A stretch of DNA of 64,000 nucleotides from Leptotrichia massiliensis (GTDB lineage Bacteria; Fusobacteriota; Fusobacteriia; Fusobacteriales; Leptotrichiaceae). The notes beneath the pieces were generated by a model that saw nothing but the letters and a program-made list of their open reading frames with translations, searched no databases and was not told the origin of the DNA. Both the position numbers and the translations under genes were made by a program. This document shows positions 1 through 64,000 of the stretch, piece after piece. The stretch is taken from positions 310,001 through 374,000 of the forward strand of contig NZ_FNVZ01000004.1 in the NCBI RefSeq assembly GCF_900104625.1. The letters are read 5' to 3'. Every line of letters starts with the position of its first letter. The stretch's first letter is position 1.

Positions 1-542
1 CACAAATTTCAAAATTTGGTTCAGGATCTTCTTCGAGAAGCTTTTTTGGACCTATTGCTGCTTGGGACAAGGATACTGGAGAAATTTATGAGGTAAGGAC
101 AGATTTGAAACTGGCGATGATTGTGCTTGTGCTGAATGAAAATAAAAAGGAAATTTCAAGCCGAAATGGAATGGAACTTTGTGCAAAAACTTCGACATAT
201 TTTGACGAGTGGGTAAAACAGTCGGAAATTGACTTTATAAATATGAAAAAATATCTTGCTGAAAATGATTTTGAAAAAGTAGGAACTTTGACAGAAGAGA
301 ATGCTCTTAGAATGCACAAGACAACTGAAACTGCAAATCCTCCGTTTACATATTTTAATGAAAAAACTTATGAAGCAATGGATTTTGTAAAAAATTTGAG
401 AAATAATGGGGAGAAATGTTATTTTACAATGGATGCGGGGCCTAATGTGAAGGTACTTTGTCTGGAAGAGGATTTGGAAAAATTAGCAGAAATTTTTGAA
501 GAAAAGTATAAAATTATTGTGAGCAGGACTGTGAAATTATAA
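1..542 (+). CDS. mvaD: Diphosphomevalonate decarboxylase, 3' part
   Basis: The gene enters from the left edge; the first complete codon is at base 3 and the stop ends at 542, leaving about 179 residues. The family enzyme makes isopentenyl diphosphate from mevalonate diphosphate with ATP in the cytoplasm. Seen: the GHMP-kinase-superfamily substrate loop GSGSSSRSFFGPIAAWD at the very start (counterpart of the GSGSACRS loop of MvaD) and the C-terminal FTMDAGPNVKVL stretch typical of this family. The usual length is about 320 residues, so roughly the N-terminal 45% is outside the window. It implies a mevalonate route to isoprenoids; the other pathway genes would be expected just upstream. Confidence 0.88.
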   Translation, partial: QISKFGSGSSSRSFFGPIAAWDKDTGEIYEVRTDLKLAMIVLVLNENKKEISSRNGMELCAKTSTYFDEWVKQSEIDFINMKKYLAENDFEKVGTLTEENALRMHKTTETANPPFTYFNEKTYEAMDFVKNLRNNGEKCYFTMDAGPNVKVLCLEEDLEKLAEIFEEKYKIIVSRTVKL

Positions 543-552
543 TTGTGAAAAT

Positions 553-658
553 TATAGTAAAACTGCTTTAAAACAAAACTCAAAAGTTATGACTATTTTA
601 CTCAAACCCTAAATTTATATAATTTTTAGTAGTTTAATTTTAAGTAGGTTTGAGTATA
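553..658. repeat. 106-bp intergenic repeat, copy 1
   Basis: Begins TATAGTAAAAC and ends GGTTTGAGTATA. It contains the inverted pair ACTCAAACC / GGTTTGAGT around an AT-rich core. Two further copies of exactly the same length lie at 7181-7286 and 11299-11404, all in the same orientation and all between genes. Confidence 0.85.
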
Positions 659-762
659 ATTTGAAATTGAAAATAAAAAATTATGATAATTCCTAAAATT
701 GTTTGATTTTATCAGTTTAATATTGAAAGAGTTAAGATATATTTTGGAAAGGATTTTGAATA

Positions 763-1320
763 ATGGATAAATCAAGAAAATTTGACATAGTTATAGGCAT
801 ATTATTTGGAATTATGACAATAATTTTAATTCATTTATTTTTTAGTAATAACATATTTTTTATGTGGGCATTTCAGCGGCATCATAATATACTAAGCTGG
901 TATATTAGACCACTATTTATTATTCCAATAATCTGGAGTGCATACAAAAAGATGTTTTCAGGAATTTCAATTTCTATTTTTCTTCTATTTACGAGTATGT
1001 TCTGGTTTCCAAAGCCAAATATAACTAATCCTGAAATTGTAAAATTTTTAAATTTTGAAGCAAATTATTTGAAAAGTGGATGGACAATAGATAAAATTGC
1101 CCTGCTTTTTATTGTTATAATTTTTTTGGTTTTTATAATAGTTTCAACTTGGACAAAAAACTGGAAATTACTTTTATTAATTTTAATAGCAACTGCAATT
1201 CTTAAAATATTTAACAGCTATCTTTTAACTGGCAAGAGTGCATTGTCAATGTTAAAGCCTGCAATTGCTGGATTAATTGTCTGTGTGATAGCTGTATTTG
1301 TCTTAAAAAAGAAAAACTAA
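763..1320 (+). CDS. Hypothetical multi-pass membrane protein
   Basis: 185 residues, not recognised. Four or five hydrophobic stretches are visible (about residues 10-30, 45-65, 68-82, 110-130, 133-150 and 160-180), separated by short Lys/Trp-rich turns, and the C-terminus is a KKKN tail, so it is an inner-membrane protein. An AAAGGA Shine-Dalgarno sequence sits about 9 bases upstream of the ATG. Its stop codon overlaps a possible ATG at 1320, and the likely start of the next gene is only 27 bases further on, so it is probably co-transcribed with the lipoprotein that follows. The 106-bp repeat lies just upstream. Confidence 0.6.
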   Translation: MDKSRKFDIVIGILFGIMTIILIHLFFSNNIFFMWAFQRHHNILSWYIRPLFIIPIIWSAYKKMFSGISISIFLLFTSMFWFPKPNITNPEIVKFLNFEANYLKSGWTIDKIALLFIVIIFLVFIIVSTWTKNWKLLLLILIATAILKIFNSYLLTGKSALSMLKPAIAGLIVCVIAVFVLKKKN

Positions 1321-1346
1321 TGAAAAAGGGGGAAGAAGAAGCAAAT

Positions 1347-1910
1347 ATGAAAAAAATATTCTCAATTATTGTAGGATTAATCTTAATATCTACAATAACA
1401 AGTTGTCAAAATGATAAAAAAATTATTGAAAATGATTTAAAAAATTTAATAGAATTCACTCGAAACGGAGGTTATAAATCATTAAATAATGATAAAATGG
1501 CTACTATAACATTTGAAGCAATTGATGAAGGATATAAAAAAATGTCCTATAAAATTAATAAAACAAAAAAAGAAAATAAAAATAAAATTATTGTAAATAT
1601 TACTATAAAATATCCTGATTTATCAGAAGCAATAGAAATATTTAAAAAGAAAATATTAGAAGAAAGACAAAGACTTTTGCAATCACCAAACCCTACTGTG
1701 AGGTCAGAAGATGAAGTGATAAAATTGACTACGCAATTTTTAAAAGAATCTGTAAATGAAAAATTGGATGATCCTAATCTAAGATATTTTGAAGAAACTT
1801 TTGATATTGTTTATTTAAAACATAACAATAATTGGGAAATGCAAGAAAGTCCACAATTCAGCAAAGCAATGTTCTTTAATTTGCAGTTTAACTCACTTAC
1901 TCAAAATTAA
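1347..1910 (+). CDS. Putative lipoprotein of unknown function
   Basis: I start this gene at the ATG at 1347 rather than at 1320. The second start gives a clean lipoprotein signal (MKKIFSIIVGLILISTITSC, with ITSC as lipobox) and has a GGGGGAAGAAG ribosome-binding region directly upstream, whereas the 1320 start adds nine charged residues in front of the signal. The mature protein (about 165 residues) is lysine- and glutamate-rich with alternating helical and strand-like segments. No family was recognised. It probably forms a two-gene unit with the membrane protein upstream and is predicted to be membrane-anchored. Confidence 0.55.
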   Translation: MKKIFSIIVGLILISTITSCQNDKKIIENDLKNLIEFTRNGGYKSLNNDKMATITFEAIDEGYKKMSYKINKTKKENKNKIIVNITIKYPDLSEAIEIFKKKILEERQRLLQSPNPTVRSEDEVIKLTTQFLKESVNEKLDDPNLRYFEETFDIVYLKHNNNWEMQESPQFSKAMFFNLQFNSLTQN

Positions 1911-1982
1911 AGGTTTTTAAGGTAAAAACTTAAAATTTTACAATAAAAATAAAAAAATAACATAGAAAAAGGAGGAGAAATT

Positions 1983-4058
1983 GTGGGATATATAAAAATA
2001 CTTGATGAAAAAGTATCAAATATTATTGCCGCTGGGGAAGTTGTGGAAAATCCAGCTTCGATGATTAAGGAGATGATTGAGAACTCGCTGGATGCGAAGG
2101 CTACAATGATAAAAATTGAAGTTTTCAAATCTGGAACGGATGTTAAAGTAAGTGATAATGGAATTGGGATGGATAAGGACGACACACTTTTGTCGGTGGA
2201 GCGGCATGCTACTTCTAAAATTAAGGAAAAGGAAGATGTTTTTAACTTAAATACTTATGGGTTTCGAGGAGAGGCTTTGTCGTCTATTGCGGCGGTGTCT
2301 AAACTTACGATTACTACACGTTCTGAAAATAGTCCTGTAGGATACAAAATTGGCTGTTATGGCGGAGTTGTGAGAAAGTTTGAGGAAGTTTCGAGAAATA
2401 TCGGTACAGAAATGGAAGTCAGGGATTTATTTTACAATACGCCTGCCAGACGGAAATTTTTACGCAAAATGTCAACAGAATATGGTAAAATTAGAGATAT
2501 TGTACTAAAGGAAGCACTTTCAAACAGTAATGTGGCATTTTCTCTGGAACTAGATGGAAAAAGCACAATAAAAACAAGTGGAAAAGGTATTGAAAACGCA
2601 ATTCTTGAATTATTTGGAAAGTCTGTTTTGAGAAATTTGAAAAAATTTGAATATGGATATTTAGGTAACGTAGAAATTTTACGAAGTTCAAAGGATTTTA
2701 TGTTTACTTTTGTAAATAACCGATATGTAAAGTCAGCAACTATTGAACGTGCTGTTATAGATGGCTATTACACTAAATTAATGAAGGGAAAATATCCATT
2801 TGCAATTATTTTTTACAATACTGATCCAAAGGAAATAGATGTAAATGTTCACCCATCCAAAAAAATAATAAAATTCTCAAATGATAAAATTGTTTATAAT
2901 GAAATAAAATCAGCAATTGATGACTTTTTTTATTATAACGACAGGGAAAACTGGCAACCTAATATTGACCTGATAAAGAAAAATATTAACATTAACGAGA
3001 ATGTTGCTGTGGAAAACGATGACTTGTTTTCTGACGATATTTTAAAAGGGGAAAATCAAAAAGTTATAAGTTTGGAAACTTTTGATGGAAAGATTTTAGA
3101 AAATACTAAAAATTCAAATGAGAAAGATAATTTTTCAGCGGATGATTTTAATAAAAATGATAGAAATTCTGAGTTTTCTGATAATTCCGAAAATATTACA
3201 TACAATACTTTTTCAAGTGATGAAAATTTTGTAAATAATAAAAATGAAAATAGCTCAAAACTTGATGAAATATGGAATAAAATGAATGAAAATTCAAATA
3301 AAATTGTGGAAAATAATGTGGAAAACTTTGAAATTGAAGATAAATTTCAGACAAAAAAATCGGAACATAGTAGCAATTTTGAAAATTACAAAAATTCTGG
3401 TAAATACAGAAATTTTGATATTATAAATGAAAATACTGCAGATGAATCCCATTATAAAGTTGGAACGTTTGAAAAGCATGTTGGAAAGCAGTTTCATTAT
3501 GATATTCTGGGGCAGATTTTTGATACATATATTCTTGTTCGCAGAGATGATGAACTGGAAATTTATGATCAGCATATTATTCACGAAAGAATTTTGTATG
3601 AAGAGCTAAAAGACAAGTTCTATAATAAGAAACTAGAGTCACAGCATTTATTATTGCCTCTGAAAATGGAGATTACAGGAATTGAAAAAAATATTATTTT
3701 TGAAAATATTGAAATTTTTAGAGATTTTGGATTTGATATTGACGAATTTTCAGAAGATGAAATTGTGATTCGTGCAGTGCCTGCCTTTGACTTTCGGGAT
3801 AGCATTGAAAATGTGTTTTTACAGCTGATTATGGATTTGAAAAATGAAGTTGAAATTAAGGATTTACGAGAAAATATTATTATTTCGATGTCGTGCAAAG
3901 GAGCCGTGAAGGCTGGACAGAAACTTGATATATTTGAAATGCAGAATATGGTTCGAAGAATTCATGAAGTTGGGAAGTATACATGTCCACATGGGCGTCC
4001 AATTATTGTAAAACTTTCCAGAAACGATCTAGATAAAATGTTTGGCAGAAGAAAATAA
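1983..4058 (+). CDS. mutL: DNA mismatch repair protein MutL (endonuclease type)
   Basis: 691 residues with a GTG start placed 5 bases after a GGAGGAG ribosome-binding site. The N-terminal GHKL ATPase motifs are present: EMIENSLDA, DNGIGM and TYGFRGEALSSI. Residues roughly 325-500 are an Asn/Glu/Ser-rich linker. The C-terminal dimerisation domain carries DQHIIHERILYEE (from about D529), which fits the DQHAxxExxxxE metal-binding motif of nicking MutL proteins except that the Ala is Ile. It also has SCKGAVKAG (C638), CPHGRP (C668) and a final FGRR. The family matchmakes MutS to downstream repair, and these motifs suggest it also nicks DNA. No mutS is adjacent on this side. rlmH follows in the same direction. 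Confidence 0.93.
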   Translation: MGYIKILDEKVSNIIAAGEVVENPASMIKEMIENSLDAKATMIKIEVFKSGTDVKVSDNGIGMDKDDTLLSVERHATSKIKEKEDVFNLNTYGFRGEALSSIAAVSKLTITTRSENSPVGYKIGCYGGVVRKFEEVSRNIGTEMEVRDLFYNTPARRKFLRKMSTEYGKIRDIVLKEALSNSNVAFSLELDGKSTIKTSGKGIENAILELFGKSVLRNLKKFEYGYLGNVEILRSSKDFMFTFVNNRYVKSATIERAVIDGYYTKLMKGKYPFAIIFYNTDPKEIDVNVHPSKKIIKFSNDKIVYNEIKSAIDDFFYYNDRENWQPNIDLIKKNININENVAVENDDLFSDDILKGENQKVISLETFDGKILENTKNSNEKDNFSADDFNKNDRNSEFSDNSENITYNTFSSDENFVNNKNENSSKLDEIWNKMNENSNKIVENNVENFEIEDKFQTKKSEHSSNFENYKNSGKYRNFDIINENTADESHYKVGTFEKHVGKQFHYDILGQIFDTYILVRRDDELEIYDQHIIHERILYEELKDKFYNKKLESQHLLLPLKMEITGIEKNIIFENIEIFRDFGFDIDEFSEDEIVIRAVPAFDFRDSIENVFLQLIMDLKNEVEIKDLRENIIISMSCKGAVKAGQKLDIFEMQNMVRRIHEVGKYTCPHGRPIIVKLSRNDLDKMFGRRK

Positions 4059-4119
4059 GGGTAAAAATTGAGAAAATTTAGTAAAAAATTGAAAAAACTT
4101 TTGACAATAAGGAAAAAAT

Positions 4120-4590
4120 ATGATAAGAATTAATGTAGTGTGTATTGGAAAAATAAAAGATAGATACATAAAAGAGGGAATAGCTGAGTTTTCAAAAAGG
4201 TTGTCAAAATACATAAAACTCGATATTACTGAACTGGCTGAAGAAGATGATAACAAGGGGATTGAAAATGCAATAAATTCAGAAACTGAAAGAATAATAA
4301 CTGCTATTTCAAAAAAAACTTATTCATACAATATTTTGCTCGATTTAAATGGAAAAATGCTGTCTTCTGAAGAAATGGCAGATAAAATCGAAAAAATTTC
4401 CATAACAAACAGTGAAATTAATTTTATAATAGGCGGATCTAACGGAGTAAATGACAACTTGCGAAAAATTGTAGACTTTAGACTATGTTTTTCACCAATG
4501 ACATTTCCACATCAGCTTATGCGATTAATTTTGACAGAGCAAATATACAGATGGATTTCAATTAATAATAATATAAAATATCATAAATAA
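4120..4590 (+). CDS. rlmH: 23S rRNA pseudouridine-1915 N3-methyltransferase RlmH
   Basis: 156 residues, the usual size of this small SPOUT methyltransferase. It methylates pseudouridine 1915 in helix 69 of 23S rRNA on assembled 70S ribosomes using S-adenosylmethionine. Seen: the N-terminal INVVCIGKIKD strand-turn, the SAM-binding knot region FIIGGSNGV, and the C-terminal SFSPMTFPHQLMRLILTEQ signature followed by the aromatic/basic NNNIKYHK end. An AAGGAAA site precedes the ATG. It lies 61 bases after mutL and 12 bases before the acidic protein, and is probably co-transcribed with them. Confidence 0.93.
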   Translation: MIRINVVCIGKIKDRYIKEGIAEFSKRLSKYIKLDITELAEEDDNKGIENAINSETERIITAISKKTYSYNILLDLNGKMLSSEEMADKIEKISITNSEINFIIGGSNGVNDNLRKIVDFRLCFSPMTFPHQLMRLILTEQIYRWISINNNIKYHK

Positions 4591-4602
4591 TGGAGGAAAA
4601 AT

Positions 4603-5031
4603 ATGTATTCTGCTGGGGAAGAATTTGAAAGAATTAACAACGAAGGAGATGTAGAAGGTTATACTTGCCTTTCCAATGTTACGGTAGGAGATAAGGAATA
4701 TTTAGTTTGTGATGATGAAACTGGGGAAAAGAAAGTGTTTTATTATGACAGTATTGAAGAGGAACTGTATGATTTAGATGAGGATGAAGAAGATCAGGTG
4801 TTGGAAATATGGAATGATGAATATTACGGCTCTGACAAGGATTATATGTATTGGAATGAAGATTTTGGGGAATATGATAAAGATGAAAATGTGGATGGAG
4901 AATATGATGAAAGAAACTTTGACGCATTAGAAGACGAAGATGATGAAAATGATTTTTTTGGCAATGAAGACGAAGATGACGAGGATTTATCTGAGTTCTT
5001 AGATGATTTCTTTGATGATGATGATGAATAA
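4603..5031 (+). CDS. DUF1292-like acidic protein
   Basis: 142 residues. Residues about 20-60 (VGDKEYLVCDDETGEKKVFY followed by an acidic EEE/DLDEDEED stretch) resemble the small DUF1292/YrzB family, which has no firm biochemical role. From about residue 85 onward the chain is almost entirely Asp/Glu with scattered Tyr and Phe and ends in a run of aspartates, giving an extremely low predicted pI. The start has TGGAGGAAAA immediately upstream. It is spaced 12 bases after rlmH and 21 bases before the DUF1934 gene, a likely single transcript. The family assignment is from pattern only. Confidence 0.6.
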   Translation: MYSAGEEFERINNEGDVEGYTCLSNVTVGDKEYLVCDDETGEKKVFYYDSIEEELYDLDEDEEDQVLEIWNDEYYGSDKDYMYWNEDFGEYDKDENVDGEYDERNFDALEDEDDENDFFGNEDEDDEDLSEFLDDFFDDDDE

Positions 5032-5052
5032 AAAATAAACTAAAGGAATGAA

Positions 5053-5424
5053 ATGAAAATAAGAATAAAAAGTTCGGATAGCTTTGAACAAAATTATGAA
5101 AAATTATTTAAACTGGAAAAAATGATAAATCTTGAAGAAAAAAAAGAATATCATTATAAAGACGAATATGGAAACTGTAAAATTATTGATAAAGGTGATT
5201 TTATAGAGATTTTTCGCTATGGGCAAATCAATTCCAAGCAAATATTTAAAAATAATAAAAATACTTTATTTACCTATATTACAAAGCAATTTCATGGAAA
5301 ATATGAGATTTTTACAAAAAAATTTGAAAAAGAAAATGGAAAAATAACACTGGAATATGATATAATACATAGTAATGAAATAATAAACAGTATAAATTTA
5401 GAAGTACAATTTATAGATATTTAA
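5053..5424 (+). CDS. DUF1934 family beta-barrel protein
   Basis: 123 residues. The arrangement fits DUF1934 (YwiB-like, calycin-type barrel of unknown ligand): charged N-terminus, KKEYHYKDEYGNCKI, FIEIFRYGQI, a strand ending FTYITKQFHGKYEIFTKKF, then a final amphipathic pair ITLEYDI and SINLEVQF. The family is cytoplasmic and commonly sits next to translation genes, as here before lysS. An AAAGGAATGAA site precedes the ATG. No catalytic residues can be named. Confidence 0.65.
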   Translation: MKIRIKSSDSFEQNYEKLFKLEKMINLEEKKEYHYKDEYGNCKIIDKGDFIEIFRYGQINSKQIFKNNKNTLFTYITKQFHGKYEIFTKKFEKENGKITLEYDIIHSNEIINSINLEVQFIDI

Positions 5425-5529
5425 GCAGGAGCATCAATCGCCATGCCCTTACATCCCCAATCTACACAAAACTTTCTTATAAAAATATTACTTTAAATTA
5501 GAAATATTTTGATTTTTGGGGAATGAAAT

Positions 5530-5567
5530 CTATTATTTAGATTTTATTTTTTAAATCTAAATAGTAG
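5530..5567. other. Hairpin in the lysS leader
   Basis: A 15-bp stem (CTATTATTTAGATTT at 5530-5544 against AAATCTAAATAGTAG at 5553-5567, one wobble pair) with an 8-base loop lies about 60 bases before the lysS start. No T-run follows on the + strand, so it is not a classic terminator. It could be an operator, an mRNA-stabilising hairpin or a repeat end. No T-box or lysine riboswitch consensus was seen in the 200-base gap. Confidence 0.5.
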
Positions 5568-5624
5568 AAAGATAAAGATATAAATACATTTATTTCATAA
5601 TAAAAAAGCAGAAAGGAAAAATGA

Positions 5625-7109
5625 ATGAGTAATCAAAACCACAATGATAATGGTATTATAAAAGAAAAATTAAAAAAAGTAGAAGAACTAAAAGAAATAG
5701 GCATTGAGCCGTATGGACGAAAATATGAAAAATTAAATGATATTGCAGAAATAAATCAATACGATGAAACTTGTGATAAAGTATTTAAAACAGCTGGAAG
5801 AATCGTTGCCTTTAGAAGAATGGGAAAAAATGGATTTGGACAAATTCAGGATCCAACTGGGAAAATTCAGTATTATGTAAAAAAAGATGAAGTTGGAGAA
5901 GAACAATACGAAATTTATAAAAAAATGGGACTTGGAGATTTTATTGGACTTGAAGGGAAACTTTTTAGAACTAATACTGGAGAATTGACTTTAAGAGTAG
6001 ATTCTTTTGAAGTATTATCTAAAAATGTACGTCCACTTCCAGAAAAATTTCATGGGTTAACTAACATTGAAACTCGTTATAGACAAAGATACGTGGATCT
6101 TGTAATGAACAGGGAAGTTATGGATACTATGAAAAAAAGATTCCAAATTATAAGATTTTTTAGAAGCTATCTTGAAAAACAAGGATTTACAGAAGTGGAA
6201 ACGCCAATGATGCACCCAGTTGCTGGAGGAGCTACAGCAAGACCATTTGTAACACACCATAATGCACTTGATATGGAGCTGTTTTTGAGAATAGCACCTG
6301 AATTATACTTAAAAAGACTTCTTGTAGGTGGATTTGAAAAAGTATTTGAAATAAACAGAAGTTTTAGAAATGAAGGAATTTCAATAAAACATAATCCAGA
6401 ATTTACAATGATGGAACTATATCAAGCTTATGCTGATTTTAATGATATGATGGACTTGACAGAAGATTTGATTTCAAGCTTAACATTTGAGCTTCATGGT
6501 AAATATGAGATTGAATATGAAGATAAGACTATTAATATTGCAAAACCTTGGAGACGTATTACAATGAAGGACATTGTAAAAGAAACAACTGGATTTGATT
6601 TTGATACTGTTAGCAGCGATGAAGATGCGATAAATAAAGCAAAAGAAATGAATATTCCACTAGAAAAGGACAGAACTTATACAAAATATGGAATTTTAAA
6701 CTTGATATTTGAGGAAAAAGTGGAGGGAACTTTATTAAATCCGACTTTTATTACTGAATATCCAAAAGAAATTTCTCCACTTTCAAAAAACCAAAAAGGT
6801 GAAACTGAATGGGTAGATAGATTTGAGTTATTCATTTCAGGAAGAGAATTTGCCAATGCTTATTCAGAATTAAATGATCCGAGAGATCAGAAGGAAAGAT
6901 TTGAAGAACAGGTAAAATTAAAAGAAGCTGGAGATGATGAAGCACAAGGGATGGATTTAGACTATATCCGTGCCTTAGAATATGGAATGCCGCCAGCTGG
7001 AGGACTTGGAATAGGAATCGACAGATTAGTTATGCTGCAGACAAATTCTGCTTCAATTAGAGATGTTATTTTATTCCCAACTTTAAGAAAAGAAGACATT
7101 GAATTATAA
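5625..7109 (+). CDS. lysS: Lysyl-tRNA synthetase, class II
   Basis: 494 residues, the normal length for bacterial class II LysRS, which charges tRNA-Lys in the cytoplasm. Seen: an N-terminal OB-fold anticodon-binding domain with [19 protein letters not shown]; class II motif 1 around [17 protein letters not shown]; motif 2 with [20 protein letters not shown]; and motif 3 near the end, [14 protein letters not shown]. The ATG at 5625 is chosen over that at 5621, which would read M-N-E-stop; GAAAGGAAAA is the ribosome-binding site. The two overlapping ATGs make a three-codon mini-ORF just at the start, which might dampen initiation. A strong terminator follows. Confidence 0.97.
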
Positions 7110-7120
7110 TTTTTAAATAC

Positions 7121-7161
7121 ACTCGAACTCCTTTATAATTTTGGAGTTTGAGTCTTTTTTT
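7121..7161 (+). terminator. Rho-independent terminator after lysS
   Basis: Stem ACTCGAACTCC (7121-7131) with GGAGTTTGAGT (7143-7153), one G-T pair, followed by CTTTTTTT. It starts 12 bases after the lysS stop. Confidence 0.88.
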
Positions 7162-7180
7162 ATAACATCTAATACTATCT

Positions 7181-7286
7181 TATAGTAAAACTATTTTAAA
7201 ACCAAACTCAAAAGTTAGGACTATTTCACTTAAACCCTAAATTTATATAATTTTTAGTAGTTTAATTTTAAATAGGTTTGAGTATA
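7181..7286. repeat. 106-bp intergenic repeat, copy 2
   Basis: Same 106-base element as at 553 and 11299, starting TATAGTAAAAC and ending TTTGAGTATA. It lies 20 bases beyond the lysS terminator in the 320-base gap before murE. The rest of that gap is AT-rich and shows only a possible murE promoter region. Confidence 0.85.
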
Positions 7287-7429
7287 TATATAAAATCTGA
7301 TTAAATTTATTTGCTTATAAATTTTTTATTCTGTCTTTTCTAGATTTTTTTTGGCTAAAATGATAAAATATATTATAAAAACAAATTTTAGAATCCTAAG
7401 ATTCTTTAACAAGAGAGAGAGTGTGTAAA

Positions 7430-8962
7430 ATGTATAAAATATTCAAAGATGTAGAGTATAAAATACTCAAAGATTCAAAAAAATTTGAAATAAAAGGTAT
7501 TGAGTATGATTCACGAAAAATAAAAAAAGATTTTGTGTTTGTGGCAATGTCTGGAAGTGAAACAGATGGGCATAATTTTATTCAAAAGGCAATCGACAAT
7601 GGTGCAAAAATGATTATTGCAGAAAAAAATATAAATATAGCAACATACAAAAATGCTGACGATGTAACTTTTATTTTAGTAGAAGATATACGAAAAAAAC
7701 TAGGAATAATTGCTTCAAATTATTATGACTATCCACAAAATAAAATAAAAATCATAGGAATTACAGGAACAAATGGAAAAACTACATCAAGTTTTATTTT
7801 AGAAAATATTTTGGAAAAGACAGCTAGAATAGGGACAAATGGAAACCGTATTTTAGATGAAGAATTTGACGCAGTGAATACGACTCCTGAATCACTAGAA
7901 TTAATCAAGTTGATTGATAAAAGCGTAAAAAAAGGTGCTGATTACTTTATAATGGAAGTTAGTTCACATGCTTTGGAAATTGGGCGTGTAGATATGCTTC
8001 AATTTGATTCTGCAATATTTACGAATTTGACACAAGATCACTTGGATTTCCACAAAACAATGGAAAATTATTTTAATGCAAAGAAAAAAATATTTTCTAT
8101 GTTAAGAAAAGATAAAAAAAATAATGGTACAGGGGTAATTAATATTGATGATGAACACGGGGAAAAAATTTATTCTGAAATGAAAGGCAACAATTCTATT
8201 TCAATAAGTGTAAGAAACGAAAAAGCTGATATTTGGGGAGATATTCTAAACTATACAAATAATGGAATGAAAGTAAAAATAAATTTGAAAAATTATTTTG
8301 AAAAAACTAATCCTTTTCTTAAAAACATAAACGAAGAGTGTAAAGAAGAATTTAAATTTGAAGTTGATTTAGTTGGAGAATATAATTTATCCAATATTCT
8401 TGGTTGTGTTGCTTCTGCTTTATCACTTGGCATTGAAATGGACTGTATCGTAAAAAAATTAGAAAAAATGTCTTCAGTATCAGGAAGATTTGAAACAATA
8501 AAAAACGATTTGGAAGTAAGAATAGTAGTTGATTTTGCACATACAGATGATGGTCTTTTAAATGTTGGAAAAACTTTGAAACAAATCACAGATAATCGTG
8601 TAATAACAATATTTGGTGCAGGCGGTGATAGAGATCACGAAAAACGTCCAAAAATGGCAAAAGCTGCTGCGAAATTCAGTGATTTTATTATTTTAACTTC
8701 AGACAATCCACGTACAGAAAATCCTGTCAATATTTTAGCAGACATAGAAAAAGGACTTATTGAAGAAAAATACCCATTTGGTAAATACTTAATTATAGCT
8801 GATAGAAAAAGAGCAATAAAACATGGAATGAAACTACTTCAAAAAGGCGATAGTCTATTAATTGCAGGAAAAGGACACGAAACTTATCAAATCATCGGAA
8901 CTGAAAAAACACATTTTGATGATAGGGAAGTTGTGAGAAATATTTTGGACGAAATGAAATAA
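7430..8962 (+). CDS. murE: UDP-N-acetylmuramyl-tripeptide synthetase MurE
   Basis: About 510 residues. Adds the third amino acid of the peptidoglycan stem to UDP-MurNAc-L-Ala-D-Glu with ATP. Seen: Mur ligase P-loop ITGTNGKTT, the TTPESLEL substrate loop, MEVSSHAL, FTNLTQDHLDFH, VVDFAHTDDGL, FGAGGDRDHEKRPKM and LIAGKGHETYQ. The specificity loop reads DNPRTEN; DNPR is the motif of enzymes that add meso-diaminopimelate (or its thioether analogue lanthionine in fusobacteria), not lysine. I take the ATG at 7430, after a GAGAGAGAG purine run, rather than the GTG at 7421. It faces tsaD and is closed by a shared terminator. Confidence 0.95.
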   Translation: MYKIFKDVEYKILKDSKKFEIKGIEYDSRKIKKDFVFVAMSGSETDGHNFIQKAIDNGAKMIIAEKNINIATYKNADDVTFILVEDIRKKLGIIASNYYDYPQNKIKIIGITGTNGKTTSSFILENILEKTARIGTNGNRILDEEFDAVNTTPESLELIKLIDKSVKKGADYFIMEVSSHALEIGRVDMLQFDSAIFTNLTQDHLDFHKTMENYFNAKKKIFSMLRKDKKNNGTGVINIDDEHGEKIYSEMKGNNSISISVRNEKADIWGDILNYTNNGMKVKINLKNYFEKTNPFLKNINEECKEEFKFEVDLVGEYNLSNILGCVASALSLGIEMDCIVKKLEKMSSVSGRFETIKNDLEVRIVVDFAHTDDGLLNVGKTLKQITDNRVITIFGAGGDRDHEKRPKMAKAAAKFSDFIILTSDNPRTENPVNILADIEKGLIEEKYPFGKYLIIADRKRAIKHGMKLLQKGDSLLIAGKGHETYQIIGTEKTHFDDREVVRNILDEMK

Positions 8963-9047
8963 TTTAACATAATAAGTTACTCTTAATTTTTAACTTATTC
9001 TTGAAATTATTTAAAATCAAAGTAATAAAAAATTATAATTAATAAAA

Positions 9048-9100
9048 ACCCCTTAAAACCTATATTTCTATTATAAATAATATTACAGGTTACAAGGGGT
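9048..9100. terminator. Bidirectional terminator between murE and tsaD
   Basis: ACCCCTTAAAACCT (9048-9061) pairs with AGGTTACAAGGGGT (9087-9100) with two internal mismatches. It is flanked by A-runs on the left and GTTTT on the right, so it can end both convergent genes. Confidence 0.8.
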
Positions 9101-9115
9101 GTTTTCATTATATAT

Positions 9116-10138
9116 CTAATTTTTAGTAGAAATCGCATCCACATCATACTGTTTTCCTAGCTCAACTTGAGAATTATTCTTCAAGTCATAATAAGCCGCA
9201 ACTCCTATCATAGCCGCATTATCAGTACAATATTCCATTTTGGGAAAATGAACTGCGATTTGTTCGTTTTTGTCAGTTTTAATATTTGTAAATTCTGAAA
9301 ATTTCTCACGAAGCCTTTTGTTGGCAGAAACGCCACCTGCAACGAGTATAGTTTTCACATCTTTTTCCTTTACAGCCATCAATATTTTATCATACAAAAC
9401 ATTTACAATAATTTCCTGAAGAGATTTTGCAATATCTTCTTTTGAAATAGCATTACCCTTCATCTTTTGATTATTTACATAATTAGTTATAAAAGTTTTT
9501 ATTCCACTAAAACTGAAGTTGTAGCCGTCAACTTTTGGTTTTTTTATTTTTAAAATATCTTCTCCATTTATTGACAATTTATCTATATGCGGTCCTCCTG
9601 GATATTCTAATCCCAATATTCTTGCAATTTTGTCATAAGTTTCTCCAACAGCATCGTCTAATGTTTCGCCAAGCAAATCAGTAATTATTTTTTCATTTTC
9701 TTCGTAAATATAATACAAGTTTGTATGTCCGCCTGATACAACTAGTGATATTGCAGGTAATTTTACATCGTTATCAATAAAACTTGAGAAAATATGCCCA
9801 TTAATGTGATTTACTGGAAGTAGTGGAATATTGTTGCCATAACTCAAGGATTTTGCAAACATTAAGCCTACGAGCAAGGAACCGATAAGTCCAGGAGTGT
9901 TTGTTACAGCGATGTAATCAATATCGCTTAATTGACAATTTGCTTTTTCCAGAGCTTCAGTAAATACTGGTAAAATATTCTCAATGTGATGCCGTGAGGC
10001 AATTTCAGGAACTACCCCTCCAAATTCCTTATGAATATCAATTTGAGTGGAAATAATATTGCTTAAAATCTTTTTTCCATCCTCTACAACTGCAACAGAA
10101 GTTTCATCGCAGGATGTTTCAAATGCAAGTATTTTCAT
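9116..10138 (-). CDS. tsaD: tRNA threonylcarbamoyladenosine transferase TsaD
   Basis: 340 residues, the standard family length. Transfers threonylcarbamoyl from the AMP derivative to A37 of ANN-decoding tRNAs, working with TsaB and TsaE in the cytoplasm. Seen: the ASKHA ATPase start ILAFETSCDETSVAVV, GGVVPEIASRHH, the metal-binding HxxxH in NHINGH, VSGGHTNLYY, and the C-terminal VAGGVSANKRLREKF and YCTDNAAMIGVA motifs. No tsaB or tsaE is adjacent. It follows the GT9 glycosyltransferase by 47 bases on the same strand. Confidence 0.97.
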   Translation of the reverse strand: MKILAFETSCDETSVAVVEDGKKILSNIISTQIDIHKEFGGVVPEIASRHHIENILPVFTEALEKANCQLSDIDYIAVTNTPGLIGSLLVGLMFAKSLSYGNNIPLLPVNHINGHIFSSFIDNDVKLPAISLVVSGGHTNLYYIYEENEKIITDLLGETLDDAVGETYDKIARILGLEYPGGPHIDKLSINGEDILKIKKPKVDGYNFSFSGIKTFITNYVNNQKMKGNAISKEDIAKSLQEIIVNVLYDKILMAVKEKDVKTILVAGGVSANKRLREKFSEFTNIKTDKNEQIAVHFPKMEYCTDNAAMIGVAAYYDLKNNSQVELGKQYDVDAISTKN

Positions 10139-10185
10139 GATTTTCTCTCTTTCTTCTTTTTGTTTTTCATTTTTTTCTTCAATTT

Positions 10186-11229
10186 TTAATTGTCATATTC
10201 CTTAACAATTTTGTCAAATACAGTTTTTACTGAAATTCCCGTCATACAATCTGCATATTTCTTAGGAAATTTGTCATCTCCATAAAGTGAATGCGACGGA
10301 CAGTTTGGATTATTTAGCAAAAATGTACTTTTTTCAAAGGAAAATAATTTTGGATCAGTTGGTCCAAAAAATACAAAAGTTTTGGCTTTTACAGCTCTTG
10401 CTATATGAAAAGGACCTGAATCATTTACAACAGCGATTTTTGAATATTTTAATAATATTCCACTTTCCTTAAAAGAAATTTTCCCGCACAAATCAATCAC
10501 TCGTCCGTCTTCATCAGCTTTTACAACATTTGCATCTTCTTTTCCACCAATCACAAAAATTCTCAACTTTTCATTATTTTTTACAAATTTACTTTCATTT
10601 TCAAGAATCATTTTTGCCAGTTCATCATAATAAGGCCACTTTTTCGTAAATTTAGAAGCTCCTGGAGCTAATACAAAATAACTTCCGTCTTTCAAATTAT
10701 ATTTTTTTACAAACTCTTCTTCTATTTTTTTATCAATATAAAATTCCAGATTATCTCCAAATCCATTTTTCATATTTTTATTAGAAAAACTTATTCCCAG
10801 TTTTTTTAACGCCGTAAAATAACTCTCAACAATTGTACAATCTGCATTATATGTAATAAGTTTTGCTTTTACAAGTATAGTTTTCCACCATTTCCTCTTT
10901 TTATATCGGCAATACTTAGTATTCTTACTTTGAAGGCTTTTTCCAATAATTCTGGAAAGAAATTTTGAATGTAAATCAATAACATAGTCATAATTCTCTT
11001 TTTTCAGCTTGCCTATCATATCTTTTATATAATTTCTATCCTTACTTTTCTTTTTATCAAAAATTACCAAATTTCTAATTTCAGGATTTAAGGAAATTGC
11101 CTCAAAAAAAGTATTGTAAACTATAAAATCTATTACAGCTTCTGGATATTTCTCCTTAATTGTTCTTATTATCGGAGTTGTAAGCACCACATCTCCAAAT
11201 GAACTAAATCTTATTATTAATATTTTCAT
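10186..11229 (-). CDS. Glycosyltransferase family 9 (LPS heptosyltransferase-like)
   Basis: 347 residues. The GT9 pattern is clear: N-terminal ILIIRFSSFGDVVLTTPII, DYVIDLHSKFLSR in the first Rossmann domain, FVLAPGASKFTKKWP at the start of the second, and the donor-binding VVNDSGPFHIARA followed by FFGPTDP. GT9 enzymes such as WaaC/WaaF transfer ADP-heptose onto the lipopolysaccharide inner core at the cytoplasmic face of the inner membrane. This supports a Gram-negative envelope. Which sugar and which core position cannot be read from the sequence. It lies directly upstream of tsaD. Confidence 0.85.
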   Translation of the reverse strand: MKILIIRFSSFGDVVLTTPIIRTIKEKYPEAVIDFIVYNTFFEAISLNPEIRNLVIFDKKKSKDRNYIKDMIGKLKKENYDYVIDLHSKFLSRIIGKSLQSKNTKYCRYKKRKWWKTILVKAKLITYNADCTIVESYFTALKKLGISFSNKNMKNGFGDNLEFYIDKKIEEEFVKKYNLKDGSYFVLAPGASKFTKKWPYYDELAKMILENESKFVKNNEKLRIFVIGGKEDANVVKADEDGRVIDLCGKISFKESGILLKYSKIAVVNDSGPFHIARAVKAKTFVFFGPTDPKLFSFEKSTFLLNNPNCPSHSLYGDDKFPKKYADCMTGISVKTVFDKIVKEYDN

Positions 11230-11298
11230 ATTTTCCCTTTTCTAAAATAAATTTTCTTTTTTTATTTTTCTTCATTCAATTTTACAAGTGTTCAAATA

Positions 11299-11404
11299 TA
11301 TAGTAAAACCGATTTAAAACTGAACTCAAAAGTTATGATTATTCTACTCAAACCTTAAATTTATATAATTTTTAGTAGTTTAATTTTAAATAGGTTTGAA
11401 TATA
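11299..11404. repeat. 106-bp intergenic repeat, copy 3
   Basis: Third same-length copy, TATAGTAAAACC at the left and TTTGAATATA at the right, between the GT9 gene and the secreted-protein gene. The ACTCAAACC / GGTTTGA inverted pair is retained with small changes. Confidence 0.83.
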
Positions 11405-11454
11405 TTTTATAATTTATAACCATTATAAGTCAAGTATTTTTATTTACGAATAAA

Positions 11455-11485
11455 AAAGAGCATTCATAAAAATCCTGCCCTCTTT
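11455..11485 (-). terminator. Terminator after the secreted-protein gene
   Basis: On the - strand an AAAGAGGGCA arm pairs imperfectly with TGCTCTTT and is followed by a T-run. It sits about 13 bases past the stop codon at 11498. Confidence 0.6.
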
Positions 11486-11497
11486 ATCCTAACTAAC

Positions 11498-11989
11498 TTA
11501 TTTTAATGCTGCTTTTGCCTTTTGAAATAAATCTTGTACAAATTCTCCCTTATCAGTATCAATTCCTGAAATTGTCACAGTTCCTGGTATTCCACTTGTA
11601 TAAGGGTAGATGTTATAAGTCCAGCCGTTTTTTCTAGTAATTTCACGGATGTTCTTATTTTCTGAAGCAGCCACTTCTGTAACTTCCAATTGCCCTTTGT
11701 ATTTATTTTTTTCAAATACTTTTAAAAGGCTCAAAAGTGCAGATTCATCGTGTTTTTCTATAATAAATTCGACTTTATTTGTGCCTGAAAGATTTTTGTA
11801 CATCTGTTTTGCAAAATCTCCATCCTTTTTCAGCTTAAAAAGAAGATTTGCAAGCCCTCCACGATTTACTGTTCCACTTATCACTGGGTTTTCATAATTG
11901 TCATTAATAACTCCAATTACAACTTTATCTAAAGCTGAAAACGATAGTGTTCCAAAAATAATAAATAACATCAAAATTAATTTTTTCAT
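11498..11989 (-). CDS. Hypothetical secreted or periplasmic protein
   Basis: 163 residues with a clean Sec signal peptide (MKKLILMLFIIFGTLSFSA, cleavage expected after SFSA). The remaining 145 residues read like a small alpha/beta domain with VVIGVINDNYENP, KVEFIIEKHDESALLSLL and a tail GIDTDKGEFVQDLFQKAKAALK. The family was not recognised. It lies 44 bases downstream of ffh on the same strand and is followed by its own terminator, so it may be co-transcribed with ffh. No cysteines are present. Confidence 0.6.
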   Translation of the reverse strand: MKKLILMLFIIFGTLSFSALDKVVIGVINDNYENPVISGTVNRGGLANLLFKLKKDGDFAKQMYKNLSGTNKVEFIIEKHDESALLSLLKVFEKNKYKGQLEVTEVAASENKNIREITRKNGWTYNIYPYTSGIPGTVTISGIDTDKGEFVQDLFQKAKAALK

Positions 11990-12033
11990 TCTAATTTTCT
12001 CCTTTTTTATTTTTTTATTTCTAAATCTATTTT

Positions 12034-13371
12034 TTATCTTCTTCTGCCCTTCATAAATCCTCCACCAAGTCCTGGAATACCCCCACTATTAAACATTTTC
12101 ATCATCTGTTTCATTTGCTCAAACTGTTTTATTAATTTATTTACGTCATTTACCTGAACTCCGCTTCCTTTGGCAATTCTCATTTTACGGCTTCCGTTTT
12201 TTAGAAGTTTTGGATCACGTCTTTCCTGAACTGTCATTGAAAAAATGATTGCTTCAACCTTTTTCATTTCCTTTTCAGCCATTCCCATGTCAATCATGCT
12301 AGTGTCAACTCCAGGTATCATTTTCATAATTCCAGCAATTGATCCCATTTTTCTTATCATCTTAAACTGCTTTAAAAAATCTTCAAAATCAAATTGATTT
12401 TTTCTAAATTTTTCTTCCATTTTCTTGGCTTCTTTTTCATCAATAGCTTCCTGTGCCTTTTCTACGAGCGAAACAACATCTCCCATTCCAAGAATACGCG
12501 AAGCAAGCCTATCTGGGTGAAATGGTGCGATGTCATCCAGTTTTTCACCTTCACTTATAAATTTAATTGGTTTTCCTGCAACTTCCTTTACTGAAAGAGC
12601 AGCTCCTCCCCGAGTATCTCCGTCCAGTTTTGTAAGCACGACTCCAGTAATATCAAGCTGTTCATTAAATTCCTTTGCTACATTAACCGCATCCTGTCCT
12701 GTCATTCCATCAACAACAAGCAAAATTTCATTTGGATTAAAACTATCCTTTATGTCTTGCAATTCACTCATAAGCTGCTCATCAATGTGCAATCTTCCAG
12801 CAGTATCAATAATCACATAAGTAGCATGCTCAGTTTTTGAAGCCTCAATCCCTTGTTTTACAATCTCCAATGCATCTGTACTTTCATCAATTGTAAATAC
12901 AGGAACTTTCACTTGCTCTCCTAACACTTTCAATTGCTTTTTCGCAGCAGGTCTATAAACATCTGCTCCTATCAAAAATGGCTTTTCCCCTTTCGATTTC
13001 AAATGCTTTGCCAATTTTCCAGAAAATGTAGTTTTTCCAGCTCCTTGAAGTCCAGAAAGCATTACAATCGTTGGATTTTTATCAGCTTTAGCAATCGAAA
13101 CATTTGAACCTCCAAGCACTTCCACAAGTTCATCATTTACAATTTTTACAAATTGCTGCGTAGGATTAACTCCGCTAATAACCTGTTCTCCCAATGCCTT
13201 TTCTCGAATCTTTGCTACAAAGTTTTTAGCCACGCTGTAATTTACATCTGCTTCAAGCAATGCCAGTCTTACTTCCCTCAAAGCTTCTTTCATATTATTT
13301 TCAGTCAATTTCCCTTGTCCACTGACTTTTTTAAATATATCTTTAAATCTATCTCCTAAATTATTAAACAT
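12034..13371 (-). CDS. ffh: Signal recognition particle GTPase Ffh
   Basis: 445 residues, the usual size. With 4.5S RNA it binds signal sequences on ribosomes and delivers them to FtsY at the membrane. Seen in order: the N-domain helical bundle with ALLEADVNY; the G domain with G1 GLQGAGKTT, VYRPAAKKQL, DTAGRLHID, TKLDGDTRGG and FISEGEKLDDI; then a methionine-rich M domain (GIMKMIPGVD, SMTVQERRDPKLL and FEQMKQMMKMFNSGG near the end). No ffs RNA gene was seen nearby. YlxM, whose family often sits beside ffh, is instead at 45.1 kb. Confidence 0.97.
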   Translation of the reverse strand: MFNNLGDRFKDIFKKVSGQGKLTENNMKEALREVRLALLEADVNYSVAKNFVAKIREKALGEQVISGVNPTQQFVKIVNDELVEVLGGSNVSIAKADKNPTIVMLSGLQGAGKTTFSGKLAKHLKSKGEKPFLIGADVYRPAAKKQLKVLGEQVKVPVFTIDESTDALEIVKQGIEASKTEHATYVIIDTAGRLHIDEQLMSELQDIKDSFNPNEILLVVDGMTGQDAVNVAKEFNEQLDITGVVLTKLDGDTRGGAALSVKEVAGKPIKFISEGEKLDDIAPFHPDRLASRILGMGDVVSLVEKAQEAIDEKEAKKMEEKFRKNQFDFEDFLKQFKMIRKMGSIAGIMKMIPGVDTSMIDMGMAEKEMKKVEAIIFSMTVQERRDPKLLKNGSRKMRIAKGSGVQVNDVNKLIKQFEQMKQMMKMFNSGGIPGLGGGFMKGRRR

Positions 13372-13529
13372 TATTAATTTTTCTCCTTATTTATATATTT
13401 TTTACTATATATTTTTTTAATTTTCGTGATTATAGGATAACATATTATGGGGGAAAAAACAAGATGATTATACATAGTAAATTTTTTAATACTAATTCTA
13501 GTTCTAGAGTACAATTCCCCTTTTAAAAC

Positions 13530-13563
13530 AAAAAAAGAAGCAGAATCTTAAAAATCCCACTTC
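13530..13563 (-). terminator. Terminator after priA
   Basis: On the - strand GAAGTGGGAT pairs with ATTCTGCTTC (ten pairs including wobbles; arms at 13554-13563 and 13537-13546) and runs into TTTTTTTG. It separates priA from ffh. Confidence 0.7.
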
Positions 13564-13587
13564 AAAATACATTAAGTTTCAAAAAAA

Positions 13588-15870
13588 TTACATCATATTT
13601 ATAGGATCTACATCAATTGTTACCCTAACTTTCTTTTCTCTTTCTCGAAATTTGCCTACACATTTTTTTATGATTTTTTTAATTTTTAAGATATTTTCTC
13701 TTTCAAATTTAAAAAATATCTGGTATCTGTATCTGCCGTTTATTTTGTAAATTGGGGATTTGAAAGCGTCTGAGATAAAATCATTTGAAGTCAAGTTCAT
13801 TGCTGCATTTACATTTCTTATAATTTCTTCACGCAAAATTTTGGCTTTTTCCGTTACCAGATTTTCCTCCGTTGCCGAAATTACCAAAATTACAATTCTT
13901 CCAAAAGGCGGATAATTCAGCATTTTTCGCATAATCATCTCGTTTTTGTAATAGCCTTCATAATCACTTTCAATAGTTTTCTTTATTACATCATTTTCGC
14001 CATTAAAAGTCTGAATAATCACTTCCCCATCCTTTTCTCCACGTCCGGCACGCCCTGAAGCCTGTGTCAGCAGCTGAAAAGTCTTTTCTGAGGCCCGAAA
14101 GTCTGGAAAATTCAGGATTATGTCCGCATTAATTACTCCGACTAATGTTACGTTTGAAAAATGCAGTCCCTTTGCGATAATCTGCGTTCCGAGCATTATG
14201 TCGTATTTGTGATTTTTAAAGTCGTTGTAGGCTTTTTCATAATTTTGCTTTGTTTTTATGCTTTCAGAGTCTACTCTCACAATTCTTGCCGATGGAAACG
14301 CCGTCGCCAGTTCCTCTTCAATTTTTTCAGTTCCAGCCCCAATTTGTCTCATTTTATGTCCGCCACATTCATCACACGTGTTGTCAAAGCGTTTTTCATA
14401 TCCACAGTAATGGCATTTGAGACGATTATCATATTTATAATAGTTTAAAGAAATACTACAGTTCGGACAAGTTGGAATATTTCCACAATCCTTGCATTTA
14501 AGCAAATTTGAAAACGCCTTTCTGTTCAAAATCAAGATAACCTGCTCATTTTTTTGTAAAGTCTGAGAAATCCTATCTAGCAATTCTTCTGAAAAATTTT
14601 CTGTTGTTTCATTCAAATCCACAATTTTAAATTTTGGCAGTTTAGCATTCTTATACCTTTTTGTCAGCTCAATTAATTCAATATCACCCTGCTGTGCCTG
14701 ATAATAAGTTTCAAAAGATGGAGTTGCTGAACCTAAAATCACTTTTATCTTTTCACTTTTTACAATTTCAGCTTCTTCCAAATTAACATTTTTCTCTAAT
14801 TCATTATTTTTTTCAAGTTTTTCATCTTTTTTCAAATTTTCGTTTTGCAAAAATACCCTTTTTATCGCCACATTTTTTACGTGATACCGTGGATTATTCT
14901 CCTGCTTATAGGTATTTTCATGCTCCTCATCCACAATAATATATTTCAAGTTCTGAACAGGTGCAAAAACCGCCGATCTTGCTCCAATCACAATTTTCTT
15001 TTCTCCATTTCGTATAAAAGTCCATTCTTCCCGCTTTTCCTTGTCTGTAAGTTTACTGTGAAGAATAGCCACTTCATTGTGAAATTCCTCCTCAAGCCTT
15101 TGTATCATCTGAACCGTAAGTGAAATTTCAGGCACTAGGAAAATACTGCCAAACCCTTGTTTCAAGGCTTCCTTTATCAAGTTAATATAAATTTCCGTCT
15201 TCCCTGAGCCAGTTATCCCCTTTAACAGAAAAATCTGATTTTCACTATTTTTTATCGTATCCACAGCCTTTTGCTGCTCATCATTCAAAATAATTTCCTT
15301 TTCTACAATTTCACTTTTTTCTTTTTCTCTTTTTGAAATTTTAGAATTTAAAATAACTTTCTTTTCAATGGAAATAACCTTTTCATTTACCGCCTGTTCC
15401 ACAATTTCACTGGAAAAATTCTTTTTCAAAGTTGCGATGGTAACTTCCTGACGTTTTTTCATATATTTATTAAATTTTTTTATTTCCTCAATTTTTTCCA
15501 CTTCCAAAGTTTCATTATTTTCCGAAAATTCCTTTTGGAAAATGGCTTTTTTGGAATAACTTAATTTCAACGCTCCTGGATAAACTGCCTTTATTACGTT
15601 GTAATAATCACTTATGTAATAATTTTTTATCCACCTTATAAGCTGCATAATATCGGATGGAATGGATAAAACTGGGGCGGCATCCTTAATTTTTTTCACT
15701 TTTGAAATATCAAACTGAATCTGATTTTCATTAACAATTGCTACAATAAGCCCCATTTTATCCTTATTTATAAAATTGACAATGCACCATTGCCCAATTT
15801 CATACTTCTCTTCCGATTTATATGTGTATATTCCCTGATTATTCTCCACATAAATTTCATAATAATACAT
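13588..15870 (-). CDS. priA: Primosomal replication restart helicase PriA
   Basis: 760 residues. Superfamily 2 helicase that rebuilds the replisome at stalled forks. Seen: Walker A GITGSGKTEIY, LVPEISLT, the Walker B/DEAH-like box VDEEHENTYK, the zinc-binding cysteine array (CKDCGNIPTCPNC, then CHYCGYEKRFDNTCDECGG), and helicase motifs V/VI LGTQIIAKGLHF and QASGRAGRGEKDG. A KN/E-rich insertion (about ENLKKDEKLEKNNELEKN) lies in the middle. AAGGGG stands about 4 bases before the ATG. It closely follows the PBP gene on the same strand and is closed by a terminator. Confidence 0.96.
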   Translation of the reverse strand: MYYYEIYVENNQGIYTYKSEEKYEIGQWCIVNFINKDKMGLIVAIVNENQIQFDISKVKKIKDAAPVLSIPSDIMQLIRWIKNYYISDYYNVIKAVYPGALKLSYSKKAIFQKEFSENNETLEVEKIEEIKKFNKYMKKRQEVTIATLKKNFSSEIVEQAVNEKVISIEKKVILNSKISKREKEKSEIVEKEIILNDEQQKAVDTIKNSENQIFLLKGITGSGKTEIYINLIKEALKQGFGSIFLVPEISLTVQMIQRLEEEFHNEVAILHSKLTDKEKREEWTFIRNGEKKIVIGARSAVFAPVQNLKYIIVDEEHENTYKQENNPRYHVKNVAIKRVFLQNENLKKDEKLEKNNELEKNVNLEEAEIVKSEKIKVILGSATPSFETYYQAQQGDIELIELTKRYKNAKLPKFKIVDLNETTENFSEELLDRISQTLQKNEQVILILNRKAFSNLLKCKDCGNIPTCPNCSISLNYYKYDNRLKCHYCGYEKRFDNTCDECGGHKMRQIGAGTEKIEEELATAFPSARIVRVDSESIKTKQNYEKAYNDFKNHKYDIMLGTQIIAKGLHFSNVTLVGVINADIILNFPDFRASEKTFQLLTQASGRAGRGEKDGEVIIQTFNGENDVIKKTIESDYEGYYKNEMIMRKMLNYPPFGRIVILVISATEENLVTEKAKILREEIIRNVNAAMNLTSNDFISDAFKSPIYKINGRYRYQIFFKFERENILKIKKIIKKCVGKFREREKKVRVTIDVDPINMM

Positions 15871-15919
15871 TTTTACCCCTTAACATTTCTTCCTCAATTA
15901 ATTTTTATAAAAAATACTT

Positions 15920-18028
15920 TTATTCCAGCATTATCTGTATCTTCGTATGCTTATCGAGTTTAGTCCCTTTTTCAGGAAATTGTGATACAACCGCTCCACT
16001 TCCAGTAATTTCGTACTGAGCAAACTTCCCTTGCGGATAAATTGATAAAAACTCTCTCAAACTAATTCCAGTTAAATCAGGCATAATATTTTTATCAAAA
16101 TCCTGCTTTATCTTTCCTAAGTCCTTTTTCTTTTCCTGCTGAACAACTTCAGTAATTTTTTCTGGAGTTTTTACCTTCCCATTTGGTTTTATTCTCTTAT
16201 ACTCAATTAATTTTTCCAATACTCTTCTTACTGAAGGTAAGGCAACTTGAGCTCCATAATATTTTCCACCTTTAGGTTCACTAATTGTTATCAATATAGC
16301 ATATTTAGGCTTATCTGCTGGAAAAAATGCAAAAAACGAACTAATATGTCTATTTCCATATCCACCTTTTTCTGCTTTTTGAGCAGTTCCTGTTTTTCCA
16401 CCAACACGATAGCCAGGTATATATGCTCCTCCACTAGTTCCACGATTTACACTCGCTTCCATGTATCTTCTATTTAATCTTGATGCTTCATCACTAAATA
16501 CTTTTCTTATCATAACAGGATTATTTTGCTTTATTATATTTCCCTTATTGTCTTCTATTCTGTCCACTAAATAAGGCTTTATTAATTTACCATTGTTTAT
16601 AACTGTATTTAATGCTGTTATCATTTGAATTTGTGTTACTGCAATTCCTTGTCCAAAAGATATATTAGCTCTTCTTACTTCATCTTTTAAAGTTTTAAAT
16701 TCACGAAGTTTTTGTGTTGCTTCAAAATATGTATCTACATTTGTTTTTCCACCTAGTCCAATGTCTATTAAATAACGATAAAAAGTATTTTTATCAATCT
16801 TTTCCTGTATTTTTACCATTGCTACGTTTCCAGAATGTGCAATTATATCTGCTAAACCTAAATTTCCAATCGTTGAACTATCGTGATCTCTTATTATTCT
16901 ATCATATACTCGAATAAAACCAGGTGAATAAATTTTTGTATTTTCATTAATCACTTTTGTATCCAGTCCTATTGCAACAGTTATAGGCTTAAATATTGAA
17001 CCTGGCTCAAAAAAATCAACAATTGTCCTATTTTTTATAGTTGACTTATCTTCAGCCTTTGGATACGAAGACATTGCCAATATTTTTCCTGTTTCTACTT
17101 CTATTAAAATTCCCATTGTTGAAGTTGCACTATGTTCTATATATGCCTTTTGAAGCTCGTCATCAAGATTATACTGCATAACACTGTCAAGCGTAAGCAC
17201 AAGATTTTGTCCTTCAACAGCTGGTTTTGCTTCATTTTTATTTTTTACTTTTACAATTTCTAAAAATGGCTTTGGTATTCTAAGTCTTGGCTCAACTCCC
17301 ATTTCTCCAGCAAGTTGTTCATCATAGTATTTTTCAATCCCATAAACACCTTTATTCTCATTGTTTACAAATCCAAGTGTTTCCTGAAAAGCCTCACTCT
17401 GCACATAATTTCTTGTAAAAACCGTTTCAAATACTATTCCTTTAAACCGTCTTTTATACTTTTCTTTTTTTTGTTTAATAGCCTCATTTTTATCATTATC
17501 AATTTCTGACTCAATTTCTATTTTTGTTCTATATGAAATTTTATCATCTATTTTTAAATATTGCCTACCTGCCTTTTTTTTCTCCAAATACTCAAGTTTA
17601 TATTTTTGAATATCCAAAGATTCAATATATCTTTTTAACATATCTAGCAATGTATCAATACTTTCCTCATCAATCAAAGTTGGATCTAGTATAACAAAAT
17701 AATCCTCATTATCATATGCCAAAATTTGCCCATCACTCGTGGATATTTTACCTCTTTTAGCTTTTCTATATGTTTTGTAAGAATATTTTTTTTCTGAATC
17801 TTCTCTTATCTTTTGTCCACCTTTTGTTTGAAGATAATAAACTCTTGCAATTAAGGCTGCAAATCCTATAATTGTAAAAAGAAATATCAATACAAATCGT
17901 CCGTTAAATGTGTTAAAATATTTAAACAGTTTTTTACAAATTTTTTGTAACTTCTGTTTTCTCCTATTTTCTTCCATATTTGACTTTGCTCTGTCAATAA
18001 TACTACTTTTTTTATTACCCTTTTTCAT
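15920..18028 (-). CDS. FtsI/PBP2-type peptidoglycan transpeptidase with one PASTA domain
   Basis: 702 residues. Class B penicillin-binding protein: a basic cytoplasmic tail, one membrane anchor (about residues 43-62, FVLIFLFTIIGFAALIARVY), a dimerisation domain, then the transpeptidase with SIFK (catalytic Ser near residue 345, in FEPGSIFKP), SGN (HSGNVAMVKI) and KTG (GGKTGTAQK near residue 545). A single PASTA domain ends the protein (MPDLTGISLREFL to TKIQIMLE). It crosslinks peptidoglycan in the periplasm, most likely at septation given the FtsI-like layout, but an SpoVD-like role cannot be excluded. It lies between gatB and priA with short spacings. Confidence 0.92.
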   Translation of the reverse strand: MKKGNKKSSIIDRAKSNMEENRRKQKLQKICKKLFKYFNTFNGRFVLIFLFTIIGFAALIARVYYLQTKGGQKIREDSEKKYSYKTYRKAKRGKISTSDGQILAYDNEDYFVILDPTLIDEESIDTLLDMLKRYIESLDIQKYKLEYLEKKKAGRQYLKIDDKISYRTKIEIESEIDNDKNEAIKQKKEKYKRRFKGIVFETVFTRNYVQSEAFQETLGFVNNENKGVYGIEKYYDEQLAGEMGVEPRLRIPKPFLEIVKVKNKNEAKPAVEGQNLVLTLDSVMQYNLDDELQKAYIEHSATSTMGILIEVETGKILAMSSYPKAEDKSTIKNRTIVDFFEPGSIFKPITVAIGLDTKVINENTKIYSPGFIRVYDRIIRDHDSSTIGNLGLADIIAHSGNVAMVKIQEKIDKNTFYRYLIDIGLGGKTNVDTYFEATQKLREFKTLKDEVRRANISFGQGIAVTQIQMITALNTVINNGKLIKPYLVDRIEDNKGNIIKQNNPVMIRKVFSDEASRLNRRYMEASVNRGTSGGAYIPGYRVGGKTGTAQKAEKGGYGNRHISSFFAFFPADKPKYAILITISEPKGGKYYGAQVALPSVRRVLEKLIEYKRIKPNGKVKTPEKITEVVQQEKKKDLGKIKQDFDKNIMPDLTGISLREFLSIYPQGKFAQYEITGSGAVVSQFPEKGTKLDKHTKIQIMLE

Positions 18029-18050
18029 TTTTCTCCTACTTTAACCAATA

Positions 18051-19487
18051 TTAACCTTCCAGTCTTGCTAAAATCATTTCATTAATCATTTGCGGATTAG
18101 CCTTGCCTTTAGACAATCTCATTGACTGTCCCACAAGATATTTTAACGCATTGCTCTTTCCAGCCTTGTAATCTTCCACAGACTGAGGATTTTCAGCCAG
18201 TACCTGCTCTACAATCTTTTCAATTTCGCTATTATCTGTAATTTGCACAAGCCCTTTTTCCTTTACGATAATTTCAGGATCTTTATTTTCTGAAAGCAAT
18301 ATTTCAAACACATCTTTTGCAATTTTTGAACTAATCGTATTAGCTTTTATCAATTTAATTAATTTTCCAATATTTTCAGGCTCAACAGAAAACTCCTCAA
18401 TAGAAATATTTTTTTCTTTTAGCACACGTAAAATTTCTGTCAATACCCAGTTTGCCGCAAGTCTTGCATCATCCGAAACTTTTACAACTTCCTCATAATA
18501 TCCAGCCAGTTCCTGCTCTGATGAAAGAGTAGCTGCTTCCATTTCATTCAATTTATACTCATTAATAAATCTTTTTGCCTTCTCATCTGCAAATTCAGGC
18601 ATTTCATCCTTCACATTTGAAAGTCTTGACTCAGTAATGATAATCGCTGGCAAGTCAGGCTCTGGAAAATATCTGTAGTCCATCGCTTCCTCTTTGCTTC
18701 TCATCGGCTTTGTAACTGCGTTTTCCTCATCCCAAAGCCTTGTTTCCTGAACTACACGCCCTCCACTTTCAAGCACTTCAATTTGTCTGTTTGTTTCATA
18801 CTCAATCGCCTTCACAACCGCCTTAAACGAGTTTAAGTTCTTAGTTTCCGTTCTAGTCCCAAGTTTTGTTTCACCTTTTTTTCTAACAGAAACATTAGCA
18901 TCGCATCTAAGTGATCCAAGTTCCATACTTACATCACTGACTTTTGTATATTTCAGCCTATCCTTCAATGTATTCAAATAAGCATATGCTTCCTCAGCAT
19001 TTTTTATCTCAGGCTTTGAAATAATCTCGATTAACGGTACAGAGGCCCTATTATAATTTAGCAAAGTTTCAGAAGCCGTATGAATACTTTTCGCCGTATC
19101 TTCCTCAATCTGTATTCTTTCAATCCCGACACTTGCCTCTTTTCCACTATTCGTCGTAATTTCCAAAACTCCATTTTCAGCATAAGGCTTAAAAAACTGT
19201 GTTATTTGATAATTTTTTGGCGAATCAGGATAAAAATAATTTTTTCTATCAAAATAACTCTCCCTGTTTATCTCACACCCAAGTGCAAGTGCCGCCTTTA
19301 TCGCATAATCCAGCACCTTTTCATTCAACTTCGGCAAAGCCCCAGGCTGCCCTGTACAAATAGGACATACCGCAGTATTAGGCTCTTTATTATCATAATC
19401 CGCATCACAAGAACACCATACTTTCGTATTCGTTTTCAATTGACAATGCACTTCCAGTCCAATGACTGTTTCATATTCCATACTCAT
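18051..19487 (-). CDS. gatB: Asp/Glu-tRNA amidotransferase subunit B
   Basis: 478 residues, standard length. Seen: the GatB signature YETVIGLEVHCQL, the zinc/structural cysteines WCSCDADY and AVCPICTGQPGALP, FDRKNYFYPD, the RCDANVSVR block and a C-terminal YqeY-like tail around SNALKYLVGQSMRLSKGKANP. GatB binds misacylated Glu-tRNA-Gln or Asp-tRNA-Asn, phosphorylates it and accepts ammonia from GatA. It is separated from gatA by two DUF3829-type lipoprotein genes, so the subunit genes are not contiguous. Confidence 0.97.
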   Translation of the reverse strand: MSMEYETVIGLEVHCQLKTNTKVWCSCDADYDNKEPNTAVCPICTGQPGALPKLNEKVLDYAIKAALALGCEINRESYFDRKNYFYPDSPKNYQITQFFKPYAENGVLEITTNSGKEASVGIERIQIEEDTAKSIHTASETLLNYNRASVPLIEIISKPEIKNAEEAYAYLNTLKDRLKYTKVSDVSMELGSLRCDANVSVRKKGETKLGTRTETKNLNSFKAVVKAIEYETNRQIEVLESGGRVVQETRLWDEENAVTKPMRSKEEAMDYRYFPEPDLPAIIITESRLSNVKDEMPEFADEKAKRFINEYKLNEMEAATLSSEQELAGYYEEVVKVSDDARLAANWVLTEILRVLKEKNISIEEFSVEPENIGKLIKLIKANTISSKIAKDVFEILLSENKDPEIIVKEKGLVQITDNSEIEKIVEQVLAENPQSVEDYKAGKSNALKYLVGQSMRLSKGKANPQMINEMILARLEG

Positions 19488-19568
19488 TTTTTATTTATTC
19501 CCTTCTTCAAATTTTGTATTTTTCCTATTCCTGCTTTCATTTAAAATTTTTAATATTTGTGAGAAATT

Positions 19569-20595
19569 TTATTCTCTTTTCAACTTCTCAACTTTTTCTG
19601 AATATTCATTTATCATTTCATTTACTTCATTATTTTTTCCAGTTTCAATTTTTGTTATTATAACTTTTGTATTTTTAGAAATATCTTCTAACTTTTGTAG
19701 CATGTTTTTAAATTCTTCATTACTTGTATTTTCTTGCGACAATTTTGAAGCATCTAATTTTCTCATACCAGAAATAGTATGATCCAATGTTTTTTGAATA
19801 CTTTTTAATTCATTTACATATTTTTCCTTATCATTATTTTCTATGACAAAAGGTTTAGAAGTATCAATAGATAATTTTGAACCGTAGAACTTATCTCTAA
19901 ACATTTCACAAAGCAAATTTACTTTTAACTTATTGTACAATATACTCTTACCAGTTTGATCATTTAAAACACTAATTGAATTTTTCATAACAACATACAT
20001 TGTCTTTCTAAATTCATGAAAAAATTTATCATATTTTTCAAGGGAATTTCTATAACTCTTTACGTATTTTTCAGATAAAACTTTCCCTTTTTCAAAATTA
20101 TCTTTTTGATATTCCTTATTTTTATAATAATTTCTTATTTCATCCATACTGGCAAGTTTTTCTTCAATGGAATTAATAAATTCTTCGGTTTTTTTGATAA
20201 TTCATTTTTCATATCATTCATATTTTTTCAAGATGCAGCTTGTATTGATTTTCATCGTAATCTAAAAGAAATGAATTAATTTTTTCTTCATTTGGCATAA
20301 CAAAGTTGTTATTTTCATCCAAAAAATTCTGTGAATAGTTATTGTAAAAAATATCTGGAAAATTTTCTAGCCGATAAGAAGAAATTATATTCCCATATTT
20401 ATTTAATAAGTTGGGATTTTCAATTAACGGATACATTATATTTTGTAACTCTTCTGTTTTTATATTTTTATTAACCATATCAACTTCTGAAATTTCACTG
20501 TAATCTTTTGAATTAATTACTTTTTTCTGCTTACCGCATCCCAACATTAATACTAATAATAATGATAAAACAATATATTTTTTTCTAAGCTTCAT
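19569..20595 (-). pseudogene. Frameshifted DUF3829-like lipoprotein
   Basis: Two open frames (20218-20595, with signal and lipobox LMLGCGK; 19569-20147, the C-terminal part) together match the intact neighbour at 20623-21717 end to end. Adding one A in the A6 tract at 20223-20228 and one A in the A7 tract at 20189-20195 joins them into one frame, reading LEKNMNDMKNELSKKTEEF through EEKLASMDEIRNYY, which aligns with the neighbour's KEFIELAEEKTTIIDEIKQYY. The repaired product would be about 342 residues, a membrane-anchored helical lipoprotein of unknown function. Two one-base losses in poly-A suggest homopolymer sequencing error, slippage-based phase variation or true decay. Confidence 0.75.
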
Positions 20596-20622
20596 ATTCA
20601 GATCACCTTTTATAATTTCTAA

Positions 20623-21717
20623 TTACAGCGTTCCTATTGCTCTCTCAACAAGATAATTTCTTACTGTAAAATCTGTAATTAAGTGCATAATTTCTTTATA
20701 ATCAGTTTTTTCAAATCTAGTAATTATTTCATTTAAATAAGTAGACATATTTTTCATTTCTTCTACTATTTCTTTATATTTTTCTGAATTTAAATCTTCC
20801 TTTTCAATTGTTTTTTCATCAAGTTTTTCCATGTCTTGAACAGTTTTATCCAATACCTGATGAATATTTTTTAAATTATCAATATAATTTCTATTATTTA
20901 TATTAATAGTTGTACCTGCTTTAATAAATTCAAACTGAAAACTTGAAGCATAAAGCTCTTTCGTAAACATTTTCAAAAGCAGTCTTGCCTTTGCCATTTC
21001 TATTTTAGCTGGTAATCCCTTATCTTTGAAAGATTTAATATCGTTATTTGAAAGCTCTTCATCTATCTCAAAAAACAAATTATAAAGTTCCCTGTATTTT
21101 TCTCTTGTTTTTTTGTAATTAGCTAAATATTTATCATTTAGTTCTCTTCCTTTTGAAAAATTGTCAGTTTTATATTTATTTGAATTATAATACTGTTTTA
21201 TTTCATCAATAATTGTTGTCTTTTCTTCTGCCAATTCTATAAATTCTTTATATTTTTCATCAATTCCATTTCCATTTTTGTCAATTCCTTTATTAAGTTC
21301 CTCTTTAATTAGCGGAATAAGACTTTTAAACTGTTCATAAACATTGCCAAATCTTTCATCAAATTTTACAAGAGAACTTTTAAATGAACTAACTTTTTCT
21401 TCATCAGCCTGAAATTCATTTTCTCCATTTATAAATGCAATCAAATATACTTCATACAAATAATCATATCCAAACATTAGTGTATACTCTTCCAAGGCAG
21501 AAGAATAATACTTGTATTTATCTTTATTACTCGTATAAAAAGCTAAAAATTTCTTTAATTTTTCATTATCCTTATTTGAAAAATCTATTTCTTTTATCCC
21601 ATTGTAATCTGATTTTTCACTTTTTTTATTTTCTTCAGTTGTATTTTTATCATTTCTACAGCTTGATAAAATACAGATACTCAACATCAAAAATAGTGTT
21701 ACTTTTATCTTCTTCAT
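20623..21717 (-). CDS. DUF3829-like lipoprotein
   Basis: 364 residues with a lipoprotein signal (MKKIKVTLFLMLSICILSSC, lipobox LSSC). The mature chain is strongly helical and charged, with the IDEIKQYYNSNKYKTDNFSKG and LDKTVQDMEKL segments shared with the broken copy next door. The family resembles DUF3829 (bacterial helical lipoproteins of unknown role); this assignment is by pattern. It lies 15 bases downstream of gatA, apparently in the same transcript, and is a tandem duplicate of the following pseudogene. Confidence 0.65.
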   Translation of the reverse strand: MKKIKVTLFLMLSICILSSCRNDKNTTEENKKSEKSDYNGIKEIDFSNKDNEKLKKFLAFYTSNKDKYKYYSSALEEYTLMFGYDYLYEVYLIAFINGENEFQADEEKVSSFKSSLVKFDERFGNVYEQFKSLIPLIKEELNKGIDKNGNGIDEKYKEFIELAEEKTTIIDEIKQYYNSNKYKTDNFSKGRELNDKYLANYKKTREKYRELYNLFFEIDEELSNNDIKSFKDKGLPAKIEMAKARLLLKMFTKELYASSFQFEFIKAGTTININNRNYIDNLKNIHQVLDKTVQDMEKLDEKTIEKEDLNSEKYKEIVEEMKNMSTYLNEIITRFEKTDYKEIMHLITDFTVRNYLVERAIGTL

Positions 21718-21732
21718 ATTTCCTCCAATTTT

Positions 21733-23196
21733 TTAAAGTTCTGGATATTCTATCTCTCCACGTTCCTTCTCGAATTTATTCGCCACATTAAACAGCAAAT
21801 CTTCCCTAAAATAATTTCCAATCAGCTGTATTCCTACAGGAAGTCCATTTACAAATCCTGCTGGAACTGAAATTGCAGGCAATCCAGCCATATTTGTTGA
21901 TACAGTAAAAATATCTCCCAAATACATTTGAACTGGATCAGTAACTTTTTCACCTTTTTTAAACGCTGTTGTTGGAGAAACTGGTGTCAAAATCAAGTCG
22001 ACTTCTGAAAGAACTCGCGAAAAATCATCTCTTATTAATCTTCTAACTTGTGAAGCCTTTTTATAATAAGCATCATAAAATCCAGAACTTAACACATAGT
22101 TTCCAATCATAATTCTACGCTTAACTTCATCTCCAAAACCTTCTGTTCGTGATTTTACATACATTTCCTCAATATTTTCATCACTTTTTCTAACCCCATA
22201 TCTCACTCCGTCATATCTTGACAAGTTTGAAGCCGCTTCAGCCGATGAAATTATATAATAAGTGGAAATTGCGTATTTTGTGTAAGGCAACGATACTTCC
22301 TTCACTTCCGCTCCAAGTTTTTTCAATGTTTCCACAGTTTTATCCACAACTTCCTTTATTGATTTATCCAGTTCATCTGAAAAATATTCTTTTGGAAGCC
22401 CAATTTTTAATCCTGTTATATCATTTTCAAGCAAAGATAAATAATCTGGCACTTCCACATCCGCAGTTGTCGGATCATTTTCATCGTATCCTGAAATTAT
22501 CTGCATAACTCTTGCCAAATCTTGTGAACTTTTTGCCAAAGCCCCGATCTGATCCAACGAAGAACCAAATGCCATAAGCCCGTATCTCGAAACTCTTCCA
22601 TAAGTTGGCTTTATTCCCACAGTTCCAGTCAAGCTCGCAGGCTGTCTAATACTTCCGCCAGTATCCGTTCCCAAAGCAACAGGTATTTCACTAGCCGCAA
22701 CCGCAGCAGCCGATCCCCCACTGCTTCCTCCTGGCACTCTTTCCAAATCCCAAGGATTAGAAGCCAATTTTATCGAAGAATTTTCATTTGAAGACCCCAT
22801 CGCAAACTCATCCATATTAGCCTTCCCAACAAGCACTGCTCCAGCTTCCTTCAACTTTTTCACAACAGTAGCATCATAAACTCCCACATAATTTTTCAAA
22901 ATTTGTGAAGCCGCCGTTGTCAAATCTCCCTTTGAAACAATATTATCCTTCAACGCCACAGGCACTCCAAAAAGTCCTGTATTTTCATATTTTTTTCTTC
23001 CTTCTTCGTTATTTTCTTCATCAATTTTTCGAGCCTGTTCCAATGCCTTCTCCTCAAAAATATTAGAAAAAGCCCCAACCTTATCTTCAACAGATTTTAT
23101 CCTATCTAAAAAATTTCTTGTAACTTCTTCTGAAGTAATCTCTTTATTCTTTATCATTTCAGCCAGTTCGCTAGCCGTTTTTTTGTATAAATTCAT
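21733..23196 (-). CDS. gatA: Asp/Glu-tRNA amidotransferase subunit A
   Basis: 487 residues. Amidase-signature enzyme that releases ammonia from glutamine for GatB. The Lys-cisSer-Ser triad is intact: K83 in GVPVALKDN, S158 in VPGGSSGGSAAAVA and S182 in GTDTGGSIRQPA, with spacing as in known GatA. KANMDEFAMGSSNENS and GRVSRYGLMAF are also typical. It lies 22 bases downstream of the DUF4253 gene, which separates it from gatC. Confidence 0.97.
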   Translation of the reverse strand: MNLYKKTASELAEMIKNKEITSEEVTRNFLDRIKSVEDKVGAFSNIFEEKALEQARKIDEENNEEGRKKYENTGLFGVPVALKDNIVSKGDLTTAASQILKNYVGVYDATVVKKLKEAGAVLVGKANMDEFAMGSSNENSSIKLASNPWDLERVPGGSSGGSAAAVAASEIPVALGTDTGGSIRQPASLTGTVGIKPTYGRVSRYGLMAFGSSLDQIGALAKSSQDLARVMQIISGYDENDPTTADVEVPDYLSLLENDITGLKIGLPKEYFSDELDKSIKEVVDKTVETLKKLGAEVKEVSLPYTKYAISTYYIISSAEAASNLSRYDGVRYGVRKSDENIEEMYVKSRTEGFGDEVKRRIMIGNYVLSSGFYDAYYKKASQVRRLIRDDFSRVLSEVDLILTPVSPTTAFKKGEKVTDPVQMYLGDIFTVSTNMAGLPAISVPAGFVNGLPVGIQLIGNYFREDLLFNVANKFEKERGEIEYPEL

Positions 23197-23218
23197 TTTT
23201 TTTCACCTTTCTTCTTTT

Positions 23219-23965
23219 CTAATCCCACCAAAAATACCAATTTTTAGCTTTGTATAATTCTTTTGAAAGTTCCTCCAGTTCATCATAAATTTGAAAAACT
23301 AAATCCTCGCTAACTAAAAACTGCTCTATTGCCAATTCTTCAGCCTCTTTTTGTGTTTCTGGAAATTTTTTCAAATAAAATTCCATTTCAGAATCAGTTA
23401 TGGCAACAACTCTTGCATCATATTTTTCATACCAATATTTACTGATAGCTATGATTTCTTCTGGCAAAGGACATTCATTAAATCCGCCGAATAAAAACCA
23501 TGCCGAAATTTCATAAGCTTTATCTGCCGGAACTTTAAATAAGCCTACATTTTCTCTTATTTTTCCAGTTTCTATATCAAATATTGAATTTAAATATAAA
23601 GTTTTATCTTCATTGAAATTTTTAAAATAATCTAAGTAGTCACCATCATCAGAAAATTCATATTCCTCATCCAGATACTCATTTTCTGTATACTCCTGTT
23701 TTCTTTCTTTAAACCACTGAGTACAGTCTACTTTTTTATAATTTTCTAAAATTTCATCTCTTATTCTTTTATATTCCTCGAATTCAGGAAATTCTTCATT
23801 GAAATAATCTTTTACCTCAACAAAAACAGGAATAAAACCTTGTTCTTTACCTTCTTCCAATAGCTGAAAGTATCTTTCTACAACTTCTGTTATTCCACTA
23901 TCTTCATTAACTTTTTCATAATCACATTTTATTTTATCTGCAAATAAATCTACATTTCCCAACAT
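23219..23965 (-). CDS. DUF4253 domain protein
   Basis: 248 residues, cytoplasmic, acidic. The C-terminal 100 residues carry the DUF4253 pattern: GGFNECPLPEEIIAISKYWY, KYDARVVAITDSEMEFYL, then AIEQFLVSEDLVFQ and the terminal KNWYFWWD. The family is common as an SMI1/KNR4-like neighbour or immunity-type protein, but its function is unknown. The unusual point is location: it sits inside the gatC-gatA interval with 20-22 base gaps on both sides, so it is almost certainly co-transcribed with the amidotransferase. Confidence 0.8.
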   Translation of the reverse strand: MLGNVDLFADKIKCDYEKVNEDSGITEVVERYFQLLEEGKEQGFIPVFVEVKDYFNEEFPEFEEYKRIRDEILENYKKVDCTQWFKERKQEYTENEYLDEEYEFSDDGDYLDYFKNFNEDKTLYLNSIFDIETGKIRENVGLFKVPADKAYEISAWFLFGGFNECPLPEEIIAISKYWYEKYDARVVAITDSEMEFYLKKFPETQKEAEELAIEQFLVSEDLVFQIYDELEELSKELYKAKNWYFWWD

Positions 23966-23985
23966 TTTTCTCTCCTTAAAAGAAT

Positions 23986-24285
23986 CTAATTATCCGCATT
24001 TTCTCCAACAACTTTCGGCACAATTATAAATTCCTCATCCTTATTAGTCGAATTTTCTAAAATTTCTTTCTTAATTCCAGCATCCCTAACTTTATCTTCT
24101 CTCAATTTATCTTTTAAGTCCAGCACATTAAAAAGTGGCTCCACATCAGTAGTATCAACCCCATTCAACTCTTCCATATGCTCAAATATTTTATTCAAAT
24201 CCACCCTAAATTTCTCAATTTCACTTTCCGAAAATTCCAATTTAGAAAGTGCTGCTATTTTTAAAACATCTTCTTTGCTTAACAT
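23986..24285 (-). CDS. gatC: Asp/Glu-tRNA amidotransferase subunit C
   Basis: 99 residues, the usual length. Seen: ALSKLEFSESEIEKFRVDLN and the conserved VDTTDVEPLFNVLDLKDKLREDKV segment that wraps around GatA. It is needed for stable GatA-GatB assembly. It is the first Gat gene in transcription order; DUF4253, gatA, two lipoprotein genes and gatB follow. Confidence 0.95.
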   Translation of the reverse strand: MLSKEDVLKIAALSKLEFSESEIEKFRVDLNKIFEHMEELNGVDTTDVEPLFNVLDLKDKLREDKVRDAGIKKEILENSTNKDEEFIIVPKVVGENADN

Positions 24286-24315
24286 TTACTTTTTTCCTCC
24301 ATTCCGAATTTATCC

Positions 24316-24414
24316 TTATTTTTTTGCAATATTAAACGCTTCTTCCATATTTTCTGCTTCAACTTCAAATTCTTCTGAAACATGTTCTTCTATTATTATT
24401 TTAAATTTTTTCAT
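24316..24414 (-). CDS. Small DpnD/PcfM-like protein
   Basis: A 32-residue reading frame, MKKFKIIIEEHVSEEFEVEA followed by ENMEEAFNIAKK, in the gap between the HAD phosphatase and gatC. The strand-turn-strand-helix pattern IIEEHVSEEFEVEAxxxEEA is characteristic of the short DpnD/PcfM family, known from restriction loci and conjugative plasmids but without a defined activity. Typical members run a further 15-25 residues (a YxxGxxVL-type end), so this copy is truncated or a minimal version. The ribosome-binding site is weak (AGAG). The protein pattern and good codon use argue that it is real. Confidence 0.5.
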   Translation of the reverse strand: MKKFKIIIEEHVSEEFEVEAENMEEAFNIAKK

Positions 24415-24437
24415 TTTAAAAGCACTCTTTTCTTAAA

Positions 24438-25103
24438 TTAAAATTTCTTATTATTTTCTACCCACTCCAAAATCTCATTAAAATCCCCAAACTCAAAAAA
24501 CTCAATTCCATTTTCTTGACAAAACTTAACCGCCCTAGTCCCTTTTCTCACAAAAGCAAAATCAGCCACTTCCAATGCCTTGTAATCAGATGGACCATCG
24601 CCTACAAAATAAGTTGTGTAGCCTTGTTTCTTATAATTTTCTACTGCTTCCTTTTTATCAACGCCATAATATCCTTCCTTGTCCAAAAATGGATTTTCCA
24701 CAGTAATTTGGTTTTTATCTGCTCCGTCAAATTTTAAATCGTTCGAGATGACTTCGCTATCTGGCAAGTTTATTCGGTATTTCAAAAGTGTTCCTTGTAC
24801 ATTCAATCGTGAGCCAGCACTAACAATTTTAAATTCTGCTCCGCTTTTTACAAAATCTATAAAAGTTTCATCAATTATCACATTTTCCTGTAAAGTCTGA
24901 ATATATTGCTCTTTTGTGATATTTAGAGAGCCTAGTCCATATTTTATAAACTCTCTTATAGAATATTCTCCAGCTCTATATCTTTTTCGCAGTTCCTGTT
25001 TAAATTCAGGCTGATGCGTTTCAAGCAAAACATCTGTCGAATCTTTGTTACTTATTGTTATATCAAAATCTATTAAAAAGATTGATTTTTTATTATTTCC
25101 CAA
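24438..25103 (-). CDS. HAD-IB family phosphatase (MtnX/SerB-like)
   Basis: 221 residues. HAD motif I is FLIDFDITISNKDST (nucleophile and acid/base aspartates DFD), motif II lies in FKIVSAGSRL, and motif III/IV is FVGDGPSDYKALEVADFAF. A helical cap with RYRAGEYSIREFIKYGLG lies between I and II, as in MtnX- and SerB-like enzymes. It dephosphorylates a small metabolite; the substrate cannot be read from the sequence, and no methionine-salvage genes are adjacent. Confidence 0.8.
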   Translation of the reverse strand: MGNNKKSIFLIDFDITISNKDSTDVLLETHQPEFKQELRKRYRAGEYSIREFIKYGLGSLNITKEQYIQTLQENVIIDETFIDFVKSGAEFKIVSAGSRLNVQGTLLKYRINLPDSEVISNDLKFDGADKNQITVENPFLDKEGYYGVDKKEAVENYKKQGYTTYFVGDGPSDYKALEVADFAFVRKGTRAVKFCQENGIEFFEFGDFNEILEWVENNKKF

Positions 25104-25126
25104 TATTTTCCTCCTGTCAGAAAATT

Positions 25127-25813
25127 TTATAAATTTTTCAGATATTCAATTTCATCTTCATTCAAAGCACGGTATTCTCCCACTTGTAAATTACCAAGCG
25201 TAAGTTCTCCCACTTTAATACGTTTTAATGAATTAACATTATATCCTAATGTTTCCAGCATTTTTCTTATCTGTCTGTTTCTTCCTTCAAAAATTGCAAT
25301 TCTAAGTTCCTTTTTGTCAATTTTCTTAACTCTCGCTGGTGCCGTTCTTTTCCCATCAATTACAACTCCATATTGCAATGCCTCAATATCCTTGTCTTCA
25401 ATTTCACGGCTAACTTTTGCAATGTAGCTTTTGTACAATTTCTTTCTTGGATGCATCACGTGATTATAAACTTCCCCATCATTACTGATTATAATTAACC
25501 CTTCTGTCATAAAGTCCAATCTTCCATAAGTGAAAAGTCTAGCACGTGATTTTATAAAGTCTACTGCAAGTCTACGCCCAAACTTGTCTTCATTTGAACA
25601 AAGCACTCTTTTTGGCTTGTTTAAAATATAATATTCGTATCTTGTATTAAGTTTTACTCTTTCTCCATCAATTCTAACCACATCTTCAGGTTTCACATCC
25701 ATTCCAATAATCGCCTCGTGCTTATTTACTGTAACCCTTCCTTCATTTATCAGTTCATCAGCCTTCCTACGTGAACAAAATCCCGTTTCAGCTATAAATT
25801 TATTTAATCTCAT
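25127..25813 (-). CDS. 16S/23S rRNA pseudouridine synthase, RsuA/RluB family
   Basis: 228 residues. N-terminal S4 RNA-binding domain (MRLNKFIAETGFCSRRKADE to INEGRVTVN), then the catalytic core with GRLDFMTEGLIIISNDGE (catalytic Asp in GRLD), HPRKKLYKSYIA and EGRNRQIRKMLETLGY. It isomerises a specific uridine in rRNA; RluB and RsuA cannot be separated by eye. It follows scpB by 18 bases, an arrangement common in Firmicutes and related phyla. Confidence 0.9.
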   Translation of the reverse strand: MRLNKFIAETGFCSRRKADELINEGRVTVNKHEAIIGMDVKPEDVVRIDGERVKLNTRYEYYILNKPKRVLCSNEDKFGRRLAVDFIKSRARLFTYGRLDFMTEGLIIISNDGEVYNHVMHPRKKLYKSYIAKVSREIEDKDIEALQYGVVIDGKRTAPARVKKIDKKELRIAIFEGRNRQIRKMLETLGYNVNSLKRIKVGELTLGNLQVGEYRALNEDEIEYLKNL

Positions 25814-25831
25814 TTTATTTACCTCGTTTTT

Positions 25832-26536
25832 CTACTCTTTTATTTTTTCAATTTCTTCTTTTGCTTTTGATTCCGAATCTTCTTCTGAATTTAATTTTTC
25901 TCCCTCTTTTGTGTCTTCATTTTCTTCCTTCTCATCTTCTTTGTAAAGCAGCTCAATTTTTTGAAACTGCTCATTTCCTGGCAGTTCCTGTTTTCCATGG
26001 ATATTCAGATAACTGTAAAAATCATCTGTTACTTCGTACAAATTTGGTGTTCCAGCTGTTTTTTTCCGTCCAGAAATATAAATTAGTTTTCTTTCCAACA
26101 GGTTTGACATAGTTTTGTCTACACCGACACTTCTGATCTGCTCTATTTCTGCTTTAGTTATAGGTCCTTTATATGCGATGATTGCCAATGTTTCCATTGC
26201 TGAACGGGATAGTTTCTTTAATTTCATTTCTGGATTAAAAAATCGTTTCACATCAGAGCCAAAAAGTGGATTTGATACAAGACATACGATTCCATTTTCA
26301 ATTTTTACATTTATTCCTGTATTTTTCCGCTTTTCCTTTAAATTACGCAATATTTCCTCTATTTCAAAAGATTCCATTCCATAAAACTGTGCAAGTTCTT
26401 TCACAGTAATCATTTCTTTTGATAAAAAAATAATCGTTTCAATTTTTTCTTCAATATCATTAATTTTATTTTTTATAGTTTCTTCTCTATCTTTATTTTC
26501 TTTTATTTCAATTTTTTTGCTTTCAAAATTTTCCAT
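25832..26536 (-). CDS. scpB: Chromosome segregation and condensation protein ScpB
   Basis: 234 residues. Two winged-helix domains are recognisable; the diagnostic stretch is LSRSAMETLAIIAYKGPITK followed by AEIEQIRSVGVDKTMSNLL and KKTAGTPNLYEVTDDF. It is the kleisin-interacting subunit of the SMC-ScpA-ScpB condensin, acting on the nucleoid. The N-terminal 35 residues and the C-terminal 40 (Glu/Lys-rich) are poorly ordered additions. scpA is not in the window. It lies downstream of mreB. Confidence 0.92.
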   Translation of the reverse strand: MENFESKKIEIKENKDREETIKNKINDIEEKIETIIFLSKEMITVKELAQFYGMESFEIEEILRNLKEKRKNTGINVKIENGIVCLVSNPLFGSDVKRFFNPEMKLKKLSRSAMETLAIIAYKGPITKAEIEQIRSVGVDKTMSNLLERKLIYISGRKKTAGTPNLYEVTDDFYSYLNIHGKQELPGNEQFQKIELLYKEDEKEENEDTKEGEKLNSEEDSESKAKEEIEKIKE

Positions 26537-26597
26537 ATTCTACCATTTATCTTCATTATTTTATTTTTGCCAAATAAACTTGTTATTTTGCGTTAAT

Positions 26598-26638
26598 AGG
26601 GGAATTCTCCTTTAACTGTAAGTTCAGAAAATTCCCCT
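26598..26638. other. Inverted repeat between mreB and scpB
   Basis: AGGGGAATTCTCC on the left pairs with GAAAATTCCCCT on the right (nine exact pairs, then near-pairing) around a 16-20 base loop. No T-run follows on the - strand, so it may be a weak attenuator, a processing hairpin or an operator rather than a full terminator. Confidence 0.55.
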
Positions 26639-26657
26639 AAATTTCTATATTATTCAA

Positions 26658-27704
26658 TTAATATTCGTATGTTGGTGAAATAATTATATTCTTGTATTTA
26701 TTAAAGTCTGTAAGCACTTCTGCAATTCCCGTTACTACAGCATGAATCGCATCTTCACCAACTGTCACTTTCAACAACAATTCTTTTTCAATTCTTTCTT
26801 TCAAAATTCTGATTCCTGCTCCACCACCAGATAGGAAAATTCCTGTTTCATAAATATCTGCTGCAACCTCAGGCTCAATTTCTTCTATTGTAAGTCTTAC
26901 TTCATCAATAATCGCATCAATATGTTTTCTGATTGCTCCATCAATTTCAGCTGCTTTTATTTTCATACTTTTCGGCAATCCAACCCCTAATTCACGACCT
27001 CTAATTTCGTACTCAAACTCAGGATCTTGTTGACTTATTGTATTCATTTTTAATTCTTCAGCTGTTCTTTCACCAATTAATAAATTATGTGCATCCTTTA
27101 CATATTCCATAATATCTTCATTTAAATGATCACCTGCGATTTTAACTGATCTTGATAATGCTGCTCCACCAGATACAATAAATGCAATTTCTGTAGTTCC
27201 TCCACCTATATCAACAATCAAATGTCCTTTTGGTTCAAATAAGTCAATTCCAACACCAATTGCAGCTGCTATTGGCTCTTCAATCAAATAAACCTCTTTT
27301 GCTCCTGCATCTTTTACAACTTCAATTACAGCTCTTCTTTCTACTTGTGTAACCCCACTTGGTACACATATTATAACTCTTGAACTTTGAAATTTATCTT
27401 TTTTTATTCTATGTAAAAATTCTTCAAGCATTCTTTCAGTAACTTCATAATTTGAAATTACTCCATTTTTTAATGGACGGATAATTTCAGTATGTTTTGC
27501 AGTTCTTCCAATAATTTCCTTAGCTTTTTCACCAATATGTTCCAATTCTTCTGTTTTTTTGTTAATTGCAACATAAGTTGGTTCATCTACTTGAATTCCT
27601 TCACCTTTTACATATACAACTGTATTCGCAGTTCCCAAATCAATAGCTATATCTCGTGTAGTTTTTGGTGCTATATTTGTCTTAAAAATATCAAAAAATT
27701 TCAT
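26658..27704 (-). CDS. mreB: Rod-shape determining actin-like protein MreB
   Basis: 348 residues, standard length. Actin-fold ATPase that organises lateral wall synthesis under the inner membrane, in line with rod or filament morphology. Seen: the phosphate-1 loop DIAIDLGTANTVVYVKG, HTEIIRPLKNGVISNYE, the phosphate-2 loop VDIGGGTTEIAFIV, IAGDHLNEDI and the adenosine motif GIFLSGGGAGIRIL. No mreC/mreD follow; scpB is next instead, so this may be a stand-alone MreB/Mbl copy. Confidence 0.95.
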   Translation of the reverse strand: MKFFDIFKTNIAPKTTRDIAIDLGTANTVVYVKGEGIQVDEPTYVAINKKTEELEHIGEKAKEIIGRTAKHTEIIRPLKNGVISNYEVTERMLEEFLHRIKKDKFQSSRVIICVPSGVTQVERRAVIEVVKDAGAKEVYLIEEPIAAAIGVGIDLFEPKGHLIVDIGGGTTEIAFIVSGGAALSRSVKIAGDHLNEDIMEYVKDAHNLLIGERTAEELKMNTISQQDPEFEYEIRGRELGVGLPKSMKIKAAEIDGAIRKHIDAIIDEVRLTIEEIEPEVAADIYETGIFLSGGGAGIRILKERIEKELLLKVTVGEDAIHAVVTGIAEVLTDFNKYKNIIISPTYEY

Positions 27705-27755
27705 CTATTCTATCTCCTTCATTTTATTTTTTACTTTAAAGTATCTTTATTTAAT

Positions 27756-27814
27756 TATAGTCAATCCACTTTAAAATTAGAGTAAAAATATTTAAAAACA
27801 ATAGATTGACTATA
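27756..27814. repeat. 59-bp inverted-repeat element
   Basis: Perfect 11-bp ends TATAGTCAATC and GATTGACTATA enclose an AT-rich core, between mreB and ftsK. The left half (AGTCAATCCACTTTAAAA) recurs with small changes at 54211-54245. Confidence 0.75.
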
Positions 27815-27967
27815 GATATAGCCTAATCTTCTACTTCCATTTTAAATTAGAATTGCTATATGTTATTTTCATTATTAACTATTTTACCATTTTTTTCAAA
27901 TATACTCAAGCAACTTTAATACTGAATTTTCATAATTACAAATAATATTTGAAAATTTATTCATTTT

Positions 27968-30583
27968 TTAATCAATTTCATCAATATTATCTCCTATTAA
28001 TTGGTTATCATAATTGATAATTCCATGTTCCTTCAACTGATCATAAATTCGTGAAGCTCTGTTAAATCCTATTTTTAGTTTACGTTGTAACATTGAAATT
28101 GATATTTTTTCCTCTTGTTTTGCTATATTTACTGCATTTTCAAAAAATGGATCAATATCAATTGTTTCATCTTCAATTTCTTCTAAAATTTCATTCCTAT
28201 ATTTTACCTTTTTAGCAGATTTTAGGGTATCTGTTAAATTTCTAACTTCCTCATCTGAAATATATGCACCTTGTATTCTTTGTAATTTTGAAGTTCCATT
28301 GGCAAGAAGCAACATATCTCCCTGTCCTAGAAGTTTTTCAGCACCTGCACTATCCAGTATTGTTCTCGAATCAACTTGTGATCTTAATGCAAAAGAAATT
28401 CTACTTGGTAAATTAGCCTTTATCATCCCTGTAATAACATCTGTAGACGGACGCTGTGTAGCTACAACTAGATGTATTCCTACAGCTCTAGCTTTTTGTG
28501 CGATTCTCGCTATAGATTCCTCCACACTTCCAGATGCAACCATCATCAAATCAGCAAGCTCATCAATTATTATTACAATATATGGCATTTTTTCAACATA
28601 ACTAAGTCCATTATAACTTTTTATATTTCTAACGCCATTTTCCATAAGTTTCTTGTATCTGTTTTCCATCTCGTTAACTGCCCATTTTAAAGCTATTGCA
28701 GCCTGATGAGGATCTATAATTACAGGTACTAGTAAATGTGGAATATCGTTATACGGCATCAGTTCTACCATTTTTGGATCCACCATTATAAACTTCACTT
28801 CATTTTCAGATTTTTTAGAAATCAATGTAGAAATTAATGTATTTACAGCAACAGACTTTCCTGATCCAGTTTGTCCTGCTATTAGCAAATGTGGCATTTT
28901 AGCAATATCTATAAATTTATCTCGCCCAACAATATCTTTTCCTAATATTACCTTTAATTCTCCACTGTCCAGCTCTTTATTCTTTATAATATTTGAAAAA
29001 TGAACAGGTTCCTTTATTTTATTTGGAGTTTCAATACCAATAGTATTTTTCCCTGGAATTGGTGCTTCTATACGAATGCTTTCAGCAGCTAGATTCATTG
29101 CTATATCATCTGAAAGCCCAGTAACTTTACTTACTTTCACGCCTTTCGGAATAATAATTTCATATCTTGTAATAGTAGGTCCGTATTCATAATTCACAAC
29201 TTTTGCTTCTACACCGAATTCCTTTAAAACATTTTCTAAATGACTCACATTTTCTCTTATGCTTTTTTCTATTTGTTCTTTCTTTTTCAAATCCATAGGT
29301 TTTGATTTAAAAATTTCAGAAATTGATTTTTTCACAACATCATCATATCCTTTGTTATTGTCAAACATCGCATTCACTTTTTTTAATTCTTCTTCAAACC
29401 CTTTTTCTACAACCTCTGGATTCTCAAATGCCTCAAGTTTGGGAAACTCCTGAAAATTTGGATCCATTTGTGCGGAATTTATCATTTCTCGCCTTAATGG
29501 TGTTACAATTTCCAATTTAGGTTCTCTCTTATCTTCTTTCTCAGCTTTTTCTTTTATTTCTACCTTTTTCTCTATTTTTTTATTTTCTTCTGTTTCTTCT
29601 TTTTTATCTTCAAATTTTTCAGAATCTGCTGTTTTTTCATTTTGTTCCTCTACTGTTTCAGAACTTTTCACATTTTCCGATGGTTTTACAATATTTTCCA
29701 ATTTAAGTTCAGACTCTTTTACATCATTTTTCTGTTCATTTGAATTTTTTTTCATATTTTGTAAATTACTTTGTTTTTCTTTTTCTTTCTCTTCAAAAAG
29801 TTCAATCCATTCTTTTTCTTTTTCAGCAAGTTCTTCTTTTGAATAAACTTCCGTCTTTTGTAAAAAATTATCCTTTGGCTTTTTGGCAATTTCAAAACTT
29901 AATTTTTCGTTTCTTGATTGTATAATTTTTGCTTTTAACATTTCTCGCTGATAACGCTTATAATCTGTCTTTTTCAAATTTTCAGCATATTTTTTCGCAG
30001 CCAACTTTCTCTTTTTCTCTTTATAATCGTCACTTTTATAATATTTCATAACTTCTTTCAAAAGTTCATACCCCAGCTCAATCATATCCTTAACTAACCA
30101 ACCTAAGAAAGCTATCACTAAAACTATTAAACCAATTAACATAATTTTTAAATGTAAAACACTATAAAACGGCATTGAAAGTAACGCTCCTGGAATACCT
30201 CCACTCTCACGATTAAACCCTATCTCCAGCAATTTTCTTCCAGCCTCAGTAAAAGTATTTGCCAGTGGATTCCCTTTGACAACAGAACCTCTTATTAAAA
30301 TCATCGACCAGCTTAAAAATAATCCGATAAGTGCAACTATTTTTCCTTGTGTTATATGAAATTCAATTTTTTCATAAAAAAATATTATTATTCCATATAT
30401 CATTGAACCTATCGCTATAAACCATGTCATTTTTCCAAAAAACAACGTAATTCCACTTAGTATCAGTGCAAAAATATTTTCTCCAACATTATCACTTAAC
30501 ATACTGGATTTATTCGCCATCAATAAAACCAATATAAACCCCACAACAAACCAAATTATACCCTCGATTTTTCTTTTATTCAT
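27968..30583 (-). CDS. ftsK: DNA translocase FtsK/SpoIIIE
   Basis: 871 residues. N-terminal membrane domain with about five hydrophobic segments in the first 180 residues, then a long Lys/Glu-rich linker (about 250-370), the alpha/beta motor and a C-terminal gamma winged helix. Motor: Walker A GQTGSGKSVAVN near residue 570, VDPKMVELMPYNDIPHL, Walker B VIIIDELADLMM, ATQRPSTDVITG and the LGQGDMLLL loop. Gamma domain: ISISMLQRKLKIGFNRASRI, which reads KOPS-like polar sequences. It pumps DNA at the septum during chromosome segregation. The gene is first in the long - strand run. Confidence 0.96.
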   Translation of the reverse strand: MNKRKIEGIIWFVVGFILVLLMANKSSMLSDNVGENIFALILSGITLFFGKMTWFIAIGSMIYGIIIFFYEKIEFHITQGKIVALIGLFLSWSMILIRGSVVKGNPLANTFTEAGRKLLEIGFNRESGGIPGALLSMPFYSVLHLKIMLIGLIVLVIAFLGWLVKDMIELGYELLKEVMKYYKSDDYKEKKRKLAAKKYAENLKKTDYKRYQREMLKAKIIQSRNEKLSFEIAKKPKDNFLQKTEVYSKEELAEKEKEWIELFEEKEKEKQSNLQNMKKNSNEQKNDVKESELKLENIVKPSENVKSSETVEEQNEKTADSEKFEDKKEETEENKKIEKKVEIKEKAEKEDKREPKLEIVTPLRREMINSAQMDPNFQEFPKLEAFENPEVVEKGFEEELKKVNAMFDNNKGYDDVVKKSISEIFKSKPMDLKKKEQIEKSIRENVSHLENVLKEFGVEAKVVNYEYGPTITRYEIIIPKGVKVSKVTGLSDDIAMNLAAESIRIEAPIPGKNTIGIETPNKIKEPVHFSNIIKNKELDSGELKVILGKDIVGRDKFIDIAKMPHLLIAGQTGSGKSVAVNTLISTLISKKSENEVKFIMVDPKMVELMPYNDIPHLLVPVIIDPHQAAIALKWAVNEMENRYKKLMENGVRNIKSYNGLSYVEKMPYIVIIIDELADLMMVASGSVEESIARIAQKARAVGIHLVVATQRPSTDVITGMIKANLPSRISFALRSQVDSRTILDSAGAEKLLGQGDMLLLANGTSKLQRIQGAYISDEEVRNLTDTLKSAKKVKYRNEILEEIEDETIDIDPFFENAVNIAKQEEKISISMLQRKLKIGFNRASRIYDQLKEHGIINYDNQLIGDNIDEID

Positions 30584-30958
30584 TTCGTCTTCCTTTCTAA
30601 AAATTTTATTTTCTTAAATTTTTTTATCCAATGAACCTAAATAGCTATCACATTTCATTAGTTCAATATTTGAAAAAATTTAGTATATATCTATAAATTC
30701 ACAAAACTTTTACATAATATCATACATTATACTATATTTTTTCAATTTTGTCATTTTTTTATACGATACTGCAAGGCAATCGCAAGAAAAAAAATTCATA
30801 AGTCCGAATGATTTATTTTTAAAGGGGTTGACTCAATATTTAATTTTTCTTTTATAAAAAAGTCAATTTATTCATTTTATTCCATAAATAAAGGATTTCA
30901 TAAAGAGAAAAATTTAATATGCAATTACTCTACGATACTGAAGAGCAAAAAAATAAAA
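30584..30958. other. Gene-free AT-rich stretch with a short repeated motif
   Basis: About 375 bases between the ftsK start and the next terminator. No supported gene. TACGATACTG occurs at about 30761 and again at about 30932; both lie in a frame reading LYDT, the first extending as IFLYDTARQSQEKKF and the second as MQLLYDTEEQKN. These look like debris of a related coding sequence, but I cannot name it. Confidence 0.3.
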
Positions 30959-31000
30959 AAACTACACCTCCTATCCTGTTATAATAGTTTAGATGTAGTT
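30959..31000 (-). terminator. Terminator after the PIN/phosphatase chimera
   Basis: On the - strand AACTACATCT pairs with AGGTGTAGTT (arms 30991-31000 and 30959-30968) and is followed directly by a run of seven T. Confidence 0.82.
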
Positions 31001-31029
31001 CAAATAATTTTTTTCTTTGATTTAAATAT

Positions 31030-32059
31030 TTAATTAAATTTTTTTAATTCTGTCATAAATCTAGAATATGGACAATATCCTTCCTTATCGATTTTACAGT
31101 TTTTCATTTCTAAAATTGTATGTTTTGGCGGATTTTCCTTTGTTAGTCTCTTTGTTTCCCTTATCTGGCTTAATGTTTGATACACATACTCAATTTTTAC
31201 TTTTCTTTCATTTGTTTTTTTATCTTTCCAAATTTCAAAAAATATTTTTCCACCAATTGGAGTTTTTTCAACTTGTTCTTCCAATTTATAATCTTTAAAA
31301 CCTAACGCAGAAAGCATAGCAGTTACATTCGAATCGTGTCCAACAAGCACTGTTACTTTATGATTTGAAGAATTTATGTCATTATAAATATATTTTATCA
31401 ACGGTGCAGCTACATTTTTAGTCACTTTATCCGTTGCAAACAGCAGATCTCCATATCCGTTTTTTATATCTGTTATTTTTTGCCATTTTTCTTCTATAAA
31501 TTTTGATAAATTTTCAAAAATTATAAAGTTTTGATCATTATTGTCAAACGTTTTCCTAAATCCGTCGTCTTTTGAAATAATATAAATTTTTTCGTTATTC
31601 TTTTTTTGATATTTTTTTATTATTTGTGCAACAAAAGCATCCTTAAATTCATTTTGCTTTGTCTTCTCAAATGGTAAGTTTAAGTTAAAATGATCTTCTA
31701 ATATTAATTTTATATCTACATCTTCTAAAGATAATTTTATAGAATCATCAAAAAATTTTATCAATTCTGTTTTAAGAAAAGAAATTATGTATGTTTCATC
31801 TTCAGCAGATAATTTAATCGGAGTTTCGCTTAATATTTCTAAAAAAGGACTTTTGCTTAATACTTTATTATAACTGTTTATTACTTCTTTTACATCTTTG
31901 ATTATATGAACTTCTAATTCTCTTTCTGTTATTTCATTATTTAACAATATTATTTTTATCGTTTTCAATATATGTTTTTAACTTTTCAAATTTATCATTT
32001 GATAACATAAATTTTTCACCAATAAATATATTTGTATCTATAAAAACTTTTTTACACAT
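31030..32059 (-). pseudogene. Chimera: PIN-type nuclease N-part fused to histidine acid phosphatase C-part
   Basis: The true start is probably the ATG at 32059, six or seven bases after GGAG: MCKKVFIDTNIFIGEKF, with the first PIN-domain aspartate in FIDTNIF. That frame stops after about 40 codons. One extra base in the A5 tract (31953-31957, as T on +) explains the break, because the next frame continues without a gap as IILLNNEITERELEVHI and runs 312 codons from a TTG at 31968. Residues 1 to about 157 of that frame are PIN_12/DUF4935-like (NEFKDAFVAQIIKKY, IYIISKDDGFRKTF). From about residue 160 it is the C-terminal half of a histidine acid phosphatase of the Agp/AppA group: NVAAPLIKYI, VLVGHDSNVTAML (HD motif at 211-212), KTPIGGKIFFEIW, YVYQTLSQIRE. 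The catalytic N-terminal RHGxRxP half is absent, so phosphatase activity is not expected. Confidence 0.7.
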
Positions 32060-32106
32060 AATAATACTCCTATTCTTAATAATTATATAAACAATATTTC
32101 AAAAAA

Positions 32107-32138
32107 AATACAATTCACTATTTCTAATGAATTGTATT
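32107..32138 (-). terminator. Strong terminator after a small secreted-peptide ORF
   Basis: Perfect 11-bp stem (AATACAATTCA at 32107-32117 with TGAATTGTATT at 32128-32138) followed on the - strand by a run of eight T. It marks the end of a - strand transcript. Confidence 0.85.
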
Positions 32139-32167
32139 TTGCAATATTATGAAAAATTTGTTTAAAA

Positions 32168-32283
32168 TCAATAATAATGGTGCCCACGCATAATTATTTC
32201 GCTAAAAATGGGTATTTGAAATATAAAAGTTGTCAGTAAGTTGCCAGTAAAATTTCAGTTACTTTTTTAAAATTTCTTTTCAT
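32168..32283 (-). pseudogene. Small secreted peptide gene with a frameshift
   Basis: An ATG at 32283 stands 7 bases after AGGAG and opens MKRNFKKVTEILLATY, then stops. Shifting frame near the ACTTACTGAC segment continues LLTTFIFQIPIFSEIIMRGH to HYY and a stop at 32168. Joined, it would be a signal-peptide-like sequence ending in a short His-rich tail, about 38 residues. The good ribosome-binding site and the strong terminator 30 bases downstream argue for a former gene. No homologue is recognised. Confidence 0.35.
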
Positions 32284-32434
32284 AATTTTACTCCTATGTT
32301 AAAAATAAATTTATTTTCCTAATAAAAAAGCTCTATTTTTTACAACAAGGATTATCTGAAATTAAACTAAACAATGTATATTTTTTCTTTGGAAAGCATA
32401 GATTATGAAAAAGTCCCATTTTGAATACTATTTT

Positions 32435-32476
32435 AGTGTACCAAAAATTATTTGTCCAAGATTTGGGTACACTCCA
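32435..32476. repeat. Solitary IS3 terminal repeat forming a hairpin
   Basis: Bases 32448-32476 match the right end of the IS3 copy at 38481-38510 except for one missing T (TTATTTGTCCAAGATTTGGG, then TACACTCCA). AGTGTACC just to its left is the inverse of the outer GGGTACACT, so both IS tips appear almost fused. This is the scar of a deleted or collapsed IS copy. Confidence 0.7.
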
Positions 32477-32583
32477 AAATTTTAAAGCAAACGACTGGCT
32501 GGTGGAATGATTTTAAGATTAATCTGGATATTGAGCTGGAAAATACGGTTAGGGAGAGAACTGCTGCACATAATCAAAATAAA
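32477..32583 (+). other. Unidentified coding fragment between two IS scars
   Basis: One + strand frame stays open from the IS3 tip to the IS607-like remnant and reads like protein (LKQTTGWWNDFKINLDIEL, then ENTVRERTAAHNQN). Base composition is less AT-rich than around it. It has no start codon or ribosome-binding site. I do not recognise the family; it looks like the tail of a gene whose rest has been lost. Confidence 0.3.
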
Positions 32584-32586
32584 AGC

Positions 32587-32736
32587 AGATCTCAATCCGT
32601 AAAGTTTTTCACTAAATAAATGAATTATGGAAATAATATCTTCTGCTAATTCTTCCTGAATTGATCTTTCTTTTATACCATCAGAAATAATTTTAACTTT
32701 TGTTTCAAATTTTTCAAAAAAATACTGTTCCGACAA
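32587..32736 (-). pseudogene. Remnant of an IS607-type serine recombinase (C-terminus)
   Basis: About 50 residues on the - strand. EELAEDIISIIHLFSEKLYG followed by LRS matches the conserved C-terminal helix of IS607-family TnpA resolvases (EELVEDxxSIIxxFSxxLYG). The helix-turn-helix and catalytic serine domains are missing, the chain loses similarity after GLRS, and no tnpB follows, so only a scar remains. The assignment rests on pattern memory alone. Confidence 0.5.
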
Positions 32737-32780
32737 TCAATATATTTCATTCCAATAGTATTGATATTATTCCGATAAAA

Positions 32781-32790
32781 TAGTATACTA
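32781..32790. promoter_or_regulatory. Palindrome upstream of fic, possible operator
   Basis: TAGTATACTA is a perfect 10-base palindrome 21 bases before the ATG; a looser dyad, AATAGTATTGATATTATT, lies a few bases upstream. The gene product has its own N-terminal helix-turn-helix, so autoregulation is plausible but not shown. Confidence 0.4.
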
Positions 32791-32811
32791 TGAAAAGATT
32801 GGAGGGATTTT

Positions 32812-33705
32812 ATGTATATTACAGTTAAACAAGCTTCTGAAAAATGGAGAATATCTGATAGAAGAGTAAGAGTTTTATGCTCTGAAGGGAAAATACCTGG
32901 TGCATATCAAGAAGGAAGAACTTGGAAAATACCATATGATGCAATAAAACCAACTGATGGAAGATATAAAATTACAGGAACGCTCATTCAAATATTAGAA
33001 GAAAAATTAAGCAATCTTAAAGCAAGGAGACCTTTAACAGAAGGGGAACTGGAAAGATTAAATGAAGAATTTTTAACAGAATATACCTATAACTCAAATG
33101 CAATTGAAGGGAACACTTTAACTTTACGTGAAACAGACATGATTCTTAAAGGGCTTACCATTAACCAAAAATCATTAAAGGAGCATTTGGAAGTAATTGG
33201 ACACAAGGAAGCTTTTGAGTATGTAAGAAAACTTGTTAGTGAAAATGTTGAAATATCCGAAAAAGTAATTAAGGATATTCATTATTTGATATTGGCTGAT
33301 AAGAAAGAGGATAGAGGAATATACCGTAGAGTTCCTGTTAGAATTATGGGAGCAGCTCATGAACCCGTACAACCGTATCTAATTATTCCGAAAATGGAAG
33401 AATTATTGGAACGTTATAAAAACAGCAAGGAAGACATTGTAACTAAACTTGCTCGTTTTCATATAGAATTTGAAAGTATTCATCCTTTTATTGATGGAAA
33501 TGGAAGGACTGGAAGATTATTAATAAATTTAGAACTTATGAAGGAGGAATATCCACCTATAGATATCAAGTTTACTGATCGACTGAGATATTATGAAGCT
33601 TTTGATGAATATCATGTAAAGCACAATATATCAGCAATGTCAGATATGTTTGCTAGGTATTTAAATCAGAAACTAGATTTATATTTATCTATTTTAGATA
33701 AGTAA
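32812..33705 (+). CDS. HTH-Fic protein (putative AMP transferase)
   Basis: 297 residues. Residues 1-50 form an excisionase/MerR-like DNA-binding domain (VKQASEKWRISDRRVRVLC, then EGRTWKIPYDAIKP). A Fic core follows: the inhibitory helix motif SNAIEGN (S95 to E99-G-N, matching [S/T]xxxE[G/N]) lies before the catalytic loop HPFIDGNGRTGR (H224). The inhibitory motif on the N-terminal side of the Fic core is the class II arrangement, so the enzyme is expected to be self-restrained. Fic enzymes usually transfer AMP to a hydroxyl on a target protein. GGAGGG precedes the ATG by 5 bases. It is flanked by IS scars on both sides, consistent with horizontal acquisition. No separate antitoxin gene is present. 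Confidence 0.9.
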   Translation: MYITVKQASEKWRISDRRVRVLCSEGKIPGAYQEGRTWKIPYDAIKPTDGRYKITGTLIQILEEKLSNLKARRPLTEGELERLNEEFLTEYTYNSNAIEGNTLTLRETDMILKGLTINQKSLKEHLEVIGHKEAFEYVRKLVSENVEISEKVIKDIHYLILADKKEDRGIYRRVPVRIMGAAHEPVQPYLIIPKMEELLERYKNSKEDIVTKLARFHIEFESIHPFIDGNGRTGRLLINLELMKEEYPPIDIKFTDRLRYYEAFDEYHVKHNISAMSDMFARYLNQKLDLYLSILDK

Positions 33706-33720
33706 AAATTTTAAAAATTA

Positions 33721-34134
33721 GAGTGTTCCCAAAACTGTGAACAATTAAACAGGAAATTAGTTTTCTTTAACGTAAATTCCAAATATAATATACATTTTCT
33801 ATTTTTAGATATGATTTATAAGAACAAAAGTCAGCAAGGTTAAAATGATTGTATGGGAATTTTATCATTACAGATATCCGCCCCTCAAAAAATACTATTA
33901 ATATTTTATTAATCCAACTAGGTTGGATATTTTGTCGTAGACATTTATATAGTTATTTTGATAAAAGAAGAGGAAAAGAGGCTGACGCCTCTTTTAAAAT
34001 TATCAAATATATCAGTAAATACCTAAAAAATATGAATTTAATTTTCTTATAAATAAAAAAATTGATTTCTGTATAAAGCAAAAATCAATTCTTGTTAGTA
34101 AGTTAAATTAAATTTGTCCAACTTTTTGGGGAAG
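33721..34134. mobile_element. Degenerate IS3-like relic, about 414 bp
   Basis: The left tip GAGTGTTCCCAAAACTGTGA and the right tip (reverse strand CTTCCCCAAAAAGTTGGACA) are diverged relatives of the IS3 ends at 37188/38510 (GAGTGTACCCAAAATCTTGGA). The interior has no recognisable transposase, one short unsupported ORF, and two hairpins. It fills most of the 670-base gap after fic; the rest, to 34374, is AT-rich and holds only the hairpin at 34220 and the upstream region of the next gene. Confidence 0.45.
33974..33995. terminator. Perfect hairpin, probable bidirectional terminator
   Basis: AAAAGAGGC, loop TGAC, GCCTCTTTT: nine perfect pairs with A/T flanks on both sides. It could close the fic transcript. 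A second stem, ATTGATTT with AAATCAAT, follows at about 34062-34092. Confidence 0.6.
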
Positions 34135-34219
34135 TTAATCAGTGGCTCTGTATATTTATTTTATTTTTCCATCTTTATATGTTTTTCTCCTTTTATCTTT
34201 ATAAGTTTCTTTTCTATAC

Positions 34220-34247
34220 AAAATAGAAAAGACAGGTTTTCTATTTT
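34220..34247. terminator. AT-rich hairpin upstream of the membrane-protein gene
   Basis: AAAATAGAAAA (34220-34230), loop GACAGG, TTTTCTATTTT (34237-34247): 11 perfect but mostly A-T pairs. It is possibly a weak terminator insulating the next operon. Confidence 0.45.
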
Positions 34248-34374
34248 AAGAGAAAAGGATCCTTGCTAAGTTTAAAAATCAAAAATCTCATTTTATTTTA
34301 ATCTTTTACTGCTAATATTACATAAGAATAGAAAATAAATAAAAAAATATATATTTCCGGAGGTAAAAGAATAT

Positions 34375-35193
34375 ATGAAAATAAATGATTTAAATGAAAA
34401 ATTTGAAGATTTTGAAAAAGAGAATATCAGCAGTCTATTTCAAGGATTGATGAAAATAACAGGTATAGTCGTTTTAGCAGTTTTTCTTGTATTATTTAAG
34501 AGAATGATATATATGCAATATTACCTTTCTTTTATAATGAAATTTAGTGGTACAGATGTAAAAGAAAAAATAACAATGCTAGCTGCAATATTTACATTAT
34601 TTTCTCTTATTGTAATAATTGTATCAGCTATTATTTCTATAAAAATAACAAAAGAATATTTTAATGAAAATAGTATGGAATTATCTCATAAAATAAAGTA
34701 TTATGTAATAATTTTCATAGGAGTTTTAATTATTATAAATTCGATTATTGGAACATCTGAAGTTCTTAAACAGATGAAACTCAACTTTACTTTCATTCAG
34801 AAAATAATGCTGTTTTTATTTTCCGGAATTCCTTCAGGAGTAATAGCAACATCAGCAACTGCATTTTTTTCAGTAGTCTTTTTATTTTCAGTAAAAACAT
34901 ACGAAAAGAAATTGTATGAACACAGAATAATAGGAATAATTTATACTGCCATTGTTTCAATAATAGGATTATTAGGAATCAATTTTATAATGGAACTTTC
35001 TAACTTGTATAAAAATTACTCTTTTAAAGTGGGGCATGAATTTAAGCTTTTTATTCATTTCTTAAAATTTGTGTTGAGGTATAAAAATTTATACATTGAG
35101 ATATTTAATATGTATTTCTGTGTAAATTTATTTGTAATAATATTTTTAGGAATTTTGCTGATTTTTGCTAAAAAAAATAGAGAGGGTGAATAA
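34375..35193 (+). CDS. Hypothetical membrane protein
   Basis: 272 residues with six hydrophobic segments (about residues 28-46, 68-92, 107-125, 140-170, 186-206 and 245-265) and a charged N-terminal tail, so an integral inner-membrane protein. Not recognised. CCGGAGGTAAAAG precedes the ATG, a strong ribosome-binding site. Its stop codon lies one base before the start of the solute-binding lipoprotein gene, so the two are translationally coupled. Since it lacks the binding-protein-dependent permease loop signature, it is not an obvious permease partner. Confidence 0.65.
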   Translation: MKINDLNEKFEDFEKENISSLFQGLMKITGIVVLAVFLVLFKRMIYMQYYLSFIMKFSGTDVKEKITMLAAIFTLFSLIVIIVSAIISIKITKEYFNENSMELSHKIKYYVIIFIGVLIIINSIIGTSEVLKQMKLNFTFIQKIMLFLFSGIPSGVIATSATAFFSVVFLFSVKTYEKKLYEHRIIGIIYTAIVSIIGLLGINFIMELSNLYKNYSFKVGHEFKLFIHFLKFVLRYKNLYIEIFNMYFCVNLFVIIFLGILLIFAKKNREGE

Positions 35194-35194
35194 A

Positions 35195-36889
35195 ATGAAA
35201 AAAATGTATACAATTTTTATATTATTATTAGGAGTATTCAATTTATCATGTTCTGAAAGTAAGACAGGAACATATTCTGAAAATAAGACAGAAAAAAATA
35301 TATTTAATACAATTGTGGACACAATTAGTGGGGCTAAATTTGAATATAATGTTGCTGAAAGTACTCCTGATACTTTTAATTTAGTACATCTGTTTCTTCC
35401 TGAATCTTACGATGCTCAGCTGCTTAATGATAAACACCCTGAAAATATCAGAAATTATGAAGCTGCTGATATTTTTGACCTTTTATTTGAAGGACTCGTC
35501 AGAATTGATGAAAATGGGAAAATAGTTCCCGGACTGGCAGAAAAATGGGAAACAGGCAAGGATAAAACCAAGTGGACTTTTCATCTGAGAAAAGGATTGA
35601 AATATTCTGACGGAACTCCTATAAAAGCTGAAGATTTTAAAACTGCATTGTTGAGAATGCTGAATCCTGAAATAATATCTCCGAATACGGATGTTCTTTT
35701 TCTTATAAAGAACGGGAGAGAATTTTATGAAGGAAAGGTAAAAGCCGAAAATGTAGGGATAAAAATATTGGATAATAATGAAACTATTGAACTGGAACTA
35801 ACCAAGCCGATAGGATATTTTGATATGTTAATGACAAAAGTAGAATTTTCACCTTTAAATCAGGAATTTTTCGGGAAATTGGGAGAAAAATACGGAAAAA
35901 TACCTGAAAATATTTTATATTCAGGACCTTATATCATAAAAAGTATAGGAAAAAGAAAATTATTATTGGAAAAAAATAAAAATTACTGGAACAGCAGTAA
36001 TATAAAAATGAATAAAATCAATGTTTATGGCGGTTTATGGGACGGAGACGACCATAAAAGAATTGCTGAAAGTAAAGGAATAGATGCAACTGTTGTATAT
36101 TCTCAATTCTTTTCAAGAACCAAGCTCAAAAATGACATGAAAGAAACACAGAGATTATCTACAGGTTCTTCTCATTATTATGTTTTCAATACTAAAGTAA
36201 AAGCATTAAGTAATCCTAAGGTCAGAAAGGCTATAGATGCTGTAATGGTAGGAGAAACAAGGAGAGAATACGGATTTGTTCCAGGATACATCAGTATTAA
36301 TGGCAAAAATTTCTCTGCTTTAGCTGCAAAAAATGGAAAAGCTGAAAGTGGGAGTTATCATTACAAAAATATAAAAGAATTATTAGATGAGGGATTAAAA
36401 GAATTAGGAATAAGTAAAATGCCTGTTTTAAATATTGCTATTAAAGAAAATTCCATTGACAGGTTCTCAGAAAATTTAAAAAAACATCTTGGAATAGATG
36501 TCAAAGTTACAAGAGTGTCTCATAAGGATTTAATTTTAAAATCAAGAAAAAAAGATTTTGATATTATTGAAAACGAAATTTTGTTAGGATTTAGTGATCC
36601 GATACTTTATCTTGAAAGATTTGTATCAGACAATCCTTATAATTACGGTTCTTATTCTAATTCTGAATATGACAAACTTATAAAAATTGCCTCTGAAACA
36701 AAAGATATTAACATCAGAACGGATGCTCTAATCAAAGCTGAAAATATATATGAGAAAGAAAATCCTGCAGCAAAAATGGGCTACGGTGAAATTACTCATA
36801 TTATTCTTGAAAGACCGGGAATAAAAGAACTGAAATTAGTTCCTTATGGCGGGATTTTATATTTAAGAAATGTTAATAAAGATAAATAG
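35195..36889 (+). CDS. Oligopeptide ABC transporter substrate-binding lipoprotein (SBP family 5)
   Basis: I start at the ATG at 35195, which follows AGAGAGGGTG and gives a lipoprotein signal (MKKMYTIFILLLGVFNLSC), rather than at the upstream in-frame codon at 35165. About 564 residues. SBP_bac_5 hallmarks: YEAADIFDLLFEGLVRIDENG, IVPGLAEKWE, KWTFHLRKGLKYSDGTPIKA, LYSGPYII, and the C-terminal NPYNYGSYSNSEYDKLI. It captures oligopeptides (or a similar ligand) outside the inner membrane. Two cysteine-free lobes follow the lipobox. No permease or ATPase genes are adjacent, so it is an orphan binding protein; a terminator follows. Confidence 0.88.
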   Translation: MKKMYTIFILLLGVFNLSCSESKTGTYSENKTEKNIFNTIVDTISGAKFEYNVAESTPDTFNLVHLFLPESYDAQLLNDKHPENIRNYEAADIFDLLFEGLVRIDENGKIVPGLAEKWETGKDKTKWTFHLRKGLKYSDGTPIKAEDFKTALLRMLNPEIISPNTDVLFLIKNGREFYEGKVKAENVGIKILDNNETIELELTKPIGYFDMLMTKVEFSPLNQEFFGKLGEKYGKIPENILYSGPYIIKSIGKRKLLLEKNKNYWNSSNIKMNKINVYGGLWDGDDHKRIAESKGIDATVVYSQFFSRTKLKNDMKETQRLSTGSSHYYVFNTKVKALSNPKVRKAIDAVMVGETRREYGFVPGYISINGKNFSALAAKNGKAESGSYHYKNIKELLDEGLKELGISKMPVLNIAIKENSIDRFSENLKKHLGIDVKVTRVSHKDLILKSRKKDFDIIENEILLGFSDPILYLERFVSDNPYNYGSYSNSEYDKLIKIASETKDINIRTDALIKAENIYEKENPAAKMGYGEITHIILERPGIKELKLVPYGGILYLRNVNKDK

Positions 36890-36951
36890 AAGTTTAAAAA
36901 AAGCTCTTTGTCAAGTGTAACAAAAAGTAAAAATATAATTTAATAAAATTC

Positions 36952-36975
36952 GACTGGTATACTCCAGTCTTTTTT
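36952..36975 (+). terminator. Terminator after the binding-protein gene
   Basis: GACTGG, loop TATACT, CCAGTC, then TTTTTT. Perfect six-pair GC-containing stem with a T-run. Confidence 0.85.
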
Positions 36976-37069
36976 GTTATAATAAATTTAGATATATTTT
37001 TTGAAATTTTAATGTTTTGAAAAATAGTAAGACTTGTATTAATAAATAAAATAAAAGGTGGGGTATTTT

Positions 37070-37187
37070 GTGAAAAATATAAAAGGGGTATTTTTATTAT
37101 TACTATTTTTTTGTTTTCTAACAGGCTGTGGAAAATTTTTTCACAAAAGTAATTCTTCTGAAATTAATATTATAGTGAAACTTATAC
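37070..37187 (+). pseudogene. Lipoprotein gene interrupted by IS3
   Basis: A GTG at 37070 follows AAGGTGGGG and opens VKNIKGVFLLLLFFCFLTGC, a lipoprotein signal with lipobox LTGC, then GKFFHKSNSSEINIIVKL. The frame runs into the left end of the IS3 element at 37188 and stops inside it. No continuation was found beyond the right end at 38510, so the rest was deleted or has decayed. Confidence 0.65.
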
Positions 37188-37216
37188 TGGAGTGTCCCCC
37201 AAAATTTAGACTATTT

Positions 37217-38125
37217 TTAAGCAATTTCTTTGTTTCCTTTCTTTATGCTTTCTTCTTATTCATTCGGACTTGTAAATCCTATTTTACTGTGTATTCTGCT
37301 GTTATTATACCATATTTCTATATACTCGTACATTCTACTTCTTAAACTTTCTAGACTTTCAAAGTTTTCATTATGTACATATTCTTTTTTCAATGTTGCA
37401 TGGAATGATTCTATACAGGCATTATCATAAGGATTTCCTTTTCTGCTCTAAGATATGCTTATACCTTTTTTTGCACAAAATTTACGATATTCTTTACTCA
37501 TATACTGGCTTCCTCTATCTGTATGTATTATGAGATTGGTTGTATCCCCTCTTTTATATATCGCCATTTTTAAGGTATCTATAACTAATTTTATATCCAT
37601 AAATTTTCCAACCTTATGTGATATTATTCTTCTGCTGTGCAAATCCATTATACTTGATAAGTAGCACCACCCGTCCTTTCTTGTCCAAATATATGTTATA
37701 TCACTTACCCATTTTTCATTTAATTTTTCTGTATCAAAATTTCTTTTTAAAATATTTCTTGCTGTTTCTTTCATGTCGTCTGATTTGTTATAATTTCTAA
37801 ATTTTTTATGAATTATTGACTTTATCTGATTTTTCTTCATCAATCTTCTGACTCGTTTTATATTTACTTCTAATCCTAACTTTCTTAGTTTTTTATGAAT
37901 TCTTACTGCTCCGTAAGTTTTTCTGCTGTCTTGCCATATTGATTTTATTATATCGTACAAAATTTTATTTTCTATATCCCTTTGTGTCTTGACCTCTTTA
38001 ACCCAGTAGTAATAGCTGCTTTTTTTAATGCCTATTAAATTAATTATTATTGATTTTGAAACATTAAACTCATTGAATAAAGTCTTTACTAATACGTACT
38101 TGTCAACAGTCCTTATTTTTTCATC
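37217..38125 (-). pseudogene. IS3 transposase OrfB with two nonsense codons
   Basis: The frame starts in the orfA overlap (DEKIRTVDKYVLVKTLF) and carries the DDE core: KWVSDITYIWTRKDGW (first D), HTDRGSQYMS (second D), NACIESFHATLKKEY (E). A TAG at 37448-37450 falls between GISIS and SRKGNPYDNA, cutting off the catalytic glutamate. A TAA at 37256-37258 interrupts SPNE-EESIKKGNKEIA near the end. In intact relatives both positions carry an amino acid. The product would be inactive unless the stops are suppressed or corrected. Confidence 0.85.
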
Positions 38126-38426
38126 AATATGGTTGATGCCTTTTTTAATATGTCAATATCTAATTCCTTTTGTTCCAGGTCTTTTTCTAATTTTTTATTT
38201 TTATCCATTTCTTGTTGCAGTTTCCTTTTTAAGTCCATGATTTCATTTAAAGCTTCGTTAGCATTGTATTTTTTATCTATGATTCCTTTAAATTCTTTTT
38301 CCCATTTTCTGATTGTTGCCGTTGCTACCCCATATTCATTTCCTAATGATTTTTTCTTCCATCTTCCAGCAATTCTAAAATTAACATTTTAAATTCATCT
38401 GTGTACCTTTTACTTCTCTTGTTCAT
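38113..38426 (-). pseudogene. IS3 OrfA with a frameshift
   Basis: Starts MNKRSKRYTDEFKMLILELL. The frame breaks in an A6 tract (T6 at 38350-38355 on +): one extra A restores KKSLGNEYGVATATIRKWEK and a leucine-zipper-like coiled coil (KLQQEMDKNKKLEKDLEQ, then DILKKASTILMKK). This is the helix-turn-helix DNA-binding subunit of IS3 transposases. AGGAGAGG precedes the ATG. Confidence 0.8.
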
Positions 38427-38539
38427 AATCAAATTCCTCTCCTTAACTATATTTTAACAAATAGGAAACTAGTTTTCAAATTATTTGTCCAAGATTTTGG
38501 GTACACTCCAACTGCAAAGTACCATAAATAAAAGAAAAA

Positions 38540-38571
38540 AGTGCATTTCAGCATAAACACTGATTTGCACT
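38540..38571 (-). terminator. Terminator of the Val-Asp-Phe tRNA operon
   Basis: On the - strand AGTGCAAATCAG pairs with CTGAAATGCACT, followed by TTTTTTC. It lies 27 bases past the tRNA-Phe 3' end. Confidence 0.8.
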
Positions 38572-38597
38572 ATATATTTCAAATTTAATTGTTTTAA

Positions 38598-38673
38598 TGG
38601 TGCCCAGACGCGGAATCGAACCACGGACACAGGGATTTTCAGTCCCTTGCTCTACCGACTGAGCTATCTGGGC
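38598..38673 (-). tRNA. tRNA-Phe (GAA)
   Basis: 76 nt including encoded CCA. Acceptor GCCCAGA/TCTGGGC, anticodon loop CTGAAAA, T-loop TTCGATT. Last gene of a three-tRNA operon. Confidence 0.96.
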
Positions 38674-38676
38674 AAA

Positions 38677-38753
38677 TGGCGGAAGTGACGAGACTCGAAC
38701 TCGCGACATCTTGCGTGACAGGCAAGCACTCTAACCAACTGAGCTACACCTCC
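38677..38753 (-). tRNA. tRNA-Asp (GTC)
   Basis: 77 nt with encoded CCA. Acceptor GGAGGTG/CACTTCC, anticodon loop CTGTCAC, T-loop TTCGAGT. Identical to the copy at 58245-58321. Confidence 0.96.
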
Positions 38754-38760
38754 ATAAAAA

Positions 38761-38836
38761 TGGTGGTCACAATTGGGCTCGAACCAATGACCCCCTGCTT
38801 GTAAGGCAGGTGCTCTCCCAACTGAGCTATGCGACC
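38761..38836 (-). tRNA. tRNA-Val (TAC)
   Basis: 76 nt with encoded CCA. Acceptor GGTCGCA/TGTGACC, anticodon loop CTTACAA. Differs from the copy at 58329-58404 at one D-loop base and one T-loop base. Confidence 0.96.
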
Positions 38837-38859
38837 ACAAATTTTTTTATTACTCAATT

Positions 38860-38888
38860 AGTATAGCACATTTTATTCAATATTTCAA
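38860..38888 (-). promoter_or_regulatory. Sigma70-type promoter of the tRNA operon
   Basis: On the - strand TTGAAA, 17-base spacer, TATACT, ending 24 bases before tRNA-Val. Confidence 0.8.
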
Positions 38889-38952
38889 CTACTTTTTTCA
38901 AAAAATTTTCCTTAACTGATATTTCTCTTTAAAATATAATTTTTTTCTAAGT

Positions 38953-39459
38953 TTACCAGTAAATTTCCCGTCCATACTTCCCAAATGCTGACAATATTCT
39001 ACCTTCATCATTTGTCTTAATTTGATAAAATTCCACTCTTTTTTTAAATGTCCTGTTTACTTCCTTCACAAGTTCCCTAAAATCAAGTCTATTGTTCGCT
39101 GTAAAATAAAATATCAGTTTGCTTTCATCAAATGTGTATTCTCCGATGACAAGGTTCATTTCTGGCAACAGATATTTTACTATTTTTTTACATTTAAAAT
39201 AGGCTTCGTCTGCTTTTTTATCAAGTTCCTTTAACTTTTCAATCTCTTTATTTGATAATTTTCTTTTTACTTCTCTAATTTTTAAATCATCTTGTTCACT
39301 TTGTTCCTTATTTAAAGCAAGTCCCAAAACTATTCCAATCTGTTCACCACGAATTGTGTCTACAAGTACGTGATCACCTTTTTTATAATCTTCTTTATCG
39401 TTTATCATAAATGGATAAACTTTTTTTGTTTTTCTAAATTTAATATTTATTATTTTCAT
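38953..39459 (-). CDS. Short PSP1-domain protein (RicT/YaaT-like)
   Basis: 168 residues. The PSP1 core is visible: KGDHVLVDTIRGEQIGIVLG, LKELDKKADEAYFKCKKIV, FTANNRLDFRELVKEVNRTF and KKRVEFYQIKTNDEGRILSA. Full-length RicT/YaaT proteins continue with a cysteine cluster (CGRELCC) and about 100 more residues. Here the corresponding place reads GKYGREIYW and stops, so the Fe-S-type cysteines are absent. The start overlaps the radC stop by 4 bases (ATGA), indicating translational coupling. Either a lineage-specific short form or a truncated gene. Confidence 0.75.
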   Translation of the reverse strand: MKIINIKFRKTKKVYPFMINDKEDYKKGDHVLVDTIRGEQIGIVLGLALNKEQSEQDDLKIREVKRKLSNKEIEKLKELDKKADEAYFKCKKIVKYLLPEMNLVIGEYTFDESKLIFYFTANNRLDFRELVKEVNRTFKKRVEFYQIKTNDEGRILSAFGKYGREIYW

Positions 39460-40178
39460 AAAATTCCACCTTCTAAAAAACTAAAATATCCCTTTTCACT
39501 TATTATTAAATGGTCAACCAAGCGTATTTCCATATTTTCAAATACTTCTTTTACTTTTTTTGTCAATATTATATCTGATTCTGACGGTTTTAATGAACCT
39601 GCTGGATGATTATGTACCAAAATTACACCTTTTGCATTGTATTCTAATATTTTTTTTATTAATTCACGAATATAAACTGTACTTTTATCAATAGTTCCAT
39701 AAAACAGCTCTTCTTCCTTAACAAGTTCATTTTGTGTATTCAAAAACAATACTTTAAATACTTCTACATCCCTTTTTAAAAGGGAATATTCTAGATAATT
39801 CAATAATTTTACATTACTTGATATATTAATTTTTTTATTATGTATTTTTTTATAAAGTTCATTTTCTATAATTTCAAACAAAAGTTTTAAAAATACAACA
39901 GTTCTTTGTGTCATATACTTATTTTTCTGTAATTCCTCCTCAGATTGACGTAAAATCGTATACAAATCTCCGTATTTTTCTAACAATTTTTTTGCAATTC
40001 CTCTACAATTTCTTCTAATAACCGTGTATGTTAACAAAAGTTCCAAAAGTTCATAATCTAAGAAGCCTTTAATTCCTGCAGACAAAAATCTCTGTCTTAG
40101 CCTTTCTCTATGCCCCTTTTCCTGCTCTTCAGATAACTTTTGTCTAAAAGTCAATATTTCTCTATTATCCCCCATCAT
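39456..40178 (-). CDS. radC: RadC-like JAB/MPN+ domain protein
   Basis: 240 residues. N-terminal helix-hairpin-helix region (GIKGFLDYELLELLLTYTV), then the RadC JAMM metalloprotease-like domain with the zinc motif HNHPAGSLKPSESD and VDHLIISEKGYFSFLE. Despite the name the family role in repair is unproven. GGGGGAAAA directly precedes tandem ATGs; the second (40175) could also be used. Followed by the overlapping PSP1 gene. Confidence 0.92.
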   Translation of the reverse strand: MMGDNREILTFRQKLSEEQEKGHRERLRQRFLSAGIKGFLDYELLELLLTYTVIRRNCRGIAKKLLEKYGDLYTILRQSEEELQKNKYMTQRTVVFLKLLFEIIENELYKKIHNKKINISSNVKLLNYLEYSLLKRDVEVFKVLFLNTQNELVKEEELFYGTIDKSTVYIRELIKKILEYNAKGVILVHNHPAGSLKPSESDIILTKKVKEVFENMEIRLVDHLIISEKGYFSFLEGGIL

Positions 40179-40316
40179 TTTTCCCCCAAAAAATGTTTCT
40201 TAAAATTTACAAATTTAAAATCAAACTCCAAAATTATTTAATTTTACTTATTTAATTTTAAAAAGTTTGAGTATAGTTTATCATAAAATGAAAAAAATAA
40301 CAATATTAAGAAAAAC

Positions 40317-40385
40317 AAAGGACAGAACATCAAAGTTTACTTCCAAAGTCTCCTGAAAATTAAAATTCAATCTCATCTGTCCTTT
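40317..40385 (-). terminator. Long-stem terminator after the VOC gene
   Basis: AAAGGACAGA (40317-40326) and TCTGTCCTTT (40376-40385) are perfect 10-bp complements around a 49-base loop; the - strand continues GTTTTTC. Confidence 0.65.
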
Positions 40386-40420
40386 ATTGAAGCATATTCC
40401 CCTAACTTTATAAATTAATA

Positions 40421-40807
40421 TTATTCTGTTATTTCAATCAAATTTCCTTCACAATCCTCAACAACACTTTCATAATATCCATCTCCAGTCGTCCTAGGCC
40501 CACTTAAACATCTAAATCCATCATTTACAAGTCTTTCTGTCAATTTATCGACATTTTCTTTGTTTCCAACGCTAAAAGCAAGATGGATAAAGCCTTCATT
40601 CATTATTTTATCATTTCTTTCCGAAAGTTCAGGACGTGACATTATTTCAAGCCGTGCTTTACTATCTGGAAAAGTTAGGAAGTAAGTCTGTAATCCAGTA
40701 TTTTTATTATGATATTTCTCATTTGCCTTTGCTTCAAAATATTTCTCATAAAATTCCCTTGTTTTTTGCAAATCTTTTACATAAATTGCTACATGATTTA
40801 TTTTCAT
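40421..40807 (-). CDS. Glyoxalase I-like VOC metalloenzyme
   Basis: 128 residues, one vicinal-oxygen-chelate domain built from two beta-alpha-beta-beta-beta units. The four metal ligands of glyoxalase I are in place: H5 (KINHVAIYV), E54 (ARLEIMS), H75 (GFIHLAFSV) and E125 (GNLIEITE). The family converts hemithioacetals or related substrates; this could be a lactoylglutathione lyase, but a fosfomycin-type or other VOC activity is not ruled out. It is separately terminated and stands downstream of the YczE-like gene. Confidence 0.8.
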   Translation of the reverse strand: MKINHVAIYVKDLQKTREFYEKYFEAKANEKYHNKNTGLQTYFLTFPDSKARLEIMSRPELSERNDKIMNEGFIHLAFSVGNKENVDKLTERLVNDGFRCLSGPRTTGDGYYESVVEDCEGNLIEITE

Positions 40808-40845
40808 AACTAATCTCCTTCAATATTTTTTATAAAATTTATCTT

Positions 40846-41529
40846 TTATTCCAATCCTTCTATTTCCTTCTCAATCTGACTTTTTCCATCAACTAAATCC
40901 CATTTTTCATAGAGTTTTTCAATTCTTGGCATAAATATTCCAAGTAAAGGTCCAAAAAGAATCATGCTAATTATCGTACCTTCACGCAAACTCCATTCTA
41001 TAGGAAATATAAGTGTCAAAATAACTACAAGCCCAACACAGAAAAAATCTACCCATTGCCTAAACTTTGCAAACGGAATACCAGTTTTTGCATGAATCGC
41101 ACTGCAAAAACCTTCCAAAGCAAATGTCGGCAATCCCAAAACTACTATTGCTCCCATTGTAAAGGCAACTGATACAAGTACTATAATATTAGTTGTTATT
41201 CTGAAAATATAATTATTAAATGCCATATTTTTAAAAACTACATATACAAAAAAATTAATTGAATATCCCAGCAACATAGAAATAGGTATTTGTAAAAAAT
41301 TTATCTTTTTAAATTCCTTTTTTAGTAAAATAAGTTGTCCCAATACACATAAATAATTACATATTATCGCTATTGTTCCCATTTTTATTCCTGTCAAAAA
41401 CGAAAAAGATAGTGCCATCGCATCCCAAGGTCCAACTCCTACATTCATCTTTACCAAAAGTGCTAATTCCATACCTGCCAATATCGTAAGTAATATTAAC
41501 AATCCATACGCTCTTATCATTCTATTCAT
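40846..41529 (-). CDS. YczE/YyaS/YitT-type membrane protein
   Basis: 227 residues, about five transmembrane segments. The diagnostic MNVGVGPWDAMALSFSFLTG loop after the first helix and GLPTFALEGFCSAIHAKTGI fit the YczE/YyaS group, whose transported substrate is unknown. It follows the TraX-like gene by 20 bases and precedes the VOC gene, probably in one transcript. Confidence 0.72.
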   Translation of the reverse strand: MNRMIRAYGLLILLTILAGMELALLVKMNVGVGPWDAMALSFSFLTGIKMGTIAIICNYLCVLGQLILLKKEFKKINFLQIPISMLLGYSINFFVYVVFKNMAFNNYIFRITTNIIVLVSVAFTMGAIVVLGLPTFALEGFCSAIHAKTGIPFAKFRQWVDFFCVGLVVILTLIFPIEWSLREGTIISMILFGPLLGIFMPRIEKLYEKWDLVDGKSQIEKEIEGLE

Positions 41530-41549
41530 TTTTTCTCCATTTCTCCATT

Positions 41550-42290
41550 CTAAATTCCTATTTTAAAACACAGCCTCAATAACCCCAAAATTAATAAATG
41601 TACAGGATAAAACAAATAATTCAAAATTTTATTCTGTTTTCCTCTCTCCCCGTTATAAGCAAGTGTCAAGCCAAATCCTAACAAAGCCCACGGAGTCTTA
41701 ACAATCGAAAGATATCCTCCTATAATTGATAATATTTGATTATTACGAAATATATAGAAAAAATATGCAATCAAAATTCCGTGGTATTCATAGTCCAATC
41801 CCCAAATCATGGACAACAGGCAAGTTGTTATAACAATTATTATTGAAACAGGAAACCATAATACTGGGCTAATTATATATGATTTTGGCACTTTCAATTC
41901 ATCAATAACCCAAATCATAACTAATGCTAAAGCCAATGTAAACATTACGTTATTTGAATTTGGCTGAAAAAGTACTGCCGACTGGAACAAGTCAAATGGA
42001 ATTTCAGAAACAATTCCAAAAGCAATCAGATTTAAAAGATATTTGAATCTATTTCCTGTTTTAAAAAAACCTTCCACAAGAAAAAACATAAAAATCGGAA
42101 ATGCAACTCTTCCCAAAATATCAAATACATCGCTCACATATCTTAAAAATCCATTTTCTGTTAGCAAAGGATATATCAAAGCCTTATTCACATGATCAAT
42201 CAACATTGATAAAAAAGCGATATATTTTAATTGTGCTCCTGAAAAGATTCTTATCTTGCTAAATCTATTATTCCCATAAGCTGTACTCAT
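41550..42290 (-). CDS. TraX family membrane protein
   Basis: 246 residues with eight or so hydrophobic segments. The TraX signature LKYIAFLSMLIDHVNKALIY near the N-terminus, GRVAFPIFMFFLVEGFFKTG and the C-terminal YPVHLLILGLLRL are present. TraX of F plasmid acetylates pilin, but chromosomal homologues in anaerobes are probably acyltransferases acting on envelope components. No conjugation genes lie nearby, so a transfer function is not inferred. Confidence 0.82.
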   Translation of the reverse strand: MSTAYGNNRFSKIRIFSGAQLKYIAFLSMLIDHVNKALIYPLLTENGFLRYVSDVFDILGRVAFPIFMFFLVEGFFKTGNRFKYLLNLIAFGIVSEIPFDLFQSAVLFQPNSNNVMFTLALALVMIWVIDELKVPKSYIISPVLWFPVSIIIVITTCLLSMIWGLDYEYHGILIAYFFYIFRNNQILSIIGGYLSIVKTPWALLGFGLTLAYNGERGKQNKILNYLFYPVHLLILGLLRLCFKIGI

Positions 42291-42383
42291 AACAATTCTC
42301 CCTTTACATTTTTATTTTTTCTATAATTCGAATTTTATTTAAGTTTCTCAATTTCATTTTAAAAAGTTTCACACACAAAAGCA

Positions 42384-42413
42384 AAGGGGATTCACTATTT
42401 TAAAAATCCCCTT
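42384..42413. terminator. Bidirectional terminator after the beta-glucosidase gene
   Basis: AAGGGGATT (42384-42392) with AATCCCCTT (42405-42413), followed on + by ATTTTTT and on - by TGCTTTTG. Confidence 0.75.
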
Positions 42414-42449
42414 ATTTTTTACTAATTTTTCAATAAATAATTTCAAATG

Positions 42450-43883
<1,434 letters not shown>

Positions 43884-44009
43884 CTAAAAAATTTTCGTAT
43901 TTAATATTTTTAATAATTTTCTTTACATTAAAAATATAACACTAAAATCTTACAAAAACAAGAGCATTTATCAATTTTCCCCATTGTTTCAAAATTATGT
44001 CTATTGTAA

Positions 44010-44870
44010 TTATTTTTTTGATACTTTCGGTTCATTTGTCTCATAATTTTTACTGACTTTCAGTGAAGTATTTATATTTTTGTAGTAATTCAACACTAAA
44101 AGCGAAGTGAAAAATATGTCCAGCACATAATTAATCCCAGTAAATAGCGACACCATCTCAAAACTCAAAATATAATTTGGAGCATGTATTTCAATATATT
44201 CCGAACATGCTTTTTTTATTTCTTCAGATGATCCATTCCCAATTCCTACGACAAATACATTCCTTTTTTTCAAATATTCCGCAATTCTAATCATATAGGG
44301 ATTATTCCCTGAAAGCGAGATAATAAGAGCCATGTCTTTTTCCCCTTTTTCCGCAGAAATTACATAATGCTCATTAAGACCATCATAAGCCGCACTCTCT
44401 ATTCCAAGCGTCATAAATTTAAATGAAGCCAATTTTGCTAATATATATGAAATTCCAGTTCCATAAATCTCAATTTTCTTAACATTTTTAAGTTTTTCAA
44501 TAATTTTTTCCATAACAGGTGTATCCAAATTAAGTTTTGTAGCCCCAATAACTCTTTCATAAAGCGATGGAATAATTGAGATAATTTCATCGTATTTTGT
44601 TTCACTGTTTACAGGCTCTTCGCTAAGCAGTCCTTTAATTTTCATCATTTCCTCGACTTCCTTATCCAGACTTCTCTGAAAGTCCCTATACCCTTTAACC
44701 CCTAGTTTTCTGCAAAATCTCACAACAGTAGCCTTGCTCACAAACGCCTTTTTAGCCAGACTCTCCGCTGACAGCAAATGTACCTCATCCAAGTGTTTTA
44801 AAATGTAATCTGCTATTTCATTTTCATTATTTGTAAAATTCTCCTTTTTTTCCAGTTTACTAATAATCAT
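44010..44870 (-). CDS. RpiR/MurR family transcriptional regulator
   Basis: 286 residues. N-terminal RpiR helix-turn-helix (NENEIADYILKHLDEVHLLS, then AESLAKKAFVSKATVVRFCR and KLGVKGYRDFQ) and a C-terminal SIS domain (VKKIEIYGTGISYILAKLAS, ALIISLSGNNPYMIRIAEYL) that binds a sugar phosphate. It ends 138 bases before the GH1 gene on the same strand, so it is the probable sensor-regulator of 6-phospho-beta-glucoside use; activator or repressor mode is not visible. Confidence 0.9.
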   Translation of the reverse strand: MIISKLEKKENFTNNENEIADYILKHLDEVHLLSAESLAKKAFVSKATVVRFCRKLGVKGYRDFQRSLDKEVEEMMKIKGLLSEEPVNSETKYDEIISIIPSLYERVIGATKLNLDTPVMEKIIEKLKNVKKIEIYGTGISYILAKLASFKFMTLGIESAAYDGLNEHYVISAEKGEKDMALIISLSGNNPYMIRIAEYLKKRNVFVVGIGNGSSEEIKKACSEYIEIHAPNYILSFEMVSLFTGINYVLDIFFTSLLVLNYYKNINTSLKVSKNYETNEPKVSKK

Positions 44871-44898
44871 CCTTCACCTTCTTATTAAATAAAAAAGG

Positions 44899-44953
44899 CA
44901 AAACCAAAGGGGGAAAACATTTATTAGAAGCATTTCCCGCCATTTCAGTTTTG
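44899..44953 (-). terminator. Terminator after ylxM
   Basis: On the - strand CAAAAC and GGGAAA arms pair with TTTCCC and GTTTTG, interrupted stem, then CCTTTTTTATT. Confidence 0.6.
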
Positions 44954-45078
44954 TCTAATCCAAATAGTAATAACTCAAATTTATAAACTTCACATATTCT
45001 TTACATAACCATTATACCTTGACTTTCCTATTTGTCAATAGCAATTTATTTTTTATTTTTGCTTTTTCAAATTTAATT

Positions 45079-45402
45079 TTATTCTGTATATTCAAAATCT
45101 TCTATTATCTTTTCCAAATTTTCCTTCGTAAAATTTTTTCTCAAATGCTCCAATTTACACTTCAATTCCTTTTCTTTTTCAAATATTCCAAGTTTATTCT
45201 CATATTCATCCAGCTTCTGAACACCTTTTTTTATATTATCAAAAACAGCCTGCCTTGTAACCCCACATTGTTCAGCAATTTCCGAAAGTGAGCTGTTTTC
45301 CTCCAGATAAAGTTCCAAATATTGCCTTTTCTTTTTGGGGAAAAGTTCTCCATAATATGAAAACAAAACTGAATATTTCAAAAAATCTTCCAATTTATCC
45401 AT
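45079..45402 (-). CDS. ylxM: YlxM/p13-like DNA-binding protein (UPF0122)
   Basis: 107 residues from the ATG at 45402, which has GAGGAAG upstream; an upstream TTG would add 15 residues with no ribosome-binding site. The sigma-like HTH is clear: YGELFPKKKRQYLELYLEEN followed by SSLSEIAEQCGVTRQAVFDN. YlxM stimulates SRP GTPase activity in some streptococci and is usually next to ffh; here ffh is 32 kb away. A coiled, Lys/Glu-rich C-terminus follows. Probably co-transcribed with the TPR gene upstream. Confidence 0.82.
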   Translation of the reverse strand: MDKLEDFLKYSVLFSYYGELFPKKKRQYLELYLEENSSLSEIAEQCGVTRQAVFDNIKKGVQKLDEYENKLGIFEKEKELKCKLEHLRKNFTKENLEKIIEDFEYTE

Positions 45403-45483
45403 ATATTCAACTTCCTCTTTATTTTTACTTGTAATTTCATTTCTCAAATCAAAATTATTTATTAAACAAAATTTATATATTTT

Positions 45484-46377
45484 TTAGTTTTTCAATTTTT
45501 TTACACTCTGGTTTTTCCATACATACTGTTCCATTTTATTTTTAGCGATTTTCTGCTTTGCAATTAAAATTTTATCCAAAATACTTTGATACATTTCATT
45601 TTCATTTCCAAAAATGGTTTTATGCAATTTTTCACATTTTTCCAGTAATATAACTGATTTTTTATAACTTTTGTTTTCAAAATAAACATTTGCCAAATTA
45701 TGTAAAATATTAAAATACAAATTACTATTTTCTCCTACTTCTTTTTCTAGAACTTCAAGAGCTACATTCATACAATTTTCTGCTAACTTTTTTTCTCCAA
45801 TTTTCAGATAGGAATTTACCATATTGCTTCGAATAATCGCACTTTGTACTTGACTATTTTCCGCATCTTCCAATATTTCCAAACTTTTTTTTTGCCATTT
45901 TACCGAATCCTTATATCTATCCGTTTCTTCAAAAAAAAGTCCAAGATTATTACATATTCCTGCAAATACATATTCATTCCTAAAATCATTCTTTTTATAA
46001 GTCTTTATCGCCTTAAAATATTTTTCCTCAACCTCTTCATACTTTTTCATAGTTCTGTAAACTTCAGCCAGATTCGCATTACAAGTCACAAAAGCCATAG
46101 TATTTTCTCCATAATTTTTTAACACAATTTTTTCAACTTTAGATAAATGTCTTATTGCCTCCTCAAATTTCCCAACATATTTTAAAACATTCCCCAATTC
46201 AGTCAACACTTTTACGCTCTCATCACTTTCCTCACCATACAGCCGTCTAAACAACACCTTCAATTCCCGTAAAACAATAATTTCCTTTTCAATTTCTCCA
46301 TTATTCACATATTCTTCCCTCTTTACAAGCAAGTCTTGTATTCTATTCTCTTTTACTTCCTTCTCTTTCTCAGTCAT
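45484..46377 (-). CDS. Tetratricopeptide-repeat protein
   Basis: 297 residues, no signal peptide. Five or six TPR units of the kinesin-light-chain spacing (about 42 residues) are visible, for example LTELGNVLKYVGKFEEAIRH, CNANLAEVYRTMKKYEEVEE, ICNNLGLFFEETDRYKDSVK and LHNLANVYFENKSYKKSVIL. It is a cytoplasmic protein-protein interaction scaffold with unknown partner; it lies 81 bases upstream of ylxM on the same strand. Confidence 0.8.
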   Translation of the reverse strand: MTEKEKEVKENRIQDLLVKREEYVNNGEIEKEIIVLRELKVLFRRLYGEESDESVKVLTELGNVLKYVGKFEEAIRHLSKVEKIVLKNYGENTMAFVTCNANLAEVYRTMKKYEEVEEKYFKAIKTYKKNDFRNEYVFAGICNNLGLFFEETDRYKDSVKWQKKSLEILEDAENSQVQSAIIRSNMVNSYLKIGEKKLAENCMNVALEVLEKEVGENSNLYFNILHNLANVYFENKSYKKSVILLEKCEKLHKTIFGNENEMYQSILDKILIAKQKIAKNKMEQYVWKNQSVKKLKN

Positions 46378-46522
46378 CTATAAGTTTCCTCTTTTAAAAA
46401 ATTTATTCTTAATCTATTATTGTTTATAATACCACAAATTCACCAATAAATCTAATTTTTTTCAAGAAAATTAATTAAAAACTCTCGTTTATCTAAATAA
46501 TTAAAAATAAAGTTATAAACAA

Positions 46523-46564
46523 AAAAGACTAAACTCAGAATTTACTATTCCAAGCAAGTCTTTT
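46523..46564 (-). terminator. Terminator after the esterase gene
   Basis: On the - strand AAAAGACT pairs with AGTCTTTT, extended by TGGAAT/AATTCT, and runs into TTTTTTG. Confidence 0.7.
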
Positions 46565-46601
46565 CCAATTTCATTTTAACATCTCTAGTAAACTAAAATT
46601 T

Positions 46602-47873
46602 TTATTTTTTCAAACGTTGCTTTGCCATCCACTCAAACAAATGTTCCCCTTTATTATTCACAGGCATATTTCTAAGACTATAAATCCAGCTCCAGTGTCC
46701 ATTGTACTCAGTTTCACCAATTTTTACATTTGGATAAGAGGAAAGTATTGCTCCATATTTTGAAAGAACATCATAAACTCTTTTACTTGTATTTTCGTAG
46801 GAAATAGTCGGATCATTTTGTGCGTGAATCATCCAAAGCGGTTTATTTCTTATTTTCATCAAATCCTGTGTAGTAGTTGCAACTACGCCAGAAGTAGCCG
46901 CTTTATCAACAGCAGCTGCACTTGTACTAAATGCCGCAAAATAATTTGGATATTCAATCATCATTCTAAACGACATATATCCACCAGCAGAAGCTCCAAA
47001 AACATAAATTCTATTTTTATCAACATTATTTTCAGAAGCAAATTCATCAATCATAGCCTTCACTGATTTTATGTACCCTTTACTATAATTATTGTACCAA
47101 GTACCGTCAACTTGCGGTGCCACAACATAAGCTCCGCCAAATATCTTTTGTGTTTTATCTTCTACAAAAGCCACTGCCCCACGATTTGCCAATTTTTGTG
47201 AAACATTATTCCGATAATCCTTGTATCCGCCTTCACCATTCCCATGAAACCATATTATAAGCGGATGTTTCTTCCCATCATCTTTATTAACAGGTTTAAA
47301 ATATCGATAATTCATTCCACTTTTAGACTTCGCTGCTACAAACTTATCAGCTTCCTCATCAACAATTTTCCCTTGTCTATAAAATCCTGCTTTATAACCC
47401 TTTATTTCCTTTTTTTGCTCCACCCTATACTCCAAGTCCATCAATACATTTCGAGAAACATCCCCAGTAACATAACTCAAAGTGTTTGCTCCAGCCACAT
47501 CTTTCCCATATTTCAAGTTAATAACAATATTTCCCTTGTCATTCACATAAATATTCTCAATTTCCCTCTCAACTTCAAATGTCCCCGAGGATTTAGTCTT
47601 ATCGTCTAGCACAATTCCAGCGTCTTTTGGCAAAGTTCCTTTAGCAAAAACTTTAAATGTATCTTTTTCAATTTGCTTATTTTGAATATTTTTCCCTTGC
47701 CCTTTTGTATCAATCTCAATAGAAACAATATTTTGCCCATAATCAAATACTTTTGCATGTATCAAATAATTATAAAATGGGGAACGATTACTTAAGAATA
47801 CTTCACTAGAAATTCCCAATACACTTACCAAAAGCAAACCTACAAACACCAATACCTTCGTTCTCATAGCCAT
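46602..47873 (-). CDS. Secreted alpha/beta-hydrolase (esterase/peptidase-like)
   Basis: About 423 residues from the ATG at 47873, five bases after GAGG. Signal peptide (VLVFVGLLLVSVLGISSEVF), an Ig-like N-terminal domain (about 30-150), then an alpha/beta hydrolase: HPLIIWFHGNGEGG oxyanion-loop region, nucleophile Ser in VFGASAGGYMSFRM, Asp in IHAQNDPTISY, His in EYNGHWSWIY. The layout matches the PHB-depolymerase/prolyl-oligopeptidase-like esterases of cell-envelope fractions. Substrate unknown. It acts outside the cytoplasm, probably in the periplasm or at the surface. Confidence 0.8.
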   Translation of the reverse strand: MAMRTKVLVFVGLLLVSVLGISSEVFLSNRSPFYNYLIHAKVFDYGQNIVSIEIDTKGQGKNIQNKQIEKDTFKVFAKGTLPKDAGIVLDDKTKSSGTFEVEREIENIYVNDKGNIVINLKYGKDVAGANTLSYVTGDVSRNVLMDLEYRVEQKKEIKGYKAGFYRQGKIVDEEADKFVAAKSKSGMNYRYFKPVNKDDGKKHPLIIWFHGNGEGGYKDYRNNVSQKLANRGAVAFVEDKTQKIFGGAYVVAPQVDGTWYNNYSKGYIKSVKAMIDEFASENNVDKNRIYVFGASAGGYMSFRMMIEYPNYFAAFSTSAAAVDKAATSGVVATTTQDLMKIRNKPLWMIHAQNDPTISYENTSKRVYDVLSKYGAILSSYPNVKIGETEYNGHWSWIYSLRNMPVNNKGEHLFEWMAKQRLKK

Positions 47874-47948
47874 CACTTCCTCTACAATATTTTTTATTTC
47901 AAATTTAATTGATAAAATTATTAAATAAAGTAAAAATTTAAAAGTAAA

Positions 47949-49652
47949 CTATTTTATCTTTAATTTCCTATACCTATTCACCGCCGCACAAAATTCTTGC
48001 TTTCTCGGTAATGCCAAATTTCCTGGATGCCCTGTGTACGAAGAAATTGAATCAAGCCCTTCTTTTTCAATTCTTTCATAAATCCTGTCAGCCGCTTGCA
48101 AAAGTGTCAGTTTTTCATCCAGCACCTTATTTTTAAAATAGTCAATCATTACGGCAATGCAGTTTGTCTGGCTGTCATCCACAAGCTGCTCCAGCCCTGA
48201 AATATCAATTAATTCTTTTCCATATAGAATGCTGTATTTCCCTTTGGCTCTTGTTTTATCCAGTTTTCCTGACTGCGAAAAACTTTTTTTAAGTGGAATA
48301 CGCTGTGTAATTCCTTGAAATTTATCATTTGAAGAAAATTCTCTCTTGTTTTCATCCAATTTTGCAATTTCCTTCGCCTTTTCCGTTACATCTTTTGGCA
48401 CATATTCATCCATCATTATAACGTGATTTGCCACATCAAAATAATCTCCAGAACCACCGACAATCAATATCGTAGAAACTCCAAAATTGTCATAAAGTTC
48501 CTTTACCCTGTCAATAAACGGTGTTATCGGCTCTTTCTCCTTTACCACAAGTTTTTGCATTCTTCCGTCACGAATCATAAAATTAGTAGCCGAAGTATCC
48601 TCATCTATTAGAAGTAAAGAAGTCCCATATTCCAGTGCTTCTGCCACATTTGCCGCTTGCGACGTGCTTCCGCTCGCATTTTCAGTTGAAAAAGCCCTTG
48701 TATCCTTATTTTGTGGCAAGTTATTGATAAATCCGCTTATATTCACCTTTTCCACATTTCTTCCATCTTCCGCACGTATTTTTACCGCATCCGATTCAGA
48801 AATTATAAATTCACGCCCATCTTGAGCAATGTGATTGTAAACCCCTCTTTCAAGTGCTGCAAGCAACGTGGATTTTCCGTGGTAACCTCCACCCACAATT
48901 AGCGTAATTCCTTTTGGAATTCCCATTCCGCTTATTTCTTTCCCACTTGGAAGTTTTAATGTAATCTCAAATTTTTCTGGACTTTTAAACTTAACTGCAT
49001 TTTTCATAGGTCTATCCGAAACTCCACTTTCACGTGGAAGCACAGAATCATTAGCCACAAATGCAACAAGCCCTTTTTCCTTCAACATTTTTCTCGCATA
49101 TTCCTGATCCAGCACTAGAATTACCTGCTCATTTAACGCTTTTTTATTCAAATTATCATAAATAATGGATTTTTCCACAATTTCAGGCAGCTGCTCAAAA
49201 ATAATTTTCTGTGCAGCTTTTCCCATTATCCGTCTGCCTCTCGCAGGCATACCCATTTCAAACCTCACTTCAACTTTATCTCCCTTTATCAGAACTGAAG
49301 TTCTTTCCAAAATTTCCTGTCTGCACCTGTCAATAAAAATTCTTCCACTTCCCCCAGTTCCTGTACTGTCATTCCCACTTTTCTGAATTTCCCTATAAAA
49401 ATTTCTCGTAAGAAAATCCGAAACTGCAATATTCTTATCCTTCGTATCCGTGAGCTCATAAGGAATCCCACAAATTTTTCTATCCATTATAACTCTCATT
49501 TTTGAAGGCGGAGCATAAGGATCTGACTGCACATGATCAATCGCAAGAATATACTTTTCAAATTTATATTCCCCTTTAAGTGACTTATACGCCAAATAAC
49601 TTTTTCCATCCATTGAAAATAATATTTTTTCTAATTCTTTATAATTTTTCAT
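47949..49652 (-). CDS. Predicted ABC-class ATPase, COG3044 type
   Basis: 567 residues from the ATG at 49652, which follows AAAGGAGTG; the open frame extends 64 codons further but without a better start. It resembles the PF09818/COG3044 family: MDGKSYLAYKSLKGEY, DPYAPPSKMRVIM near the N-terminus, an atypical P-loop GGGYHGKSTLLAALE, a signature-like ASGSTSQAANVAEALEYG, Walker B SLLLIDEDTSATNFMIRD, and a C-terminal ISSYTGHPGNLALPRKQE. A soluble ATPase with no permease partner; function unestablished. Confidence 0.82.
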   Translation of the reverse strand: MKNYKELEKILFSMDGKSYLAYKSLKGEYKFEKYILAIDHVQSDPYAPPSKMRVIMDRKICGIPYELTDTKDKNIAVSDFLTRNFYREIQKSGNDSTGTGGSGRIFIDRCRQEILERTSVLIKGDKVEVRFEMGMPARGRRIMGKAAQKIIFEQLPEIVEKSIIYDNLNKKALNEQVILVLDQEYARKMLKEKGLVAFVANDSVLPRESGVSDRPMKNAVKFKSPEKFEITLKLPSGKEISGMGIPKGITLIVGGGYHGKSTLLAALERGVYNHIAQDGREFIISESDAVKIRAEDGRNVEKVNISGFINNLPQNKDTRAFSTENASGSTSQAANVAEALEYGTSLLLIDEDTSATNFMIRDGRMQKLVVKEKEPITPFIDRVKELYDNFGVSTILIVGGSGDYFDVANHVIMMDEYVPKDVTEKAKEIAKLDENKREFSSNDKFQGITQRIPLKKSFSQSGKLDKTRAKGKYSILYGKELIDISGLEQLVDDSQTNCIAVMIDYFKNKVLDEKLTLLQAADRIYERIEKEGLDSISSYTGHPGNLALPRKQEFCAAVNRYRKLKIK

Positions 49653-49754
49653 TTCTGTAAACACTCCTTTCCCAGCCGCCACATATCTTTCTATTCTCAT
49701 TTTAACACACTTCTCTTTTATTTCCCAAATTCTTTTTTTACTACAATACAAAAA

Positions 49755-49782
49755 CCCCACAGGTATATTAAAATCTGTGAGG
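49755..49782 (-). terminator. Terminator after rseP
   Basis: On the - strand CCTCACAG pairs with CTGTGGGG (one mismatch), followed by TTTTTG. Confidence 0.75.
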
Positions 49783-49905
49783 CTGAAATATAACAAGGTA
49801 AAATTAACAACTTTTTTAGTTTTATTAAACTGAAAATATAACACATTTATTTTAACTATTAAATTACCATTTTTTATTACACAACACGGGTATGTTCAAA
49901 TTTTT

Positions 49906-51102
49906 TTAAAAATATTTAGTAACATCAAAAAATACAATAACCAACATCAATACAAGCAAAAATATCATTCCAATTACATGTATTTTTTCCTCTATTTTTT
50001 TATTAACTTTTATTCCAAAAAATTCAGGAATAACAAATATTATTCTTCCTCCATCAAGTGCTGGAATAGGTAGCAAATTCATAATTCCAATATTTATTGA
50101 AATAAGAATAAATATTACAAGCAATGCAAAAAATCCGCCTTGTCCGTAAGCTTGCCCAACAATCTTTGGCAGGCCAACAGGTCCTGTCATTTCCTTCATT
50201 GCCACTTTTCCAGTTACAAGCATTCTCACACCATCAAGTGTCAGTTTAAAATAGTCCCGAAATAATACAAAACTCATTTTTATTCTTTCATTAATATTCG
50301 TCTTTTGCGATAAAACCTGTATTCCAAGTAAATTTGCCTTCGCTTCTTTATTATACGTCAATTTCACATTTTCTGTAATTTCCTTATCATTTCTCAAAAT
50401 TTTCAAACTTACATCTTCATCTTTATAATTTTGACTAATTTTCAAAACTTTTTCCGACATTTCCACCCAGTTTGACACATTTTCTCCATTAACTGCCAAG
50501 ATTCTATCGTTTACTCTCAATTTCTCCTTTGCTCTGGAATCTACCTGAATTTCTCCAACAACTGGCGCTGTATATTTTATAGGCATCACTCCTGTTATTG
50601 AAAGCATCACAAATAAGGCAATCAAGGCAGAAATAAAGTTCATCATAACTCCTGCAATAAGTACAACAAAACGGCTAAACGGCGACTTGGCAAAAAATCC
50701 ATTTTTTTGAATATTTTCCTGCTTTTTCAATTCCTTTTCCACATTCTCATCCAGCCTTTTCGACACTTCATTGACAAATTCTTCGCTTTCAATTTCATCA
50801 GATTTTTCACTTAATCCTTTTTCATTTCTCAGTTCCTCAATAATCTCGTCAGTTTTTTCCTTTTTAAACCTTTCTAAATCAAAATTTTCAGGCTGCATCC
50901 CTTCTATATTAACAAATCCTCCAAGAGGAAGAACCCTAATCGAATAAACCGTTTCCCCTTTTCTCACTGAAAAAATCTTAGGTCCCATCCCAATTGCAAA
51001 CTCTGAAACAGGCATTCCAAAATATTTAGCTGTCGCAAAATGCCCCAATTCGTGCAAAAATACTATTACCCCTAAAATTACTATTGTAAAAATTATTCCC
51101 AT
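49906..51102 (-). CDS. rseP: RIP metalloprotease RseP (site-2 protease)
   Basis: 398 residues. Zinc motif HELGHF (H17-E18, H21) in the first transmembrane helix, RVLPLGGFVNIEGMQPENF, a central PDZ domain (RVNDRILAVNGENVSNW), and the third ligand in LLPIPALDGGRI near residue 350, inside the last membrane segments. It cleaves membrane-spanning anti-sigma factors or signal-peptide remnants within the bilayer. A Glu/Lys-rich insert lies at about 75-125. A second, shorter site-2 protease is at 61.7 kb. Confidence 0.93.
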   Translation of the reverse strand: MGIIFTIVILGVIVFLHELGHFATAKYFGMPVSEFAIGMGPKIFSVRKGETVYSIRVLPLGGFVNIEGMQPENFDLERFKKEKTDEIIEELRNEKGLSEKSDEIESEEFVNEVSKRLDENVEKELKKQENIQKNGFFAKSPFSRFVVLIAGVMMNFISALIALFVMLSITGVMPIKYTAPVVGEIQVDSRAKEKLRVNDRILAVNGENVSNWVEMSEKVLKISQNYKDEDVSLKILRNDKEITENVKLTYNKEAKANLLGIQVLSQKTNINERIKMSFVLFRDYFKLTLDGVRMLVTGKVAMKEMTGPVGLPKIVGQAYGQGGFFALLVIFILISINIGIMNLLPIPALDGGRIIFVIPEFFGIKVNKKIEEKIHVIGMIFLLVLMLVIVFFDVTKYF

Positions 51103-51384
51103 TTATCTATTCTCTCCATTTTCTTTTATTTTCATATTTATATTATTTCCTATTTAAAGATCAAAAATCAAACATTCATGAAATTAAAATCATTTTTTTT
51201 ACATGATTATGTTATTATACGACCTGTGTAACTATTAAAATATCCTTTAATTAAATTTAATCATTAGGATAAATACTTAAGAATTAAATTTCATTTTTTT
51301 TGCAAAGCTATCAAATTAATTATTATAAAATTTTATTTCTATTTTTTTAATGGACTTAGTATTAAAATAAATTATTAAAAAATA
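51103..51384. other. AT-rich gap upstream of rseP
   Basis: No ORF with support. A TATAAT box on the - strand (51214-51219) is a candidate rseP -10 element, but the -35 is poor. The right end merges into the sepF terminator. Confidence 0.35.
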
Positions 51385-51417
51385 CTGCTTTAAATGAGAA
51401 AAACCCATAAAAAGCAG
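51385..51417 (-). terminator. Terminator after sepF
   Basis: CTGCTTT (51385-51391) with AAAGCAG (51411-51417); the - strand continues TATTTTTT. Confidence 0.78.
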
Positions 51418-51444
51418 CTAAATTCCAAAATTAACTTATTTGTA

Positions 51445-51984
51445 TTATAATAAGTTACTGTCTCTTGATTCTTCTCCTAATGAAGCATCAATGTCTTCAT
51501 AGTCGATTCCAACTGGAATAGAAGTCAAAACTTTATCAGTAACCTTTGAAAGGTGTGCATTCATTGCATAAGCAGCTCCACTCACAAAATCTATTACTCT
51601 TTGTCCCACTTCATATTCTAAAAATTCCAAACTGAATGTTACAACTTTATTTTCTTTTATTGCATCAGCAATTAATCTCGAATCTTCAAAAACTTTTGGT
51701 CTGATAATCGAAACATAGCTCACTTTTGACGACGCCATTTTTGTAATTTCCTCCTTTTTTCCTACTCCAAAAAGACTTCCAATGCCTTTTTTCTCTTCTG
51801 GTTGTTTTTCTTGTTCAACTCGATTTACTGCTGGTTTTGGTTGAACTTTTGCCTGTTGAGTTTGTGACGGCTGTTCTACTGCCACTTCTTTTCTTTCATC
51901 ATTTGACAATTCTTCAGATAACTCATCATCATCATCTTCAATATCATCGCCAAAAAATTCCATTATTTTTCTTTTAAGTCCCAA
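51445..51984 (-). CDS. sepF: Cell division protein SepF
   Basis: 179 residues with a TTG start seven bases after GGAGG. N-terminal membrane-binding amphipathic helix (MGLKRKIMEFFGD), an acidic then Gln/Pro-rich linker (about 15-75), and the SepF core: VSYVSIIRPKVFEDSRLIAD, VVTFSLEFLEYEVGQRVIDF and VSGAAYAMNAHLSKV. It bundles FtsZ and tethers it to the membrane. It lies 11 bases after the YggS gene, the same pairing seen in Gram-positive dcw clusters, though ftsZ is not in the window. Confidence 0.93.
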   Translation of the reverse strand: MGLKRKIMEFFGDDIEDDDDELSEELSNDERKEVAVEQPSQTQQAKVQPKPAVNRVEQEKQPEEKKGIGSLFGVGKKEEITKMASSKVSYVSIIRPKVFEDSRLIADAIKENKVVTFSLEFLEYEVGQRVIDFVSGAAYAMNAHLSKVTDKVLTSIPVGIDYEDIDASLGEESRDSNLL

Positions 51985-51995
51985 AGTATAACCTC

Positions 51996-52679
51996 CTATT
52001 CAAATAACTTACTTCCTATTCTAATTATAGTAGCCCCATTTTTCAAGGCTTCTACATAATCATTCGACATTCCCATAGAAATCTCAGTAATATAATCATG
52101 CTGCTTTTGGTATTCTTCTTTTAGTTTTCTCATATTTAAAAAATAATCATTTATTTCAGACTCACTTGCCTCAAATGGTGCCATGGTCATAAAACCTATT
52201 ATTTTTACATTACTCATAGAAAAATACTTTTCGCTATCTTTTTTAAAATCTTCAATGTAAACTCCTGTTTTGGACTCTTCTTTTGAAACATTAACTTGAA
52301 TCAATCCATTTATAATTCTGTCATTTTCAATAGCTTTTTTATTTATTTCATCTAAAAGTTCATAAGAATCAATCGAATGTATTAAATTCACACTATTAAT
52401 TATATACTTTATTTTATTTTTTTGCAACCTTCCAATAAAATCCCATTTGATATTTTTATATTTCTCATCTGAAAATTCATTTAGCTTGTCCCGATAAAGC
52501 TGAGCCCTATTTTCGCCAAAGTAATCATACCCCATCTCAATCAGAGCCTTGTGTTCTTCGACATCAAAATACTTACTTACAAATAAAATTTTAACTTTTT
52601 CAGGATATGGAGAATATTTTTTTATATCTTCCAAAATTTTTTCATAGTTCTGTTGAATTTTTACACTATCAAGTTTCAT
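51996..52679 (-). CDS. PLP homeostasis protein, YggS/YlmE family
   Basis: 227 residues. Pyridoxal-phosphate lysine K36 in KILFVSKYF, then FGENRAQLYRDKL, KWDFIGRLQKNKIKYI, LIQVNVSKEESKTG, and the phosphate-binding SMGMSNDYVEALKNGATIIR and IGSKLF end. Fold-type III PLP carrier without proven catalysis, affecting cytosolic vitamin B6 pools. Upstream of sepF on the same strand. Confidence 0.93.
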   Translation of the reverse strand: MKLDSVKIQQNYEKILEDIKKYSPYPEKVKILFVSKYFDVEEHKALIEMGYDYFGENRAQLYRDKLNEFSDEKYKNIKWDFIGRLQKNKIKYIINSVNLIHSIDSYELLDEINKKAIENDRIINGLIQVNVSKEESKTGVYIEDFKKDSEKYFSMSNVKIIGFMTMAPFEASESEINDYFLNMRKLKEEYQKQHDYITEISMGMSNDYVEALKNGATIIRIGSKLFE

Positions 52680-52788
52680 TTTTGCTCCTTATTATTTTTT
52701 GACTTGCTTTGTAATTGATTAATTCCTATTTATTTTCTATAAGTACAAATATGATATTTTTCACAGTTACACTATTATAACCTTTTTT

Positions 52789-54180
52789 TCAAATAAATTC
52801 AACAAATACATTATTTGCCAGCAACATTCCTCTTTTTGTTAAACGAAGCCTTATTTCATAAGTCTTTTCTGCCATTTTTTCATCAAAAGATTCATTATTT
52901 TTGACTTTATTTTTTATTTCTTTTTCTTTTGTATCAATAAATTTTTCAATTTTTTGTTCTCTTTTTTCTGAAAAATCCACTTTTTTCACAATAAATTTTT
53001 CCAATAATCCATTTTTTATAAGTTTTTCAACTCTCTTATCCTCAAAATACCCAATTCCCTCCTGAATCAGCCTTAACCCCAGCATTCTGATCAACTTTTC
53101 ACTTTCAATTTCATCCACAATTTCCACCGTATTCTCATCGATCGGTAATTTTTCATTATCCAGAAATTTATAATATCTATTAAATGTACGAACATTGCTA
53201 TGGCGATTTTCTCCATAATAAGCCGCTGCACTCATTCCAACACCAATAAACTTTTTATTTCTCCAATATTTCAAATTATGTCTTCCACTATTTTTTTGTC
53301 TTTCCTTAATCATCTCAAAGCTTTCTATATTTTGAAATATTTCATTTTTCAATGTTTCTTCATTCTTCTTAATTTCTGAAAAATTTTGAAAATCTATTCT
53401 CTTTTCTAAATTATAATTTTTATTAATATTTCTATTTTCCTCAAAATTTTTGTCAATTCGTGCAAAATTTGATATTTCATAATGGCAATACCCATTTTCA
53501 TTAAAAAATTCAATAATCATCTCATACATCTGAGCTTCCACATCCTGATCAATTTCTGACAGAATACCCTTTTGCAACTTACTCCAGAAAACAGTCCCTT
53601 CTTCCCATATAAGCGAATAAATCGAAACATTTTCAGGCTTTAATTCTCTCAAAATGTTCAAATCCCGCTGTAAATCTTCAATGCTTTGATTAGGAATTCC
53701 AAACATCAAATCCACAGTAATATTCTTAAATCCAGCTTTTCTAGCCATTTTGTACACATTTACCGCATCATCTGAACTATGCTGTCTTCCAATAAATTTC
53801 AGAACGTGATTCTGAAAGCTCTGTATCCCAATACTCAGCCTGTTTATCCCAATTTCCCGAATTTCCTTCAATTTTTCCAAAGTCATGTCAGTCGGATTTA
53901 ATTCCAAAGTAATCTCCGCATTCCCAGTCCAGTTCAATTCATCCATTATTTCCTTTATCATCCCAACTGGCAATACCGAAGGCGTTCCCCCACCAAAATA
54001 AATCGTATCATACTTAAACTTTGGGTACATCCTAATTTCTCTAATTAAATAATCTACATATTTTCTATATTCCTTCTCCATTCTCACAAACGTGCAAAAA
54101 TCACAGTACTCACATTTCTTATCACAAAACGGAATATGAATATATATTGCATCAACATCTTTTTCTTTTATTTCTATCAT
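52789..54180 (-). CDS. hemW: Radical SAM heme chaperone HemW-like
   Basis: 463 residues. Radical SAM cluster cysteines C19-x3-C23-x2-C26 in HIPFCDKKCEYCDFCTF, with the extra Cys two residues later as in HemW; YFGGGTPSVL, NPTDMTLEKL, RLSIGIQSFQ, LMFGIPNQS and LKYWRNKKFIGVGMSAA. HemW delivers heme to respiratory enzymes; genuine HemN (coproporphyrinogen oxidase) differs here. The chain is about 80 residues longer than typical owing to Asn/Lys/Glu-rich inserts near 245-290 and 405-440. Confidence 0.9.
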   Translation of the reverse strand: MIEIKEKDVDAIYIHIPFCDKKCEYCDFCTFVRMEKEYRKYVDYLIREIRMYPKFKYDTIYFGGGTPSVLPVGMIKEIMDELNWTGNAEITLELNPTDMTLEKLKEIREIGINRLSIGIQSFQNHVLKFIGRQHSSDDAVNVYKMARKAGFKNITVDLMFGIPNQSIEDLQRDLNILRELKPENVSIYSLIWEEGTVFWSKLQKGILSEIDQDVEAQMYEMIIEFFNENGYCHYEISNFARIDKNFEENRNINKNYNLEKRIDFQNFSEIKKNEETLKNEIFQNIESFEMIKERQKNSGRHNLKYWRNKKFIGVGMSAAAYYGENRHSNVRTFNRYYKFLDNEKLPIDENTVEIVDEIESEKLIRMLGLRLIQEGIGYFEDKRVEKLIKNGLLEKFIVKKVDFSEKREQKIEKFIDTKEKEIKNKVKNNESFDEKMAEKTYEIRLRLTKRGMLLANNVFVEFI

Positions 54181-54210
54181 TTTTCACAAGTTCTCTCTAA
54201 AAGTTTTTAT

Positions 54211-54245
54211 AATTACAGTCAATCTGCTTTAAAAATTAGAATTAA
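54211..54245. repeat. Half copy of the 27756 repeat family
   Basis: AATTACAGTCAATCTGCTTT then AAAAATTAGAATTAA, closely matching 27753-27786. The right-hand inverted end is missing. Confidence 0.55.
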
Positions 54246-54263
54246 GCAAGTCTGAAACAAAAA

Positions 54264-54326
54264 AGATCAGAAAAAACTGAACTTCCGCCAAAAATTGGAC
54301 ATTTAGTTTAAGTAATCTTCTGATCT
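54264..54326 (-). terminator. Terminator after phosphoglucomutase
   Basis: AGATCAGAA (54264-54272) and TTCTGATCT (54318-54326) are perfect nine-base complements; the - strand continues with TTTTTTG. Confidence 0.78.
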
Positions 54327-54336
54327 CTTTAAAAAA

Positions 54337-56055
54337 TTATAATCCTAAAAATTTTGAAAATTCTTCCATTGTTTTATCAAGTTTTGCTTTTACATTTTCA
54401 TTTGAATCTGCATTCACACTAAAGTAGAATTTAATTTTTGGCTCTGTTCCAGATGGACGAGCTGTAATGTAAGTATTGTCTTCAAGAACAAATTGTAAAA
54501 CGTTTTCTTTTGGTAATTTTATTTCAGTTTCTGCTCCTGTTTCCAAGTTGTATTCTTTGTGTGATAAGAAATCACGTTTAATTTTTATCTTTTTACCAAG
54601 CAGTTCGTCTTTTACATTTTCTCTCAAGTTACTCATAAGAGCAGCCATTTGTTCAATTCCATCTTTTCCTTTAAGAGTGACAGATTTTATTCCTTCTAGG
54701 TAATATCCAAATTCTTTATATAATTTTTGCAATTCTTCATAAATTGAACTTCCAATTGAATCATAGTAAGCAGCCATTTCAGCGATTACCATTGAAGTTA
54801 CCAATGCATCTTTATCCCTTGCATGTGTTCCGATCAAATATCCATAGCTTTCCTCAAATCCAAATAAATATGTTCCATCCAGTTCTTTGTTTTCAAATTG
54901 TCTAATTTTTTCTCCAATATATTTAAATCCTGTCAATGTTTTCATAACTCCAACATTTTTTGAAGGTGCAATAACGTCAATCATTGGTGTAGAAACAACT
55001 GTTGTAATAACTTTTGCATTTGTAGGAATGTCTTTCTTATTATTTAAAAGATACTGCAGTAACAATAATCCAACTTGGTTTCCATTTGGATAATACCATT
55101 CATTTTTATCATCTTTTACAGCAATCCCGATTCTATCTGCATCAGGATCATTTGCCATAACTATTTTTGCTCCAATTTCATCAGCTAATTTTACTCCAAG
55201 TTTAAATGCAGCTTTTTCTTCAGGATTTGCATAAGTTACAGTTGGAAAGTTTCCATCTGGCTCAATTTGTTCCTTCACGACTTCAAAATTGTACCCAAAA
55301 TCAGATAAAATACGTTTCATTGGACGTCCACCAGTTCCATGAAGTGGAGTGTAAACTATTTTGAAATTTTCTTTCCCTGGAATATCTGTTTTTAAAGTTT
55401 GTGTTTTTATTGCATCTAAATAATCGTCATCAATTTTTCCATCCAATTGAATAATTAATCCTTTTTCTCTTCCTTCTGCTTCAGAAATTACTTTAATTTC
55501 TTCAAGAGTCTGAATTTTATTAACTTCAGCAACAATAGCAGGTGCATGCGGATCTACTACTTGTGCTCCATCATCCCAGTAAACCTTGTATCCATTGTAT
55601 TCCACAGGGTTATGCGAAGCAGTTACAACGATTCCAGCCATAGTTCCTTTATATCTTACTCCAAATGACAATTCAGGAGTAGAACGTAAATCTTCATAAA
55701 TATATGCCTTAATTCCATTGGCAGCCATAACTCTCGCTGTATTCAAAGCATATTCCCTTGAGCCAATTCTACAGTCATGAGCAATAATAATCCCTTTTTC
55801 TTTTGCCAATTTTTCATCAAAACTTAACATGTAATTTGCAAGACCTTGAGTCGCTTTTCTAATTACGTATTTATTAATTCTGTTAGTTCCAATCCCACGA
55901 ACACCTCTAATTCCACCAGTTCCAAAGCTTAAATCCTTAAAAAATCTGTCTTCAATTTCTTTATCATTTCCAGCCAGACTTCTCAGCTCTTCCTTATCCT
56001 TTTCATCAACAGCTTCTGAATTTAACCAATATTCGTATTTTTTCATATATTCCAT
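54337..56055 (-). CDS. Phosphoglucomutase/phosphomannomutase
   Basis: 572 residues, PgcA-type alpha-D-phosphohexomutase. Phosphoserine loop GIVVTASHNPVEYNGYKVYW, metal-binding NDPDADRIGIAV, sugar loop YLFGFEESYGYLIGTHARDK and C-terminal phosphate-binding ITARPSGTEPKIKFYFS. N-terminal SFGTGGIRGVRGIGTNR is characteristic. Interconverts glucose 1- and 6-phosphate (possibly mannose forms), feeding glycogen/polysaccharide and envelope precursors. Confidence 0.94.
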   Translation of the reverse strand: MEYMKKYEYWLNSEAVDEKDKEELRSLAGNDKEIEDRFFKDLSFGTGGIRGVRGIGTNRINKYVIRKATQGLANYMLSFDEKLAKEKGIIIAHDCRIGSREYALNTARVMAANGIKAYIYEDLRSTPELSFGVRYKGTMAGIVVTASHNPVEYNGYKVYWDDGAQVVDPHAPAIVAEVNKIQTLEEIKVISEAEGREKGLIIQLDGKIDDDYLDAIKTQTLKTDIPGKENFKIVYTPLHGTGGRPMKRILSDFGYNFEVVKEQIEPDGNFPTVTYANPEEKAAFKLGVKLADEIGAKIVMANDPDADRIGIAVKDDKNEWYYPNGNQVGLLLLQYLLNNKKDIPTNAKVITTVVSTPMIDVIAPSKNVGVMKTLTGFKYIGEKIRQFENKELDGTYLFGFEESYGYLIGTHARDKDALVTSMVIAEMAAYYDSIGSSIYEELQKLYKEFGYYLEGIKSVTLKGKDGIEQMAALMSNLRENVKDELLGKKIKIKRDFLSHKEYNLETGAETEIKLPKENVLQFVLEDNTYITARPSGTEPKIKFYFSVNADSNENVKAKLDKTMEEFSKFLGL

Positions 56056-56202
56056 GGTACGCCTCCTAAAATTTTTATTTAAATAATTTTAATTTCTTTT
56101 ATTTTGACAGTTTATTTTGAATTAAATATTGCCAAAAATTTTTCTATTCTATATTAATTTTACCATATTAATTTAATTTAACAAATACTTAAACGAAAAA
56201 AA

Positions 56203-57372
56203 TTACAATTTTTTTACTAAAATTAAAACTAATACAAAAAACATTACAATAATATTCACAATAAACGGCAAAAAAGGGTTAAAATTTAATAAATGTCCTG
56301 ATAACAGCGAACCTATAGCAGTTCCAAGCGAACCCACTGCAGATGCCACTCCCAGTATCTTCCCCTGATTTTCCTTATATCTCTGAGCAATAATCGTATT
56401 TCCAAGCGAACGTACAATCTCATAAGTCATTGTATAAAGAGCCATCAAAAGATATGGAGTTACACCAAATTTAACTCTAAACAAAATCACTGCCATTAAT
56501 ATTATCCCAACAAAAATCAAAAATTTATAAATACTTTTTTCTTTAAACTTTTTTAATAATTTCCCCAGCAAAAATGCAGTTCCAAAAAATGCAAATAATG
56601 AGGAACACATAACAAAAGTTCCAATTGTATCAGAAGAAACTTTTTTATAAAATTTCAAAAAATAGTTTAAAGCACTTCCATAAGAATAAATTCCTATTCC
56701 TGAAAGCAGTATTATAAGACAGAAAAATTTGGAATATCCATCTAATTCCTTAATATATCTAAAAGTTGCAAATGGGTTTAAGTCCTTTTTATTTTTTTTT
56801 TCTTCTAATTTATTATCTTTTTTCACTATTTCCTTCATAACCAACAAAATAATTATTGAAACAATACTTCCACCAATAAACTGTAATGCAAATGAAAATC
56901 GTGGATCATTCATAGCAGTTGCGACATATCCCCCTATTTTCTGTCCAATTGCTCCGCCAATTACAGTAGCAGAACTTACTTTGGCAATATTCTTAGCCTT
57001 TTCTTCTTTTTCAGACAGCTGACTCACATATCCAAATGCCACAGCAAATGTTCCCCCCGAAGCAAATCCCGAAATCATCCGTGCTAAAAATATAAGTGGC
57101 AAATTCGTTCCAAATCCAAATATAAGCTGTGACATTCCATAACAAAATGGCATAAACACAAATATCCTCTTCATCCCAACTCTATCCGCCAAAGCTCCCA
57201 AATAAGGCGAAGAAATAAACATAGCCGTACTCATGAACGCCAGCAGTTCTCCCGAAATACTTTTTTTCCATCCTCTCAGTTCAATTAGTGCAGGCGTAGC
57301 AGGATGCCCTAAATTATAAACAATAATACATAAAAACATCAATACTATCATCCTATTTATGTTTTTTTTCAT
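56203..57372 (-). CDS. Major facilitator superfamily transporter
   Basis: 389 residues with about twelve transmembrane segments in two halves. MFS motif A-like YLGALADRVGMKRIFVFMPF between helices 2 and 3, FLARMISGFASGGTFAVAFG in helix 4, GGAIGQKIGGYVA in helix 5. A Lys-rich cytoplasmic loop (NKLEEKKNKKDLNPF) separates the halves. It resembles drug/metabolite exporters; substrate unknown. Separate transcription unit. Confidence 0.85.
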   Translation of the reverse strand: MKKNINRMIVLMFLCIIVYNLGHPATPALIELRGWKKSISGELLAFMSTAMFISSPYLGALADRVGMKRIFVFMPFCYGMSQLIFGFGTNLPLIFLARMISGFASGGTFAVAFGYVSQLSEKEEKAKNIAKVSSATVIGGAIGQKIGGYVATAMNDPRFSFALQFIGGSIVSIIILLVMKEIVKKDNKLEEKKNKKDLNPFATFRYIKELDGYSKFFCLIILLSGIGIYSYGSALNYFLKFYKKVSSDTIGTFVMCSSLFAFFGTAFLLGKLLKKFKEKSIYKFLIFVGIILMAVILFRVKFGVTPYLLMALYTMTYEIVRSLGNTIIAQRYKENQGKILGVASAVGSLGTAIGSLLSGHLLNFNPFLPFIVNIIVMFFVLVLILVKKL

Positions 57373-57573
57373 TTTTCCATCTCCTTTCCTTTTAAATATT
57401 TATGTTAATTCTAATACTATTTCCTGTTTAAATAGCAAATGTTTAATAAATTTTGAATTACATACTATTTGGTAAGAAATTAAAACTTTTGTCCTTAACA
57501 TAGTTTCTATTTTATAATGGGATTTAGTATAAATAATTCAGAATACAGTTATAAAATTAATTCTGAAAAAACA

Positions 57574-57599
57574 AAAAACCAGACATTACTCTGGTTTTT
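57574..57599 (-). terminator. Terminator after ybaB
   Basis: AAAAACCAGA with TCTGGTTTTT (ten perfect pairs, six-base loop); the T-rich arm lies on both strands. Confidence 0.85.
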
Positions 57600-57628
57600 A
57601 TAAAAATATTTATTCAAAATCTCTAATT

Positions 57629-57988
57629 TTAGAATAATCCTGGAATACTTACTCCACCAGTAACTACTTCCATTTCTTTTTCAGCCATTTCTTCAGCTTT
57701 ATCCAAGATTTCATTTACTGCGTTTACAATTAAGTCTGAAACAATTGTTGCATCATTTTCTTCAATTGCATCTTTTAATACATCCAATGAAATTGATAAA
57801 TCTACAATTTTTTTCTGTCCGTTTGCTTTTACAGTAATTCCTCCACCAGCAACAGATGTTTCTACAAATTTATCTTTTAATCCTTCTTGAATTTTTAACA
57901 TTTCTTGTTGCATTACTTGAGCTTGTTTGATTATATCCTGTTGATTTCCACCAGATTTATTTCCTGCTCCTTTTATTTTTCTAACCAT
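57629..57988 (-). CDS. Nucleoid-associated protein YbaB/EbfC
   Basis: 119 residues. KQAQVMQQEMLKIQEGLKDK and VAGGGITVKANGQKKIVDLS fit the YbaB/EbfC tweezer-shaped dimer that binds DNA non-specifically. GGAGGATTATTAACT precedes the ATG. No terminator is seen between the upstream tRNA-Tyr gene and this gene, so read-through from the tRNA promoter may drive it. recR, a frequent partner, is absent. Confidence 0.9.
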   Translation of the reverse strand: MVRKIKGAGNKSGGNQQDIIKQAQVMQQEMLKIQEGLKDKFVETSVAGGGITVKANGQKKIVDLSISLDVLKDAIEENDATIVSDLIVNAVNEILDKAEEMAEKEMEVVTGGVSIPGLF

Positions 57989-58054
57989 AGTTAATAATCC
58001 TCCTACGAATTATGATTTAATATTTATAACATTTTTTATTTTTATAAAAAAAAA

Positions 58055-58139
58055 TGGTGGAGAGAGAAGGATTCGAACCTTCGAAGGCTGAGCCGGCAGA
58101 TTTACAGTCTGATCCCTTTGGCCACTCGGGAACCTCTCC
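58055..58139 (-). tRNA. tRNA-Tyr (GTA)
   Basis: 85 nt, class II with a long variable arm, encoded CCA. Acceptor GGAGAGG/TCTCTCC, anticodon loop CTGTAAA. Confidence 0.96.
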
Positions 58140-58162
58140 ACAACATTCTAAATTTTAAATAG

Positions 58163-58238
<76 letters not shown>

Positions 58239-58244
58239 ATTAAA

Positions 58245-58321
58245 TGGCGGAAGTGACGAGACTCGAACTCGCGACATCTTGCGTGACAGGCAAGCACTCT
58301 AACCAACTGAGCTACACCTCC
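58245..58321 (-). tRNA. tRNA-Asp (GTC), second copy
   Basis: 77 nt, identical to 38677-38753, anticodon loop CTGTCAC, encoded CCA. Confidence 0.96.
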
Positions 58322-58328
58322 ATAAAAA

Positions 58329-58404
58329 TGGTGGTCACAATTGGGTTCGAACCAATGACCCCCTGCTTGTAAGGCAGGTGCTCTCCCAGCTGAGCTATGC
58401 GACC
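58329..58404 (-). tRNA. tRNA-Val (TAC), second copy
   Basis: 76 nt, anticodon loop CTTACAA, encoded CCA. Two bases differ from 38761-38836: D-loop AGCTGG instead of AGTTGG and T-loop TTCGAAC instead of TTCGAGC. Confidence 0.96.
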
Positions 58405-58447
58405 ATAAAACAATCACCATTTAACATTAAATATTCAATTTTAAAAT

Positions 58448-58522
58448 TGGTACGGCCTAGGGGGATCGAACCCCTGTTACCGGGATGAAAACCCGAGGTC
58501 CTAACCACTAGACGAAGGCCGC
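58448..58522 (-). tRNA. tRNA-Glu (TTC)
   Basis: 75 nt with encoded CCA. Acceptor GCGGCCT/AGGCCGT (terminal G-T pair), anticodon loop TTTTCAT. First gene of the five-tRNA operon. Confidence 0.95.
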
Positions 58523-58568
58523 ACATTCATTCCCATATCTGTATTTACAATACTAACAGACAAGAAAT

Positions 58569-58597
58569 ATAATATCATACTTAATTTGATTTGTCAA
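58569..58597 (-). promoter_or_regulatory. Consensus promoter of the five-tRNA operon
   Basis: On the - strand TTGACA, 17-base spacer, TATTAT, 46 bases before tRNA-Glu. The -35 is a perfect consensus, fitting a stable-RNA operon. Confidence 0.85.
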
Positions 58598-58642
58598 CAC
58601 TTTTTTATAAAAAAATTGAATTTCTTTAAAATTTATTATTTT

Positions 58643-59233
58643 TTACATTTTTATCACTATTATTTTCTGTAATCCGTTTAATTCATTTTCGATTTCATCA
58701 TTTGCTGATATTTTCATAGTAACTCTGTTTGAGTAATTTTTTTCTAATATTTCTATCCTAAATTTTTCACTATTTGTACTTAAAAAAGCCTCTATTTCTA
58801 AAGTATTTTCATAATCATAATCCAAAATAAAAATTGATTTTTCCACATATTCCACAATTTTTGCTTCATTAACGGCCAGTTTTGCAGTTTTTGCATAATT
58901 TCTTATAAGTCCGCCTGCTCCCAGCTTTATTCCTCCAAAATACCTTGTTGCAACTATTACTACATTGTACACATCTAAAATGTTAAGTATTTCCGCCATT
59001 GGTTTTCCTGCTGTATTGCTTGGCTCTCCATCATCATTGTACTTAAAATATTCCTGACCATTTTCCATTACTCTGTAAAGTGGTACATTGTGGGTTGCAT
59101 TTGGGTGCATTTTTTTTATTGAATTAATAAACTTTTCAGCTTCAATTACTGTTGAAACTGGTTTAATATAGCCAATAAATTTTGATTTTTTTTCTTCAAA
59201 TTCGATTATTGTTTCTTTTGCTACAGTTTTCAA
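58643..59233 (-). CDS. YigZ/IMPACT family protein
   Basis: 196 residues. KKSKFIGYIKPV, HPNATHNVPLYR, FKYNDDGEPSNTAGKPMAEI and VATRYFGGIKLGAGGLIRNY are the UPF0029/IMPACT signatures; a ferredoxin-like C-terminal domain follows. Related to translation-regulating IMPACT/YIH1 proteins; the bacterial role is unknown. It stands alone between the tRNA operon and the paralogue cluster. Confidence 0.92.
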   Translation of the reverse strand: MKTVAKETIIEFEEKKSKFIGYIKPVSTVIEAEKFINSIKKMHPNATHNVPLYRVMENGQEYFKYNDDGEPSNTAGKPMAEILNILDVYNVVIVATRYFGGIKLGAGGLIRNYAKTAKLAVNEAKIVEYVEKSIFILDYDYENTLEIEAFLSTNSEKFRIEILEKNYSNRVTMKISANDEIENELNGLQKIIVIKM

Positions 59234-59286
59234 CTTTTCCTCCTTTCATAAATTTAAAATGATATTATTATGTTATCATAAAAACA

Positions 59287-59328
59287 AAACTCAGACAACT
59301 ATTTTTCTAATTAAGTCTATCTGAGTTT
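59287..59328 (-). terminator. Terminator after the secreted paralogue cluster
   Basis: AAACTCAGA (59287-59295) with TCTGAGTTT (59320-59328); the - strand continues TGTTTTTATG. Confidence 0.75.
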
Positions 59329-59338
59329 CTATAATTTC

Positions 59339-59518
59339 TTATTGAGTTACTGGCTGTATCTGTACATATCCTTCCAACTGCTTAAATTTATTTGTACTTG
59401 TGAATTTCTTTTGTATTCTCTTGTAATCGGCATCTGTCAGATTTTTAGCTTCTGCTCCTCTATCAGAATACATGCTTTTCATAAATATTGCTACTTCAAC
59501 CATGCTAAATACTTCCAT
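59339..59518 (-). CDS. Short ORF at the end of the paralogue cluster
   Basis: 59 residues: MEVFSMVEVAIFMKSMYSDR and onward, ending LEGYVQIQPVTQ. Its ATG begins one base after the stop codon of the preceding gene (TGATATG), so it would be translated by termination-reinitiation; no separate Shine-Dalgarno site is seen. Lys/Asp-rich helical composition with EGYVQIQ resembling a strand. It may be a genuine small protein or the displaced C-terminal piece of a third paralogue. A terminator follows 10 bases later, which argues that it is part of the operon. Confidence 0.4.
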   Translation of the reverse strand: MEVFSMVEVAIFMKSMYSDRGAEAKNLTDADYKRIQKKFTSTNKFKQLEGYVQIQPVTQ

Positions 59519-59519
59519 A

Positions 59520-60674
59520 TCAGCTTTTTATATGATTTTTATCTTGAGTCTTCCCATCCCTTTCTTTTTCCTTTTTTCTCTCATTTTTCAAAACTTCATC
59601 CAGCAGCTTAATTACTCTTGTGTTTTCAAATTCTTTTCGATATTTTGATACCACATTATCATCAGCAACGGATAGCATTTGTGCAACCGCAAGATAAAGT
59701 GCCAACTCTGATTGTTCATTAAAATAAACATCTTCATAAGTTACATCCTTTGTTGAAACATTTTCTAAATAATATTTAACTGCACTTTCTATTCCATAAT
59801 TCATCATATTTTTTGCTATTTTTACCTCAGCAATTTTTAGCTTAAATCCTCGCACGTAGTCATCAGGTATTCCAAATTCCTTTTGATTTTTTTGAATTTT
59901 GAAATAATCAATTATTCTTTGATATTTATTAATTTCTTTCTTTTGACTATCCAAAGTTTCTTTTCCATTATCTAAAATTTCTTTCACACTTTCACCATAG
60001 GTCGCTGTATCTCCTAAAATCTCTTCTTCATTTGGACTTCCACCATCATCTTTATTTTGTATAATCCCCTTTTTATCATCATAAGAAAATCCATCTGGCA
60101 AATCATTTGCTTCACTATTAGTTTCTTCTCCCTCTTCAACAAAATAATCACCCAATGTTTCAATAAACATTACCATATCCAGATTTTCACTTAATGTATC
60201 GACAAGTTCTAATGCAACAGAATTCTTGTAACGACGTTTTATAAGATTGTAGTAAAATTTTGCTTTTTTTTCATCTCCTTTTAGTTTATAATAGGTAAAT
60301 TCGTTTGAAAGTTTATCAAATTGTGGTGAATATGGAGCGATTTTATCCATATATTCTCTTGCTTTCCTAAAGTCTTTCTTTCCACCAACCATATATGCCC
60401 CTACTAGAACTGATCCCAGTGTTTCGTTTCTTTCATCTTTTCCATATATTTCTTTTAGTTTTAAAAGATTATCTTTTTCTTTCCCATCTTCCGTAAAAAA
60501 ATTTTTTTCGTCTCTAATGTCATATTCAAACTTTATCGTTTCATCAATTACATCTTGCTTTATACCAATTTTTGAAAGTCTATCCTGTATAAGTTCAGCT
60601 CTAGTATATGCTGATAGTTCACCTCCCAATGTTAAAAGAAGTGGTAATGATAACGTTACAAACATTCTTTTCAT
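59520..60674 (-). CDS. Secreted helical-repeat protein, paralogue B
   Basis: 384 residues, signal peptide MKRMFVTLSLPLLLTLGGEL to SAY. The first mature segment ELIQDRLSKIGIKQDVIDET, then KFEYDIRDEKNFF, is shared with the upstream gene. The body is TPR-like (GAYMVGGKKDFRKAREYMDK, NEFTYYKLKGDEKKAKFYYN), with an acidic low-complexity insert near 195-235. Unrecognised family; the envelope location is inferred from the signal. Starts 18 bases after its paralogue ends. Confidence 0.65.
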   Translation of the reverse strand: MKRMFVTLSLPLLLTLGGELSAYTRAELIQDRLSKIGIKQDVIDETIKFEYDIRDEKNFFTEDGKEKDNLLKLKEIYGKDERNETLGSVLVGAYMVGGKKDFRKAREYMDKIAPYSPQFDKLSNEFTYYKLKGDEKKAKFYYNLIKRRYKNSVALELVDTLSENLDMVMFIETLGDYFVEEGEETNSEANDLPDGFSYDDKKGIIQNKDDGGSPNEEEILGDTATYGESVKEILDNGKETLDSQKKEINKYQRIIDYFKIQKNQKEFGIPDDYVRGFKLKIAEVKIAKNMMNYGIESAVKYYLENVSTKDVTYEDVYFNEQSELALYLAVAQMLSVADDNVVSKYRKEFENTRVIKLLDEVLKNERKKEKERDGKTQDKNHIKS

Positions 60675-60691
60675 AAACTTTCTCCTCTTTC

Positions 60692-61573
60692 CTAATTTAC
60701 CATTTTTGACAGAAAATCCTTGTCTTTTTCAGTTTCTTTCTGAATTTTTTTAGCAATCCAAGTATCTTCCAATTTTGCTCCATTACTTATTTTTAGTAAA
60801 TCTTCTTTTATTTCTTCATTCATTATTACAACATTAAAGTAAAGTATAACTTCAGCACGCAAATTATAATTTTGTATTTCCTCATTTACACTTTCATTTA
60901 CAATATTATCCAAATATTCTGCAACAGCCTGTTTCACTTCCCCTTTATCAAATAAATTACGTATTTTATTCAAATAGTAAGTCAACTTCATAAAATAATA
61001 TTCTTCATCAGAAACTCCCACTTTTCGACGCTCATTTTCATTTTTAAGTAATTTTAGCACTTTTTCGGTAAGCATCTGCTTTTCATCAAAATTTTTTGCC
61101 ACAAAAATTTTTGCTAGAGTTACCACAACTGTGTCGTTATATTTTTTAGGAATTTCATACATATATTTTTCAAAACTTGATATATCTCCCTGATCCAGGG
61201 CATACATCATTTTTGAAAAAGTTTTTTCATATTCATATGGTGTATATTTTACAAATAAATCAAGGTATTTTTTATAATCTCCACTTATTTTTGATTCAAA
61301 AATTGTAATCAAAGCCTGTGACGCTATATAATTTCTTTCGTCTTTTTGAAGCAATTTTTCCAGCTTTTGCACTCTCTCACGAATAATTATCTCATCATTT
61401 TCAAAATACTGTGTATCCCTAATTTCGTAGTCCAATGCCACCGTTTCATCAATTAATGCCTGCTTTAATCCAAGTTTTGATAATGTTTCTTGAATTTTCT
61501 CTTTCTGAGTAAAACCATATATCCCAAAATTTATCATTAAAAATATTCCAAAAATCAAAAATAATTTTCTCAT
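60692..61573 (-). CDS. Secreted helical-repeat protein, paralogue A
   Basis: 293 residues from the ATG at 61573 (AAGGATGTGG upstream; a GTG at 61582 would add three residues). Signal peptide MRKLFLIFGIFLMINFGIYG, then EKIQETLSKLGLKQALIDET and ALDYEIRDTQYFE, aligning with the next gene. Helical, TPR-like composition, Lys/Glu-rich. The family is not recognised. Tandem duplication with divergence is the simplest reading. Confidence 0.65.
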   Translation of the reverse strand: MRKLFLIFGIFLMINFGIYGFTQKEKIQETLSKLGLKQALIDETVALDYEIRDTQYFENDEIIIRERVQKLEKLLQKDERNYIASQALITIFESKISGDYKKYLDLFVKYTPYEYEKTFSKMMYALDQGDISSFEKYMYEIPKKYNDTVVVTLAKIFVAKNFDEKQMLTEKVLKLLKNENERRKVGVSDEEYYFMKLTYYLNKIRNLFDKGEVKQAVAEYLDNIVNESVNEEIQNYNLRAEVILYFNVVIMNEEIKEDLLKISNGAKLEDTWIAKKIQKETEKDKDFLSKMVN

Positions 61574-61702
61574 ATTTACCACATCCTTAAAATTTTGATA
61601 AAAATATTTGTGTATTTAATATTTATCTTTACAGCTATAACACTATATTATATCCCATATTTTCAATTTTCAAACACTTTTATTGTATTTTCTTTCACTT
61701 TT

Positions 61703-62467
61703 TTAAAAAGTTAAACTTATATTTATGCCTGCAAGCCGTAAAAAAAACTCTACAATTGTTAAAAATCCCTGTGTTAAAACTGTACTTCCCAAATAAACAA
61801 TTACAAAAATAATCAAAATTCCGTATCTTTCAATTTTATTGTAAAATTCCCTAATTCTATACCCTGAAAGTGAATACACTATTCTACCCCCATCTAACGG
61901 TGTTATCGGTATTAAGTTAAACAATCCAAGTAAAAGATTTATTAAATAAGTATAAAGCAGGATTGTCATAAAAATATTCTCAATATCCAGATATTTATTT
62001 CCAAATTTTAGTAATACAAGTGAAGTTCCCGCAAGAATAAAATTTACTACTATTCCAGCGATTGCAACACAAAATAACCCAAGCCGATGTGGTCTTAAAT
62101 TATAAAAATTAACTGGAACAGGCTTTGCCCAACCCACCAAAAATTTAAATCCGCTCAAAAGTATGAGAATAGGCAGAATTATTCCTGTAAAATCAATATG
62201 TTTTAAAGGATTTAGCGTTATTCTTCCTTTTCTTTTTGCGGTGTCGTCACCAAATTTGTAAGCCACATAGCCATGTGCCACCTCATGAAGAGTCATTGAT
62301 ATTACAAAAACCACAAGTGAAATTATCATGTCTCTTGAGATTTCTGCTGCAAAAAAAATCCTTCCAATAAAATAAATAATAATTGCAACAATAATCCCCA
62401 GTTTTATTTCTGAATATTCAGGATTTAAGACCTTAAATCTGTTATAATAATTTTTTACTATTTTCAC
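61703..62467 (-). CDS. Site-2 protease family membrane protein (M50)
   Basis: 254 residues, about six transmembrane segments. Zinc site HEVAHGYVAYKFGDDTAKRK (H61, E62, H65) with the GRITLNPLKHIDFTG loop and the third ligand in NLIPITPLDGGRIVYSLSG. This is the YwhC-like, PDZ-lacking subgroup; substrates are unknown. It probably cleaves membrane-embedded peptides. It forms a single-gene unit. Confidence 0.9.
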   Translation of the reverse strand: MKIVKNYYNRFKVLNPEYSEIKLGIIVAIIIYFIGRIFFAAEISRDMIISLVVFVISMTLHEVAHGYVAYKFGDDTAKRKGRITLNPLKHIDFTGIILPILILLSGFKFLVGWAKPVPVNFYNLRPHRLGLFCVAIAGIVVNFILAGTSLVLLKFGNKYLDIENIFMTILLYTYLINLLLGLFNLIPITPLDGGRIVYSLSGYRIREFYNKIERYGILIIFVIVYLGSTVLTQGFLTIVEFFLRLAGINISLTF

Positions 62468-62631
62468 AAAACTTCCTTTCCAAAATCGTATGTTTCTAAT
62501 TCATCTCTAAAATTCATCACCCCAAAATTTAGTTCCTTTTGAATAAATTATATCAAATTTTCCTAAAAATAACAAAATATTTTAAAAATTTGATGTAGTA
62601 AAGTATTTAAATCTTTTTTCACAAATAAAAA

Positions 62632-62655
62632 AACAACCCTTATATAAAAGTTGTT
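62632..62655 (-). terminator. Terminator at the distal end of the CRISPR array
   Basis: AACAAC (62632-62637) with GTTGTT (62650-62655); on the - strand it is followed by TTTTTTT. Placed 14 bases beyond the degenerate repeat, in the inferred direction of crRNA transcription. Confidence 0.6.
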
Positions 62656-62668
62656 GTTTTTAACGAAT

Positions 62669-62782
62669 AATTTAATCCTTATTTTAATGGATACTCTATT
62701 TTAACGAGTGGCAAAAGTCCACGATTATTTATTAGCATGCCACCAGTTTCAATCCTTATTTTAATGGATACTCTATTTTAAC
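62669..62782 (-). CRISPR. One-spacer CRISPR array, no cas genes in the window
   Basis: Two 37-base repeats, 62669-62705 and 62746-62782, share the last 32 bases (ATCCTTATTTTAATGGATAC then TCTATTTTAAC on +). They flank a 40-base spacer at 62706-62745. Read on the - strand the intact repeat ends GGATTGAAAC, giving the ATTGAAAC-type 5' handle seen in type I-B and related systems, so transcription is right to left. The left repeat differs at three bases at its handle end (ATTAAATT), as terminal repeats often do. A hairpin terminator follows. To the right, to about 63030, is an AT-rich stretch that could be the leader. The repeat does not resemble Cas13a-type repeats. Confidence 0.7.
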
Positions 62783-63033
62783 CCGTACTTTTGAGAAAAC
62801 CCTTTATTTATCGGTATTACAGAAATTTTTTCAGACAGTAAAATCGCATTTTTTTGCTTAATTTTTGTTATTTTTTGATGTTTTTTTAGCATTTTCCATA
62901 ACTCCTAGCCTGCATTTTTAGTGGCTTTAAATAGATTTTTCTCTAGTTTTATTATTTTTGGTAGTGGTAGGAATTTTTACCACAAATTTATTTTACCACA
63001 TTTTTTTGATTTTTCAAAGTTTTTTTTAAAAAA

Positions 63034-63055
63034 GGAGTATCAAAACTGATACTCC
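63034..63055 (-). terminator. Terminator after the three-repeat protein gene
   Basis: GGAGTATCA, four-base loop, TGATACTCC; perfect nine-pair stem with TTTTTT following on the - strand. Confidence 0.92.
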
Positions 63056-63087
63056 AACTAACCTTTTTTTATTACATTTTGTTTTTA

Positions 63088-63399
63088 CTATTTTTTGAAC
63101 ATTCCAGTAACTTTGTCTGCTAATCCCTTAGCTCCTTCTACTGTCTTGTCTAATGCTTCTTCAGCACCTTTTTTAACATCTTGAACGACTTTATTATTTG
63201 CAGCTTTTTCTGCTAAATCTTTTGCTCCTTCAACTGTTTTTTCTAGAACATCTTCAGTTCCTTTTTTAATATTCTGAGCAACTTCACTTCCTGCAATTTC
63301 CTTTGTTTTGTCAGCAGCCTTGTCAGCTAAGTCTTTTGCTCCATCTACTGTTTTTTTAAGAGCATCTTCTGCTCCTTTTTTCAAATCATCAAAATTCAT
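63088..63399 (-). CDS. Small LEA-like protein with three internal repeats
   Basis: 103 residues from the ATG at 63399, which has GGAGGAAAAG 5-8 bases upstream; the ATG at 63414 would lie across that site. Three amphipathic repeats start at about residues 7, 45 and 76: KKGAEDALKKTVDGAKDLAD, KKGTEDVLEKTVEGAKDLAE and KKGAEEALDKTVEGAKGLAD. The composition (Lys, Ala, Glu, Asp, Gly; no Cys or Trp) is that of hydrophilic LEA or CsbD-like stress proteins, which are disordered or helical. No signal peptide. Function unknown. Flanked by the CRISPR array and glmS. Confidence 0.7.
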   Translation of the reverse strand: MNFDDLKKGAEDALKKTVDGAKDLADKAADKTKEIAGSEVAQNIKKGTEDVLEKTVEGAKDLAEKAANNKVVQDVKKGAEEALDKTVEGAKGLADKVTGMFKK

Positions 63400-63448
63400 A
63401 ATCTTTTCCTCCATTTTTATTATTATTTATAATTATTAAATAATTATC

Positions 63449-64000
63449 TTATTCTACAGTTACCGATTTTGCCAAGTTTCTTGGCTTATCCACATCATTT
63501 CCCTTTAATTTTGATAAATAATACGCCAATAACTGATGAATTACAATTGTAGGGAATCCTGCATAATCATCTTCCACATTTGGAATATAGAATACTTCAT
63601 CAGCCACTTCTTCTACAATTGTGTTTCCTTCTTTTGCAATTGCGATAACGTAAGCTCCTCTTGATGTAACTTCTTTTATATTTGATACAGATTTTTCAAA
63701 CAAGTCAGACTGTGTAACATTTACAACAACTGGGACTCCATCTGTAATTAGTGCAATTGTACCGTGTTTCAATTCTCCTGAAGCAAAAGCCTCTGAATGA
63801 ATATATGAAATTTCCTTAGATTTTAATGCACCTTCCACAGCGATTACATAATCAAGTCCACGTCCAAGATAAAACATGCTTTCGCTATCTTTAATCTTGT
63901 TTGCAACATCTTTTATTTTTTCATCGTATTCTAGCATTTTTTGAATACTTTGTTCCACTTCATACAGTTTTTTAATGTCTCTATCAGCTTCATCCTTTGT
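63449..64000 (-). CDS. glmS: Glucosamine-6-phosphate synthase, 3' part
   Basis: 183 residues in frame from the right edge to the stop at 63449; the N-terminal glutaminase domain and first SIS domain lie outside. Seen: the second isomerase SIS domain with FYLGRGLDYVIAVEGALKSK, EISYIHSEAFASGELKHG, and the conserved C-terminus DKPRNLAKSVTVE. The enzyme makes glucosamine 6-phosphate from fructose 6-phosphate and glutamine, the first step of the hexosamine route to peptidoglycan and LPS. Confidence 0.95.
   Translation of the reverse strand, partial: TKDEADRDIKKLYEVEQSIQKMLEYDEKIKDVANKIKDSESMFYLGRGLDYVIAVEGALKSKEISYIHSEAFASGELKHGTIALITDGVPVVVNVTQSDLFEKSVSNIKEVTSRGAYVIAIAKEGNTIVEEVADEVFYIPNVEDDYAGFPTIVIHQLLAYYLSKLKGNDVDKPRNLAKSVTVE

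Follow-up and report, generated by a model that had tools for sequence, protein, structure and literature searches.

The window, that is, the whole 64,000-nucleotide stretch of Leptotrichia massiliensis DNA that was analysed, carries on the minus strand, at positions 62669-62782, two 37-nt repeats that flank a single 40-nt spacer. This locus is a genuine one-spacer CRISPR array. The repeats fall within the 23-50 nt range and are near-identical to each other, the spacer is unique and of similar size, and the intact repeat scores 44.3 bits against the Rfam family CRISPR-DR7, above the gathering score of 37. The same repeat family forms arrays of 3-17 repeats in related genomes, and its 24-nt core builds arrays in many phyla. 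The two repeats and the 40-base spacer proposed in the first-pass annotation, which had been made from the sequence alone, are thus confirmed, the spacer being exactly 40 nt long. The array and its immediate surroundings include the following features:

61703..62467, minus strand: flanking gene for an M50 peptidase, used as a synteny marker
62625..62658, minus strand: terminator-like hairpin with a T run (AACAACTTTTATATAAGGGTTGTTTTTTT) downstream of the terminal repeat, conserved at orthologous sites
62669..62705, minus strand: terminal CRISPR repeat with a degenerate 3' end (ATTAAATT), identical to the intact repeat at 34 of 37 positions
62706..62745, minus strand: the sole spacer, 40 nt, no protospacer found
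62746..62782, minus strand: leader-proximal first CRISPR repeat, intact, 37 nt (GTTAAAATAGAGTATCCATTAAAATAAGGATTGAAAC), Rfam CRISPR-DR7
62783..62987, minus strand: leader of 205 nt, from the promoter to the first repeat, 98% identical to the leader of L. hofstadii JCM16775
62988..63018, minus strand: conserved promoter motif found by motif search, TTTGAAAAATCAAAAAAATGTGGTAAAATAA (-35 TTGAAA, 16 nt, -10 TAAAAT, TG before the -10)
63034..63055, minus strand: intrinsic terminator serving the glmS/YtxH-like genes upstream, kept in relatives, which sets the array unit apart
63088..63414, minus strand: flanking gene for a 108-aa YtxH-like protein, used as a synteny marker

Transcription signals and the spacer

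The genome under study (G000; 2.54 Mb in five contigs, 99.97% complete by estimate) was compared within a set of 13 Leptotrichia genomes and 20 genomes from other genera of the family. Relatives referred to repeatedly below are L. buccalis C-1013-b (G005), L. hofstadii JCM16775 (G006), Leptotrichia sp. F0590 (G009), L. shahii JCM16776 (G010) and Leptotrichia sp. JMUB3936 (G016). The 31-nt promoter motif has 32 matches in 10 of the 13 Leptotrichia genomes and none with the reversed control pattern; a repeat of the same family follows downstream in 29 of the 30 matches inspected, at a distance of 199-208 nt in 25 of these 30 genus sites. The AT-rich leader and the promoter motif upstream of the window array are accordingly of the kind found at other arrays, with leader identity to G010 and G016 at about 91%. 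The downstream hairpin (62625..62658) folds as such and is also kept at both other sites of this repeat family in G000 (see below), although it scored below the threshold of the terminator scan that detected the one at 63034..63055. Given its own promoter, the glmS/YtxH terminator before it and the conserved hairpin after it, the array is predicted to be a transcription unit of its own. The right-to-left direction suggested by the first-pass annotation is supported by the repeat handle, the degenerate distal repeat, the upstream promoter with its leader and the downstream putative terminator, all of which are kept in relatives. A last repeat with a degenerate 3' end is also present at the orthologous sites of G005, G006, G010, G015 and G016, and copies identical to the intact repeat occur in arrays of G016.

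No protospacer with three or fewer mismatches is present in G000 and the 32 other genomes of the family, including any second match in its own genome; blastn against phage and plasmid records returned only chance-level E-values of 0.6-7, and three exact sub-patterns gave no match in IMG/VR, nor did two spacers from relatives when searched there for exact matches. Similarity of the whole locus to phage and plasmid DNA likewise yielded nothing relevant. The inverted GTGGCA/TGCCAC ends of the spacer, which had been considered unusual for a captured sequence, are real but unremarkable: inverted ends as long as its 6 bp or longer arise in 7.7% of shuffled sequences, and 6 of 49 spacers of the same repeat family contain an inverted pair of 6 bp or more. 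On the basis of these shuffles, the inverted ends are rejected as a sign of function.

The same site and other stations in Leptotrichia

The gene order glmS, YtxH-like protein, array, M50 peptidase is common to G000, G005, G006, G010 and G016, with 2, 3, 4, 4 and 8 repeats at this site, respectively. In G015, the promoter, the leader, one degenerate terminal repeat and the terminator are retained, and in G007 the array stretch is gone; G005 has lost the leader at this site despite having cas genes. Every spacer at this site is different, with none shared among the arrays, and no recognisable cas genes are encoded within the 20 kb stretches examined around the orthologous arrays. The YtxH-like protein contains internal repeats with a period of 93 bases. 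Farther along, at 59520-61582, the window encodes two adjacent, similar, secreted-looking proteins of 384 and 296 aa, the second without a Pfam match, and this pair is also conserved next to the array position in those relatives that have the same site.

With up to three mismatches, the window repeat is found in five other Leptotrichia genomes, whereas the 20 genomes from other genera of the family have no copy. The repeat is therefore far from being absent in relatives, an outcome that the first-pass annotation had named as evidence against an array. Its other such outcome, membership of the two copies in a longer dispersed palindromic family, can also be ruled out: copies outside this site are arrays or solo repeats located behind the same leader or promoter. 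The genus possesses several such promoter-leader-repeat stations with station-specific repeat variants, among them malQ/purN (G005 and G010), GTTAAAGTAAGTTATCC (G005, G010, G014 and G016) and GTAAGAATAGTGAATCC (G005 and G006).

Within G000, the search of the whole genome that had been proposed recovered only the two window copies at three or fewer mismatches to the repeat. A looser pattern reveals one more solo repeat on a different contig, and the leader search a second, degenerate one. The station at C5:1013778 comprises a full leader and one degenerate repeat; at C5:24080 (24080-24161), one repeat lies 14 nt past the promoter motif and is followed by a terminator, the leader being mostly deleted. 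The solo repeat at C5:24080-24161 appears transcribable by sequence, and a locus of the same form is found beside the same gene in another Leptotrichia genome (G014:C30:6175). At G012:C1:738344, the leader is cut and the repeat core is mutated as well.

Cas genes in G000 and in its relatives

The claim that no cas genes lie within 30 kb on either side needs to be amended. The sole cas locus of G000 is of type VI-A and starts past the right-hand end of the window, at a distance of 25.8 kb from the array (C4:398558-403797; L034:6558-11797); it encodes Cas13a (1140 aa, C4:398558-401980), Cas1 and Cas2 and includes a 36-nt repeat array. The 36-nt repeat (GATATAGACCACCCCAATATCGAAGGGGACTAAAAC; GATATAGACC...ACTAAAAC) differs from the 37-nt repeat of the window, so that cognate cas genes are still missing from the neighbourhood of the array, and this part of the claim holds. 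The type VI-A array consists of eight or nine exact 36-nt copies, with one or two more repeats after two ORFs (L034:13159-13252). The only Cas1 of G000 is the one that follows Cas13a, and its nearest model is of the type II kind; no type III or I-B Cas1 was found in the genome. Searches of G000 for Cas6 (PF10040, TIGR01877 and a genus-specific profile) and for RAMP proteins gave no match either, so that a functional type III system is improbable there; a cas locus missed in the five-contig assembly is unlikely yet possible. Type I-B is not a matching source for the array, because the I-B cas1 loci of the genus, assigned to this type following PMC6914741, carry repeats of about 29 nt with another sequence.

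In relatives, the window repeat family is found in loci that encode a 325-aa Cas1 (cas1b), Cas2 and a Cas4-like protein, and it is common to these loci and to type III loci, which places the array in the type III-A/III-D group. In G009 and G013, the cas1b loci combine the same repeat family (5-6 mismatches) with type III genes, namely Csm1, Csm3, Csm4, Csm5 and a Cas6 (III-A) in G013 and Cas10, Csx10 and Cas6 (III-D) in G009. In general, the type III-A or III-D genes either adjoin the cas1b-cas2-cas4 loci or are located elsewhere in the same genomes, and both III-A and III-D have been reported for named Leptotrichia relatives, with split loci in L. trevisanii (PMC6914741). A matching Cas6 is present in 6 of the 13 genomes (G005, G009, G010, G013, G014 and G016) and absent from G000, G006, G007, G008, G011, G012 and G015. 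At type III-linked loci of three species, a recurrent set of genes for an NrdD-like anaerobic ribonucleotide reductase, an NrdG-like activase and an EcsC-family protein is located between those for CARF proteins and Cas1; one instance is L062:5322-9407 in G009, others are L067 and L061, and a GTPase is added in G009 and G013.

Probable erosion of the array and its alternatives

The array is very probably what erosion has left of one station in a dispersed set of type III CRISPR arrays, because the same site carries larger arrays in relatives and because Cas6, RAMP and type III Cas1 were not found in G000. Of the three options offered by the first-pass annotation (a relic, an array served in trans by a distant type I-B or III locus, or a single guide kept for regulation), the relic is the best supported. 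The lineage would have lost its type III cas genes, after which recombination between repeats would have cut the array down until a single spacer was left, and no further spacers would have been acquired. A short transcript may still be made from the promoter; without Cas6 and the Cas10-Csm/Csx effectors, such a transcript would yield no guide and no immunity, and the resident Cas13a, with its different repeat, is not expected to use the array RNA. The array can probably still be transcribed, but its RNA would meet neither a processing enzyme nor an effector. Erosion is also seen elsewhere in G000, with one repeat each at C5:24080 and C5:1013778 and a truncated leader at the former. Across the genus, the number of repeats per genome under a loose pattern is 13-38 with a cognate Cas6 versus 0-13 without it (Mann-Whitney exact p = 0.002, uncorrected for kinship). 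The exception is G006, with 13 repeats and no cognate Cas6; a different type III system is present there, with a separate Cas6 and a neighbouring repeat that differs in sequence, and the G006 arrays may or may not be in use.

The least expected result is that leaders diverge no faster in genomes without cognate cas genes. Neither G000 nor G006 has a cognate Cas6, yet their leaders are near-identical (5 of 234 positions differ, 2.1%), with fourfold-site differences between the two genomes of 9.5% in glmS and 22.5% in the M50 peptidase gene, a comparison with neutral rates in which the flanking stretches themselves look recombined. G015 has a single repeat and lacks the cognate Cas6; its leader shows 13 differences to that of G010 and 14 to that of G016, no more than the 19 by which the latter two differ from each other. 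Beyond the array terminator, up to the M50 gene (62467-62620), the sequence is a mosaic in which G000 is nearer to G016 (13% different) than to its closer relative G006 (31%), and this mosaic hints at recombination around the array. The absence of faster leader divergence could reflect recent loss of the cas genes, local recombination or retained function.

An alternative is that the site is dormant: the leader, the promoter and at least one repeat would be kept, ready for re-arming by horizontally acquired type III cas genes. The stations do lie at constant chromosomal positions in several species, the type III cas genes are unevenly distributed, as the cognate Cas6 indicates, and the leader divergence just described is compatible with such a role. 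However, some stations decay, as with the cut leaders at C5:24080 of G000 and at G012:C1:738344, G005 lost the leader at the glmS/YtxH-M50 site while its cas genes are present, and no re-arming event was seen among the compared genomes; dormancy is considered unlikely. The broader proposition that fixed stations of promoter, leader, at least one repeat and terminator persist by selection in cas-less genomes, as seeds to be re-armed by a returning mobile type III cas module, is similarly unlikely.

A working array that relies in trans on a type III or I-B locus of the same cell would fit the relatives, given that in G005, G009, G010, G014 and G016 such arrays lie at a great distance from the type III loci. 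The option fails in G000 itself, where the near-complete genome yielded neither Cas6 nor RAMP nor any Cas1 other than that of type VI-A, and where the repeats of the I-B loci of the genus do not correspond; it is rated as very improbable. Even less credible is retention of the transcript as a small RNA with a regulatory role that needs no Cas proteins. This possibility draws on the predicted promoter and terminator of the array and on the orphan CRISPR locus of Listeria monocytogenes, for which a regulatory role has been proposed (cited in PMC8616872). Nevertheless, the spacer occurs only in G000 and has no second match in the genome, the spacers at orthologous sites all differ, and the locus transcript is predicted to fold no better than shuffled sequences (z = -0.52), so that the suggested single regulatory guide finds no backing.

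Taken alone, the locus is an ordinary orphan array, new in its details and ordinary in kind. Together with its relatives, it becomes part of a series in which the decay of one CRISPR site can be read (8, 4, 4, 3, 2 and 1 repeats) across the species of one genus, and which comes with site-specific repeat variants and with leaders common to several species. Leptotrichia is thereby a convenient test ground for the erosion of arrays after cas loss and for the survival of leaders by chance versus selection.

Degeneration is a usual reading of orphan arrays after cas loss (PMC8616872), and the window array resembles such orphan, or isolated, CRISPR arrays in that repeat, leader and spacer are present, the cognate cas genes are missing and the spacers are few. 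Unlike orphan arrays in general, the same site here can be traced across several species, from 8 repeats down to 1. The array shares with the type III-A (Lep2) and III-D systems of Leptotrichia (PMC6914741) the 37-nt ATTGAAAC repeat family and the splitting of arrays and cas modules across the chromosome, but differs from the genomes that harbour these systems, where Cas6, Cas10 and RAMP are present, in that G000 has neither Cas6 nor RAMP. The type VI-A (Cas13a) system of Leptotrichia, although co-resident at a distance of 25.8 kb, is distinguished from it by a different 36-nt repeat and a different Cas1 family.
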